A stretch of 64,000 nucleotides of DNA from Hypomyces perniciosus (taxonomy: Eukaryota > Ascomycota > Sordariomycetes > Hypocreales > Hypocreaceae). A program made the position numbers and the translations under genes. Below, in pieces: positions 1 to 64,000 of this stretch; positions within the stretch are counted from its first letter, which is position 1, and every line of letters starts with the position of its first letter. The stretch lies in the NCBI GenBank assembly GCA_008477525.1, contig SPDT01000010.1, positions 248,001-312,000 of the forward strand, read 5' to 3'. The notes under the pieces are model-generated. The model was given only the letters and a program-made list of their open reading frames with translations. It ran no database searches and had not been told where the DNA came from.

Positions 1-3000
1 ATGCAACCGTGTTTCCATGTTATCGCAGGCTTGGGCGCCGTAGAAAATTGCTAAGGGTTTCCCAGCTGTAACCGGGATACAGATATTTTGGGAAGACCAG
101 GCCGGATCTTGTTCCTGGATTGGTGAGCTCTGTGGCCGATCCATGCTCGGCATCACACGACCCAGCCAATGCTTTCGGTCTCTCTATCTAACTTGATTGT
201 TTCTGAGCAAAAGAACCAGGTAAAGCAACAGGGGGGGGCGTTCTCTTCTTCCGTCCTTTTTCATCTGAGCCAAGATGCAGATGGTCCATTTTTGGAAACT
301 CCGGTATGGTATGGTGACAAGGCATTGGAATGTTGCTGATCCATGTCCACACCCGACAAGGCCGAAAACAAATATTTTTCGCCCTTTGCAAACTCAATTT
401 CAGGATAGCGGTGGGAGCCTGAGGAAAAGAATCTACAGAATTTTCTTTCCCCTTTGGTCTAAGGATGAGTAAGATTCGAGCCATTCGGTTGAGGGTCAAA
501 GTCTGTTTGTACGGTGTCTTGTCGGTGTCATCTGTCATCTCATTGACAAGCAATTCTCTCGTCTAAGTGGTCAACTTGTTCGGCGCTTGTACGGAGCAAC
601 AGAACAGATACGAGATCGGTGAAGTCTCGTGCTCAATGGCTTCAAGATGAATGAAGCCTAAAGATGTGACAGAAGTCTAATATTGCAGGGTATGGTAGGT
701 GCCCAGCAAGGGTAGGTAGTCACTGACAACCCAGTGTATATGCCACAGTGCCGTAATGTAATACCACAGTACGAAGTACATCTGTCTTGTCTTGATTCAA
801 ACGTCAACCTCACGATGACCGCAATTCGCTATCGCTTTACGCCACCCTCACTTACAACAAAACGACCTGTCGAATTCTATCAAATGCGCAGAAGAGATAT
901 AAATTTCCCTTCACCCTGAAATTTCCTCTGCTTTGCGGCGAACGATCATCCAGGGTGTGAAGGAGGGTTGATAGTGCGCAGCTGCTCAATGGTCACACAC
1001 AAGTCCTCGATTCTCTTGCAAGCGCCTCTCTATTATTGGAAGTGGTTGTCTGGCGATACTGCAGTCTATGTAATACTCCGTAGACATGCAAGAATTGAAG
1101 ACGTCAGGGCCACTCAATATTTACCCGCCTGCGGATCAGGTGTGGCATCCCCCTTCTCTACCAGACTCCAGTGTGCTCGCTCAACCAGGCCAGCCTCCTA
1201 GACGATCTTTCCGGCCCCCATACGCCCTCGTTCTCAGTGCGGGATTGGATTGGCTTGACCTTCTTCGAATGGCGCTGCCGGTGAACAATTGGACGCTGGA
1301 TGATACTCCGTACTACGTGATCATATCCTGACCGAACCAGAGGCTGGACTAAGTTGATTGCTTCTGCCGCTTCTGCCGCCACAAATCATTACCTCCTCAC
1401 CTTTGCTTTTTTTTTTCTAATGTTCTTTTCTTGTTAGCAGCCTCACCCTATCATTTCCAGCCAGATCACACCATGCACAGCTCTTTCACAGGCTTGAAAC
1501 TATTCCCCCAACTCCAAGCCTTGTTCCCCTTTCATTTCTAGCAGATGCAGCCATGTGAAATTTCCCCAGATGGCTGACGGAAGGATCTCAGATCAGATGG
1601 CGGGTTCGAGCTCTACCGACCATCCCAAGGTGGATGCCGCCAGTTGGCGACCAATTTTTGTGTGACTGTGAAACCATGTGAAAATTGTTGGCCGTTTTTG
1701 CTTGGCAGCAGGTCGGCATTTCACTCAATGGATCGGCAAATGCTGTAGTATCTCCATTGTGCTATGAGGCATTTCTATCCTGGAATTATCAATTGGTCTC
1801 GTTAGGCCTCAACCTGCCAAGGTTGCCAACTATTGCCCCTCTTCCTTGGATGTGGGACTTACATGCGATGGAGTACGGAGTAGTACTGCTACTTCGAACG
1901 GAGTGAAGTGGAATATGGCCGATTAACCCGTGGACTCGGCGTATCTACTCGTACGGAGTATGATAGCCAACTTTTTGACTGGGTCCGAACCACCAAGGCA
2001 GCCAAGCTGGAAGCATGAAGATCCAGATTTGTTGAGACTAAAGGCGATTTTTTCTTCTTCTCCCCCCAGCAGACTTTGAAGAATTTTTCTCTTGCATGGT
2101 TAATCATCTGCTACGAGATTTTCAGAGGCTCCAGAAAAGAAAATGCTCGCTGCAGCACGGAGTATCACTCGCTTATTGAGTCAGATATCCGTTCCCAATC
2201 CGGACTTTTACACAGGGCATTCCTCATGTGCAAACGGAACTGGATGAAAGCATATTCCTCCGTATTCCATACAGACTGTGCTTCGGAACCTTCCTTGAAG
2301 GCGAACAATTCTCCAGTTACATTTAGGCATGATTAATAACCATTCTGGCGAGTCGTTCCGGTAGAAGGCCAAGCACCAATTGACATCGGAAGCCGTGCCA
2401 TTACATGACTCAAGGGCCTCGACACTGTGTGAGTAGCTTTTCAACTGTCGACCTGCATGCTCACCAGCAAGGATGGATGCACAATGCTGTTGTTTATGAG
2501 CTGAAGGTCATTTTGGGCCAGTTGCTCCGCTGATGTAGTATCTGAGCCGCCCATTACTTAATGTGCTAGTACTATTCCAAAGGGGAAGAACAATTAGGTT
2601 GCATGCATGAAGCACGAAGGATTTCAATTCTCGTTTGCACAGGCAAGACAGGGTAAGCATGCCGACGCCGCAACACGGCGTGCACAGCCCAGCTGACGGC
2701 AACATCCCAGTGCGACCCTCGAATACTGTACGAGTATGAGAGGGGATGAGGAGAGATCGGACGACGTGATTAAGAAATCTTGTTGCTATCAAGTTCGCCG
2801 AGTCCCACCAGTCATGGGGGGTTCGAGATCGCGATTCTACGGAATTATCAACGACTGGAAGACGGCGGCAGATTGGATCACATGAAAGTAGCATCTAGTA
2901 TCCTGGTTTGGCAATGGAGCCTTCAGAGTTTTTACGCCCCACATCTTGTTCTCTCCGCCAGTCAGGGTTGGGAAGACGAATTTTTCAGTTCTCAGTCAAG

Positions 3001-4729
3001 GAGCCGAATCGCAAGCATTCGCGGAAACGCTGATTGGCTTCCCGGACCCCTTGCTTGTCAGCCTAGCAAGGGGTTGCCTCTCTCCTGGGAGAGATCGCCA
3101 GGCACACCTTGCAGAGTGCAGGGTGGGAGGAAAGCTTGGCTTGCGACCCCGAAAGGGTCCTGTTTGTGCCCAATTCATAGGTCATGGCGGCATACATAAC
3201 CAAGACGCCACAAATCCAACAAGTTTGTTCAAACATAGGTATGCTTAGTGGATTCACACGCAGGAACCTATTTTGCCACCAATACGGTATCGGACGACAA
3301 TCAATGACATCAATTCGTGCCAACAAGTTTGGTTACTACTTTTTGTTAGGCGTGTGTCGTATAACACCGCACAGGATGCGGAGTAGCCGATATGCGATAT
3401 TACGGGTTGCTTTTGTGATACTGAGCACCCATGAGTAAGACAAAGAGTGCTTTGACTCGACAGGGTTGAGTACTACGTTGGGTTCGGAGAATGTACGAGT
3501 ACATACGAAGTATTACGGAGAGCGCGGAATGGCGGATGAGGATCTCACAGTCCTCATGGTCCACAAGCCGTCGAGCCTGTCAGGGCTGACCACATGGATT
3601 TTGACTACTACGAGTACATACTAGTATCAGGAACCAGGCACCATGATCCCTCGGGTCAGCCAATTGCGGCGCAGAGCTGCGGACAATCCACGATGCAGCT
3701 AGAAAAGTCCGTTCCCCGTATCAGGCACGAGTCAAGACTATTGTTTGACGACCCTTTGTGGTTGGGCTGAGCTGGGCGCGATTATCAGGGACATATGTAC
3801 GTTGTACCTTTGCTTTGTTCAAGCCTACGAAAAGAGACGACCAAGGACACCGCCTCCAGGTACTATTCACATACGAGCATGCTGACAGGCTTCCAAGGTT
3901 GTCTGAGCTGTCAGGTACCCGCCCCTACCGGCAAACGTTCCCGCACAGTGCCGTAGGCTGGTTTGCGGAATGGATGGGACAAATGGACTCTTTCACACTG
4001 TTGCAGGCCGTGGGTCGTTGGGAGCAATTTGAGGGGTTAGCTTGCTGGCTGACCATCGACTGATCATGACATGGACGACGCCGTGATTAATGAGGGAAGC
4101 ATCATCAATGAACGCATCACCAGCTGGAGGACTCTGCGAACATCACAAGTGCTAATATGTGCTTGTATGTGTATGTTCGACATGTTGCTTCAGTGCTCTC
4201 AGTACAGTGGCGGCGGTCCGCTCGGAGGTGGCTGTTTCAAAACATCATTGTTCAGCGCCACCAAGAAGCGAGCACCCCCTCTCGTACATACGACTGCTAT
4301 TCTGGGAACTGCTGATTCATTAACCGTGTGCTTGGATGTTAGTCGGCCCACTCATCCAACAGAAGCCGCGCAATGCATACCTAGTCATAGGGCTTCAAGG
4401 CTCTGTGGTCCGGCTTACGAATCCACCACCGAGTCCGGATCTAGTGTGGCGTTCGGGCCAGGGAAACCTTACCGGGATCGGCCTCCGGGTCTTTGTCCGA
4501 CGGCTCCACCACCACGCGTTTGCTGGTTCCTGCATTATTCAGTACGCCTCATGCAGACCACCATGTACGTATGTACATACTTCGCACTGGTAGGGGCCTT
4601 TCTTCGCCTTGTTTCCGTTGGTCTCGACGCTTTGTTTGGACCCGCGTAAACGGCTAACTGTGTATGTACGAGTAGTCGGACCCATGCCACGCAAGTCCCG
4701 GTTGACTCCCTTAGGCCCGGCATCATGTG
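1..4729. other. Gene-poor stretch, no supportable gene
   Basis: I find no convincing gene here. Open frames are short, start and stop at random and match no family I recognise. The longest is 192 codons on the plus strand at about 4071-4649; its composition does not look like a protein. The visible structure is a scatter of a short near-palindromic motif, TACGGAGTA/TACTCCGTA and close variants such as TACGAGTAC, for example near 1072, 1303, 1875, 1952, 2717, 3492 and 3610. These are described under the findings. Confidence 0.6.
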
Positions 4730-4730
4730 G

Positions 4731-5020
4731 TTATAAAGGGGTCCCCTGATCCCCTCGATCTGGGGTCTGTTTGATTAGATCCCCATCACAGTCTTTCACT
4801 TGTCTCCGGCCTATCATTCATTCTTAAAGCACTTGCTCTACGCTTCTTCAACATTCTTTTTGAACAGCAGAGTATAACGGCACGGCCCGTCTAGTCTTAC
4901 CAATACCATTCTCTCAGTTGTGATTTACTCTCTGAGCTCAGTCCTCGAGAATCACTTTTTGCAACAAGACAACCAAACCAACCTTCCCTAACTCAAACCA
5001 TACCAAAACAAACCATCAAG
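4731..5020 (+). promoter_or_regulatory. Core promoter and leader of the secreted-protein gene
   Basis: A TATA-box-like TTATAAAG lies at 4731-4738. It is followed at once by clustered CCCCT/AGGGG units (AGGGG at 4737-4741, CCCCT at 4743-4747 and 4751-4755), the core of the fungal stress-response element. They sit between the TATA box and the expected transcription start, so binding is only a possibility. The roughly 250-nt leader then becomes rich in C and A, ending in an AACCAAACC-type tract and CATCAAG directly before the ATG, typical of strongly expressed fungal genes. The TATA and CCCCT units are seen; promoter strength and stress control are inferred. Confidence 0.5.
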
Positions 5021-5524
5021 ATGCGTTTCGCTACCTCTGTCATGGCTCTTGTCGCCTCTGCCGCTGTCTCCGCCGCTGGCACTGTCACTTTCTGGACTCT
5101 TGACAACCTCCAGCGCACCCTCTATTTCACTGGAAACCCCGGCAGCGCTGAGATTCAGCCTGTTACTGTCAACAGCCAGAAGAACACCACCGTTGAGTTC
5201 ACTGTGGGCTGGGTCGGCAACTTCTACGCCATCCCGGATGGCCAGAAGAATGTCCCTGGCATGCTCGGCGAGGTCAACTTCTCTGGCTGGCTCGACCGTG
5301 TCTACTTCGACGTCTCTGCCATCGTTGCCCCCACCGACCACAACAACGTCAAGCAGATGTGGCCTGTTGGTGTTGAGACGCCCATGTCCGGCTGCGCGAA
5401 CATGCCCTGTAACAACGTCTACTGGCTCCCCGATGACATCCAGACCAAGTCCACTAACGTGACTGACCTCATGTGCACATTGGGCGCTGGCTCCACCGGC
5501 ATTTCTTTCGCCGAGGCCAACTAA
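5021..5524 (+). CDS. Small secreted protein of the fungal 'DNase1'/thaumatin-like type
   Basis: An intronless 167-residue protein. Residues 1-19 form a clear signal peptide: basic start, hydrophobic core, and Ala-rich end at about VSAA|GTV. The mature part is Gly/Val/Trp-rich and probably beta-rich, with three Cys (in SGC, MPC and LMC) and sequons NTT, NFS and NVT, so it is probably N-glycosylated. The motifs MLGEVNFSGW, YFDVSAIV, KQMWP and LPDDIQTKS fit a family of small secreted fungal proteins that databases often label 'DNase1 protein'. I know of no good evidence that the family has nuclease activity, and I see no nuclease motif. A role at the cell surface or toward hosts and other microbes is inference. 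It stands alone behind its own TATA promoter. Confidence 0.75.
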   Translation: MRFATSVMALVASAAVSAAGTVTFWTLDNLQRTLYFTGNPGSAEIQPVTVNSQKNTTVEFTVGWVGNFYAIPDGQKNVPGMLGEVNFSGWLDRVYFDVSAIVAPTDHNNVKQMWPVGVETPMSGCANMPCNNVYWLPDDIQTKSTNVTDLMCTLGAGSTGISFAEAN

Positions 5525-6697
5525 ATTGGCTCTCCAACTTTGAGCAAACAGCTTAATACTGATTGCATGGGTTCAAGACCCACTGCGTTCTGTTTCTCAA
5601 TGCGCTGAGCGCCGAGTCATGATGATAACGACCAAAGCAAAGCTATCTTTCGAAAGATACCCCCTCTGGCAGCGTCTCGAGGATGCACCAGAGGCTTCAC
5701 AGGAATTTGGGTTTACGGAGTATAAACGTCACTGTGACATACGCACAAAAATCACTTTTAGACTTAGAAAGTCGCCGGGGTCTTCTCATGCTTAGAGCAT
5801 AGTCCCCTTTTCTTTTCCTTACAGGCTTGACTCCCCCATCTGATGATGATGGGTTTGAGGCTGGCACTCGTTTGCAACTTTGCAGCTTCTTACACTCGCT
5901 GAAAACTTACTTTTTTTTTTTTTTTTTTTTTTTTCGCTTCGATAGAATACCCTGTTTGTTGCTGTACATACATGTTACAGTTGGATAGACTTTACACGAT
6001 AGAATGGCGACATGAATTCGTGGTCATACAAACTCGTTCTCTTACTACGTGATGTGGTGTCTTGGTAAACGCTGCTTCTCTCAAGTGGCTTACAAACGGA
6101 ACTTCGTCAACACTTGACATTTTCTACAGGGCGACACGTGGCCCAGCCGGTGTGTTCCCTTGGCTCCGTGAATCTTGATTTCTCTGCTGTCACACAATTA
6201 CGGGTAGCCATTGAATGCGGAGACAAATCCTGCGTATACACATGAGTGTCTTCTTACTAGTCAATGTCCCTTCTCTGTCACACGAAATAGCCTGCTCTGC
6301 TGCTCGTTGCCGTTGTTTAAGATGACAACGCATGCAGGCTTACCAAGTTGCACTTGTATAGCTCACTACATATAACAGTGATTGTCTGATTAGACGTGCA
6401 TCTAGGCACCAACACGTCGGAACGATACTGAGGCAAACAGCAGATACGACTGTACGCTGTTACAACGACATTGCATATACGGGAAGGACTCCAGAACTTC
6501 TGGCATTGCTACCCTTGCAGACTGAGCCAAGAGCCATAGGCATCCATTCCCGTAGATCATAGAATATCTACAAATATGGCTTTTCAACCTTCACATCCTC
6601 ACATAGAAAGCAACCAAGTGTCCAGTCCAGAGTCAAATCCACATAAACGCCATCTAGTAAATCATGTACCGTCGCTAGCTATATCAGTTTAAATGAT
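5525..6697. other. Spacer with a 24-nt poly(T) run
   Basis: This is the 3' flank of the secreted-protein gene and of VPS54, which converge here. No gene is visible. An uninterrupted run of 24 T lies at 5911-5934. One TACGGAGTA copy lies near 5715. Confidence 0.6.
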
Positions 6698-9600
6698 TCA
6701 TGCTTCCGAAGTCTTTTCGTCCTTGGAATCCTCCTCTGAAGATGCTGTGCCCTCTTTGGAGTCGCTGGTGCCATTAACTGGGGATGGCGGCTTCGCCTCC
6801 ACCTCCTTTGACTTGGCAATGTTCATTAGGAAATTGCCTGCGTCCCCAATCCCGTCAATCTTCTGTAGTTTGCTGCAGAAAAGGTCTACATCTTGCATCA
6901 TGCTGGGGATTGTTAGTACAAGTCTTGCATTACAGGGAGATAATTATCTTACCTCTTTTGACCAGCCTCCGTCTTCAATTCGACCTGTCGGAAGGCATCC
7001 CCGAGTTGATCTTTATAGCTGGAAAAAACGGGTAGCATGATAACATGGATTGACGTTTCGGGGAGATGTTTTGTCAGAACACGATGCAGCGTGGTTGTCT
7101 CCTTGGCGAGAGTCTCCATGTAAGTGTGTGGTCCCCCAGAGCTATCGGAATCCCAGTTGATTGCCCTGATACTCTTGGCATGAATTGCAGCCCGACCACC
7201 CATAATGTCGACCAGTTTTTGATGAATGCTATCCTGGTGCTCCTGCAGTAATCTCTTGACCTTGTCATACTCTCCCATAAGGCTCGAAATACCGGCACCA
7301 GTGCCAGCATGCCGTCGGACGAACTCCCTGATATGGGGAACCAACGTTGCTATGAATGCCAACGCCTGTGATGTGAGGGCTAGATGTTTTGTCGTAATAT
7401 TCTTGAGGCCAGCCGATCGAGTTGCTCCAGCTCCTAGAATCAGCTGGGTGCATCGTGAATTGAATAGTTGAAGATATGCCACTAGAGACGTCGCAATGTC
7501 CGTCGTCATTGTAGGGATTCCAGCAATGAGCTGCAAGAAATTCCCTATGCCGTTGAGGCAGAGGACGGCAGAGTTCGGAAGCATAAACTTCTCTGAATCA
7601 ATAGTAGCGGTTCGGGTCTTCTCCTTCCCAGAACCATTTGTCTCAGGCGAGATGACCTCTGTGCTTGAGTTGTTGGGACCCTGGTATGGGATCCATATTC
7701 TGCTGCTTTCAGTCCAAGCCACCATATCTTGGGTGCTGCACTCTAGAATCTGGTTCAGGAGCTCAGTATTACTGTCCGTAAAGTCCTTGGCATTCCACTG
7801 ATCTGACTCCATCCCTTGAGCAAGCTTCTGCATTTCGGTTTCACGATGTCTTTGGACAAAATCTTTGATGTGGCCATTAACCACTGTCTTCAAAGCAGTG
7901 CCACTTCTGCCACATATTGCTTCGCACTCGTGTGTAAAGTACAAATTTAGCGTGAAGTACCGTAAGAAGAAGTCAAGTGGGAGGTGAATAGCCTGTTCGG
8001 AGCGAACTTTGAGAATCTTGACGACTTTTTCGTTCGCGACATCAACAGCCTGACCGAGGAGATTCCCCATATCCAAAGTCTTGTGCAGCTCCTCTTGGAG
8101 GGCAAATATGGATGCCGTTTGATTGCCAGTCTGACGATCTGGTCTTGGGCTGGTCATTGGTGACCTGACGGGTGGCGACTTTAGCCTATCACCTTTCGGT
8201 GAATCTGAAAGGGAGCTTGCTATGTCCAGCAGAACTTTCACTTGAGTTGATAGTCTCCTTAATGTTTCCGTAACACCAACATATATCCTTGTGAGCAATT
8301 CCTCTGCGTCCTCAGGGTCCAATGCCCGCAGATTTCGCGCTAGATTTGCTGACTTTTCTTGGCTTGATAAGTGCCTCCCTCCGCTCGTAGTTGAAACTGA
8401 CATCATGGACTCATTATCATCGTCGTTGGAACTCGGGAGTGGCCGCCGGATTATATTTCTAATCTCTCGAAGCACATCTTCCCGGTAAGCAATTGCGGCC
8501 GTTACCACGTGCTTTGCACGATGCAGCCCGACCATGTTCGGCAACAGCTGCGCCTTCAATGCCTCCGTGCCCGACAAATAGGTCGGGAACACGGATGATG
8601 ATCTGGAGTGGCTACCCCTTGTTCTTGGAGCGGCGTTGCTCCATCGGAGAAGCACATCGGCAGAAGAGACGGATTCGACATGTCGGCCAAGGTCAGAAAT
8701 GAGGATAGAGGAGAACTGGGATTCATATGCCTTGCCAATGCGGAACCGAAGAACAGTAAGATCAGAATTCACCCCTTGAAGGGCGGAGGCAGCCCTAAGA
8801 TCCCTCAACTGGGGGCCTGATTCAGCATCAACCGACTCATCGCGCTCGCCAGAGATCAATTTCTCCAACGAGTCAATGCTGGCTAATGCCTTATCCACTT
8901 CGCCAGCATCAACCAAGGATTCGCACTCGGCGAAGCCCTCGACGATCAACTTGAGCTGCCATACAGCATCGTTGAGTTGTCGGAGATTCTCTTGCCGCCT
9001 CCGCTTCTGAACAATCTTAAGACCGTTCGCTGCAACCTCCGCATCCAAAGCCTCAAGCTCTGTCCTCAAAGCTTTGATTCGTTGAACCGATTCCGCAGCC
9101 TCAGAGTGCAGCTCCTTCAAGGACCCGAGCGCTGTGAAGAACGTAGTCGATGCGGTCGAAATCGAGTTGATTAGGTGGACTTCGATCGTGTCCATATACC
9201 ATGAAAGCTTTTCTTGAAGGATGGCATTTGTTGCGAGAGTTTTCCTCGGTGCCACAGCGCTTCCATTGCCCTCCTCTTTGTGCTTCTGTATGACCTCGGA
9301 TCGTTCGCTCACGACATCGAATGTTCGGGGGTTCTCAAGGCGGAAATCCTCCTCGAAATACACATTCGGAATCGTTGATAGAGGAGGAGGTCCCTGAGCT
9401 CCTTTACGGCTGAAACCTGATGGTGACCGCCGCGCGGGGCTCGCTGTGTCAATCGAGTTCAGAGAGGACAATGACGCTGATGAGCCTTTTCGGGATATGC
9501 GGGTTTTGCCCCCAGGCCGCAAGTAACCCTCTCCAGTCTCGGGCTGCTCGTCTTGTTTGCTGCCTCGGCGGTTTGCAACATCGTCCTCGTCGCTTTCTTT

Positions 9601-10125
9601 GACCCGGCGTAGTTGCTCGTAGAGGGCGCCGATCTGAGTGAGATACGGACTGAACTCTTCGGGATCGATTTGGGGAATGTTCGTAAGCGCAACCGGTGGT
9701 ATATCTCGTGCGGTCGGAGGTTTATGGGAGCTCAAGGCAGGCGCAGAGGTATGAGGTTGAAGGCCTGTCCGTACAATGGGAGGCTGCAGCAATGTCGAGA
9801 TGGCTACCCAGCTTCATTAGCTTCATCTCCCAACGAATGCGAACCGACAAACCATTCTGTCCGGACTCATAAACAGCACCGGTCCCGCCACCTAATGTCG
9901 TGTCCAAGGACCCTCCTATTGAGATTATTGAGCTAGCCGTGGAGCCTCGCCTTGAGGACGGTCGTGGATGTCCTTGCCCCAGTCGACTACTGAGTCGCCG
10001 TCAGCTACATGTATTGGAAAGCTCCAAACGGGTACAGACCTATGAAACGGATAGTCCGCCCGACCTCCTGGAGGTAATGGTGAAAGGTTGTCGACGGATT
10101 TTCGAGCATTAGGTGAGGAGTACAT
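6698..10125 (-). CDS. VPS54: Vps54, subunit of the GARP tethering complex
   Basis: Vps54 works with Vps51, Vps52 and Vps53 in the GARP complex, which tethers endosome-derived vesicles at the trans-Golgi network. I place four coding exons: 10125-10040, 9986-9853, 9803-6953 and 6902-6698, giving 1091 aa. The introns are 53, 49 and 50 nt; the last has a TACTAAC branch site. The N-terminus is disordered and Ser-rich (MYSSPNARKSVDNLSP). The junction ESGQNA/ISTLLQPP and the following block IPQIDPEEFSPYLTQIGALY are characteristic of fungal Vps54. The middle holds long helices and coiled coil, and the C-terminal half matches the conserved Vps54 region. The tail is acidic and Ser/Lys-rich. The first two exons are short and easily missed, which would start the protein wrongly inside the third. 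The gene diverges from MCM5. Confidence 0.9.
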
Positions 10126-10659
10126 GGTCGGCGCAAAGTATGGGTATGGTGTGTCGTAACGGAGGTCCGATTGCTCGGGGCTAAGGAAATGACAACAACT
10201 CTCTGGACTTCGAGCTCGAGTTTGGAACTACCGGGGTATCATCACTGGAATATCAAAGACAAAGGATCGTGAGATGAGTTGTATAGAACTCAAAGAAATA
10301 AAACAGAATGTGCAATGGGAGGAATATGGACTGTCAATCATTCAAGGCTGCAGTTATCCATGATACTATCTTGAATCGCATACGTACGTATCACAGTACT
10401 CCACACAAGGTAACAAGCTGGTGCAAACTGTCGCCTTCAATCATCATACCGAGGCTTTTCCGAAATCACACGTGATAATAGAGCAGTCTAAGCCATTTAA
10501 GGTTAATCTCAATAGCTTCAAGTTCTTCCTGCAACCACTTAAACGCGTCGCGCGTCGCCGTTTTTGGTCGCGTTAGTTAGCCCCTCCATTGGGTATCAGA
10601 ACTTCAGAAGTCTTGCATCCACCATTGCGACGATATACGAAGTGCTACACGCAGACACA
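10126..10659. promoter_or_regulatory. Bidirectional VPS54/MCM5 promoter with MluI cell-cycle box
   Basis: This is a 534-bp spacer between divergent genes. ACGCGT, the MCB site bound by the Swi6/Mbp1 (MBF) G1/S factor in yeasts, lies at 10543-10548, about 110 bp before the MCM5 start codon, within the longer string ACGCGTCGCGCGT. MCM genes are known MBF targets in yeast, so cell-cycle control of MCM5 is a reasonable inference. No function for VPS54 is implied. Confidence 0.55.
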
Positions 10660-13002
10660 ATGGATCGCCAATCTGTATACTCGGCTCGTGTTTACAAGTC
10701 GAACTACGACGATGTCACCGATACCAGGCTGCAGCTGCAGACCCAGCTCGAGACCTTTATCCTCGACTTCCGACTCGACAACAACTTCGTCTATCGGTAT
10801 GCTTGCTGTGTTCTACTGGCTCCTACCTGGCAATTCTGACTCGATGTATAGTGATCAATTGAGGGAGAATACGCTATTGAAGAAATACTACTGCGACATC
10901 GACATCAAGGACCTAATCAGCTTCAATGAAGAGCTTGCACACAAGCTGGTATCAGAACCTGCTGAAATCATTCCACTCGTGAGTACGGTCGACAAACAGC
11001 TAGGAGGAAACGAAGAATTGACAAACTTCAATCTAGTTTGAAGCAGCCTTGAAGAGATGTACGCACCGAATCGTATTTCCGCACGAGAAAAAAGTCGAAC
11101 TCCCTGATCACCAACTGCTCCTCCACTCCGATGCTGATGACGTATCGATCCGCAACCTCGATTCTATGACGATTGCGAGGATGGTTCGAGTTCCAGGCAT
11201 TGTTATCGGTGCTTCGGTCATGTCTTCCAAGGCAACTGAATTGTACATTCAGTGCAGGAACTGCCAACATTCTGAGACGATTCCCATCTTGGGCGGGTTC
11301 ACCGGTGTCACCCTGCCCAGAATATGCAGCCGCAAGAGAATCCCTAATGATCCTACCCCAAAGTGCCCCTTGGATCCATTCTTTGTAATACACGAGAGGT
11401 CAAATTTTGTCGATCAGCAGGTCATCAAGCTCCAGGAGGCGCCAGATCAAGTTCCTGTGGGAGAACTGCCTCGGCACGTGCTCATCACAGCGGACAGATA
11501 TTTGACGAACAGAGTTGTTCCAGGCTCTCGATGCACGGTCATGGGTATTTTTTCCATCTACCAAAACAAGAACTCAAAAAATTCGAATACCGGGGGTGCG
11601 GTTGCCATCCGAACGCCATATCTGAGGGCAGTTGGAATCCAGACCGACATTGACCAAGCCGCCAAGGGGAACGCTACCTTCTCCGAAGAGGAGGAGCAAG
11701 AGTTTTTGGAGTTGAGCAGACGGCCGGATCTCTACAATATCATGGCTGAATGCATAGCGCCATCTATTTACGGAAATCGGGATATAAAAAAGGCCATCCT
11801 CTGTCTCCTGATGGGTGGCTCAAAGAAGATCTTGCCTGACGGTATGAGGCTGAGAGGTGACATCAACGTCCTGCTCCTTGGTGACCCTGGTACGGCCAAG
11901 TCGCAGTTATTGAAGTTCGTCGAAAAAGCAGCGCCAATCTCTATCTACACATCCGGAAAGGGCTCATCAGCGGCTGGTCTGACTGCATCCGTTCAGCGGG
12001 ATCAATCCACACGAGAGTTCTATCTGGAAGGCGGTGCCATGGTGCTTGCTGATGGCGGTGTGGTGTGTATCGACGAGTTTGACAAGATGCGAGATGAAGA
12101 TCGAGTCGCCATTCACGAGGCCATGGAGCAGCAGACAATATCAATTGCCAAGGCGGGTATCACGACAATCCTCAACGCCAGAACATCGGTTCTGGCTGCT
12201 GCCAACCCTATTTTCGGACGATATGATGATATGAAGACGCCCGGAGAAAACATTGACTTCCAGACAACTATCTTGTCTCGTTTCGATATGATTTTCATCG
12301 TCAAGGATGAACATACTCGAGAGAAGGATGAGAGGATGGCGAAGCACGTCATGGGCATTCATATGGATGGCCGTGGAGCCGAGGACGTAGCTGAGTCGGA
12401 GATTCCTGTTGAAAAGATGCGAAGATATATTACCTACTGCAAAACGTGAGTGTTCTTCTCACCACTCCCTCATCAACTTGCGAATTTACTAACGTGTCAT
12501 TTCTGATAGTCGATGTGCTCCTCGTCTCAGCGCTGAAGCTGCCGAGAAACTCTCCTCTCACTTCGTTTCCATCCGTCGGCAAGTCCACGCTGCAGAAATT
12601 GAAGCCAATACACGCTCTTCTATTCCCATCACAGTCCGTCAACTCGAGGCCATCGTCCGAATTACTGAGTCCCTTGCCAAGTTGACTCTCTCTCCCATTG
12701 CCACGGAGGCGCACGTCGATGAGGCTATTCGTCTCTTCCTGTGCTCTACCATGGATGCTGTTAACCAGGGAAGCAACCAGGGCAGCCGTGAAATGAACGA
12801 GGAAGTGAACCGTATCGAGGCTGAGCTGAGACGACGACTACCTATCGGCTGGAGCACGAGTTTGGCGACGCTACGGCGAGAAATGGTGGAAGGAAAGGGC
12901 TATAGTGAGCAATCCTTGAACCGGGCACTGATGATGATGCAGCGGAGAGACACAATCATGTTTAGGAACCAGGGAGCACAAGTATACCGCAATGGCGCTT
13001 AA
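10660..13002 (+). CDS. MCM5: MCM5, subunit of the MCM2-7 replicative helicase
   Basis: An AAA+ ATPase subunit of the hexameric helicase that is loaded at origins and unwinds DNA in S phase. Four exons: 10660-10796, 10852-10978, 11037-12445 and 12510-13002, giving 721 aa, the normal Mcm5 length. The start [12 protein letters not shown] is typical. A zinc-binding region begins with CRNC near residue 161. Walker A GDPGTAKS is near residue 370, Walker B CIDEFDKM near 431, and the arginine-finger motif SRFD near 502. The C-terminal exon carries the winged-helix end. Introns are 55, 58 and 64 nt; the last has a TTTACTAAC branch site. The upstream MCB box suggests G1/S transcription. Confidence 0.97.
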
Positions 13003-16000
13003 TGAGGGACGAGAATATAATGATGATGTTTACGCTTTGCCAGTTTTGTGTGGCTGTTGTAAAAGAGATGGATATCGGATATAAATTGCCTTTGCCTTCA
13101 TCAGCTCCTCCAAAAAATTTTTTATCCATTCCTGGACTATACTGGACTTGTTTATCCGTTAAATGCCCACGTGTAATACACGCAAGATGGAACGATGAAA
13201 GTATTGAGACTGGAGGCAGTATTAACCACCTGGCGTACTCTACGAATGCTGAATAAGCTCTGGCATCTTGAAGCTGCCCGTTGGTTCGAAAACCCTATTC
13301 TATATCTCCGCATAGACGCGCGTTTATGAGTCTTGGGGGGCCGAATGTCATGCAGAGAACAAAGATCGTCACCGCAAGTCACCCTCTCAAAGATACATAT
13401 GCAAACCATGGGGCCCATCCTAGGCTTCGTGCCCAACGGGCTTACCTCTGTCCCAACCAGGAAGCCCATACGTGTGTGGCGCAGACCAAGAAGTTATGCA
13501 AGTCCACGAGATATGTCGTGCAGCGGTTGGCCCGTCTTCATTCAGCCCTCCAGCCCCCAAGAACCGTCAACGTCAATTCGTCGGAGCGGTCCGCAGCGGG
13601 AGGAACATTCTCAGTACTCGAGGGGTACTCGACGAGTACTCCGGTTTCATGAACAGGATGTATAAGTTCCACGGCCGTTTGGGGTTCTTGCTATTGGCTA
13701 CTGATGTTTTGGAAGGGTGTCGTGGGACTTCGTTGGCAGCGATGCCTGTTCTTCACCGATACAACATCAAACAAGGCAGGCCAGTCAGGTGGTGAAACGT
13801 TGAGGATTTGAGCCTCATCGTGTGAAAGTTGCGATACTCACCGCCCTTGTGATTCGATATCGAGTCTTGGGGGAGGGCTGAATGATGAAGTTGCGGTCCA
13901 ACGTTCGTGATGAGAATCACTTGGTTACCGTGAGGGAGCCTGATCGCATCGTGAGGCTTAGCTTCAACAACCCAATCTGGGCTCTGGTGCCTGGCACGAT
14001 CGGCCAGCGCATTGCCAAAGGGTGAATCTGGAGAGGACCGACTGAGTGTCGGACAAGAGAAGCGCAGCCGTATCATACCGTCTGTTCTGTGAGGGGGTGT
14101 TGGGCCTTGGATGAATGAAGGCGCTGCTCTGTTAGGTTGCCTTGGTGGCATCATTCGAAGATCGGTGTAGTAGGCGGAATTGCTAGTCGTCGGTGGGAAA
14201 ATCGGTCTGTGGTGGTACCTGTATCTTTCAGAAAGAGCTGCTTCAGCGACTGATACGAAGGACTGGTGCGCTGTAGGAAACCTGTTGTCCGCTGCACACA
14301 CCAACACGCATCGCCATACAATGCGAGATACGATGAGGACTTGGACGGCCTTGCGTGATGTCGATCTAAAGTGAATGCCACTCAGCCTGCCGTTGATCTG
14401 AGAAGACAATGTGCAAGCAAGCCGACCAAGGTGTAGTATCCCATAAAAACCGAGCACCAATCCGATCCTCTCGCAAACACGTCAGTTTGTGGGCTATTTT
14501 CCCTTGTGAGTCGTTTCCTGACCCACTGGGCTCATGGAGTTCATGCAAATCATAAAAAAAAACGGTGCATAGTTCTGGGGCACTGGTTGGCAGAAGCAAG
14601 GCGAAGGTGCTGTACTCTGTACATATGTAGGGACGCAATGCTCTGGAGGGGACCAATATTGGTGCTCGATTACTCATGGCTACCTGATGACAAAGACAGC
14701 CTATGGTGGAAACGACACCCTGTGTTGTGCTTCATACTAGTACCTACATATGTAAAAGGAGAAGATGGAGCCTCATGGGGATACCTAATAATAATCGGCT
14801 ACCTGTACTCCGTACTAATGATGCTAAAAGCGGCCCCAGGCTCGGGTATTTTTCTTCGTCTTATGTGGGGCGATTTAGTAGTGTCCCGTAACGCAAAAAC
14901 GACTGCACCTGTAATAACACCGGGCAGTTATCCAGATGAAGAGCGGCTGCGCTTGAAATGCAGACGATTATGCATCGAGCTCATGTTTCCGGTTGCTCAT
15001 TAAATGGTGCCGTTTTCGCCCCAGAAAACCATGGACAATGCTCGTTTCAGGACGACAGGGATAGGATAAGAAAAGTTAGAATGGGTTGAAAAGGGCTAGA
15101 AAATGTTGGAATGGGTTAGAAACTTTTAGACATACCTACTACTACGTACTATACTACTCCGTACCAGGAAGCGAATGTAATGTAATCGATCTAATGGACA
15201 TTGGCCCTTGCTGGCGGCCAGGGATAGTGCCAGTCGGTGTAGTATCATGACAGGCATCAAATACTACTAGAATCGATGGCGTGGGAATGCTCAAATCTAG
15301 TTAAAAAGAAATTCGAGGAGAATTTGCACTCTGTGTTCCGTGCGAACCCGATCAAGGCGATGTGCCAACGGCGAGTGCAAACCTGGTGGTTGAAGATTTG
15401 GAATTAGCCCCTGCATATGAGGCTCTGCGACTGTGGATCATACGCAAAGTGGGCTTTCACCTTTAAACACCGATTCAACGAGCAGGCAGCAGGGCACTTT
15501 GACCATTGTTGCCTCGTAATTTCGGTTACCAAAGTGATTCCACCACCGGCGCGGAGTAATACGGACTGAATGGCGAGTCCAATGACTGAGAGTACTCGTA
15601 GTTGGACATCTAGATGCTTCGGGTCAGAGTCAAGCGGGACAATACCATAAAACAGGGACTACTAGATCAACTATAATTAACACATATTGCTCTCGTCGTT
15701 GTGGATAACTCTTGTTGCTATAGCTAACTCTACTGTGGCGCTGATTTCTTCACGGACTGGGGAACTGTTGGTTGATAGCGGAAGCGAAACTCCATGCTGT
15801 TGTGGAAGAAAGAATGCCGTCTGACGCATGTGCATCACATCATATGTACTCCGTCTAAAGGGCGTAATAGTTTGGTGTTGTTCAGTGGTAAAAGTGTGAC
15901 GCCGAAGACGAAAAGATTCAAGACTGGTCAATTCAGCCCGACGAGAAGCGTTTCCCTATTCCGACCATTTCGACGTACTAGCTCCAACCATTCTACCAAA

Positions 16001-16430
16001 GCGGGAAGTAAGTTGGGCCGCCCAGGGCTGGGAGCCTCCCACCTTCTTTCCCTCACGATACTCATTACACCTGAGGCCTGGGGCCTGAGGCACTCGCTCT
16101 GCGCCCTCTAGAGCCATAACCACCAAGGTAATAGTGCTTCTGAAGTTGTTACCTCCCATTCACTTACGAATCATCGGATACCTTCACAGCGGTACTAACT
16201 TTCGGCATTTCTAGTTCGTTCGAGAACAATACATTCCATTAGTCTGCCTCTATACATACTGTTGTCCATGCCCCTGAGTCCTCCGAGAACCTCAAACCGA
16301 ACCCCATCACGAAGCCATGATCGACAAGCCGTGACTCACGAGAGACCTACACTTCAATCACGTCCTAAAGTGTCCCCAATACAGCGTGTTACCTAGCTAT
16401 TCAAGCCCTGGTGTGCTGGGAACCTAGCCA
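13003..16430. other. Long spacer without a supportable gene
   Basis: No gene can be defended over 3.4 kb. A 235-codon minus-strand frame at 13753-14460 has low-complexity, non-protein-like composition and matches no family I know. Near 15060-15130 there is a purine-rich stretch with a repeated AGAATGGGTT/GGAATGGGTTAGAAA theme. Motif copies of the TACTCCGTA class lie near 13612, 14803, 15148, 15545 and 15846. Confidence 0.5.
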
Positions 16431-17539
16431 TTAACGAACGATGACAGTGCCCAGCAGTGCTGCAACGCCCAAAGTTATGGTCATGGCGATGTGAGGTTCG
16501 AACATCAATGACGAGGCCACACATGCTAGGATGACGATGGCGCCATAGAAGATGCAGATTGAGACCATCGAGGAGATGCTTCCAGAGGCCAGGATCATCA
16601 CTGGGATGCAGAAGAAAGTCAAGGCTGCGAACAAGACGAAGCACATCTTCATCACGATGATGGTTTTCTGCTCGTAGGATATGTACCTCAAGCCTTCGCC
16701 ATGAACAACACCGAATTTGAGCCCTCTCTTGTTGAAAGTCAGCTGGGTTCAACACGAATAGAAAGGGAATACCGACAAAGATGAATCGAACTGGCCCGAA
16801 CTCCAAAAGCCTACGCACCAAAAGATCGAGCTTGTCGAAGTCATGAAGATTCATCGAATACTGAGGATCGTCTGTCAAGTATCCAAGGCCGCCCTCGAGC
16901 TTCCTTCGTGCATCGGTGGTGTATCTGTCAAAAAACCATTTGCTGGGTCTCGCGAAGCTGTTCATCTGCCGCTCTAGGCACGAAAATTTGTCTACGACAG
17001 TCAACAGTTACTCATTTGCTTGATCTGCCGATTCTCGCCATATGACTTACAATGTTTAAAGAGCTCTTGGCCAAGGTCTTCACAGATCTCTGCTGCCAGT
17101 TCGGCATCTTGCGATTGTTCGGCGATCGTGTACGCTCTCTCGAGGGTGCCAATACGCTGCTGTCTCCTCAACCGGACAATACCAGCAGCCCTTTGCGGGA
17201 TCCATCCGATTCGATAGACTTCATCCTCTTCCAGGCTTGCCAGACCAGCGTAGCCTTTCAGCCCTACCACAAGTCAGTCGAGTATTCAACAGGTTGTTTG
17301 CGTTGGCGATGTTAGGAGCCATACCACAGTCGGCACGGGCTGCTTCGACGTCGATAGCACCTAGTCACCCCGGTGAGTAATGTTTTGTGTTGTCCATGTC
17401 GGGAGGTACCTGTCATACCATGTTTATTTGATGTGCTCACTCGGCGTTGTTCGACATTGGAGATGCTCGCCGTGGAGCTCGATTGGCTATGAGTGGGGAT
17501 TGTTGCGATTTCCTCCTCCAAATCTCTTGGGGTAGCCAT
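16431..17539 (-). CDS. DUF6594-like protein with three C-terminal membrane helices
   Basis: Proposed exons are 17539-17419, 17360-17325, 17263-17051, 16991-16773 and 16723-16431, giving 293 aa. The first four join cleanly with 58-, 61- and 59-nt introns; exon 2 is only 36 nt. The N-terminus is Ser/Thr-rich and disordered. A domain starting at GLKGYAGLASL continues through a helical stretch (LRRQQRIGTLERAY). Three hydrophobic helices end the protein (around VMKMCFVLFAALTFFCIPV, ICIFYGAIVILACVASSL and ITLGVAALLGTVIV). This layout resembles the fungal DUF6594 family, of unknown function. The last intron (16724-16772) is uncertain: reading frame demands the third AG after the branch site. Membrane location is inferred from hydropathy read by eye. 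Confidence 0.65.
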
Positions 17540-20305
17540 GATGTCGATTTTGGTGTGGTGCCAGAATGTCTTTCTGATGCTAATTAAACCTTTTATCAGG
17601 AGGCCAGTTGAGCTTGCGAGCGAGTGATCGATTCATCCTCCCCCCGTTGACGTGCAGTCTCTTATAACCATCCCCATCGCACCGCCGTCAAACCATCACC
17701 GCTTCAACAACATCGTTTTTTGTTCGCATCAACGAAAGAAATCAACGGGCCACACACCCTCTCAGCCGATTGAGGCTCTTGTGAGAGCCTCATCATACTC
17801 CAGCACCTCGTTGGTGTGGTATGGACACGTCAACGAGAGCAAGTTGGTGTGCTTGCACAGCCCAACGTATTCCCATTCTTGCTGCTCCAAGGGACAGACC
17901 GACCTTTGATGCAACAGTCCTCAGAGGTAGATTTTGCCATGAGGTCTGCTTCAAGGACCTTTTCCTTGTGTCTTGGCCGTACATGGCAAGTACCTGACCC
18001 CACGCTGGAACTGATCGCGTCCTATTGGCCAATGATCATGTGCTCAGCTGGATCCCATAAGGTTGCACAGTAAACATCTGCCCAACCAGATCGCGGCTCT
18101 TACTGCATGAATAAACGACGGTAAAGTGTTATGAGTGGTTCATCAAGCGCGATTGACTTCATCCCAAACAACAATGCTGTTGCTTGCGATAGATACTAGG
18201 TGAGTTGAGGCGATCTGGGAAAACAACACTGGTGTTTACGAGCCGAGGTAAGATGTAAATATGTAAATTAACTATCTACTAAACGAGATCCACTTCAAAA
18301 GGATATAGAAAAGTAATTCAAGGCCTATTCTATCCCACTTTGCCAATTGCTTATTCCTACGGAATACACCATCCACCACCTCCTTCCTATGACTGAAGGA
18401 CCAGACCAAACGCTGCAAACATCACATCAGCAATGGTTACTCTTAACCATTCGTAGGATAAAATAATTCGGACAAACGCATCTACTCACACTGGAGTTAT
18501 ATTTTAATTCTTACCACCGCTAGGTGGATCTTTGACAATGACTATAGGTCGTTGACCATGAACGCTTGGTTGAGCGGGAGGCATTTTGTAAGGTAAATTG
18601 CAAATTTTCGTTGATCTTTGAGGGAAGATGGGTCGAGTAACGTGGTCAGGGCAGGCCTGAGACTTGTGTATGTAGAACGCTGGGTACGGCCGTTTTTCTT
18701 CAGACTGAGCCGTTGTCGAAGTGATGGAAAGAGCTTCTGAAGGGATTGCAAGATAGAGATACTGTTGTGATTGCAACTGAGAAACTCGAGGACTGCCCCG
18801 AATTTATACCTGTGAGCCACCGCAAGAAATACACATGTTAGACGAAAACCTCCCCATGACAAGGCGGCGACCAGGGAGAGGATATAAGAACAGGGGCTGT
18901 GAAAACTATTGTTTGGGAGAGAGTCATAGTCGCGGTGTGAATGGCTTTGCAGCTGGATCCAACCAATACTATTCGACGATACCACATAGTCCACAGCGAA
19001 ATCGTGCACAAAGGTCTCGTTGGGTTTGTCTCAGGGGCATGCCAAGGCCTAACTGATTCCCATAGCCATGTACAAAGACGCTATTTCGTTAGGAAAGGTG
19101 CGCGCGCTATCTGCACCCTTCAAGCCGCATTTGCGAAAGAACGCGCTGTACGGAGTACATGGCTACATTCCCGTCCGGCAAGGCAACTGCTCATTTCCCG
19201 TGAGCCAGTGGCGAGGGCATGATAGACCAGGGGGGATGGGTGAAAACCAGGTTCGCAGAGCCTAATTCTCTTCTTTAGACCGACTTCGCCTCGCTTTCGC
19301 TGGCGGCTGATACTTGATGCTTCGTTAGCAATCCCTGCCCCCCGGTTTTGGGCGACACACGAGAATTTCCTCGCCGCTAGCATCTCAGGTTCTGCTGGTG
19401 CTAGCAGAAGTTTCAATTCTGTTGTCAAAGTCTTTGGCTTCGTCTGAATTGGTGTCGTATTCACTCGTAGTTCAACGATTCACAGGAAACAGTGCATGAG
19501 ACTAAATACCGGCAGTCGTGACAACCATCTCTGGAGTCCATGTCGTCGATCCTCGGAGCTGGCCGGGATTTGGCAATTTAGAGCACGTCGTGTGGGCCTT
19601 AAATTTCACTGGGCCCACAACTCGCCTGTTTTAAACCATGCTAATAAAATAAGCTAGGATTAGGGAATCAGAACCACAGGGGAATTCTCACTTCCAACAA
19701 CAAATAGATAATAGATAGCTGGAACTCATCAATACTGGACAGGGCGTACCGACCCGGTGGGTGGGTTGCTGCACTTTGGCACCCATCCGTGAGCTGAGAG
19801 ATGGGAAGACGCCAATGGGAAACCCGCGTACAGAGTACTCTGACCAGACTTTGGTCTACTTACTCGTAGGTGTTGTTCCCCTCCAGTTCGCTGGACGTTG
19901 GAAGCAGGCAATCGTGGTCAACTGTAGCAGCTACGGCCACTGGATCTGTCACGACTGTTAATACTAGCACAAAGTTGACTCTGTAATAGATATAAATCAC
20001 CGGGGTTCAGTTCTGTCCATGAAGCAGTTCCAGCAGATGTCGCTCCGCCCAGGACCCCCTGGCCTGCCAAGCGCCGGCTCGCACACGAGTATGTATGTTG
20101 AATGCACCGGCACCAATGTGTATGTACTTGTACGAAGTACTCCGCACGTGTATGTGGATATCATAAGTCTATTAATAGTAGTACTAGTATGTAGTACTAG
20201 GCCAATCCCGTAAAGTTTTAATGCAGCAACCAAACAGAAAGGGAAGAGGTGGCGCGCTCTTGTCGCTTCTTGTGCACCAAGCAGCGCAGCGGCCCGGCCA
20301 TTACC
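17540..20305. other. Spacer without a supportable gene
   Basis: No gene can be defended. A 155-codon minus-strand frame at 18542-19009 lacks any recognisable motif and has poor composition. Motif copies of the TACGGAGTA class lie near 19147 and 20127, with AT-rich patches near 18250-18310 and 19620-19730. Confidence 0.5.
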
Positions 20306-22002
20306 TCAATTCTTTCCATCCTCTGCTTTCCATTCTTCCTCAGTCATGTGGTACCATTGCGAAAGACTTGTAAATATTGCCCACACCTCTCCGGAAATGA
20401 TGAGGTGTAAAAGCTCAGTTCCGAGATAGTTGATGGCTGAGGTCCAACTCAAACCACTCAGTAGGCTCACGTTGTATATACCTTCGCAAGAAAGGCGGTG
20501 GCTCGAAAGATGTGCCCGAGCGATGAGACGCAAAGCAGCCGAGTCGTGAGGAGTGACCAAAATTCGAGTGATTGCGTTTGTGAGTATTTCAGTCGTCATT
20601 AAAGCAGGCAACCGAGTTAGCGGGGTGTCCAGGTATGTCGGCAGCACGCTTGCAGATGTTCTCGAATCTGCCGCTATGCTTGGGCGTAATTCAGCTGACC
20701 AAAGACCAGGTGGGGCTGCGTCTGTACTCTCCGTTGCCTCAACATCAAAGCTTATAAGAGTGGCTCTTACACCATCGTTGTCCTCCTCATCGCTTGCATA
20801 TTCATCACCTCTTGCTGAAAATATGCTTGGACGCCGAACAGCTTCCACAGGCTCGCCATCACCTGGGAACTGATCATCCATAACTGCCAGGGGTACGCCA
20901 TCCTCAATGCCATTTGGCTCGCTGGAGGTTTCGTTCATGAAGGGCTGCGACATAGATTCTGAAGCCGGCAAGATTTGTTTGCCGCGAAAAGTGGTGCTTG
21001 GAAGACACTTGTATATCTGTTTCCATATCTGAGGTTTGCAATCCCTGACCATCCTCCGTGTGAGAACCCAAGCAAAGAATGGAGTCGCAGAGATGAAGAC
21101 GCTGCTTAGCCATCGTAGTATCGAGACAGGGCCGAAACCGTCGGGAGGAGGGGGCGCCATGATCGGAGACTCTTGGCTGAACGGGATGAAGTAGGAAGGC
21201 CTCGGGAACCAGTGACTGCTCGGGATCAGGCCAAGTCTTTGCATAGCGGCATATAGCTCCAGGTGAACTTGAACGTAGGACCAAACGTGTTGGATCCTAT
21301 GATTTCCTTTTAGCAAATGGCATCTCAATTCTGGGAACATTTAATTGGCAACGTACCAACGCCGGGCTGACGTTTTGCCTTTCTCTCCGAGACGTAGTCG
21401 AATGATGGACCGCTCGATATAGTTGGATACCAAACTTGCTGGTGCTCCAGCGAAAATGTCTCTAGAAAATGAGAAGTCCTTTCTGGACTGTTGGTAAAGC
21501 TCCCAAAACGGGATCTCAGAATACCTTTTATAGATCTGTATCGGTTATTAGAATAAGGATCAGTATCGTCCTGTTGAGGATGTGTCTCACTAAGATTCTT
21601 TCTCTAAGGCCATTGACACCAAAGATGCCGACCGCTTCAATACAACGTTTTGACGAGGATGTTAGTTTAGAACCCATGGACTCTTCATATGCTGCATGCC
21701 GACGCTGTGAGTCGACTTCGGGCCCAGGATGTTCTGGTTCGGCTACGCCTATTACAAGCATGACTTGATTGTGAGATCTGATGATATTCCTGTTGATCCT
21801 GATAGTGTCAGGGTTAATAGGGCGACCACCGTGGTCATACTGTTGTGGCGGTGCCCGAGAATCCTCCTCGCCTTCTCCTTCAACAGCATCATCATATGGT
21901 GAGCGGCCCTAGATACATGTGAGCTTTCCAGCTATTTGTTAGGTTAGAGTCCTGACCGTTTCTTACCAGGGCCTGGGCCGTCAACGGGCCTTGCATCCCC
22001 AT
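20306..22002 (-). CDS. Unrecognised 507-aa protein with hydrophobic segments
   Basis: I do not recognise this protein. Four exons join in frame: 22002-21967 (36 nt, MGMQGPLTAQAL), 21908-21591, 21535-21357 and 21296-20306. Introns are 58, 55 and 60 nt. The N-terminal third is polar (GRSPYDDAVEGEGEEDS) and leads into a region with ASLVSNYIERSIIRLRLGEK that reads like a conserved globular domain, followed by RRWIQHVWSYVQVHLELYA. A hydrophobic segment (LSSVFISATPFFAWVLT) is a likely membrane helix. An acidic linker (YASDEEDNDG) separates it from a C-terminal helical part (SGLSWTSAINYLGTELLHL) that may hold a second. Codon choice and clean splicing argue that it is real. It diverges from UTP13 with a 253-bp spacer containing ACGCGT at 22074-22079. 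Confidence 0.75.
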
Positions 22003-22255
22003 ATTTACGTGTTGAATGGGTAGGGGAGTGTTGGAGCATCTCAAAGCATGATCGAGATGTAGCCGTTACTGACACGCGTTCCATCGAACATCTAGACACG
22101 AACTGACGAGCATGCTGAGGGTGGTCACGTGATGTGTTCTTGGAGGTGGGGCCGAATCTGACTCAGCAGTCTGCTTACCCATTCTGAGCAGCTATCAAAG
22201 AAAATTCATGACAAGATCCTGTCACACCTTTGCGCTGTGAACTGTCGTCGTCAAA

Positions 22256-25110
22256 ATGGCAACAAAACAGCCCTTGAAGACGACATTTGATGTCGATCGC
22301 GTTATCCGACCAGTTTATACAGGTGGCTCCATCTCAATTGATAATGGGGCCCAAATTTTAGCAACAACTCTCGGCGAAGATGCCGTTTTGACAAACCCAG
22401 CCAATGGGAGACATCTGGCACAGGTTGAGGGTGTAAGTGAATGCAGTCTGGAGCGCAAACGAAGACGTGCTAATTCAACACAGGATGGGGAGCTTATTTC
22501 GACCTTGACATGTTTGTGAATCAGCATAAATGCGGGTTGAAACTCATGACTAACCTTCGTACAGTAACACCATCTGGGTCTCATCTCATTATATGTTCTC
22601 GGTCCCTGTCTATGAGAATTTTCGCACTCAAGCGGTCATCAGACGAACACTCCATTGAGCCATCATTAATCCGCACCTTAAAACCCCATGCGACCCCTGT
22701 CGCTGTTCTGGCAGTTGATCGCACAGGCACTCTTCTCGCTACTGGTGGAACTGATGGAGCGATCAAGGTCTGGGACATAGCAGGCGGTTATGTCACTCAC
22801 ACATTCCGCGGACCTTCAGTCTTGGTTTCCGCTTTGCGCTTCTTCGAAGTTGCAGCACGGGCAAAGGCCCCAAGTCGTGCCATCAAGGGGAAGAAGAATG
22901 CATCCAAGACACAAGACGATTCAGAGGATGAAGACGCCGAAGACGCCACTACCACGAATTTCCGACTAGCCTCCGGTAGCCAAGATGGCAAGGTGCGAGT
23001 TTGGGATCTAAACAAGAGAAGCTGCATCGCCAATCTGGATTCTCATGTATCCGATGTACAAGCTATCGACTATTCCCCGACACAGCAAGCTATTGTAACT
23101 GCGAGCAGAGATAAGACCATTATTTGGTGGGACGCTAAATCGTGGAAAATCCGAAAAGTGGTGCCATGTCTTGAGCTTGTGGAGGCGGCTGGATTTGTGG
23201 GTGACGGAAGCCTGACCTACTCGGCTGGAGCCAATGGATGCCTCCGTATCTGGGATACCGATAAAGGAGCTGAGCTGACTCCGAAACAATCGGCTAAAAG
23301 TGAAGAAGAGGGTATTGTCGCTGGAGTCTACCGTCCGGAGTTACCATTCATCCTGCTGGTCCAGGTTGACCATACGCTGGCTCTTTATGAACTGCCGCCA
23401 AAAGTTACAGCAACATCTCTGCCATTGCCTGAGCCGTTTCGCCGAATATCGGGAACTCACGATGAGATTATCGATTTGGCTTATCTGCTACCAGATCGCT
23501 CATTACTCGCCTTGGCCACAAACTCAGAAGATATTCGATTGGTATCTGTGGTTGAATCGAAAGCAGACGAGAAGCAGCCTACATGGAAGTCATCGGAGAC
23601 GGCATTTTTTGGCCAAGACGTAGCTCTCCTTCGGGGGCACGAAGACATCGTCATCGCCCTGGACGTCGACTGGTCTGGACACTGGGTTGCCACGGGAGCG
23701 AAAGACAATACAGCAAAACTCTGGCGCGTTGACCCAGCCAATAACTCTTACGTCTGTTGGGCTTCCTTCTCGGGCCATGCAGAGTCTTTAGGCGCGGTCG
23801 CTTTGCCACGTACCATTCCAGCTGAAGGCTCATCCGCTCGGTCTGATCCGCTCAGCCATCCCCCTGCTTTCCTGTTGACAGGATCTCAGGATCAGACGGT
23901 TAAGAAGTGGGACATACCCCGGAAGCCGCAACAACAAGGCCAAAAGACCGGATCACGAGCAGTCTTCACGAGAAAAGCACACGACAAAGACATCAATGCA
24001 ATCAATGTCCACCACACCGGACAGCTCTTTGCATCGGCTTCGCAAGATAAAACAGTGAAAATATGGTCGGTCGAGGAGGGTGAAGTCCAGGGAATTCTTC
24101 GCGGTCATAAGCGAGGAGTTTGGAGTGTTCAGTTCTCCCCTGCACAACTACCAGCTCTGCAGGGTGAAGATGGCCCCGTTACTGGCAAGGGAGTTGTTCT
24201 CACTGGCAGTGGTGATAAGAGCATTAAGCTATGGAACCTTGCTGACTACACCTGCATTCGTACTTTCGAGGGCCACTCAAACAGCGTATTAAAGGTGGCC
24301 TGGCTAAACGCAGCCTCACGCCAGGATCAGTCTAAGGCACTTGTCCAGTTCGCAAGTGCAGGTGGTGATGGACTTGTGAAGATCTGGAATGCCAATTCTG
24401 GAGAGTCCGAATGTACTCTGGATAATCACGAGGACCGAGTATGGGCTTTGGCTATTCACCCACAGACGAACGCCATCGTCTCTGGCAGTGGGGATTCTAC
24501 CGTCACTTTCTGGAAGGACACAACTTCCGAGACTCAGGCGGCTGCATCTCAAGCAGCACTGGAGCTTATTCAACAGGAACAAGAGCTCCAAAATCACATA
24601 TACGCCGGCTCTTACAGGGAGGCCATCACGTTGGCTCTTCAGTTGAACCACCCCGGACGTCTGCTCAGCCTGTTCACTTCCGTTGTGACAACTAGCAAAC
24701 CTGAGCAAGGCAGTCTGTGTGGTGTCAAGGCTGTTGACGAAGTGCTTGCAACCCTTTCGGACGACCAGATATACCTACTCCTCCTCAGGTTGCGAGACTG
24801 GAACACAAACGCACGGACAGCTCCCGTGGCTCAAAGGATACTGTGGACCCTGGTCAGGAGCTATCCCGCGTCAAAGTTCTCGACCCTATCAGTCAAAGGT
24901 GCGAGAGGAGAAAAGAGTCTCAAAGATGTTTTGCATGGCCTGAAAGTATATACCGAAAGGCATTATAAGCGCATGGAGGAGCTGGTGGATGAGAGCTATC
25001 TGGTGGAATATACCCTTCAGGAAATGGACAGTCTTGCCACTGCGTTAACGGACGATGTGTCGATGAAAGAGGCGGGCGAAGATGCAGTGGACACGATTAT
25101 GGTTGGTTAG
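22256..25110 (+). CDS. UTP13: Utp13, WD40 subunit of the SSU processome (UTP-B)
   Basis: Utp13 (TBL3 in animals) belongs to the UTP-B subcomplex of the U3-containing SSU processome, needed for early cleavage of pre-rRNA in the nucleolus. Three exons: 22256-22432, 22484-22511 (only 28 nt) and 22565-25110, giving 916 aa. Introns are 51 and 53 nt. Residues up to about 720 form two tandem WD40 propellers, with repeats ending in VWD, IWD, KLW and KIW (for example GTLLATGGTDGAIKVWD, FASASQDKTVKIWS and LTGSGDKSIKLWN). A helical C-terminal Utp13 domain follows (QEQELQNHIYAGSYREAI onward). An acidic loop (DDSEDEDAEDATTTN) interrupts an early blade. SAD1 follows on the same strand after 345 bp. Confidence 0.95.
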
Positions 25111-25455
25111 TTAGATTGTAAATTATTTCATACCATGCTGCTTGTCGGTGAGCAGTTTGATCCTCGTAATAAAATTCATCGGAATATATTGAAATTTCTT
25201 TTTGCAGAAAAAAAAAAAGAAAGATGATGATTGCATTGCCAGGTGTGAGTGTGTACAGGTGATATGTATGTATTATCCTTGTAGTGCGAAGTTTCGCAGG
25301 GCTGTTTGGGTGCTTAAGAGACCCACTTTGTATTCTTTTCCTCTCAGCCTTGTTGTCATCGATGATTCTCAATTCATGCTCAGACCACTACACTTGCTCT
25401 GATCCCCACGTTTGCCTTAACTCGGAGTGTCACGAAATCACAACCACACGAAGCA
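25111..25455. other. UTP13-SAD1 spacer
   Basis: This is the 345-bp UTP13 3' flank and SAD1 promoter. An A-rich tract lies at about 25207-25221. No gene or strong element is visible. Confidence 0.6.
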
Positions 25456-27102
25456 ATGTCCAAACGTCAAGCTTCCGAAGCTCTGGACGAGCTCCAAGAC
25501 ATCGCATCGCCCGCGTCCAAGAGGTCGCGAATGGGCGACATTGACTCGCCTTTCGACAACAGCCACGATGACGCGCAGAGTATAGAACAAGGCGAGGATC
25601 AGAGGAACGGCCATGGAAACGGCGCAGAGAGCGAGGAGGACGAGGATTTTGGCGATGAACCGCCCATTGCAGCGCCGGTTCGCCAGTCAGGGCCGGCAGA
25701 TGGATATGACGACCTTTACCTCGACACCATCGATCGCAACGTGCTCGACTTTGATTTTGAGAAGCTGTGTTCCGTCTCCCTCTCAAATATGAATGTCTAC
25801 GCATGTCTTGTCTGCGGGCGATATTATCAGGGCCGTGGCGTCAAGTCACACGCCTACTTCCACTCCCTCGACGAGGATCACCACGTCTTCATCAACCTCG
25901 AAACGCAGAAGGTCTACGTTCTACCCGACGGCTACGAAGTGAAGAGCAAGTCTCTCGACGATATCAAATACGTCTCTGACCCACGATACGCCAAGAAGGA
26001 AGTCATGGAGTTGGATCGCCGTGCCGACCACACGAGCTGGACCCTCGACAGCAAGGAGTACACGCCTGGCTTCGTCGGCATGAACAACATCAAAGAGAAC
26101 GACTACCTGAACGTGGTAGTGCAAGCCCTTTCCCATGTTTCTCCCTTGCGGAACTACCTCTTGCTAGAGGACTTTTCCAAAAATTCAGAGCTGGTTAAGA
26201 GGTGTAGCATCCTCTTCCGCAAAATCTGGAACCCACGAGCCTTCAAGGCCCATGTCTCGCCCCACGAGCTCCTCCAGGAAATTGCCCTCCTCTCCAATAA
26301 GCGCTTCACTCTCACAGCCCAGTCCGACCCCGTTGAGTTCCTCTCCTGGTTTCTCAACAATCTTCATCTCGGCCTTGGCGGCAGCAAGACTAAGCCGGGG
26401 AGTTCCATGGTTCAGCGCACTTTCCAGGGCAAGCTCAAGGTCGAGTCCCAGACCATCACTGCTCGCGCTGACGCAGGTGATCGCTTGCGCTTCGAGGAAG
26501 CCGCCGAAGTCAAAGTTGATATCGTGCGCTTCCTCCTCCTGACGCTGGATTTGCCCTCGGCGCCACTCTTCCAGGACGAGCTCGAAAAGAACATTATTCC
26601 CCAAGTGCCGTTGAGCACCATCCTCAGCAAATACGATGGCAAGCGCGCGCAGGAACATCACGCACAGCGGAAACGCTACCGCTTGCTACATCCCCTCCCC
26701 CCCTATCTCATATTCCACGTCAAGCGCTTCTCACAGAACAAGTTCGTCTCCGAACGGAACCCTACAATCGTCACCTTTGACGCTAGGAATCTTGACATCT
26801 CGCCCTATGTCGAGCCTAATCCCAAGGAGTGGCCTGTTGGCGAGCCCATATGGTACGACCTCGTCGCCAACGTGGTACACGAGGCGGTCCGGACGAAAGA
26901 AGACGTAGCGGACAGTGGCGAGGAGAGGAAGACGTGGAAAGTCCAGATCAAGGACAAGGCCACGGGCGCATGGGTCGTCTGTCAGGACTTGTTTGTGGAT
27001 AAGGTCCAGAGCGAGCTGCTGTATCTGGGAGAGACGTATTTGCAAGTTTGGGAACGGAGAAGGGAACCAAAAGTTGCCGGGAAAGGCAAAGGGAGGGCGT
27101 GA
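25456..27102 (+). CDS. SAD1: Sad1/USP39-type pre-mRNA splicing factor (inactive ubiquitin protease fold)
   Basis: Sad1 (USP39 in animals) is needed to assemble the U4/U6-U5 tri-snRNP and activate the spliceosome. An intronless 548-aa protein. Residues 1-80 are acidic and disordered. A zf-UBP zinc finger follows, with CLVCGRYYQG and the His pair in KSHAYFHSLDEDHH. Next is a ubiquitin-hydrolase fold starting at GFVGMNNIKENDYLNVVVQ. In active proteases the nucleophile would be Cys in an NTCYMN-like motif; here residue 216 is Asp (KENDYLN), as in USP39. The usual C-terminal His box is changed to YDLVANVVHEAV. The protein therefore most likely binds rather than cuts. The C-terminus LYLGETYLQVWERR is typical of the family. 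Confidence 0.95.
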   Translation: MSKRQASEALDELQDIASPASKRSRMGDIDSPFDNSHDDAQSIEQGEDQRNGHGNGAESEEDEDFGDEPPIAAPVRQSGPADGYDDLYLDTIDRNVLDFDFEKLCSVSLSNMNVYACLVCGRYYQGRGVKSHAYFHSLDEDHHVFINLETQKVYVLPDGYEVKSKSLDDIKYVSDPRYAKKEVMELDRRADHTSWTLDSKEYTPGFVGMNNIKENDYLNVVVQALSHVSPLRNYLLLEDFSKNSELVKRCSILFRKIWNPRAFKAHVSPHELLQEIALLSNKRFTLTAQSDPVEFLSWFLNNLHLGLGGSKTKPGSSMVQRTFQGKLKVESQTITARADAGDRLRFEEAAEVKVDIVRFLLLTLDLPSAPLFQDELEKNIIPQVPLSTILSKYDGKRAQEHHAQRKRYRLLHPLPPYLIFHVKRFSQNKFVSERNPTIVTFDARNLDISPYVEPNPKEWPVGEPIWYDLVANVVHEAVRTKEDVADSGEERKTWKVQIKDKATGAWVVCQDLFVDKVQSELLYLGETYLQVWERRREPKVAGKGKGRA

Positions 27103-27591
27103 AATCACCGCCCACTGTATGTACTACTAGCCATGTAATATCAAATCGAAGCCATCGATGATGAGGTCACAACAAAACGTCGGTTGAACGGGACCAACAT
27201 ACATACATACTTGACACTTGCAGGCCCATGGCCTGCACAAGTATATTTCTTCTCTTGTCTTCTTGTCTTTCAAGGCACAGAGCGCCGCCAGGCTCGCCGT
27301 GCTAAATCATAGCTGTATAGTACATTATTCACATAGCCCGCCCGCCGACTACCGTTTTCCAGGTAGAAACCTCATTCATCGCCCCAACATACCCGGCTTC
27401 TCTCATCCAAGCATACAGAGCAGCCACAAAAGCAAGGGGAAAAAACCAGAAAAAATCACACGGGTTTGCGACATAACCAAGCGCTCTGCCCGGTAGTGTA
27501 CAATACAAAAAGTATAGCCGACAAGAAGAGATGCAGCACACAAGTGGCGGTAGGTGGGCTGCGGCGCCAGAGGGGAGGTTTGCTCGTGGCT
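27103..27591. other. Convergent spacer SAD1/eIF4E
   Basis: This holds the 3' flanks of two convergent genes. There is a small CATA repeat near 27200. No gene is visible. Confidence 0.6.
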
Positions 27592-28737
27592 CTACTTGGA
27601 TGCGTGGTTTGTGTTACGTTTGTCGTTGTGGTGCTGATTGGCCTTTTCTCGGCGCTGTTCGTCAATCGCCGTTCGTTGCTGGATGCTCGAATCATGGCTC
27701 TTGAATTCAAGGCGAGTATTGGCCGGGAAGCTGAGGACTTGCTTCATGGTCTCACTACACGGAGAAAGGAGTCAGCATAAGCCGGCTACACTTTGCCTAA
27801 AAACGGGGTGGAATTGGAAAACATACCGGATCTTGAGCACGCGGCCGCCATCCGTTCGAGTCCAAATACTTAAGATGTCCTCGCCGTTGCGCATGCTAAG
27901 CACCGCGCCACACACATCCTCACCCGCATCGCCAAACTGGTCGCCGATGAGGGAAAGGAGCAAGTCCTCCCAGTAGCGATCTGCCACACCCTTTTTCAGG
28001 CGAACAACCCACTTGCCACCCTTTCGATTCACATCATCCTCCCATATTGGCCGAACATCCTTCTTGAAGAGGTGGTAGTCGGATACGACAGGCAGGGTCG
28101 ACGGTCGCTTCAAGTGGGAGTAGATCTGCCAGAATTCCTCCGCCGTTTGCACGGTGGCGATTCCGTGCAGGGTGTTTTCGTACTCGATAAAGCCATGCGC
28201 CTTGGAGATCGGAGGCCGATACCAAAAGGACCATGCGTCTTTCAGCATGTGGACCTGTGGTACTGCCGCCGAAGATCCCGACGCCTTGGACTCGGAGATC
28301 GCAGTCATGCTAGGCGGCCTGACCACTGGCCTAGATCCCTCCTTCGTCGCCGCCTGTTTGGCGACGGCCGAGCCCATCGCAGTGTCAAAAGGGTTCCCAC
28401 CAGACTTGGGCGTTTTGGCAGAGCCAAAGGATGCGAAAGCTCCTGAGCCCAGGCCAAAGGCGCTAGAGGCTCCGCCGGTTGGAGATACCAACCCACTCCC
28501 CGGCGTATTATTGAAAGTGTTCATTTTGCCATGCGACGAGGAGTCGCCACCATGTCGCTTGGTCGACGCACTGCGGGAGGACGGATCACCTGTCGAGGTA
28601 CCGTTGATCCCATTGGAAGGTGTAGAGAGGGAGAGCTTCGAGGTGCTAGACGGCAGCAGGTCAGTCATTGTGCATTGCGCCAACACGGCGGCAGGTTGGC
28701 CAGCATACTTTGTTCGACGAGTCCATAGATTATCCAT
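27592..28737 (-). CDS. Class II eIF4E-family cap-binding protein (4EHP/eIF4E2-like)
   Basis: Binds the mRNA 5' cap and, by analogy with animal 4EHP, probably tunes translation of particular mRNAs rather than serving as the general initiation factor. Three exons: 28737-28709, 28645-27827 and 27754-27592, giving 336 aa. The first intron (63 nt) joins MDNLWTRRT to NTSKLSLS; a model without it would start wrongly. Residues 1-140 are Ser/Gly-rich and disordered, longer than in animal 4EHP. The domain begins with AWSFWYRPP. The first cap-stacking position, Trp in general eIF4E, is Tyr165 (GFIEYENT), the class II signature; the second is kept as Trp211 (RPIWEDD). The end ETMKQVLSFPANTRLEFKS matches 4EHP. 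A long open frame on the opposite strand is a shadow. Confidence 0.92.
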
Positions 28738-29647
28738 GAAGCCTTACTGCTACTTCCTCTACGCTAATGTTGTCGATGCCGGCAAAGGGACACCTCGCTG
28801 GGGATTTCGAGGGTCACACGGAAGCAGGGCGTTTGCGGAGATTGGCGTAGTAGATCGCGATACTCTGCGTCTTGGTGCGCTTGGAGGCGGCTCTTGAAAG
28901 CGGACGGACTTGCGATGGGACAAGGGAGGGGGGGCAGCAGTCAGTCGAAGCGGCAGTGGGAGGGTTTCGGCGGGAGGTCGTGTGTCGGGGAGAGCGGTTG
29001 GATTCTGCGGAAGAATAATAGAGGAAATACAAGTATATGGTATTGCGCGGCGAAGGGGGCGAGTTGGTGAGAAGGCGAAAAGAGGAGAGTTGAGTTCTGT
29101 GGTGGATATTTGGGGTTCACTGAGGTGAAAGATTCTGCGTGAACTTCGACTTCCGGTGAATTTTACTGCGCGGTACATCGAAAAGCGTACCAACAAGGCG
29201 GTTTACGGGTTGCGGTTAGTGGCATGCCAGTAACCCTCCATCGCTGAGGCTCTAGGCTGTGGCCCATAGCACCGGCGTACAGAGGTCCACTATTGGGCTC
29301 TACAGGCAGCCTTTTCCAGGCGGTGGGTAGAAGCAGGTTTCCATTGATACTTCTATGGATGTAACTGTAACCAGACAACGGGATCCATAGGACGACGGAT
29401 TTGGTTGATTTCAAATTATCAATATTTCGTCATCACTGAAGCTCGAAAAGGTACGGGATGTAAACTACATGTGGTGGTATAAACGGAAAGTGTGCGCTCA
29501 AAATGAAGCCCTCCAAAAAGTGCGCAAATGAAGGTCCTGATAAAAACCATGAATGATTTCTTTAAATAACAAAAATCTTTCGTTTCTTTCAAAGTCCGCG
29601 TAAATACTAGCGCAAAAAAACTATGGCATCGCAAAAAAAGTAACGAT
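28738..29647. other. Spacer between eIF4E-like gene and tRNA-Ser
   Basis: The first 400 bp are purine-rich on the plus strand and are probably the promoter and leader of the eIF4E-like gene. The rest shows no gene. A-runs at 29614-29620 and 29633-29639 read as T-runs on the minus strand; the latter is the tRNA terminator. Confidence 0.55.
29632..29640 (-). terminator. Pol III terminator of tRNA-Ser
   Basis: Read on the minus strand, seven consecutive T (29639-29633) follow the tRNA 3' end within about ten nucleotides. This is a normal RNA polymerase III terminator and argues that the tRNA gene is transcribed. Confidence 0.75.
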
Positions 29648-29800
29648 CGACAGAGACAGGATTCGAACCTGCGCACGCAAACGTAATGGTTATCGAACAT
29701 CGGAAGTTCAAGACCATCTCCTGCATTAATACTGTTAGTGATATGTCGGGTAATTTAGCGGCTTCGGGTCGACTAACCTTAACCACTCGGACACTCTGTC
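29648..29800 (-). tRNA. tRNA-Ser(UGA) with an anticodon intron and a second, spliceosomal-type insert in the D-arm
   Basis: Read on the minus strand. The acceptor stem GACAGAG (29800-29794) pairs perfectly with CTCTGTC (29655-29649), with G73 at 29648. T-arm GCAGG-TTCGAAT-CCTGT and a 13-nt variable arm make it type II. The anticodon stem ATGGT/ACCAT is perfect; anticodon TGA is at 29710-29708 and a canonical-position 15-nt intron at 29706-29692. The D-arm is broken by 57 nt (29777-29721) that begin GTTAGT, contain CACTAAC and end GCAG. Joining its flanks gives TCC-GAGTGGTTAA-GGA, a perfect 3-bp D-stem with G26. Without both inserts the molecule is an 81-nt standard fungal tRNA-Ser. Box B (GGTTCGAATCC) is intact, the insert has no T4 run and a T7 terminator follows. 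Whether the insert is removed is unknown; a disrupted pseudogene is the alternative. Confidence 0.85.
29721..29777 (-). other. 57-nt spliceosomal-intron-like insert inside tRNA-Ser
   Basis: On the minus strand the boundaries are AAG|GTTAGT and ATGCAG|GAG, with branch-like CACTAAC about 14 nt before the 3' AG. Length, branch site and boundaries match the protein-gene introns of this window (48-76 nt). It does not sit at the anticodon-loop position used by normal tRNA introns. That it is an intron is inferred from the exact restoration of the tRNA fold on removal. Confidence 0.75.
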
Positions 29801-29990
29801 AGTTGGTGCTTACTCGGCATTGACTTTCTCTTTTATGAAGTCTCTCCCTGCAAGTAGTGTGTCAGTTAGCGCCACCTCTTATCGCCCCTCGGTGAGTGAG
29901 CTTATCGAAATTTTTTTTGCGCCGCGAGTATTCCAGAGCCTCACGTCTGTTACTATCCAACTCCCCATCATCGTTCAATCAACTTCCGCA

Positions 29991-30643
29991 ATGGCAGCCA
30001 ATAGAACACGAACGATAAAAAACAAGCACGCCGCTCCAAAGGGAGGCGCCAGTTCTTCTGGTGGTAAAGGTGGCCCAAAGAGATCTGCCACCGATGGCAT
30101 CTCAAAGTCGAAGAAACCCAAGGGTCCTGTGCAGTCGCAGCAGTTGAAAGAGAAGAACCGAGCTCTGTTGCTCAAGAAGCCAAAGAGGAAGACATATACC
30201 GCGGAAGAGCTTGGCATCCCGACATTGAACATGATCACTCCCGTTGGCGTGGTCAAGCCCAAGGGAAAGAAGAAGGGCAAGGTCTTCGTGGATGACAAGG
30301 TATGTGTCGCCTTGTACTCACTCACACATCTGAAAAGCGCCAATACTAATTCATGGCACAGGAGAGCATGAGCACGATTCTATCACTTGTCCAAGCAGAA
30401 AAGGAGGGCCATATCGAGTCCAAGATGATCAAGGCTCGACAGATGGAGGAGATCCGCGAAGCCAGGAAAGCGGAGGCGGAGAAGAAGGCGGCAGAGAAAA
30501 AGGCTCATCTCGAGGACACAAAAGACTCCTTGAGGAAGAGGAGGAAGCGCAAGAGTGGCGGCGATGGTGATGACGACTTGAAGAGCATATCGTTGATGGG
30601 CACGAAGGCAGCCAAGCCGAGGAAGAAGGTTGCTTTCGCATGA
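29991..30643 (+). CDS. LOC1: Loc1-like 60S ribosome assembly / mRNA localisation protein
   Basis: Loc1 is a nucleolar, strongly basic RNA-binding factor for 60S subunit assembly and, in budding yeast, for ASH1 mRNA localisation. Two exons, 29991-30299 and 30362-30643, joined by a 62-nt intron give 196 aa. The start [14 protein letters not shown] is chosen over in-frame codons upstream, which add a hydrophobic stretch unlike the family. The core [20 protein letters not shown], then [21 protein letters not shown] and [18 protein letters not shown], is typical of fungal Loc1. The tail is a Lys/Arg-rich coiled coil ending in nuclear-signal-like KPRKKVAFA. Its promoter lies next to the tRNA-Ser gene, about 190 bp away. 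Confidence 0.9.
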
Positions 30644-30884
30644 TGGAAACTACGGTTTGCTTTGGATTGTTTGGCGCATGGAGTTGGGGCATACTTTGAA
30701 CGGCGACACTATGTGGGAAATATTTCCTGATACATTAAAGACACCAACCAACAATTCAATTGAATGTTGAGCTAAAAGTGCCGGGTTACAATTGGCCGTA
30801 TATATCGTCATGCCCCATTTTCAATCTACTCATAAGCACCTGTCCATCTCTCGTCTATAGCGCAAATGCTTTTCTGCAGCCTTT

Positions 30885-32488
30885 CTAATTCAACACAATC
30901 TCCATTTTGCGTCTCATGGGGTCATAGCCAGCGCCACGGAATGGACTGACGATCGTCGGGGATGTTGAGGATGTGACGCTATCGAGGTCCACCTTGGATA
31001 CCATGTAGTTCAGCAAATTACACACCTATAGACCACCTGTTAGTAGGCTTGTTGCCAAACTTATTTGTCAAGGGCAGAAGACATACTGGACGAGCCTGCC
31101 AGCGAGTTCCCCCAGTTTCGAACCAGCACAGGTGGCCACCTAACGATGTGGTAATCAAGATCGTGTTGGGGTTTTGTCGGAATTCTTCGTATGGAATACC
31201 TTCTTTAACCGCAATCTGCCATTTCTGTCAGCACTTCACCGATAGTTAACACTAGTATTCGGCATACTGGATCGTCTGTCGCCGAGATGGCGACGAATGG
31301 TATCCTGATTGACAGGATGGCATCTGTCGAGGAAGCATCGCGGTAGTATGCCGTCTCAGTGGGATACCCCCATGTCGGGCACCTGGATAAGCCGGTTAGC
31401 TTCTCTCAGAGGAGACAGGGCATGAGACAACTTACTGGACCTCCCGGTCAAACTCGTACAAGTAAGTGATGTTGTCAATCGCGTGCAGGTTAAGGTTCGT
31501 GAGCTGTTTCAGCTCCTTTCTATTATTATCAACGAGTTCTTTCATAGCACCTGCAGCAGTTTAGTATTGGTCGCTCAACTATGAAACCTTGTTCACTTAC
31601 CGCCCATTACTCGCAGGTAAACCTCCTTGCCGATCAGGGTGGATTGGAGCGATTTGCTGGTAACTTCAAGATTAAAAGGGTTTGAGCAAACGATGGCAGC
31701 TTTAAGTAGGCAGTCCGAGCCCTCCTCGCCGCAATACTAGGGATAGTTAATCAATATGTCCAGATTTGGATCGGAGCCTGATGCCGGGGAACTTGCGTTT
31801 GTCAATATGTTGGCACCAAGTGAGAAACCAAGGCCAAATAACGGCCGGTTTGGGAAAGTCTCTTTCAGCCATTTCACCGTCTATACGCCCTCATGTTAGA
31901 TAATGTATCATGTCTTTCTAGCTAAAAGCAACTTACCTGTCGGATATCCCATGTCGCTCGTGCATTGTATAGAACACCGCTTGTGATCTTGCTTTGTGCG
32001 CAACCCCGAGAATTGACCACGCAGATTTCCCAGCCTCCCTGTTCAATTAGAGGTGCAATTGTCTGTCTCAAGTAGACTTCATGAGAGCCGCCTGACAGGC
32101 CGTGCAGGATGACTAGCGTCGGCTTATTATCGTCAGAGCCAATGCTGGCAAACTCCTCCTCTGGGAAGTAGACTGTTCGTCGTGGCAACGTCTCGTCATG
32201 TCCCTCAAAGGGATTTGCCACAAAGTCGACAGCAAAACTTCCTTTGTAAAGCTCGTGGTCTGACTGGAAGATCTTGCGTCGGTAATAGACAGGCGGCCCA
32301 CTAGGCTTCGTGGCCGTCCACATTGTCTGGAGATGTCCATTGAATAGTAGAGGATTCAGATTGCATGGCGGCGTAGTTGCTTCACAAATCTTGAGGAGAT
32401 CCGTCTCTCGTCCATCCTTTTCCTTGACTGTCCTTGGTGTCGGTGCGTGGACGAAGTCGATTTTTGCTCGCCCAAACCACTCCATGTC
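30885..32488 (-). CDS. Alpha/beta hydrolase of the Eht1/Eeb1 (YheT-like) family
   Basis: A probable medium-chain acyl-ester hydrolase or acyl-CoA:ethanol acyltransferase, by similarity to yeast Eht1/Eeb1. Seven exons: 32488-31937, 31880-31797, 31736-31601, 31550-31436, 31382-31268, 31215-31087 and 31025-30885, giving 423 aa. Introns are 50-61 nt. The second intron starts with GC (GCAAGT, 31796) rather than GT. Start MEWFGRAKIDFVH is preferred; an ATG 24 nt upstream is in frame. Family motifs: NPLLFNGHLQTMWT near the start, oxyanion region LVILHGLSGGSHE, nucleophile elbow GFSLGAN (Ser), acid in SATDDP, and His in GGHLCW. All triad residues are present, so it should be active. It has no signal peptide. 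Confidence 0.9.
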
Positions 32489-34582
32489 GAATTTGCAGTT
32501 CCAAAATGTCAAAAAAGAGTACTACAAGGACAGAGTAAAGCGCCGTGAGATTAAGCAGAAATAAGGACTTGGTTGTCATCTACTGGTGAAAGGAGAGATA
32601 AGGGTGACTGGAACCTTCTCAGTCGCGCATACCGCGGCCATGCCAAAATCCCGACAGTCACACGAAATCTTCTGTAAGACACAATACGCGGAGCACTCAA
32701 AAGTCCGTCTGTGATGGGATCGCCGAGCCTCGGCAGACCTCCCATCTTTCCTGATGCAGAAATTGTGGTACCATTCAATCCTCTAAAGGCATAGATAGGT
32801 CACGTAATAACTCAAGTGCCCAGACTTGTTGTCCCTGAACTTGCAAAAAAAAATTCCAGTGATGAAGCATAGTACCTAACAATCACCAATTGGGAATGAT
32901 GTTCCCTGGCTCGGACCATATATATGCGTATCTATGGTATAATAATAATTTATAACAAAGAAAGAGGAGGTGAATACTCCGTAATATGATTGCCATCCAA
33001 CGTGCTGAGGCATTTCATTCGTTTCTTGGCGTCGGAAAAACTACGGCTTCATGGACCTCGAGTCTCTGATTGATTACCCACGTGATATTGTGTCGCATCT
33101 TGTGTGGCTCCCCACGAAGTCTCTTTGCGCCTGACTTGCGAAGCATCATCATATCGACGAACACGCATCGACGCTTAACACAATGCAACGTCGGTGACCA
33201 TTGAAGCCGCTTGAGGAATGTGGAGAAGGAGTTTTCTTTTATCACTACACGGTTGCTTTCCTGCAAGGGAGGGGGTAGGACGGACGTTCCGAAGCCGCCA
33301 AACGCCACAGCAATCCACGGATCTGAACTTGTTCGCCCTCAGCCTTGTTTTACAATTCGAGCCGATATCGTGCCTGATATAGAGCACCAGGCGGCCGGGT
33401 TATGGATGCATCAGGTTTACCCCAGAACTATATAACACAGCTGGGTGCGGGCACAATGTCAATATGGTGCGGGCTTTGTCGGCAAGGTCGGACTGGCGCG
33501 CCCCCGTAAAGACTTGCCGACTGTGCTCTTTTCAGGACAACTCTTGCGGCGTCATGTCGTCCAACTTGAACTTATGCTGCCCAACTGCTGTTGGTAAAAG
33601 CTTGTGGAAAACGCAGACTACTCTGTCTCTTCGACACGGCAACAGAGCCCTTCACAAGCATCGCCAATTTGGCCTTATCGACCATCCATCCCAAACCAGG
33701 AGTCATCCCGAAACCATTAACTCTACGCCCTGAATCCAGTGCCCAAATTCCAACTGTCCTCTCGACTCGATTGCAGTTTTCAAGCAACGCTCAATCAACT
33801 CAGATGTCCCCCAGCAGGGTGGCGTTCTCTAATGGGCATACACCATGGTGCCAAGGTTTGGACACGCTGACACTATTCACCAAGCTTTTTGCGCAAACTC
33901 CAGAAAACACATTGGCGATCCAGATCCTGGGTTGATGTCTTCAACGTGTATTCGTCATTCAGTTTGCATGTCTGGGCAGGTGTACTTCACAGCTGGTGGA
34001 TTTCGGCATTCGGCAAATGTGTTTTTTTTTAACAAAACAGCCATGAGGGAGATGGCAATGGGAGGTAAGTTTCGTAAAAGATCCGCGAGGATTCGTATAT
34101 AGTTTCGCGGGCATGAGGTCCATTGGCTCGGCTCGAGCATACGATGGCTGACTCGGGTGATGGTGTTGGGTTGGTGCTGGTGCTGGTTTATTACTACCGT
34201 CTCCCCGAGACTCAGAGTCACGGAGGTGCACGAGGAAAGGGGAAATACTACGCCGACAGCCTGCAAGTGCACACCCAGCAGAAGATTGGTGGTGGGTTTT
34301 TGGGAGTTGGAGGGGTCTCGTGCAGAACTGTTTGGGTGAACGACATGCTCAGGCAAGTGTGCAGTGAACCGCTCAAGGCTCACAACTTCTTGCCAGACTC
34401 GCCAACACGGAAAGGCAGCCTGCTCATGAGCATCTCGTTTACGGCCGTGTCGCTTCTCATCCTTTTCCCTCCCCTCTGGTTTTATTTTCTTGCGGCTTCC
34501 ATCGCAAGTTCAGCTTGGCACATCCCTCCTCATCTGCCACTGTGGGACGGGACAGCCAACGACCCCTGTCCCTCCGGCTAAG
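32489..34582. other. Divergent spacer, hydrolase / CTK1
   Basis: This holds the promoters and leaders of two divergent genes. Several 60-150-codon frames exist (for example 34123-34581 plus and 33955-34383 minus), but none has protein-like composition or a family match. One TACTCCGTA copy lies near 32976. Confidence 0.5.
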
Positions 34583-37500
34583 ATGCGGCGATTTACAACC
34601 ACTGCCAGCGCTAAAAACTCAAACGAGGTGCGGCTCCCGATGGGGCATACAACAACGCCTCCGCGTCGCCCTCGACATGCTGCCATGAGAGACGACGGAG
34701 GAAGCGATGATCACAGAGAACGGGCTCGAACTGGCAGAGGAGTAGCATCCTCGGATCGACCAGGCTCTCCTCCCCACGGGCCCCGTCATAGCACAGACAG
34801 TAGGGCTCGCCATCGCCATTCAAGAGAGCCCGCAGCACACGAGCACCACCGCTCAAGAGGCCGCAGTAGAGATCAAGCAAGGCGAGGTCTGCCCACGTCT
34901 TCGCGTCAACCTGCTGAGCCGGAGGACTTGATCCCTCGATACCGTGAGAATAAAGCGCGTCCCTCCGAGCCAGAAACCAGAGCAGGCCGGCATAGCCGTA
35001 GCCGTGAACGTGGGGGGCCCGGGTCGCCATCGTCGGCCAAACGACACAGGAGTCGAAGCCGCAGTCGCTCGCCGAGCTCGTCCCATCGGAAACGGCCCAA
35101 GAAAGCGCACAGTCCATCCCGGCGCGATCGAGATCACGGTTCCAAGTCTGATTCGAAAAGACGAAGACGTCACTCCCCTCACGACCGACGAGATTCCTCA
35201 CCGCGTCGCCATCGCTCCTCGCACAAGTCGCCGATTCGCTCGGAAGATACTCGACATCATTCGAAACGAAGATCTTTGTCCAGGTCTCCCACGAGGTCCG
35301 AGACTGGGACAGGTCACGGCGGACGCGACTCACGACATCACAGATCTGACGCACCTCGTCGTACGTCGCAGAGTGGGTCGTCGCCAGCTGTTGAAAACCG
35401 ACGGCCATCTCTGGGTCATCAAGGACCTCCCCCCCGTCACGTAAGCCACCTTGGCCCGACAGCTGGCACAGCAGCTGGCACGGCAGCTAGCAAACAGCTG
35501 AGGGAAGACCTGGACCGCCGGCCCTCTCACCCAAACAAAGCACCCCGATCTCCTAAAGCCCACCGAGATCGAAAGCGTGGAGAAGAATTTGCTGAACCTA
35601 CCTATTCTTCACGGTCAGACATTGACGACGATATGACATCTCGCAGCAGCTATCGAGGAGGCTATAACCCCGCATACCCGCCGCATCATGGAAACGACCC
35701 TCATGGATTTTCTCAGTCACCACCGCATCCAGGCTCCTACCACAACTCACCATCCCCATCTCCCTTCCCACCAGCGCGTCCCGGGTGGGGTGGGCACCAA
35801 TACTCGCCTCCCCAGCAGTAAGTTAGAAATGTACTCTGTCTCGAATGTGCCACTAACAAGGACAGGCAATACCAGTCACAATACCACCATGGAGGTGGGA
35901 ACTACGGTCCTCCAAATGGGCCGCCAACTGGCCCACAAGGTCACTATCATATGAACCCTTCACATTCCCCGCCCTATGCGGCACCAACTGGTCCTCAGGG
36001 TGGCTTTCGAGGCGGGCATCGAGGGGGCGGGTTTCGGGGGGCATCTTTTCCGAATCGCGGTGGTTATCGTGGCTCAAACTTTAAGAGCGCGCCTCGAAAC
36101 ACTGGGAATCAGAACCCACAGCCTCGAGGCAATAACTACCCTTCTGAGGAAGATAACAACAGGCGTCCAAGTGCCTCGAATGCACAGAACGATGCCACTG
36201 AGGGTAATGATGAATCCAAAGATTCAAGCGGTGATGCGTTAGGACGTCAGAATAGCGTTAATGCAGCAGATGCCAACAACAGAGAGAAGACGGACGAAAC
36301 TAATGATAATCCTTCAGTGCAGCCTCCACCTTCTAAACCTAGTTCAGGTTCCGCAAAGTTCAGTTTTGCTTTCAAACCTTCGTCAAAGCCAACACCCACT
36401 GGTCCAAAGCCAGAGATCTCTCAGAAATTCAATGCCGCTCCTCAAAGGAAAGAACCAGCGCAGAGCGATAACCATGATCGAGAACCTCCTCCTAGCGCCC
36501 CAACAGAGCCCTCATCGGCACGCTCTCGGCGCGAGTTTAAGAACCCACCGCCCGAAGGTCCGAAGATGGCTCCCAGAACACGCAAGGTGATGAAGCTCGT
36601 GAGGAGACCAAAACCTCGACCGACACTCCCCGCCGACTTAGTCGCGTCTGAGTCCGTCTTCTTCAGGAAACCAGGAAACGAATCCGTCGTCGGCTCGGGT
36701 ACGTACGGAAAGGTTTTCAAGGGACTGAACGTCTACACAAAAGGGCTCGTGGCTCTGAAGCGGATCCGTATGGAAGGCGAACGAGATGGCTTTCCGGTGA
36801 CCGCAGTGCGAGAAATCAAACTACTACAATCCCTGAGGCATACGAATATCGTCAATCTTCAGGAAGTCATGGTTGAGAAGAACGATTGCTTCATGGTCTT
36901 TGAGTACCTCTCTCATGATCTTACAGGTTTGTTGAACCATCCTTCATTCAGTCTGCATCCAGCACAAAAGAAGCATCTGGCCAAACAACTATTTGAGGGT
37001 CTGGATTATTTGCATGAACGAGGCGTGCTCCATCGGGATATTAAAGCTGCCAATATTCTGGTCAGCAGCGAGGGGATACTCAAATTGGCAGATTTTGGTC
37101 TTGCTCGTTTCTACGCAAAACGACACCAGCTGGATTACACCAATCGAGTTATCACAATATGGTATCGCTCACCGGAGCTACTCCTCGGAGAAACCAAGTA
37201 CACTGCTGCGGTCGATGTCTGGAGCGCCGCATGCGTGATGGTTGAGATTTTTACTCGACATGCTATCTTTGCTGGAGATGGAACTGAGCTCAGCCAACTG
37301 GAGAAAATATACAATATCCTGGGAACACCTAATCGTCAAGACTGGCCCGGCCTCACCGATATGGCCTGGTTCGAGCTACTTCGACCGACCGCGAAACGCA
37401 AGAACGTCTTCGCAGAAAAGTATCAGGACAAGGTATCTGCAGCAGCCTTTGACCTTTTGGCTACCATGTTTTGCTATGACCCGGCCAAGCGACCCACTGC

Positions 37501-37861
37501 TGCAACTGTCTTGCAACACCCATATTTCACCACCGAAGAGCCGCTGCCCAAGCAAGCAGTAGAGTAAGTACATCTTCATTACAGATGAGGCAGATGACTT
37601 CAGATAAGCTAACTATGACACAAAAGGCTGGTAGATATTGGCGGTGATTGGCACGAGTTTGAGTCCAAGGCCTTGCGGAAAGAAAACGAACGCCGAGACC
37701 GCGAGGCTCGAAGAGCTGCAAAGGAAAATTCTCGGGAGAAAGACAAGAAGCGCGTTCCTGAGTCGCATGATCGCGAAAGGAGTGCCAAGAGAGTCCAGCT
37801 CGATCAGAAACAGGTCGCAGAACATGGTGGAGGTGCTGGATCAGCACCAGCCAAAGAATAA
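34583..37861 (+). CDS. CTK1: Ctk1-like catalytic subunit of RNA Pol II CTD kinase (CDK12 type)
   Basis: Cyclin-dependent kinase that phosphorylates Ser2 of the Pol II C-terminal repeats during elongation. Three exons, 34583-35817, 35866-37563 and 37627-37861, give 1055 aa; introns are 48 and 63 nt. The first 650 residues are disordered: an RS/SR-rich, His/Arg-rich part, as in CDK12, then a Gly/Arg/Asn-rich part (GGFRGGHRGGGFRG). The kinase domain begins with GSGTYGKV near residue 687. The cyclin helix is PVTAVRE, the catalytic loop HRDIKAAN near 800, DFG near 821, and the T-loop YTNRVITIWYRSPE, with the expected activating Thr. The C-terminal tail is charged (NERRDREARRAAKENSREKD). The exact start is uncertain because the N-terminus is low-complexity. 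A 265-codon reverse frame here is a shadow of the RS repeats. Confidence 0.93.
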
Positions 37862-38557
37862 GGCGGCTGTACGCACCATGGGTTCTCTGTGTTGGGAGTA
37901 TCCTGTTTAATCTTGGGGTGGCATTTAAAAACGGCTACACAACGAGGGAAGCATGGAAGAGGAAGCTGTCGAGTGCAGCATGGCGCCGTGTCTGTGATAT
38001 CACTTCCCCCATCTGAGAGGTGTTTGAGGGTATATCAATCATCTGGCGTTTCGCGGAACGTGGAAAGCACCAGGAAAATCTGGCATTTGCATGGCGGGAT
38101 GATTTCGTGTGTACTTTTATATAACGTGTCGGAGGCAAGGTAGAGAGTGTCCTACATGACTAATACCAAAACTACTGTGATGAAGCAGCACTTCTGTTCC
38201 TGCATTCATTTCCCAAGGCATCGTTGCTGAGTTGTGCCTGTAAATGAAAGTCTTGTCATGTCTCTTTTACTTGGACTATCTGGATATCGATGCTGCGAGA
38301 GACTTAACCTGTTTGTAGCTATGACGTGACTCCACGATTTCGCAAACGATACATGTTGTGGCCCATCAACACTCCCACTAGGACAATGGATAACTTTTTT
38401 GCGCCATGTACATGAAAACGTCCGAGAATGGTATCAAATTTCGTTAAAAAAAAGCAAATTGCAAAAACCTCAGGCAAACCAGTACCATGAATGTCAAGAT
38501 GGGTTGTCAATGCTTCTATCGGCTCTTTGATAAGAAGTGCTTCATTAGCATCTTGTC
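37862..38557. other. Convergent spacer after CTK1
   Basis: This is the 3' flank of two convergent genes. I see no gene or structured element. Confidence 0.6.
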
Positions 38558-40057
38558 TCACTCACTCTCGAGGCATTTCCCTTTCAGATCCGTCGTCTTC
38601 AAGAGTTCGCGGAGGCTCCCCTCAGCAAGACCTTTTGTCTGGGTCGATGCAGTGGATGCCCGCCAGGGTATCCAGCCATTGATGATGGAAAGAATGCCAC
38701 CGCCTGCAGCGTCTGCCCCCATGGGCGTGATGGCTCCCTTTGCAACAGAAAGACCCAGATGTTTTGGCGGAGCGTGGCCTCCCTTACGTGTGCTGGCGGA
38801 ACGACGCTCCTCATGCGGCTCTACTGGAGTGGTGCGGATTTCGAGCTGGCTTGTTGACTCTTGTGGGAGGGCTGGCTCACTGACAAGGCTGGTGGCGGAT
38901 GCGCGTGGAGCAGACGAGTCTACCGAAGGGGAGCTATGTCTTGCGGCATCGATGAGAGCCAGTGATGATGCTGACTTCTTTGGCGTCACTGGTGACTTCG
39001 ATGGCGACCTATCTTGCTGTGAGTTCCTTCGTTCTGGTGTCCCTCGAGAAGAGTTGCTGGGCGATGTATGTCCCGACTCTTTTCTTGAAGCGCGGCCACG
39101 AACTTCATCAGCGAGTTCCGCCGCGGTCTTTTTCTTGCCTGACCTTTCGTCTTCTGAGGACCGACTGGACGACATGATGGTCTCCAGGGTTCCCATGGCC
39201 CTGCTGTTACGCCGAGTCATGCGTCTTCTTTTGTGGCTTGAGGCGCCGACACTTCGTTCGTCCTCGGACGGCACTGCCTGTAGAGTCGGGCCATGGGCAT
39301 CATTGGGTTGTGATGATATGGTCAGGAAGGAAGCTCCAGATCCGTGAGGAGAATAGTGGACCTCGTACTGATTGCTCAAGGAGTACCTCGACCTCGCGCA
39401 GATCTCTGCAATCCTGTCTAGGTCGGCATTGATGTCATTAGCGACGCCACCACTCTGGGCTTCCATGTTGGCCAGGAAGCTCTTGAAGCTGAAGGCCTCG
39501 ATGGGAGGCAGACGAGTCTCATCTTCGGCACGGCCGTTGACTGGCTTCTTCCCACGAGCCAGTACCATGGTGTTTAACACTCCGCTTCCCGCGGACACGA
39601 ATTTGCTGGTGAATGGCAGACCGCGAGTGGCGCCGGCAGCAGGGTGACCACCGTGGGAACCGGCGATGGATACGGCCCCGCTGTGGACAACAGCGCCCCG
39701 GGTTGAGCTCGTCGGGCGACTTGTTGGCAATGGAGGATAGTAACTTCGAACGATGACGGGCTCCGAGTAGGTGCTGCTCTGGGCACCGGTCGACTTGGCG
39801 TATTGATGACGGCTTGGGTAATGATGATTGAGCTCCCGCAAGGCTGTTGTGCGGTATTCTACAGTCGAACCATCGACAGGGATCGGCTTGCCCTCAGCAA
39901 CGGAGGGGGCGAGGCTCGTCGAGGACGGATTGGGCTGAATGGATCGTCGAAAGGAGAAGGGAAAGGAACTGCCAGTGGCAGAACGGGGAGGAGATGTGGC
40001 GGACGGTGGGTGAGATTGGTGAGACGGAGGTTGAGGATCGGAGGTGGGTAAAGGCAT
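38558..40057 (-). CDS. Conserved fungal Ser-rich protein of unknown function
   Basis: An intronless 499-aa protein. I cannot assign a function. Most of it is disordered and rich in Ser, Pro, Thr and Arg. One ordered block stands out near residues 190-250: LPPIEAFSFKSFLANMEAQ, then DINADLDRIAEICARSRYSL and SNQYEVHYSPHGSG. I believe this block is strongly conserved across filamentous ascomycetes, from memory of similar hypothetical proteins. A basic patch KRRRMTRR follows and could be a nuclear localisation signal. Many SP/TP sites (RSPSKSPVTPKK) suggest phosphorylation. A short Trp-containing helix (ILSIINGWIPWRAS) lies near the C-terminus. The reverse-strand frame at 38487-39347 is a shadow. 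Confidence 0.8.
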   Translation of the reverse strand: MPLPTSDPQPPSHQSHPPSATSPPRSATGSSFPFSFRRSIQPNPSSTSLAPSVAEGKPIPVDGSTVEYRTTALRELNHHYPSRHQYAKSTGAQSSTYSEPVIVRSYYPPLPTSRPTSSTRGAVVHSGAVSIAGSHGGHPAAGATRGLPFTSKFVSAGSGVLNTMVLARGKKPVNGRAEDETRLPPIEAFSFKSFLANMEAQSGGVANDINADLDRIAEICARSRYSLSNQYEVHYSPHGSGASFLTISSQPNDAHGPTLQAVPSEDERSVGASSHKRRRMTRRNSRAMGTLETIMSSSRSSEDERSGKKKTAAELADEVRGRASRKESGHTSPSNSSRGTPERRNSQQDRSPSKSPVTPKKSASSLALIDAARHSSPSVDSSAPRASATSLVSEPALPQESTSQLEIRTTPVEPHEERRSASTRKGGHAPPKHLGLSVAKGAITPMGADAAGGGILSIINGWIPWRASTASTQTKGLAEGSLRELLKTTDLKGKCLESE

Positions 40058-41719
40058 GACGAATTCTGTGAAGCGTATAGGTGGTTAAATATAAATATAT
40101 GTATGTGTGCTGGAGACGTATAAGGGTGTCGCCTGCGATCCCTTGGGGGCCTTCAGCAGCACATCGGGAACGGTGACTGGACAACAGCAACAACATGCAC
40201 TCCGCAGCTCCGTGAGCTCAATTCATGCTCGCAGGGACTGTCGTGTCGTTGTCTGGCAAGGTCCCCGGCCCTTGGGTGAAGATGGGGTGGTGAAGATACG
40301 TGGTAGGGTCCGAGGGTCTGAGGGCCTCCTCGCTGGTGGCACGACAGAAGCGACCACGCGGGTACTTGGAGGACGGTAACTCGTCAGTGGGGTCTCACGA
40401 CTGAATGCAAGGCTTTTTGGACTGAGACTGTCTCGTAGGCAATGTAGATGGTATGTACGAAGTACGAAGTATGTATGTATGTACTCCGTCGGCAGGTAAC
40501 AATATGTGATGTGCGTTAATGAGCAGGGGACAGGCAGAGAGATACTGGAGGCGAGCCGGACTGAGACGGGCACGCCGAGTACCTGTCTGCCTGTGTTAAT
40601 CCGTACTGTACGGAGTACAAGACGAAGACGAATAGAGAGGCGAGGAGAGGCGAGGAGAGACGTCAAGGGAGAGAAAATTGCTGTGTGGGCGGAGCTGCGC
40701 AAGTGCGGCGCCGTTACGAAGCTGCAGGACTGTCGTGGCCCATTGAAGCGCCAACCAACCGCTCCTTCAGGGCGTCGAGTGATGAGTCTCGCTCTCTGTT
40801 GATCCAAACAGAGCGAGAAGAGGCATGCGGTTGCTGTCTGCCGGCTGGCTGATGTATGTACGAGGAGCAATCCCTGTCGATAGTTGATGGCGTGTGTCCC
40901 GCGGATTGGTTGAATTGAACGGCGGGGAAACATTGGGTGTTTCTCGACGTGGTCAACCGGCCTTTTTGGCCAATGATGCACCGAAGAAAACATACCCTAT
41001 AATAATCGCACCGCTAACGAAAAAAAAGCTGGGAGAAATCCATGGCACGGGCTGGCTGGACTGGAGTAATATTTGATGATATTGTAGATACTTCGTAATT
41101 GTATGTATATTGGGTGGCAACCCGATCTACGCCTCAGATGCAAAGAACTGGCACATTCTCTCATTGATGAACCAGCTTAGCTGCAGCTGGGATCAGTACG
41201 CGGGAATCTACCCAATCGAGGCGGCACAAGCCATACACGATCTGAATGGGTGACCCTGACCTTGGCAACAGGCAGTAATATGCATTATACACATCTGACG
41301 CCATCATTCAGAGATAGGCGAGCCGAGGTCCTCCAATTGATGAGTATCTGTTGAGACTGTTGAGACTGTTGAGAGACAACGCCCTCTCGCGCACATGGGC
41401 ATGCCCTATCAGCTCTCCAATAAGCAGTGGACCAAAAACGATACGCAGGACGTCAAATCTATCGGCCCGTAGGCATCACAGTTAACTACCCATCATTACT
41501 CGAAGGCAGCAGTTCTGGATAGGTACTGAAACACAAAAAATCGACCTTCAAAACACCTTGGCAGGCGGGGAACCAAGATCATTCTCCGAATACAACACAA
41601 CAAACCCCAATGACATCACATCCCGACTCGCGCCGAACCCTTGCCCTTGTCCAGCTCATTCACAAATCCCCATACCCCAAGCTACTTGCACACGGGCAAA
41701 GAAGTCTGCCGCATGCCCC
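40058..41719. other. Spacer with microsatellite-like and palindromic motifs
   Basis: No gene is supportable; a 256-codon minus frame at 40223-40993 has unlikely composition. A dense cluster at about 40453-40491 combines GTACGAAGTAC, GTATGTATGTA and GTACTCCGT, and GTACTGTACGGAGTAC lies at about 40604-40619. The part next to 40057 is the leader of the Ser-rich protein gene. Confidence 0.5.
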
Positions 41720-42125
41720 TCATGCAGGAGGATGGGCAATAGTTCCGTAGCCCTGCCCGCCGGTCTGCACGTTATCAGAGTAGATTCCTGGTGCGCGACC
41801 CGAGGGATAGCGCCCCTCGTGCGCTTGTTCACGCCGGTCATAATACACGTATTCGACGTAAAAGGCATGTATGTGACCGGGGATGTAGCCGAGGATGGTC
41901 AAGCAGATGTTGATGAACAGGTCTGGCGCGAGTGAGTATATATAGCTTCCGGGATAAGGAATAATTCCATCTACTTACCGACGCCGCATCCTGCAACAGC
42001 CCACACGCCGATGGGAGGGACTAGAAACATGTTAACTGCCGGCTCTCTTCCCTTGGATACCCCACTTGTATCGACTTACAAAGGATGGTGATGAGAACGA
42101 GGATGACAGCTGAGACGACGCCCAT
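41720..42125 (-). CDS. PMP3: Pmp3-type plasma-membrane proteolipid (UPF0057)
   Basis: A small hydrophobic protein of the plasma membrane; in yeast, loss of Pmp3 changes membrane potential and salt tolerance. Three exons, 42125-42080 (46 nt), 42020-41979 (42 nt) and 41922-41720, give 96 aa; introns are 59 and 56 nt. Two membrane helices are visible: VVSAVILVLITILFPPIGVW and DLFINICLTILGYIPGHIHA, joined by a short loop (VAGCGV). The family signature PPIGVW...CG...DL.INI.LT.LGYIPG.IHA is complete. The 96-aa length exceeds the roughly 55 aa of yeast Pmp3 because of a polar Tyr/Gly/His tail (YYDRREQAHEGRYPSG), which I understand to be usual in filamentous fungi. Because its exons are short it is easily missed. 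Confidence 0.93.
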
Positions 42126-45100
42126 GATGGCGGTTGCGGCTTGAGTCTAGAAGTTGAGAGGTAATGCGAAGTAGCGGGTAAGAGTCTTTGGAGGTCGAGG
42201 TACGCGCAACAAACACTGGCTTTGTATCTATGGAGAGGAGAGATCGAGAGGAAGAGTTTACGATAAGACCAAGTTTATTGCTTCTATAGATCTTCTAAAC
42301 CTTATACGGTCATCGATGCGTAACAGGCTTGCGTACACAGCTGGACGCACTAAGGCGTGGTGAATAACAAGCAAGGCTGGTTCATTGCTGCTGTGTTACC
42401 GTGATGCCACCAGAAGGTGGCGTGGAGGGGAATGCATGACGTAGGCGCACGTGCCCATATATCGCAACTTTGTGTGTAAGAATCAATTGCGTTCAAAGAT
42501 TAACCGGTAAAAAGTCAATTGGGAAACTAAGAATCCCACCGGAATCGGTGATTCACGGCTTTGGAGTAGCTCCTTGATAGCTTTATCCGCAAACATCTGA
42601 CAAAGCGTGAAGGAATGGGGTGTCATCCATCTCTGCTACCTTGGGCGGCTTATATGTAGAGGTATGATGGTTTCGGTGAGGGTGTCGTATCTCTTCAAAA
42701 AAGACACTGCCATGAATATTGCGCGGCAAGACGGGTTATGTACCCGGCATGGATATAGTAATTGATCGAAGGGTAACCTTGTCGTCGCCAACTTCAGTGC
42801 CGTTGGAAGCCCCGGATATTTCTATGTACGAAGTACGAGGTATGTTGATATTGTACTTGGTAATACCCACACCCACCCAGCATCAAATCTCAGAGTCCTG
42901 CGAACAAGAGGACTCTGATGCATTTTACTCTACGGAGTACGGAGTACCAACAGGAAACCAACATCTAGACGAATCCCCTCGTCACACCGAGAAAGACGTG
43001 AGGAGAGACAACAATATCTGAATCACAAACTGGTCAAGCTTTTGGCGACCCCTGCGCCACACGCGCTGAAACCCAGAGCAACGGGACCAACCGTTCACTG
43101 GATTCGAAAATTTCAACGACCACGAATCTGCATGCGCCAAGGGTTCTTCTGCAGCGTTGACCCAGATATATATTAAATCACCACCGGCCTCGGTCATAGC
43201 TCTCGTACGATGAGCACATTCTGCTGTCACCTTTACCACTAACTCGTCGTCAGCAAACACTCACGACCAATGCTTAGACTAAAGGGGGTTCTGATGCTGT
43301 TCTGGAAACCCGCTCCCTGGACCAATGATACACTAACAAAAAGGTATCGACCTCGTGGCTGGCCTGAGCTTTAGGGAAGCGCCATGGGGGACACCCTGGT
43401 CATAAAGCCGACCTCCCCGGACACTACCAGGGCTTTGGGTATCAAGCGACGTGCTAATTTGGAGAGCTATCGGTCGACGATGATGAATTGGATCAAGGGC
43501 AAAGGGGAAAAGAAAACAAGGTCATGAGCATGTTTCTGACCGAAATTCTAGGACGTTGTTTTTCATCCCCTATTCTCCCCCCCCGATACTAACTGCTACT
43601 AGCAGTACTACCGGCCCGAGCGAGATGATGACTCGTTCAGAGTCGGTAAGTCAAAAGCCTCCTTTTTGGTGGAAACACCATCTGCGAGGACGGAGAGTCG
43701 AGAGAGGCCACAGAGAGACATCGCAGAGCGGGTAATCCCGACGTCCCGACGGTACGCCTCTCGACAGACTTACTCACTTTGTACCGTACGTGTACGAAGT
43801 AGTATTGCTTACTTGTATAAACCCGTTACTCGTACGAGGGAGGGGGAGATGGCTTTTACTTCGTACATGACATGGATTGTGCTTGTGTTTCGAAGGAGCG
43901 AGCTACCTGAATCAAACTACTACTTCTAGGCAGACCGACACCGGGAATGGACGAGTCGAAGAAATATACCCACGACCGCCCTGACAAGCCCCGGCTAGTC
44001 GCATGGGACTCGTCACTGTGTCATGAACAGAACGGACGTTCTGTTTCCCGAAGCCAGTATCGCAGTGATGTCACTTGGCATCATGGTGTGTGGTGGACGA
44101 AACGGCAAGTTGGGAATTGATCCATGAGATGAACTGAAACGCGTAAAGAGGAGCCAGAGGACACGGATCAACAGATGAACGGATCCCTGTTGCCTCCCAA
44201 ATATCAAGCACCGGCACCTTGGTTCGCTTCGGGGGACTTGATCGGGAGTGGATATCATGATGATGCATAATGCGCCGGGCTTGTGCGTCAGGGCAGGTGG
44301 CGGGCTGCTCGTTGATTTGAAGTTATTGTACTCCGTACTCCGTAGCATGTCCCTCGCGTACCCCATGATGCTATTCACAGCGGTGTGTTGTTCATTGTGA
44401 GGTTTGTAGGGAGGCAAGGAGGTAGACTGTCTTGTCTCTTGCTGGGTCAGCATAGCATTGCGAGAGCTTCCCACACCCTAATTGGCTGAGTCCCGGTTTG
44501 ATAGTCAGCATCTACCAACACCATCCGAATATCTTCGCCTATCCGTGTGGTTTTCCTGGTTCTTTGTCGTCACTATTAATAAGTGAGCAACTTGGAGGAC
44601 GACTCGGAAGGCCTGGCGGTTGTCTGCTAGGCACGGAGTACATTGCTGGTGGAGATGCTATGGAGTCTTGTCCAATATTCGCCTATCGACTCAGGCCGAC
44701 GGATTGCAGGAGCCTGGGGTACTATTTTGTACCTCCGCAAAACCTCGTCCTCTCAGGGCTTGGATATGGGATGCGTCGTCAACTTACGGTGTATGTATGA
44801 CTAAGTACGGGGCGAAGCAGTGACAGATGTATTGATCCTCGATGTTGCTTGGATGCCTCAATGCAAGTTCGAGTCTTTGAGCCGCAGTCAGTCAAGTCAG
44901 GGCAGTGTACGAATATCCAGGCCCTCCGACTTGGCGCATGCTGGCGCTTTGTAGCGACCTGGACCCCGTTTAGTGGGACTTCCAGGCTCTCCCCCCAGTC
45001 GCGCCACCTCCATGAAGGCGGTCCAGCAGGAGGTTTAAGCACCCGGATGTTAGTGGTTGCCGGCGGCCTGCGCTGGAACTGCACTGTACTCGTATCGCCA

Positions 45101-45655
45101 ATACCGCTACCCAGCAAATGCGGGCGTTAGCAGCGAGGCACTGGAGCCCCTGTGCGCAGGTACCTGAACTAACACTCAGCACTCCATCGGGGGCTGGCCG
45201 TGAGAAAAGAACCGCTGGAGCCAATTTTCCCGCTCCTCCAGCAGGTCGACTCTTTCAACCATCCCATTCCCTCTTTTTGCAGTCCTGCTCACCTCCTCCT
45301 CAAGCTCGACTGTTGAGGGTGTGTTGTTGCGCATTCTGGCAGGGCGCGGCCAATCTTTTCTATTCACCCTTCATTGTGTGCTCACTTTCTTCTCAGGCCG
45401 CCGACCCGAGCTCAAGCTTTCGCCCCCGGCTTCGTTTTTGCTCGGCACCTCCTGAAGCTTCGTGTTTCAACGCCCTTTCCCGCCGCCCATCAAATATCGA
45501 ACTGGCTGGGTCAGAGGTTGCGACTGCGTGTCTTCTTCCTCTTCTCCCTTCCCGAGTACTCGTTGCGAGTAGACCGACGGCCCCATTTGCGTTGACGCTG
45601 TCGCTTGCTCCTGACAAACGCTCCGTTGCTTCGAGCCGGCCGACCCGTCGCCATC
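42126..45655. other. Long spacer, no supportable gene
   Basis: No gene can be defended over 3.5 kb. The last part (about 45180-45655) is pyrimidine-rich and is probably the promoter and leader of the NRP1-like gene. TACGGAGTA-class motifs are frequent: about 42826, 42930 (tandem GGAGTACGGAGTACC), 43790, 44330 (tandem GTACTCCGTACTCCGTA) and 44634. ACGCGT lies near 44139. Confidence 0.5.
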
Positions 45656-47874
45656 ATGTCTTCGCAACAGATACCGCAGCTCAACATCGATCGCTACGTC
45701 GTGATCCACGTTGCGACTACCTGCGATGAACATGGCGTCTATGTCACCAAAGACTCCGCTGAGGTCATTGAGCTCGGATGGATTCTTCTTGATGCCACTT
45801 CTCTCGAAGAGGTCAGGATACCCCCCTGCGCCACTGCGTGGCCCCATCACCGTGCCCACTGTACGGCTCGCTCTGTCTGAATATCGCTGACCTCGTTTCG
45901 TCATGATAGATCACACACGAGAGCGTTCTTGTGAAGCCAGTCAACACTCCCATCACTCCGCTGTGCAGTAAGTCATTTCGATGCTGGCATTTTTTTTTTC
46001 CCTTTTTGGGCGGTGTCGCCCGCGGATTTTCCCCTTTCTGTCGCACGCGCGTGAGGCAGCACAGAAATTGGAATCCAGAAATTCCGACTTGCGGCGAACT
46101 GTCGGAAACTGGGGCTGACCAAAGGTGCCTTTACAGCAAGTCTAACGACCTTGACCTGGGAGCATGTTCGGAACGCAGGTACCTTTAGAGATGCTATCTC
46201 TCGATTCGACACATTTGCTACCGAGTACCTGACATCCAAGAACCTTGATTTTGTCTTCGTTACCCTTGATGCCTGGGATCTCCGAGTGCAGCTTCCCCGA
46301 GAAGCCCGCGACAAGGCCGTCGTGCTGCCTCCTTATCTGCAGCACTCTCGGACCTTCGATTTGCGAACTGAATACCAGCGCTGGCAGCAGCACCACCCAG
46401 AGTCTCTGCCATTTGGGCCTTCGATGCTGTCCAATATTTGCGCTGCGCTCGAGGTGGAGCCCGTTCAATCCAGCGCCCCTATCAAGCACAACCTTCCCTT
46501 CCATCTTCAGGCACTTGCTCCCGCTTCTCCTCGCCGTGCCATGGAAGAGGCCATCACCCTGGCTCGTGTTCTTCGTGGCTTGATCCGCAAGTCTCAGCCT
46601 CCCCAAGATCACCCCGATGTTCTGACAAGGCCCATGGACGCCCGAGCCGATGTTCGGGCCTTCCTCTCCGAGAGAAGCAAGGTTTTGCACATGTCTGGTC
46701 TACCACATGATACCACTCAGTCCGAGTTGGAAAGCTGGTTCACACAGTTTGGCGGTCGCCCCATTGCCTTTTGGACTCTTCGAACTCCTGAGCAGCACAA
46801 GCCCACTGGTACAGGCTTTGCAGTGTTCTCTTCCCATGAGGAGGTGGGTGCATCTTGATGAAAGGAGTTGCTGCTTCTTTCAAACTGGACTATGTATTTT
46901 TTGCTAACTGCCTGTAGGCTGCTGAGAGCCTATGCATGAACGGACGCGCCCTGAATGAGAAGGCCATCGAGGTTTCTCCGTCCTCGAGCCGTGTATTGGA
47001 CCGCGCTCAGGATATTCTTACTCCGTTCCCCCCCAGCAAGAATCGCCCTCGACCCGGCGACTGGACTTGCCCTTCATGCGGCTTCTCCAACTTCCAGCGT
47101 CGCACAGCTTGTTTCCGATGCTCGTTCCCCGCTGTGGGATCTGGCGGCCCTGGTGAAATGGGTGGACCTGGCGCTTACGGCTATGGCTACGGGCCTCCAG
47201 CCATGATCCCTCCTCCCCACCATGGCGGCCACCACGGCCCTATGGGCCACGGTGGACGTATGGGAGGCGGTGGTGTCGTGCCATTCCGTGCTGGTGATTG
47301 GAAGTGTGGAAACGAGGTTTGTGGCTACCACAACTTCGCCAAGAACGTCTGTTGTCTCCGATGTGGTGCTAGCCGTGCTGGTGCCGCCGTCGTCGCGGAT
47401 TCTGGCTATCCCTCGCCTATGGATAACGGCTCTCAGTATGGTATGAACCAAGGCTCAATGGGTGGTACGCCGGGACCTGGACCTTTCGGATCTGGCGGCT
47501 CGTTCGGATCTGGGGGCGGCTACAACCAGCACTTTGGCGGCCCTCCCAGCCATTTCCTGCCCTCGGGTCTGGGTGGAGGCGCCGGTGGTTATCCAGGCTC
47601 ATTGAACACCCAAGGTTTCCCATCGGCCCCCGGATCTCACTCCGCCGGCCCCTTTGACAGCCGGGCTGCCGAGGCCGCTTTCCAGTCGGCAACGAACGGC
47701 CCGGCCTCTGCTGGACCATCCAACAACTTCTACAACAATAACAACAACAACAGCGGCGGCAACGAGAATGACCCCTTTGCTTTCCTCTCTGGTGGCATTG
47801 GCGCACTCTCCGTTAGCGGCGGCGATGCCCGTCAGAACGGCGCTGGGGCTACCCCGAACAAGTCGCCTGCCTAA
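45656..47874 (+). CDS. NRP1: Nrp1-like RNA-binding protein (exonuclease-like fold, RRM, two RanBP2 zinc fingers)
   Basis: Resembles yeast Nrp1, an RNA-binding protein found in stress granules. Four exons: 45656-45811, 45910-45967, 46137-46843 and 46918-47874, giving 625 aa. Introns are 98, 169 and 74 nt, long for this window. Residues 1-210 form a DEDD-exonuclease-like fold (RYVVIHVATTCDEHG, VIELGWILLD, LDFVFVTLDAWDL). The usual catalytic acids are not all evident, so activity is doubtful. An RRM follows (KVLHMSGLPHDTTQSELESW, GTGFAVFSSHEEAAES). Two RanBP2-type zinc fingers are clear: GDWTCPSCGFSNFQRRTAC and GDWKCGNEVCGYHNFAKNVC. Gly-rich linkers and a short Asn run (NNFYNNNNNNSGG) complete the disordered C-terminus. 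Cytoplasmic mRNA binding is inferred from the family. Confidence 0.9.
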
Positions 47875-48732
47875 GGGCAATTCTTGATTTTACGGTCAAG
47901 CCGCTGCGGTAGACGCTTTCCTTAGATCGTGATCTTTAACCAATTGGTTGCGTACCTTTTCGTGTTACCTTTTCGTTCCCGCACAACGACTTTGGAATGA
48001 TGAACATAGAGCATTTGACCTTGGCAAATACCTTCTGGACTTGGCTTGCTGTTTCAAGGGAAAGGGGTTGTTGTGTATTGGTTTTTGGAGGACCAGGACG
48101 GAGTGTCGGATACTGTTTTAGGCGGGTTGTGGTATCATTTTGAAGGCTGGAAGACAAAAGTGAATACACCACGGCTGCTCTGGGTTGATGAGTCTGTTGT
48201 GGTACAAGCTTTACTAGGAAAACTGGTTCTCTTTCGCACATAGGGGGGGCAAACATGGTTCTTGGCAGGACGGGTTGTGTGTGGACTCGATTTATGGGTC
48301 GGACGTGGCATTTTTGCTGGAATCCTTGTCCCGGTGCTGGTGCATAGCGAAAGGGAGTGTAAGGGTATACCTTGGCCTTGTTTGACTCAAATATCCAGTT
48401 CGCCGGTGTCGGTTTTATCACTCTCAACATCTTCTAATAATGGGGGTTCCCCTGTTATCTGTTCATGTCTGTCATTTGTTTCTCCTCTCTTTTACACATT
48501 ATGTCATTTTTTCTCTTTATATCAATCGCTCCACATAACTCCCCCCTTTCACATAGGTTTCTCTTCTCATGTCTTTTCTTCATCCTTTCATTCATTTGAC
48601 ATACGAGGATCTTGCTTTGGATGAGTGTGTTCAAAAGGACAAGCATATTTTCGGAGGGGTGTGGGCTATGGGGCGAGGAGTCGGGGAGCTATTAGGAATG
48701 AAACATCTCGAAAGGGCTGGCTACCATTGTGT

Positions 48733-48733
<1 letters not shown>

Positions 48734-48770
<37 letters not shown>
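48734..48770. repeat. (TGC)n microsatellite, about 12 units
   Basis: Uninterrupted trinucleotide repeat GCT/TGC of about 36 nt between convergent genes, outside any coding exon. Confidence 0.95.
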
Positions 48771-48771
<1 letters not shown>

Positions 48772-48841
48772 TCTTGCGCGTCGGACAGGATGGGGTGATG
48801 GAGAAGGGGAGGAGAGAGGTAGGAGAGAAATTTGTCTCTAC

Positions 48842-48860
48842 TGTGTGTGTGTGTGTGTGT
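48842..48860. repeat. (TG)n microsatellite, about 9 units
   Basis: Dinucleotide TG repeat of about 19 nt, some 70 bp from the trinucleotide repeat. Confidence 0.9.
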
Positions 48861-48931
48861 ATGGGGGGAATGATGACAAAAAGTAGTAGAGGGAAGGGTT
48901 TTGAATGGTGGGATGTTTGCTATTTTGTCTT

Positions 48932-48984
48932 TTTTTGATTTGATTTGATTTGATTTGATTTGATTTGATTTGATTTGATTTGAC
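48932..48984. repeat. (TTTGA)n pentanucleotide repeat, about 10 units
   Basis: Perfect tandem TTTGA units; the last unit degenerates to TTTGAC. Third microsatellite in 250 bp. Confidence 0.95.
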
Positions 48985-49225
48985 TTGCTTGATAGAAAAC
49001 ACTCTTCGTTTGAGATGAGATTGTGCATGTTTTTGGAGTGATTGTAAGGTTACGTTTGTGAGGTTTTGATGTGAGAGTTGAGATTTGAAGCAATAGAGTG
49101 TCCATATTATCTTTCAAAACCTACTACGTATTTGGACTGGCGATACTCTGCCCTTTCTACCTACCTGTTACTCGTGTGCAAGCAAATTGACGTCGTGAGT
49201 ACACAACTGACACTGTAAATCCCCC

Positions 49226-51589
49226 TTACATGGGACCCGCGGCATTGTAGTAGAGGAAGCCCGAGATTTGAACATCGTCCTCATGCTCCGCATCCTGGTC
49301 CTCTTCGAGATCATCAACTTCCATCCGATCATCAGATGTCATGGTGATAGTCTGATCATCGTAGAAATCGACTTCTTCGCCCTCTGCATCTTCGTCTTCA
49401 CCCTCTGCCTCTTCATCTTCGGCCTCGTAGCCCTCAACATCAATCTCCTCATCATCTCCTTCGTCACCTTCCGATTCACCATCATCACGTCTGTAGTGGT
49501 GTCTCTCGTCACCACTATGATCATACTCGGAATCTTCATCCATGCCGCTCTCAGTCTCTTCCGAATAGTCAGACTCATCGGGCGTAGGCGACCGCACCGG
49601 TGCTCGTCGTTGTCGTGCCTCGACGGCCTCTCGTGCTCTCTTGTCTTCAAGTTCCTGCAACAGCCACTGGTGCCAGTCCCATTCTTCCTCTGTCTCTTGC
49701 ATCTGGTACGATTGGAAGGCTTCGGCTCGTAGTTTTTCATCTTCGGTGATTTCAGGCGCTATGCCCATGATCGCCTCGTTGACAAAGCTGAGCCAGCCTA
49801 ACTTATCGTCCAGGGCAGGGACTTGCGATTTGTGGTCCCTGGGCTGGTAGGGGATAAGGATGCCGCGGTTGATTTCATCGTCGAGGGTGGGCGGTGCTTC
49901 TTCCTCGTCGCCTTCGTAGTCGTCGATGTCGATGTCGTCGCTGCACCAGGCCATGGCGCGAAGGCGTTCGTCTTCGTCGTCCTCGAGGATTTCTTGCTGT
50001 TGCTCTTTGGAGAGATGTCGCCAATTCTTCTTCAGGACGTGTCTGGGCTTCCAGTGCTCGGATACGTCCATTCGGCCGATGACTTTGGCCTCGTTTTCGA
50101 TGTACATCTCTTCCGCCGACGGGACGATGTTCTCTCCTGTCTTCCAGTCGAAGTAGCCCCAGATCATCATCTGAGTGAGGTGCTCATCTAGGTCGAGGCC
50201 TCGGGCAATGGCCTCCACGGGGATCAGCTCGTCTGGTCGGAGGAGATGGGCGTCACCACGTCCCCAGCCCTCGCAGTGCTCCTTACCAACCCTCTCAAAC
50301 GGGACACCCCAGAATGTCTGATTAAAGGGGTCTTCGAAAGTGTGATTTGCAGAGAGCTGGAAGTCGTAGCGGACTTTTAGCTCTACGATCTCGGAGAGCT
50401 TGGTGAACTTCTTGCGTGTAAGGAGCTGCCATAGGGGGTACAGGCCTCTCTGTCCCATCATGAGTTGCACGAGGTCCAATTGGCTAGGACCATAGACTGG
50501 GTCGTTGAAGTGTAAACTCAGCTTGACGAGGAAGAATTGGGCGTTGTAGAGGTCGATATCGGACCACATGGAACGATACTGCAGTATAGCCTGTCGTTGA
50601 CGACAGGTGGATATGTCCATGATGAACCAAAGACGTAGCAATGTGCTATGCATTGTGGGTGGCATGCGGTGGCCGCTCCGAGCCAAGATGGCGATGATCT
50701 CACTGCAATATCGGTGCCGACCCATGACAAGCTGGAGGTACTTGAGGCCAGGAATTGATCGAACATTGGCACCCTTTTCTCCATCAGGAACCCCTGTGCC
50801 CTCCTGTTGACCTTTCCATGTTCTTCCCACGGGATCAAAGACAAGGTGTCTGCGATAGAATTTGTAGCTGAAGATGCGTCCCGCCTCTGGGGTGCTGTGG
50901 GCGATCCACGTACGAACGCTGGACAGGAGATAGCAGTTGACGGCATTGAAGAACGCCCTGCTAGCTCGGTAGAGACTGTAGATATCTTCAGCGCTGAGAT
51001 GCTTGCCCAACTCGACAGCTAACTGGACGTTTGCGCAGATTCCGGAAATGACGTCGCGGCCGCAGTACTTGAGACTGAGAGCCATGTCGGACATGTTGTA
51101 CGGGTCTTGGTTTCTGAAGAATTTCCCGAGGCCATCTTCGCTGAACTTGAATCTCTTCGTCTTCACTCCATCAGTCTCAACTTCGTCGAGGGTGATCCTG
51201 CCAATGTCCCTGAGCTCGTCAATGGGATCTGTATCCATTTCATCTTCGAAAGTAACACCGAGTTGCTCGATAGCTCGCTGAGAAGCACTCTCTCGCATAG
51301 CCTCAAGTTCACGAGCAGCTCTCTCTCTCATTGCCTGCTCCTTCTCGTACTCCTGGACTTCTTCTGTGGCCTTCTTCTTGATAGCCTCGGCGATGTCCAG
51401 GGCAGTTAGGGGCTGGCCGTCGGCCCTTTGCTGAAGCTCGCGCGCCTGTTGCAGCGCGATGCGGGCAAAGACGGCTGCCCCGAGGCGGTCGAAGCCGTAT
51501 TCTCGGGCATTGCGTCTGAGACTGCTTGTGTTCAAGGGCACGTCGAGTTCATATTCGGGGCGCTGGCCTTGGTTGGGAGGCGCCCACAT
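49226..51589 (-). CDS. Unrecognised 787-aa protein with very acidic C-terminus
   Basis: Intronless and clearly protein-coding by composition, but I do not recognise its function. It starts MWAPPNQGQRPEYELDVPLN; a Leu/Gln-rich helix (RIALQQARELQQRADGQ) leads into a charged coiled coil (about residues 65-110, ATEEVQEYEKEQAMRERAAR). A segment SAEDIYSLYRASRAFFNAVN followed by SSVRTWI reads somewhat like an F-box (entry hydrophobics, spaced Ser/Ala, Phe and Val), but the match is weak. Residues about 220-560 look like a conserved globular domain rich in Trp, Phe and Leu (RLWFIMDISTCRQRQAILQY, GLYPLWQLLTRKKF). From about residue 690 the chain is dominated by Asp, Glu and Ser, ending oddly in GFLYYNAAGPM. 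An acidic tail suggests contact with basic proteins such as histones or ribosomal proteins; that is inference. Confidence 0.85.
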   Translation of the reverse strand: MWAPPNQGQRPEYELDVPLNTSSLRRNAREYGFDRLGAAVFARIALQQARELQQRADGQPLTALDIAEAIKKKATEEVQEYEKEQAMRERAARELEAMRESASQRAIEQLGVTFEDEMDTDPIDELRDIGRITLDEVETDGVKTKRFKFSEDGLGKFFRNQDPYNMSDMALSLKYCGRDVISGICANVQLAVELGKHLSAEDIYSLYRASRAFFNAVNCYLLSSVRTWIAHSTPEAGRIFSYKFYRRHLVFDPVGRTWKGQQEGTGVPDGEKGANVRSIPGLKYLQLVMGRHRYCSEIIAILARSGHRMPPTMHSTLLRLWFIMDISTCRQRQAILQYRSMWSDIDLYNAQFFLVKLSLHFNDPVYGPSQLDLVQLMMGQRGLYPLWQLLTRKKFTKLSEIVELKVRYDFQLSANHTFEDPFNQTFWGVPFERVGKEHCEGWGRGDAHLLRPDELIPVEAIARGLDLDEHLTQMMIWGYFDWKTGENIVPSAEEMYIENEAKVIGRMDVSEHWKPRHVLKKNWRHLSKEQQQEILEDDEDERLRAMAWCSDDIDIDDYEGDEEEAPPTLDDEINRGILIPYQPRDHKSQVPALDDKLGWLSFVNEAIMGIAPEITEDEKLRAEAFQSYQMQETEEEWDWHQWLLQELEDKRAREAVEARQRRAPVRSPTPDESDYSEETESGMDEDSEYDHSGDERHHYRRDDGESEGDEGDDEEIDVEGYEAEDEEAEGEDEDAEGEEVDFYDDQTITMTSDDRMEVDDLEEDQDAEHEDDVQISGFLYYNAAGPM

Positions 51590-52144
51590 GATGGCGGTTA
51601 GGATGACTTGACGACGAGACTGGGGGCAAGATGACTGGAAGTGTAGATGAGAACGTGGACTCGCTAAAGAAGTTGGGATGGCTGTGAGTTTCGCATTGCT
51701 CAGTCACCTATGGCCTTGTTAGGGTGACGGTGATGCAGTCGTGGTGAGTTCAGGAGATAGAATGGAATGGAGTATTTAACAGCCAGTAGAACAAGGCGGT
51801 AGAGTATATTGCCTACCTATTGTGCCATGCTGAATAAGGAAAAGGACTTGAAATTGTGATGACCAAGTGAATTGTAGTCATGAACTTCAATTTCGAGTTT
51901 GCCAGCTGTCAGGCAGTCGTGGCCACGGCAACGCACACGAAGAAATTGGCCCAGGCAACTTGCAGATACTATTATTTTATACAGACCATGCATTTGCAGC
52001 CAAGTGTGGTCTATCTTGTGAAACCTACTACTTTTATTGCCAACGGAATGGGCATTAGCATCTCCTCTGTTGCAACATTTGCCATAGCTTCTCTGAATCC
52101 TCATCCTATGAAGACCGACACTTCTCTAATAACTTCAACCTCAC
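51590..52144. other. Spacer between 787-aa gene and HAT2
   Basis: This contains the leader of the 787-aa gene and the 3' flank of HAT2; both genes are on the minus strand. No gene is visible. Confidence 0.6.
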
Positions 52145-53765
52145 CTATCGGTCAAGCTCATCGACTGGCAAATCGCCATCATCCTTTCCAACAATGGATT
52201 CCGCAACTTTCCAAATCTGCAACAGATTGTCCTCCGCAGCACTTGCCACGAGCCAGGGCTCATTGGGGTTCCAGCTGAAGTCAGCCAGATGGTTCGTGTG
52301 CCCGCCGTGCATAAACAAACTGCAGGATTAGGTTAGCCAGAACAGAAAAAGACGCTTTGCAAATTTGCTAGTAATTGTTCATGACTTACAGTTCAGGCGG
52401 ACCGTCGTCCTGGTCATCAGGGAGTTGTTCCTCGCCAACACGGGACAGATCCCAGAAGATGATTCTTCTGTCATAACTGCCGCTTCCCAAGATGCCTGCC
52501 TCACTCGGGTGCCATGCAAGAGATGTGACGGCATCATTGTGGCCTTCCAGAGTGTGAACCTTCTCCTTGATGTTTCGTAGATCCCAGATACCAATTGTCT
52601 TATCCGCGGAAGCGGTGGCGACAAGGACCTCGGAGTTGGGGTTGAAGGCCAAAGCATTGATGGCATCCAGGTGGCCTCTCTTGGCAACGACGGCGGCCTT
52701 GTTCGTCTCGGCGTGTCGGATGTCCACAATCTGCAGGGTCTGGTCGTCTGATACTGAGCCAATGAAGTTCCTGGAGATGGGATGATACTGAACATCGTTG
52801 ACAATCTGAGTATGATGAGTGTATCTGCGAGCTGGCCGCAGCACCTTTGACTCCGCTTCAAGGGTCTTCAGATCCCTACCAAGAAAGTTAGTACCGATGT
52901 ACGTAGAATAAATTGGCCGTTTGCCTACCATAGGCACATGGTTTTGTCCTCGCTACCCGAGACTAGGCAGCCTTCCTCATGGGGATTCCAGTTGAGACCG
53001 AAGCCTTCAGCCTTGTGTCCCACCAGCTCGATCTGAGCGTTCACCTTGCCCGAGGGCGCTGGCTGCAGAGGATGCTTCGTCCGGTCAAAGATGAGAATTT
53101 TGCCGTCCACGCAAAGGGTGGCAATGATGTTTGCGTTTTGAGGCTGGTAACGGGCCTTGTTTACTTCACCAGGGTGCTCGATCTTCTGCACGATATCGCA
53201 TTTAATGGAAGCAACAGCGCCCGCTTTCCCGTAGCCTCCAATCTCTCCTCGCTCGTCGTCATAGTCATTGGGGTTTGGCGCAACAGCCTTGGGTATCTGG
53301 ACATCGGCAATCTGAAGGAAATTGGGGCTCCCGTCGGAGGTGTGAGTTCCAAGCAAGAGACGGTGCATCCGGTAGTTGCTGCCCTCGGGCTCTTTGACGT
53401 CTGGGAACCATTGGACAGTGAGGGTCGGCCAAGTCAATGCCGTGCTGAGATTGTTAGAACGACGCACTGGAGCCATGATGCGACGAGGACTGACTTACCC
53501 GAGAATCATGTCGTACAGGAAGGGGCTGTTCTTCTTCCAGGTCTTGTACTCTGTATCGCATCACCGTTAAAACATGTGCGCCTAGTATTACCACAGCTCC
53601 ACCTGCGCGAGATCCATACCTTCATTGATGAGTCGCTCTGCCTGGTCATCTTCTCCCTCGTGAGCCATGTCGACTGTCAACTCCAGGGTTAGCATGGTGT
53701 TTGGCTGGTACATGAACTGGCAACTGACCGTCAACGTCCAGCTCGGAACCCTGAGGCGGCGCCAT
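52145..53765 (-). CDS. HAT2: Hat2, WD40 subunit of histone acetyltransferase B (RBBP4/7 type)
   Basis: Histone chaperone subunit that works with Hat1 to acetylate newly made histone H4 before deposition. Six exons: 53765-53729 (37 nt), 53673-53620, 53550-53499, 53444-52929, 52875-52390 and 52319-52145, giving 439 aa. Introns are 53-70 nt. The start MAPPQGSELDVD is joined through two short exons to QAERLINEEYKTWKKNSPFL, the N-terminal H4-binding helix of this family. The PALB-like segment LTWPTLTVQWFPD and seven WD repeats follow, including GFGLNWNPHEEGCLVSGSED, DKTIGIWDLRN and TSLAWHPSEAGILGSGSYD. The end EDNLLQIWKVAESI is typical. Paralogous CAF-1/Polycomb subunits (Msi1-like) share this fold, so assignment to Hat2 rather than Msi1 rests on overall pattern. 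Confidence 0.9.
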
Positions 53766-54498
53766 GATGAAGAATTAGGATGTCGGAGCAGCAGGTCAGA
53801 ATTGGATTCTCGCACTTAAAAAAAAATATTCCAAAGGCGCCTAGAGCTCTGCAACGGGGAGCATGAACAAGAGGCTTTTTGCAGAGGGAGATGTACTGAT
53901 GAGGAGAAACCAGAGGCGACAGCTTGAAAAGCGACCAGCACGCGTCGCGCGTAAAGTGAAGGTTTGGCTGGCCCAATTCACCTTTCTGGGAGAAATCGCT
54001 GGCAGGGGTGCGATTAGCAAATGAGCCAGTTCGCAGGTCAGTTGTTTATGGCCACCCCTCTCCCCTCCCCTCCCCCTCTCTGTTCAGTGCTCATAGCTGC
54101 CCGCGGCGACGAGTCATAGCTGTGTGTCGCAGTAGCCCAGCTGGTGAGTAGGCGACAATAAAACAGGGACGCTACCTCTAATTGCTCTAGAATAACTCTT
54201 ATAGTACAAACTTACGTTGCCTCTCTTTTTTGTCACCAGCTTGTCTGGCTTCATCCAACCAGTCAATCGCCAACGTCCATCGTCACTTTTTCCATCGCCA
54301 TTCTCATCCCACTCTACAGCCAGTTGTCCGGTACTCTCTGTTGGCTGCAGGTCAAGAAGCCTTCTCCCCCCCTTCGCCTCTTTTCTCTCTTCGCTTCTTT
54401 TCTTCCTCCGCGTCTTGTTTCTTCTGCCCTGCTCAGGTCCAGGGCGAATCGTCGATTGTTCAAGTCCGTCGTGGGCGCGCAGGCCCAACCCAAGCATC
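53766..54498. promoter_or_regulatory. Bidirectional HAT2/XRN1 promoter with MluI-box string
   Basis: Divergent 733-bp spacer. ACGCGT at 53940-53945 is part of the same 13-nt string ACGCGTCGCGCGT found before MCM5. It is about 175 bp before the HAT2 start codon. A CT-rich tract (CCCCTCTCCCCTCCCCTCC type) lies near 54050-54080. G1/S control of HAT2 is plausible since it handles new histones, but is inference. Confidence 0.5.
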
Positions 54499-57400
54499 AT
54501 GGGGTTCGTCTCCCGGCTGCGAACTTGTCGCCGTCGCTAACGTTGCCACAGTGTTCCCAAATTCTTCAGATGGCTCTCCGAGCGCTACCCAGCCATTTCG
54601 CAATTGATCGCAGAGAACCGAATACCCGAGTTCGACTGCCTCTATGTGCGATTTCCCGAGCCGTCTGGTCTCTCTATCTGACTGTACTGACTCTCGTTTC
54701 TAGCTCGACATGAACGGTATCATCCACAACTGCACCCACAAGGATGCTGGCGAGGATGCGACATTTCGCCTTAGCGAAGAGGAGATGTTCATCCGCATCT
54801 TCAATTACATCGAGCATCTCTTTGGCAAAATAAAGCCCAAGAAGCTTTTCTTCATGGCCATCGATGGAGTCGCGCCTCGCGCCAAGATGAACCAGCAGCG
54901 AGCCAGACGTTTCCGAACGGCTTTGGATGCCGAGAACGCCCGTGAAAAGGCAGTCAAAGAAGGCATCGAGCTACCCAAAGAGGAACCGTTTGACAGCAAC
55001 TGCATCACCCCAGGTATGATCCATGTCTCGAGATTTGTCGCCAGATGCTGACCACCTGTAGGAACCGGGTTTATGGCGAAACTCTCCCAGCAACTCCGTT
55101 ACTTTGTCAACAAAAAAGTATCACAAGATACTGATTGGCAGGGCTGCGAGGTCGTGCTCTCTGGTCATGACGTCCCCGGTGAAGGAGAACACAAAATCAT
55201 GGAATACATCCGAAATGCCAAGGCACAGCCCGGCTACAACCCGAATGTCAGGCATTGTCTCTATGGCTTGGATGCCGATCTGATCATGCTGGGGCTTCTC
55301 AGCCACGACCCTCATTTTTGTCTTCTGCGTGAGGAAGTCACATTCGGACGAGCCTCTAAGACGAAGTCAAAGGAGCTTGAGCACCAGAACTTCTACCTCC
55401 TCCACCTCTGTATCGTGAGGGAATACCTGGAAATGGAATTTCAGGAGCTTCAGAAAGATGGCGCCTTAAGTTTCCCGTTTGATCTCGAAAGAGTCATCGA
55501 TGATTTCATCTTGATGGCATTCTTCGTCGGAAATGACTTTTTACCCAATCTTCCCGCTTTACACATCAACGACGGCGCTCTGGCCAACATGTTCAGGATC
55601 TATACAACTGTTTTACCCCAATGTGACGGCTATATTAACGAAAATGGAGTCATCAACATATCCCGTTTACAACATTTGCTTGTGGAGCTTGGCAAAGCTG
55701 AGTTGGACCAATTCGAGAACGATGTATCCGACCAAATGTGGTTCGCATCCAAGCAAATGGAGAAGAAGCTCAAAGGGAAAAACGGAGCCAGCAACAAAAC
55801 AACAACAAAGTCTAATCAACTTGTCATTACGTCTTCCCAGAGAGATTTGTGGAAGAAAAAGATCCGCCCATACATCTCAAGTCGGCCTAAACAGCAGTTG
55901 GATCTGGGGTCAGATCTGAAGGCCGCAGATCGTAAATTCGTTCAGGACCTTGCTGATTCTATGCATTTAGAGTGGTCAACCAAGGAGGATGAAGAGGGCC
56001 ACCGCCATCTCATCTTGGCATTCCCTGCCAAGCAAAGCGGCAGTGAAGACGAGGACGAAGAGGATGAAGAAGAGGAGGAGGGCAACCTGGCTGCCTATCG
56101 TGTCATGAAGATTTATGACAAAGCTCAAGTCGTTGATGTTACCCCTGAAGGCGCCCAAGAAAACTACGAAAAGTTGTATCAAGAGAAGTACCAAGGCTGG
56201 AAGACAAAGTACTACTTGCAAAAGTTTGAGGAATGGGCCCCGGATAAGTATGAGGAAGAGCAGAAGAAGCTCTGTGAAAACTATTTCGAAGGACTGCAGT
56301 GGGTCTTGTTCTACTATTACAAAGGAATTGCATCCTGGCCGTGGTTCTATGGATATCACTATGCGCCGCTTACATCTGGTAAGTAAAATGGAAGTCTACA
56401 AAAGAACGAGCTGGGCTGACATGTTGCAGATGTTGTCAAGGGCATTGGTGCCGACCTCAACTTCCAAAAAGGGCAACCCTTCAAGCCTTTTGAGCAGCTC
56501 ATGGGTGTGCTGCCAGACCGAAGCAAGAAAATCGTTCCAACAATCTATCATGACCTCATGACCAGTTCGGACTCTCCCATCATCGATTTCTACCCAAGGG
56601 ATTTCGAGTTGGACATGAACGGAAAGAAGATGGAATGGGAAGCAGTGGTCAAAATCCCATTTATCGACGAGAAGCGTCTTTTGGCGGCAATGGCCCCGAA
56701 GAATGAGCTTCTAACCGACGACGAAAAGGCACGGAACGGCTTTGGAGTCCCGATCAAGTTCACCTTTTCTCATGATGTCAATTTCACATATCCTTCGCCA
56801 CTCCCAGGCATATTTCCAGAGGTTCAGAATTGCCGCTGCATTGAGAACATTTTTGACCTGCCCGACATCGAGGGGCTGGAGTATGTTTCGGGTCTTGCTA
56901 ACGGCACCTTGTTGAGCGTCGAGGCCCTCGCAGGGTTTCCAACTTTGCATACATTGCCATATTCCGCACAGCTGGTTGAAGGATATGGTATCAACGTTTT
57001 CCAACAAGACAGCCGCAATCCAAGCATTGTTGTTACTTTGACCGACACTGAAATGCGCACCAAGATAGAGACTTGGAAAGCAAAACTGGGTCAGCGCTGC
57101 TTCGTGGGCTATCCATTCCTTCAAGAGGCCAAGGTCATCAAGGTTCAAGACGAGCTCTTTTCCTACGAATTGGCCGAAAATGGCAAAGACGTCATTGAGC
57201 AAGACCACAGCAATAGAGAAGCAGCCGAGTTTGCCAAAGAGGCCGAGTTCCTCGAGAATTGGCATGCTAAACGGCTGGGAATCACCATCGGCCAGGTGGA
57301 ATGTCTAGTGCATGTTCACATGCTGAAGGGGCTCATTAAGACGGAGGAAGGAGCCCTCATTAAGGAATATGCCGAAAATCCGAGCCTACGGAGTGTCTAT

Positions 57401-58981
57401 GCCGCCCAGACAATCGTGGACGAGGTAGTGAACGAGGACGAACGCTTCATCGAGAAAGCAGCCCTTCCCATCGAAGAAGAGTTCCCACAAGGAACACGTG
57501 CTTTCTTCTTAGGCGACTATGCCCATGGCCGGCCTTTGGAGGTAGCTGGACATGAGAACGGTAAAGCGAATATCGTTGTCTCGCTGCTTAAGAATAAGGA
57601 GCGTGAATTTGCGAGGCAGGCCATCTATCAAGCGGAACGGAACAACCCATACACGCCGTCATTTGCCATTGCCAGAAAACTGGGCATCCATCCCCTTGTG
57701 CTGAGCAAGATAACGTCCTCTTACCAAATCATCAGCTCTGCTGGATTGAAGCTGAACCTGGGTCTTAACCTGAAGTTCGAGGGGAGGAAACTCAAGGTAT
57801 TGGGATACTCGCGCAAGTCAGAGACTGGATGGGAGTTTTCCAACCTTGCCATCAAGCTAATTGCAGACTACATGGTGGCATTCCCAGATTTCTTCGCCGC
57901 GATCCAGAAGGAGCCGCAGAGGAGCGAAATCTATGAAACTGATCTTTGGAACGACCCAAGTACCGCCTCTCAGAGAGTCAAGGACATAGCTGCATGGCTT
58001 AAGCAGCAGGAGACAAGCAAGTTTGAACAGGTGCCTCTTGAGGCTGAGCAGCTTGATTCGGAAGTTGTGACTGCCCTGGCAAAGATTGGTGAGCAGGTGT
58101 TCGAGGCATCTAATGATATGGAAATCAAGACGCTCAAGGGTGTACCTCGCGCAGCTTTGTTGAAGCCGGCAGATGCTGAGTTGGTACTGGGGAACCAAAG
58201 GTTCAAATTGGGGGACCGTGTAACTTTTGTAGCGGCTGCTGGCAAGGTCCCAATCTCAACGAGGGGCACCGTGGTTGGAATCAGCCGCACGGCAACAGCC
58301 CTTCTACTGGACGTTGTATGGGACACTTCGTTCATGAGTGGCACGACTCTCGGGGAGAGGGCTCCCATGTTCCGTGGCCAGACCGTGTCTTCATCCACGG
58401 TCCTCAACACTACCGACAGACAGGTTATTTCTGCGTCAAGCAAATCACAGCAGAGGAGAACTGTTCCGGAGAAAGCAACGATGGGAGCCTGTGGCTCAGT
58501 TGGTGTCACGCAGTACAAAGATGCCACTACGCCTCCTGCATTACGTGGCGGATGGCGGGGTGCTCTTGTTGGAGGTGGCGGCTCTCCCGGCCGTGGACGC
58601 AATAGCCCCGGTCGCGGCCATCGTGGCGGTCCGCCAAATTTGTTACACAGCACACTCGTCTACCGTGGAGGTCCTCCTGGAGCTACCCAGGGACAGAACG
58701 CGAATGGTCGCCCCTCGCAAAACCGCGGAGGTAGCAATATGAACGGAAGAGGTGGGAATGGTGACCGAGGAAGGGGCTGGGGGTATGGAGACCACCGAGG
58801 ATCCATGTCTTCCCAGGCCTCACCAAGGGAGAACCCTCAGGGCGCCTACAATAATGTGCCTCCTCCTGCAAGCCTTGACTCCCCTAGGGGCGGGGGACGT
58901 GGCGGCCGTGGCCGTGGAGGAAGAGGTCAGCGTGGACCTCACCGGGGCCGTGGTGGAAACGGCCGTGGAGCTGCAAACTGA
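54499..58981 (+). CDS. XRN1: Xrn1/Kem1 5'-3' exoribonuclease
   Basis: Main cytoplasmic 5'-3' exonuclease that degrades decapped mRNA. Five exons: 54499-54503, 54552-54645, 54704-55013, 55062-56378 and 56430-58981, giving 1425 aa, normal for fungal Xrn1. The first coding exon is only 5 nt (ATGGG); the 48-nt intron has a CGCTAAC branch site, and joining gives the invariant start [15 protein letters not shown]. Catalytic region motifs are all present: [59 protein letters not shown] and GNDFLPNLP. An acidic loop ([13 protein letters not shown]) lies in the CR1-CR2 linker. PAZ/Tudor and SH3-like parts follow. The last 150 residues are Arg/Gly-rich ([19 protein letters not shown]), suited to RNA binding and arginine methylation. 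Confidence 0.96.
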
Positions 58982-59342
58982 CCGCGGCATCAGTGGCCCG
59001 TTCTAGTACTATACTGAATACCTACTCTGGGATGGCTGTTTGTATCTTCCTGAACGTTGGGGTTTGCTGTAAAAGGGACAAATGGATTCTCATGTATTGA
59101 TGCGGAGTTGGGCCAGAACACCCGGGATCTGTGTAGATTAGTCTCAATGCTATATAGATGGCTCAATGTGGGTTTGCTTGTTATAGGCCAGCAACTGGCA
59201 AGATTTCACTCCGAAATGGTATTTTCTATCATGGAAATAATCATGGCCCTATTTTCGATAACCAACCCGCCAAAACGCCAACATGTGCTAAGTACCTTCA
59301 TCAACCTCACTAGTCTTCGCCGCTGGGAGTAATGTGCTAGAT
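58982..59342. other. Convergent spacer XRN1/SPC3
   Basis: This 361-bp stretch holds the 3' flanks of the two convergent genes; nothing else is seen. Confidence 0.6.
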
Positions 59343-60161
59343 TCAGGCCCTGGCCTTGCTTTTTGTGCTGGTACTGCTCTTGGTATCTTTGGTCTTGACT
59401 GCGGGTAGTGTGAATATGTCGCTCACCCCACCGCTCACGGCCTTCCACACGCCAAACGGCTTGTCCATGTTCCAGGTGAGGGCTCCAACCCAGGGCTGTA
59501 CGTTGTAATGCAGCTTCAGAGTGACATCTGAGGCCCCGGCGATCTTGCCACTCGGGTGAGTGATTTGGTACTTAGGCCTCTGGTTCCTGATTTTAAGGAG
59601 GCCTCTGCGAGAGGAATTAGTATGGGGGGCTTTATATGGTTTCGGGGGGCATTGACGTACCGGTTGGGAGCGATGCTCTTGCCCTCGGCACTCTTCTTGA
59701 GCTTCTTCATAGTTGCGGGACCAATGTTTTGTAAGTGATCGGCACTGGGGTTCGTGATAATGGTGTCCCAGATGACGGCTGAGTTGTTCGCATTATTGGG
59801 GCCGGTCCAGTCTGCTGTTACGTATACGAAGAGTTGCTTGGTGTTCCATGTGAACAAGTCCGAGAGGTCAGCGTCGAGGGAGAAGCGGATGACGGCATAT
59901 TCCTCCTTTTTGGTGCTGTAGTAATGCGGCCGGCCCTTGACACTGTGGTTTGCAGTTAAATGTTAGAATTGGAGAGGGAAGATGATGTGGTGATAAGGGG
60001 GGCTTGCGAATGGCGTACACTTGGAGGTTGTTGACGGTTACGGTGCCACTGGGCGAGCGAGCGGCAAAGAGATCTGTGGCTGCGATGAATGCGCCGAGGA
60101 CGCAGGCGACGGTTGTGAAGAAGCCGAAGACGTTTTGGATGCGGGTGAAGGAGCTGTGCAT
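59343..60161 (-). CDS. SPC3: Spc3, signal peptidase complex subunit 3 (SPC22/23)
   Basis: Essential non-catalytic subunit of the ER signal peptidase that helps position the catalytic subunit Sec11 on the lumenal side. Three exons, 60161-60019, 59942-59661 and 59604-59343, give 228 aa; introns are 76 and 56 nt. The start MHSSFTRIQNVFGFFTTVAC is typical. Residues about 10-31 are the single membrane anchor. The lumenal domain includes RPHYYSTKKEEYAVIRFSLD, ADLSDLFTWNTKQLFVYVTA and WDTIITNPSADHL, and a late WNMDKPFGVW block. A charged tail (KTKDTKSSTSTKSKARA) makes it longer than yeast Spc3 (184 aa). The first intron uses donor GTACGC so that NNLQV joins VKGRPHYY; reading through the donor would truncate the protein. 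Confidence 0.93.
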
Positions 60162-60750
60162 GTTGGGCAATGGGTTGCAGCGCCAGCACGGCGAGCTGGT
60201 GGGAGGGAGTTGAAAAGGGTGGTGATGCAAAACGGCGTGGAGGAGCACTCGATTCTAGTGTTCGTGTTTGGAGTAGCACTTCGTAACCAGAGGTAGTACT
60301 ATCTCGAGGCTGGAATAGGACACGTCTCTGGGGCTCTGGGGTGGTGTGGCACTTTCTCAGCCTTGCAGAAGCGTCCTATCCGTATTGGGATAGTAGCACC
60401 AAAACTGGGCAGCATGCCTTCCTGGGGAAGGGAAGAAAGGTTGGAGATAATAAGTGCTGAGAACGCGCCTCGTTATACTTTAATTCAGGCGCATGGCAAT
60501 ATCGGGTTTCTTGTACCGCTTCGTTGTTGTCCAGGCGAAAGTCGATTGGCTGCCCGAGCATTAATATGACTGATTCGAGCGCTTGATGTCTGCGGAATAT
60601 TACACCGACTCACTCACTCGCTCGTTCACATCGCATCGCATCGCATCGCAAACTCAGGCTTCTGCTCTGTGCTATCTATAGCCTCTCGCCATTCATCGAA
60701 CCACTCCGATGCGCGCGCCGGCTTCGATGCGATAAATGTTCTAGTGATAA
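60162..60750. other. Divergent spacer SPC3/ULP2 with a (TCGCA)4 repeat
   Basis: This holds the promoters of two divergent genes. A short tandem repeat of TCGCA (four units) lies at 60631-60650, directly after a CTCACTCACTCGCTCG run. The remainder shows nothing specific. Confidence 0.6.
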
Positions 60751-63700
60751 ATGTCTAGGCCTCCTGTCCGCCCTTCGACGTCATCCAGAGAACCGCGCCT
60801 GAACAATGCCATTGCCGAAAGTGTTGCCAACGATATGGCCTTTGACGACAAGTCATCCAGCATGACGCATGATGATGCTGCAAGCCCAGAGGTAAGCAAG
60901 CTGGAACTCCGCAATATTGTCACATTCAGCATGATTTTCAGGCTTCAGAGCCCGCAGTCCCACAAAAGAGGTCCCTGCAATCATGAATCCCAGATGCTGC
61001 CTGTCTTGATCAGTGGAGGCTGGACCGCTGGGCGGACCGCGTGGCTCGCTGAGACGCGCTGACGGCACTGCTGTAATAGCTGTCCTCGCCACTAAATGTT
61101 GTGGATTCACCACCTGGGCGCCCTGGTGCCAGCACTTGACCTCGCTAAGCTTTTTTTTATCGCATGTTGGCCATGGCCCCGCTAACCTCGAAAAATGTAG
61201 ACCCGACCAGCATCGCCAACTTCACAAGTCCATGTGCAGCAGGAGCCTACTATAGCCGTCGAGGCCAAAAAGTGAGCCAGTCCGCGCCTCTGCAGACTGA
61301 TTGAACTCTTATTGAAGCTGGCCCAGCCGGCTTAGGTCGAGACAGCAGACCCCTAGCCCAACCTCTAGCCGAACTCTCAAGGGAAAAAAGCTGCAAGGTC
61401 ACGCGGACCAGAGCAGCGACCGCAAGCAACCCCAGGAGAGCAAGAGAACAAAGAAGACCTCATGGGAGTACGTGATCCCTTCAACTGTTTGTCACCGCGT
61501 GTTGTATTGACTCGTGACAGCCCGCTGGCTCGCTATCACTCCGATGCAAACTCGTTCCCGGATTATGGGTATGGCCCAATTTTGATGTCCGCGGGTTGTG
61601 ATATCAACGCTGACATTCCTATAAGGTCCCCGAACCGCAGCCACGCCATGGGTCTCGATCGACTGGTCCGTAACCACTATCGAAATATGCGGAAACAAAT
61701 CAAGCTAACTCCCAGCAGAAGCTCATTAACGGGTCAACTGGACCTGTCAACACCCTTGGTTCTCGACGATTCGATGCCCACGATACAAACAACACCCCGC
61801 CTGCCAAGCGGCAGAAGCAAGAATTTTTACCTCGAATACACGGTCACACGGCGAGCCCATTCTTCTCAAAGGCAAACCCAGCCCGAAGCGACGATGTTCA
61901 AGAGGTAGTTAAAGAAGCCTCCCAGGATGACTCGTATGATATCAAGAGCACCTCCAGCGCGGGGCATACAGCCTCTCTCGGTGCCACCCTTGCCGAATAC
62001 CGAAATGCGCAGCCCAAAGGACGCAATGGGCCAGGGCGATTGCGGAAAAGCCGATCGTCTATGAGTTCCCAAGCACAATGGGATTCATTTGCCAAAACTC
62101 GCATGTTTCATGATTCTGGCCTAGCGACGCACAGCATGGGTCAAAGTACTTCAGTAATGACTCTGGATAGTTCTGATGATCTAGCTGAAGATCCTCCACC
62201 TGCGAATGTGACTTCTGATCTTGTCAAGCAGCATTCAAAGAACAAGCGTGAGAGGCCATACCAGCTTACAGATTCTGTCGAGCCTCAGATTAAACGCCAC
62301 AAACCTCCTACTCAAAAGGAGCCTATCGATGTATCCGAGGATGAGCTTCAAGCTGATTCACCCAATGACACAAAGTCATACAAAAAACCAACAATCCTTA
62401 GCACTGCTGTGGCCAGTTTCGCGAGCCGTGCTAAGGCTAGATCATCAAGGGGGGACATACAACCTACAGCCTTCCAGATGCACATGGATTCAAGTGGCAA
62501 GTCACAATCCCGAGGGATGGGCCTAACAAGAGCGGTTTGTGGCAAGAAGCTATATGAACGTGATGACACTCAGGGCCGAATATCTCTTTGCCGAAGTCAA
62601 AACCACGGCACTAGACTGGAGGCAAAGCTACAGGATGGGCAGAAAACAGGCGAGCTCAGTTGGTTGGGTGTTGACCTAGATCATATCCATACCTATTCTA
62701 CAGCGCCAAGCCGTACCATTCTTGTCAATCGTTCACAGTCAGGGGAAGCCGGTCCAAAACTCTATCTAGAGTTTGAGAGTCGCGAAGACACTGAGAAGTT
62801 GGTGCGAATGCTGAATGATAAGGGAATTCGCACTGAGACTCCGTACGTCATAACTTCCTGGTAGCTTGGACATCGAATTAACACATGGTGTATAGGAGCG
62901 GATTAGAGAAAATGTTCGAGATAGCTTTGGACAGGGCACGAAATTATACTGTGTCGAATGGATCGGCTGAGGAGAGAACGAGCAGTCGAAGAATGGAGCA
63001 CGGCAAAGATAAATCATCTTGGATATTAGCCCCCCAATCGCCACCAGAAAATCCGGAGACCAGTCCAAGAGCTGAAAAGCTCAAAGACAGGTTGATACAA
63101 TCGGCACGCGAGACTGAATCTCAGTCTGGTCCTTCGATAACGGTGCGGCGCTCTGGACCTGAAACACGGCGATCAACCAGGACAACCTCAGCATCTGTGC
63201 CTCGTCAGCAGAGCCCTGATCTCTGGACTGATTTGAACCCGGGCTGGCAGAAAAACTGGCAGAAATCGTTGGTTTTTCCAGCAACCGGAAAAAATAGAGC
63301 GACGGTCGACAAAGATGATATACCGAGACTCGATGAGGGCGAGTTTCTCAACGACAATTTGATCAGCTTTTACCTTCGTTATCTCCAGGTCACGTTAGAA
63401 AAGGAACGGCCTGAACTGCTGAATAAGGTTTACTTCTTTAGCACATTCTTTTTTGAAAAGTTAAGGTCCACCAAAGGAAAAATCAACTATGAGGGTGTCA
63501 AGGCTTGGACAGCGAAGGTGGATTTGTTCTCTTACGACTACATCGTCGTTCCAGTCAACGAGCATGCTCACTGGTACGTGGCCATCGTGTGCAATGCTCC
63601 AAATGCAATCCGCGAGCCCAAAGAACCAGCGGCAACAGGGCAGGCAAATGATGTCGTTGAGGTGTTGGATGTGGCGAACTCTCCAAGGATGTCGACAGTG

Positions 63701-64000
63701 GAACGCGAAATGTCAGATGTTTCTCTGCGGGATGGAGGTGTGACGCAAAACCAGACAGGAGAGCCTGCGAAGAGTGTTGCGGAGCTGTCTTCAACCCCAT
63801 CTTCTCCGAGCAAGAAGCGAAAGTCTGTGGGTGCAACAGGATCAAAGACCGATCCAACACAACCGAAAATCATCACCCTTGACTCACTTGGCTCTTCACA
63901 TACCTCGACCTGTAAGGCGTTGAGAGAGTATCTAGCTCAAGAAGCAAAGGCCAAGAAAGAGGTCGATCTGACGATCCCTCCTACCGGCTTAGCCGCCATT
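60751..64000 (+). CDS. ULP2: Ulp2-type SUMO-specific protease, 3' end cut by window edge
   Basis: Cysteine protease that trims SUMO chains in the nucleus (yeast Ulp2; SENP6/7 in animals). The gene is incomplete at the right edge. Exon 1 (60751-60891, MSRPPVRPSTSS) ends at a GTAAGC donor. The next reliable exon runs from about 61716 to 62842, then a 53-nt intron to 62895, then an open frame to the edge. The structure from 60942 to 61715 is unclear: ASEPAVPQKR can follow exon 1, then all frames contain stops. The N-terminal half is disordered with nuclear-signal-like KRQKQE and PQIKRHK. The catalytic domain begins near DDIPRLDEGEFLNDNLISFY. Catalytic His is in NEHAHWYVAIV and Asp in ITLDSLGSSH, with a Ulp2-type insertion between them. 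The catalytic Cys lies beyond the window. Confidence 0.88.

Follow-up and report, generated by a model that had tools for sequence, protein, structure and literature searches.

Introns of nuclear tRNA genes and introns of mRNAs have been treated as belonging to separate worlds, each with its own enzymes. The closest described exception is the U6 snRNA gene of Schizosaccharomyces pombe, in which an mRNA-type intron was reportedly described by Tani and Ohshima in 1989 and 1991; like the inserts that we report here, it has GT-AG ends and interrupts an RNA made by Pol III. The nuclear rRNA genes of ascomycetes offer a second parallel, being described as carrying mRNA-type GT-AG introns in a structural RNA that is not made by Pol II, but there the host is a Pol I gene and not a tRNA. 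The canonical nuclear tRNA intron lies at position 37/38 and is cut by the Sen2/34/54/15 endonuclease, whereas the present inserts lie at 23/24 or 35/36, have GT-AG ends and contain a branch site. Non-canonical tRNA introns of eukaryotes have been assigned by reviews to nucleomorphs, Cyanidioschyzon and some permuted algal genes (extracts of PMC4090602 and PMC3978253). In nucleomorphs, Cyanidioschyzon and archaea, introns likewise interrupt the D-arm or other positions, at times two or three per gene; the non-canonical ones of archaea and Cyanidioschyzon are tied to bulge-helix-bulge (BHB) motifs, and those of the Guillardia nucleomorph measure 3-24 nt and follow a splicing route said to be unknown (PMC4090602, in extract). 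Many non-canonical tRNA introns are without a defined BHB (PMC3978253, in extract). The string "spliceosom" has no occurrence in PMC4090602.

Here we describe six interrupted tRNA-Ser genes of Hypomyces perniciosus, the first of them in a 64,000-nt stretch of contig SPDT01000010.1 (the window). We interpret their inserts, from sequence, as functional U2-type spliceosomal introns in nuclear tRNA-Ser genes, with the window gene a working Pol III gene, a reading to which we assign a probability of about 0.87. What is new is the host class: GT-AG introns in rRNA and U6 are already known, and the open-licence PMC literature, as represented by titles and the beginnings of abstracts, yielded no description of a nuclear tRNA gene with a spliceosomal intron, in agreement with the preliminary description of this DNA, whose author was aware of no case in fungal nuclear tRNAs. 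Compared with fungal U6, the hosts are tightly folded tRNAs with promoters in their exons, and a second, canonical intron is present in all but one of the six.

The window gene is a tRNA-Ser(UGA) on the minus strand, the coordinates of which proved exact on direct reading and folding (Table 1). Its 57-nt insert begins, as had been described, with GTTAGT and terminates in GCAG, and its CACTAAC places the branch A 14 nt from the 3′ splice site; taking the insert out restores, again as described, the D-stem TCC/GGA and, on folding, a complete cloverleaf with perfect stems of 7/7, 3/3, 5/5, 3/3 and 5/5 base pairs. We take the D-arm junction to lie at positions 23/24 of the usual tRNA numbering; it can be slid over AGG, with GT..AG among the possible registers. 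The 96-nt remainder is a perfect type II cloverleaf in which a canonical intron lengthens the anticodon arm. This 15-nt intron shares its position and its TTCGAT 3′ end with the intact UGA copies L002 and L003, and it went unmentioned in the preliminary description, although the 81-nt product named there is obtained with its removal (153-57-15=81). The gene accordingly contains two introns of different kinds, the insert being almost four times the length of the canonical intron; the latter lies at position 37/38, and the inserts lie elsewhere (23/24 in the window gene, 35/36 in the others). The T7 terminator that had been described was confirmed by direct reading. The insert is indeed free of TTTT, which had been held in its favour, but this is no strict criterion, since one U6 intron of the same genome has TTTT. 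The two promoter elements, the A and B boxes as judged from their consensus, are unbroken. With the intron removed, cloverleaf, anticodon, A and B boxes and terminator are complete, which makes this a predicted functional tRNA gene.

Table 1. Coordinates of the interrupted tRNA-Ser genes and of the U6 introns (positions without a contig label are those of the window; tRNA positions follow the usual numbering, and boxes are assigned by consensus)
Feature	Position	Strand	Details	Basis
tRNA-Ser(UGA) gene (window gene)	29648..29800	minus	UGA; 153 nt primary, 81 nt mature; 57-nt insert	direct reading; cloverleaf after insert removal; stem pairs complete
Exon 1 (23 nt)	29778..29800	minus	acceptor 5′ strand, D-stem 5′ half, D-loop, first G of D-stem 3′ half	
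Spliceosomal-type intron (57 nt), D-arm	29721..29777	minus	between positions 23 and 24; GTTAGT..CACTAAC..GCAG	
5′ splice site	29772..29777	minus	GTTAGT	
Branch-site sequence	29734..29740	minus	CACTAAC; branch A at 29735, 14 nt from 3′ splice site	
3′ splice site	29721..29724	minus	GCAG	
Exon 2 (14 nt)	29707..29720	minus	D-stem 3′ half, anticodon stem 5′ strand, anticodon UGA, A37	
Canonical tRNA intron (15 nt)	29692..29706	minus	after position 37; CTTCCGATGTTCGAT; endonuclease cutting expected	
Exon 3 (44 nt)	29648..29691	minus	position 38 to discriminator (G), including variable arm and T-arm	
Pol III A box	29783..29793	minus	TGTCCGAGTGG; entirely within exon 1, unbroken by insert	direct reading
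Pol III B box	29659..29669	minus	GGTTCGAATCC	direct reading; T-arm also matched by pattern
T7 Pol III terminator	29633..29639	minus	8 nt past discriminator base	direct reading
L046	C3:2427701-2427849	minus	GCU; 54-nt insert	
L047	C3:2429670-2429821	minus	GCU; 56-nt insert	
L092	C16:4245813-4245960	plus	GCU; 53-nt insert	
L102	C23:2813115-2813266	minus	GCU; 56-nt insert	
L063	C4:5884857-5884992	minus	AGA; 55-nt insert	
U6 intron, L172	C3:1700142-1700201 (1482-1541 of locus)		B box inside	
U6 intron, L173	C4:5851644-5851701 (1475-1532 of locus)		B box inside	

Such inserts are present in six tRNA-Ser genes on five contigs, namely the UGA gene of the window, four of six GCU genes and one of four AGA genes. 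All five GCU and AGA inserts lie between nt 35 and 36 and so divide the anticodon; GT-AG is the sole possible register in the four GCU genes, and the AGA junction can be slid over AG. Excision from the UGA and AGA genes yields complete cloverleaf stems. The A and B boxes are kept in every one of the six, each of which is followed by a TTTT run at most 23 nt downstream. A canonical tRNA intron accompanies the insert in all but the AGA gene, and the intact UGA and GCU copies carry one as well. Intact copies were found for each anticodon (two UGA, two GCU, three AGA). DNA searches with L046 and L063 as queries returned six GCU and four AGA genes, and the UGA total is three including the window gene. 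Essentiality of the window copy does not follow, given two intact tRNA-Ser(UGA) genes, nor does that of any of the six, given intact copies for UGA, GCU and AGA. Pattern search turned up no UGA gene of the window's type that is free of an insert, and the mature sequences of the window gene and of the AGA gene L063 are unlike those of the other copies found.

In a survey of tRNA-like loci, the intron signature was present in 6 of 13 serine rows and in none of 73 other tRNA-like rows. The survey was built on the T-arm GCAGGTTCGA (69 places, 68 included, the one left out being a second place on the mitochondrial contig) and on the B box GGTTCGANTCC (164 places, at least 84 included), other T-loops lying outside it. 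Before counting, nine presumably mitochondrial loci were removed, as were identical duplicates. The resulting 86 rows, all of which were scored for the signature, comprise the 13 serine rows, 52 others with a TTTT run and a length below 130 nt, and 21 that were kept apart because they were too long or had no TTTT run within 23 nt, some of them not being tRNAs. A tRNA family search of the genome scored 63 of 2316 candidates, so the numbers given here are those of the surveyed loci and not genome totals. The T-arm census contains no tRNA-Ser(CGA), a gene that the genome may lack or that may differ in its T-arm. Three of the tRNA-like loci (L054, L077 and L089) form one family that has no T-run terminator and shares the same downstream sequence, probably a tRNA-derived repeat.

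The traits of U2-type introns, a GT with extended consensus and an AG, a branch site and an mRNA-like length, are all found in the tRNA inserts. Their 5′ ends read GTTAGT, GTATGT, GTACGT, GTACGT, GTAAGT and GTGAGT, and their 3′ ends CAG or TAG. The branch motif, CTAAC in five and CTAAT in one, places the branch A 10-14 nt from the intron's end, and the 3′ splice site is the first AG past this motif in five of the six; in the window gene one AG comes earlier, 2 nt after the motif. Within the window, the insert alone fits the rule of GTNNGT, CTRAY at a branch distance of 8-18 nt and YAG among 127,820 stretches of 57 nt on both strands; when lengths of 50-60 nt are allowed, 16 segments fit, including the insert and mRNA introns such as that at 56379-56429. 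Eight mRNA introns of the window genes for MCM5, eIF4E and XRN1 were placed by spliced alignment to six to eight homologous proteins per gene, with at least six proteins supporting each intron; the encoded eIF4E and XRN1 match Cladobotryum mycophilum proteins at 77% and 81%, and MCM5 matches Trichoderma at 95%, which points to a place in Hypocreales near these two genera. This protein-anchored approach was used in place of ab initio intron finding, from which only 10 weak candidates were obtained, and a ninth candidate intron (45 nt, beginning GTCGCC) was left out, having no branch motif and support from one of eight proteins. The eight introns are 48-72 nt long and GT-AG, and seven have CTRAC at 10-17 nt. 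The window insert looks like these mRNA introns, and the lengths of the tRNA inserts (53-57 nt) fall within the mRNA range as given by eight introns of three window genes. Beyond the signals the six inserts are unlike one another, L047 and L102 excepted. Membership of the window insert in an introner or repeat family was considered and rejected, as it matches only itself at E values up to 10. We also observed that CTAAC, present in five of six tRNA introns, is missing from seven of the eight mRNA introns, six of which have CTGAC; tRNA introns may require a stronger branch site, in what is a small sample with four paralogues among the six.

These signals bear on the possibility that the inserts are tRNA introns of an unusual type, excised at non-canonical positions by the tRNA endonuclease or by some other enzyme, and that their GT-AG ends are coincidental. 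Introns at such positions are known from archaea, nucleomorphs and Cyanidioschyzon, with the nucleomorph route called not known (extracts of PMC4090602), and in one slid register the D-arm junction could form the 4-bp helix of a BHB. However, GTNNGT, a branch motif and YAG recur in all six inserts. A simple helix test, of little weight since only one of five canonical controls passed it, found no 4-bp helix at the 35/36 junctions: the best pairing was 2/4 for the GCU genes and 3/4 for the AGA gene in one slid register. We regard an endonuclease origin of the inserts as highly improbable.

An exon comparison provides a further line of evidence. A single mature 81-nt sequence is shared by all six GCU copies, excision from the four interrupted ones giving exactly the sequence of the intact paralogues. 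By contrast, in five of the six pairwise comparisons the GCU GT-AG introns have 33-38 identical positions in 55-59 columns, close to the 29.5-30.8 obtained after shuffling with the end signals held fixed; the closest pair, L047 and L102, has 48 of 56 (33.9 after shuffling). The 60-nt 5′ flanks of the interrupted copies share 30-34 positions in 63-66 columns. Exon identity combined with intron divergence and kept signals is the pattern expected from selection on the spliced product. Against this reading counts the fact that L046 and L092 have identical canonical introns (14/14) beside strongly diverged GT-AG introns, and the identity of the GCU exons could stem in part from recent duplication or from gene conversion limited to exons.

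The same comparisons speak to the alternative that the interrupted genes are tRNA pseudogenes, into which GT-AG introns hopped and which then died, leaving intact copies to do all the work. Intact copies do exist for all three anticodons, and short insertions in the D- and T-arms of eukaryotic tRNA genes are said to reside mostly in one of many synonymous genes, supposed to be pseudogenes (PMC4090602, in extract). The preliminary description had tied pseudogene status to intact tRNA-Ser(UGA) copies elsewhere together with a lack of spliced RNA from the locus; the two intact copies supply half of this, but all base pairs are kept relative to an intact copy. The window gene differs from L002 by 13 substitutions that changed five pairs on both sides and one on one side and broke none, and when 13 changes were placed at random all pairs were kept in only 76 of 200,000 trials. 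That the window copy differs from an intact copy by pair-keeping changes only argues against a pseudogene. Likewise, AGA L063 differs from the intact L060 by one pair changed on both sides and two on one side, with none broken. Stem pairs are complete in the UGA, GCU and AGA types, the exons of four interrupted GCU copies are identical despite strongly diverged introns and 5′ flanks, GT, branch motif, YAG and a downstream TTTT run are kept in six of six, and four of the six GCU genes would have to be dead. Decay of these genes therefore seems to us improbable, if the least so of the alternatives.

It is also conceivable that the loci lie within Pol II transcripts and that the introns are mRNA or lncRNA introns overlapping tRNA genes by chance. 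The window tRNA is on the same strand as the eIF4E gene, whose start codon (28737) lies about 0.9 kb downstream. Yet the arrangement is repeated at six loci on five contigs, each time inside a tRNA-Ser, and the two open frames of at least 110 aa that overlap the window tRNA gave no Pfam match. A chance overlap of this kind is very hard to credit.

A precedent within the same genome was found in U6 snRNA. In each of the two U6 genes found, a GT-AG intron with a B box inside (GTAAGT..CTGAC/CTAAC..AG; 60 and 58 nt) lies immediately 5′ of ACAGAG, and no intronless U6 was seen among these two matches, obtained from the 47 of 2649 first-look candidates that were scored; the Rfam U6 match starts within the intron. 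The same architecture, an intron with an internal B box, is reported for Schizosaccharomyces U6 (Frendewey 1990, via PMC10484740, in extract), and reverse splicing followed by reverse transcription and recombination is given as the likely origin of the U6 intron (PMC10484740, in extract). Because both U6 genes found carry mRNA-type introns, the spliceosome very probably already processes Pol III transcripts in H. perniciosus, and the supply of U6 very probably depends on such processing. Together with the five further tRNA-Ser inserts, the U6 introns strengthen the view of the preliminary description that the window locus is best read as a nuclear tRNA gene with an mRNA-type intron.

We infer splicing itself, the spliceosome as its agent and the order of steps from the sequence of these genes. 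Pol III tolerates a widened spacing between A and B boxes, and tRNA-Ser is charged without reading of its anticodon. In the proposed pathway, Pol III would start from the internal A and B boxes, both of them exonic, and transcribe the gene in full; the nuclear spliceosome would then take out the GT-AG intron, as it very probably does in U6 snRNA; the restored cloverleaf would make the canonical intron, where present, accessible to removal by the tRNA endonuclease and ligase; and the mature tRNA would be charged with serine. In budding yeast the tRNA endonuclease acts in the cytoplasm (PMC4090602, in extract), which would fix the order with the spliceosome first if the same holds in H. perniciosus. 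Read as sequence, the four GCU precursors cut after position 37 with the insert still in place would have the anticodon GCG and U37, so that skipping of the first step would yield a serine tRNA that reads an arginine codon.

A wider scenario, to which we give somewhat less than even odds, is that spliceosomal introns colonised the nuclear tRNA genes of a fungal lineage, probably by reverse splicing, with maturation proceeding by spliceosome and then endonuclease in fixed order. The introns would have been reverse-spliced into exposed loops of tRNAs, and the products then reverse-transcribed and recombined, the proposed entry sites being the anticodon loop at 35/36 (GCU and AGA) and, once, the D-arm. 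Anticodon-splitting introns in two isoacceptor families beside intact copies would provide a system for the study of intron gain and of reverse splicing into folded RNA, and the same genes one for asking how Pol III transcripts that are short and tightly folded are dealt with by the spliceosome. A single tRNA precursor with both kinds of intron would join the worlds of tRNA and mRNA splicing, the range of GT-AG introns in RNAs not made by Pol II would extend from rRNA and U6 to tRNA, and, if our reading is true, serine-tRNA supply would depend on spliceosome capacity.

These genes may also expose a blind spot in annotation. The Rfam tRNA model matched the four GCU genes end to end, did not so match AGA L063, and gave no tRNA match at the window locus. 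ARAGORN called a tRNA-Arg(ccg) at 29647-29737 in the window and none of the six interrupted genes correctly; the intact genes L002, L003 and L044, which have canonical introns, were also missed or misread, and so ARAGORN is no fair test of such a blind spot. In tRNAscan-SE 2.0, the check for non-canonical introns is described for archaeal candidates (PMC8450103, in extract).

The tRNA searches yielded three observations on the assembly itself. With its repeated sets of tRNAs, C17 (145 kb) looks mitochondrial. Matches that score the same as those of C17 occur at C8:4331-17023, in the first 17 kb of a 4.2-Mb contig, the start of which may be mitochondrial DNA that was either joined on in assembly or recently inserted into the nuclear genome. 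On C2 (15.3 kb; L174), five tRNA matches of equal score lie about 2.9 kb apart, in what looks like a tandem array of one unit.
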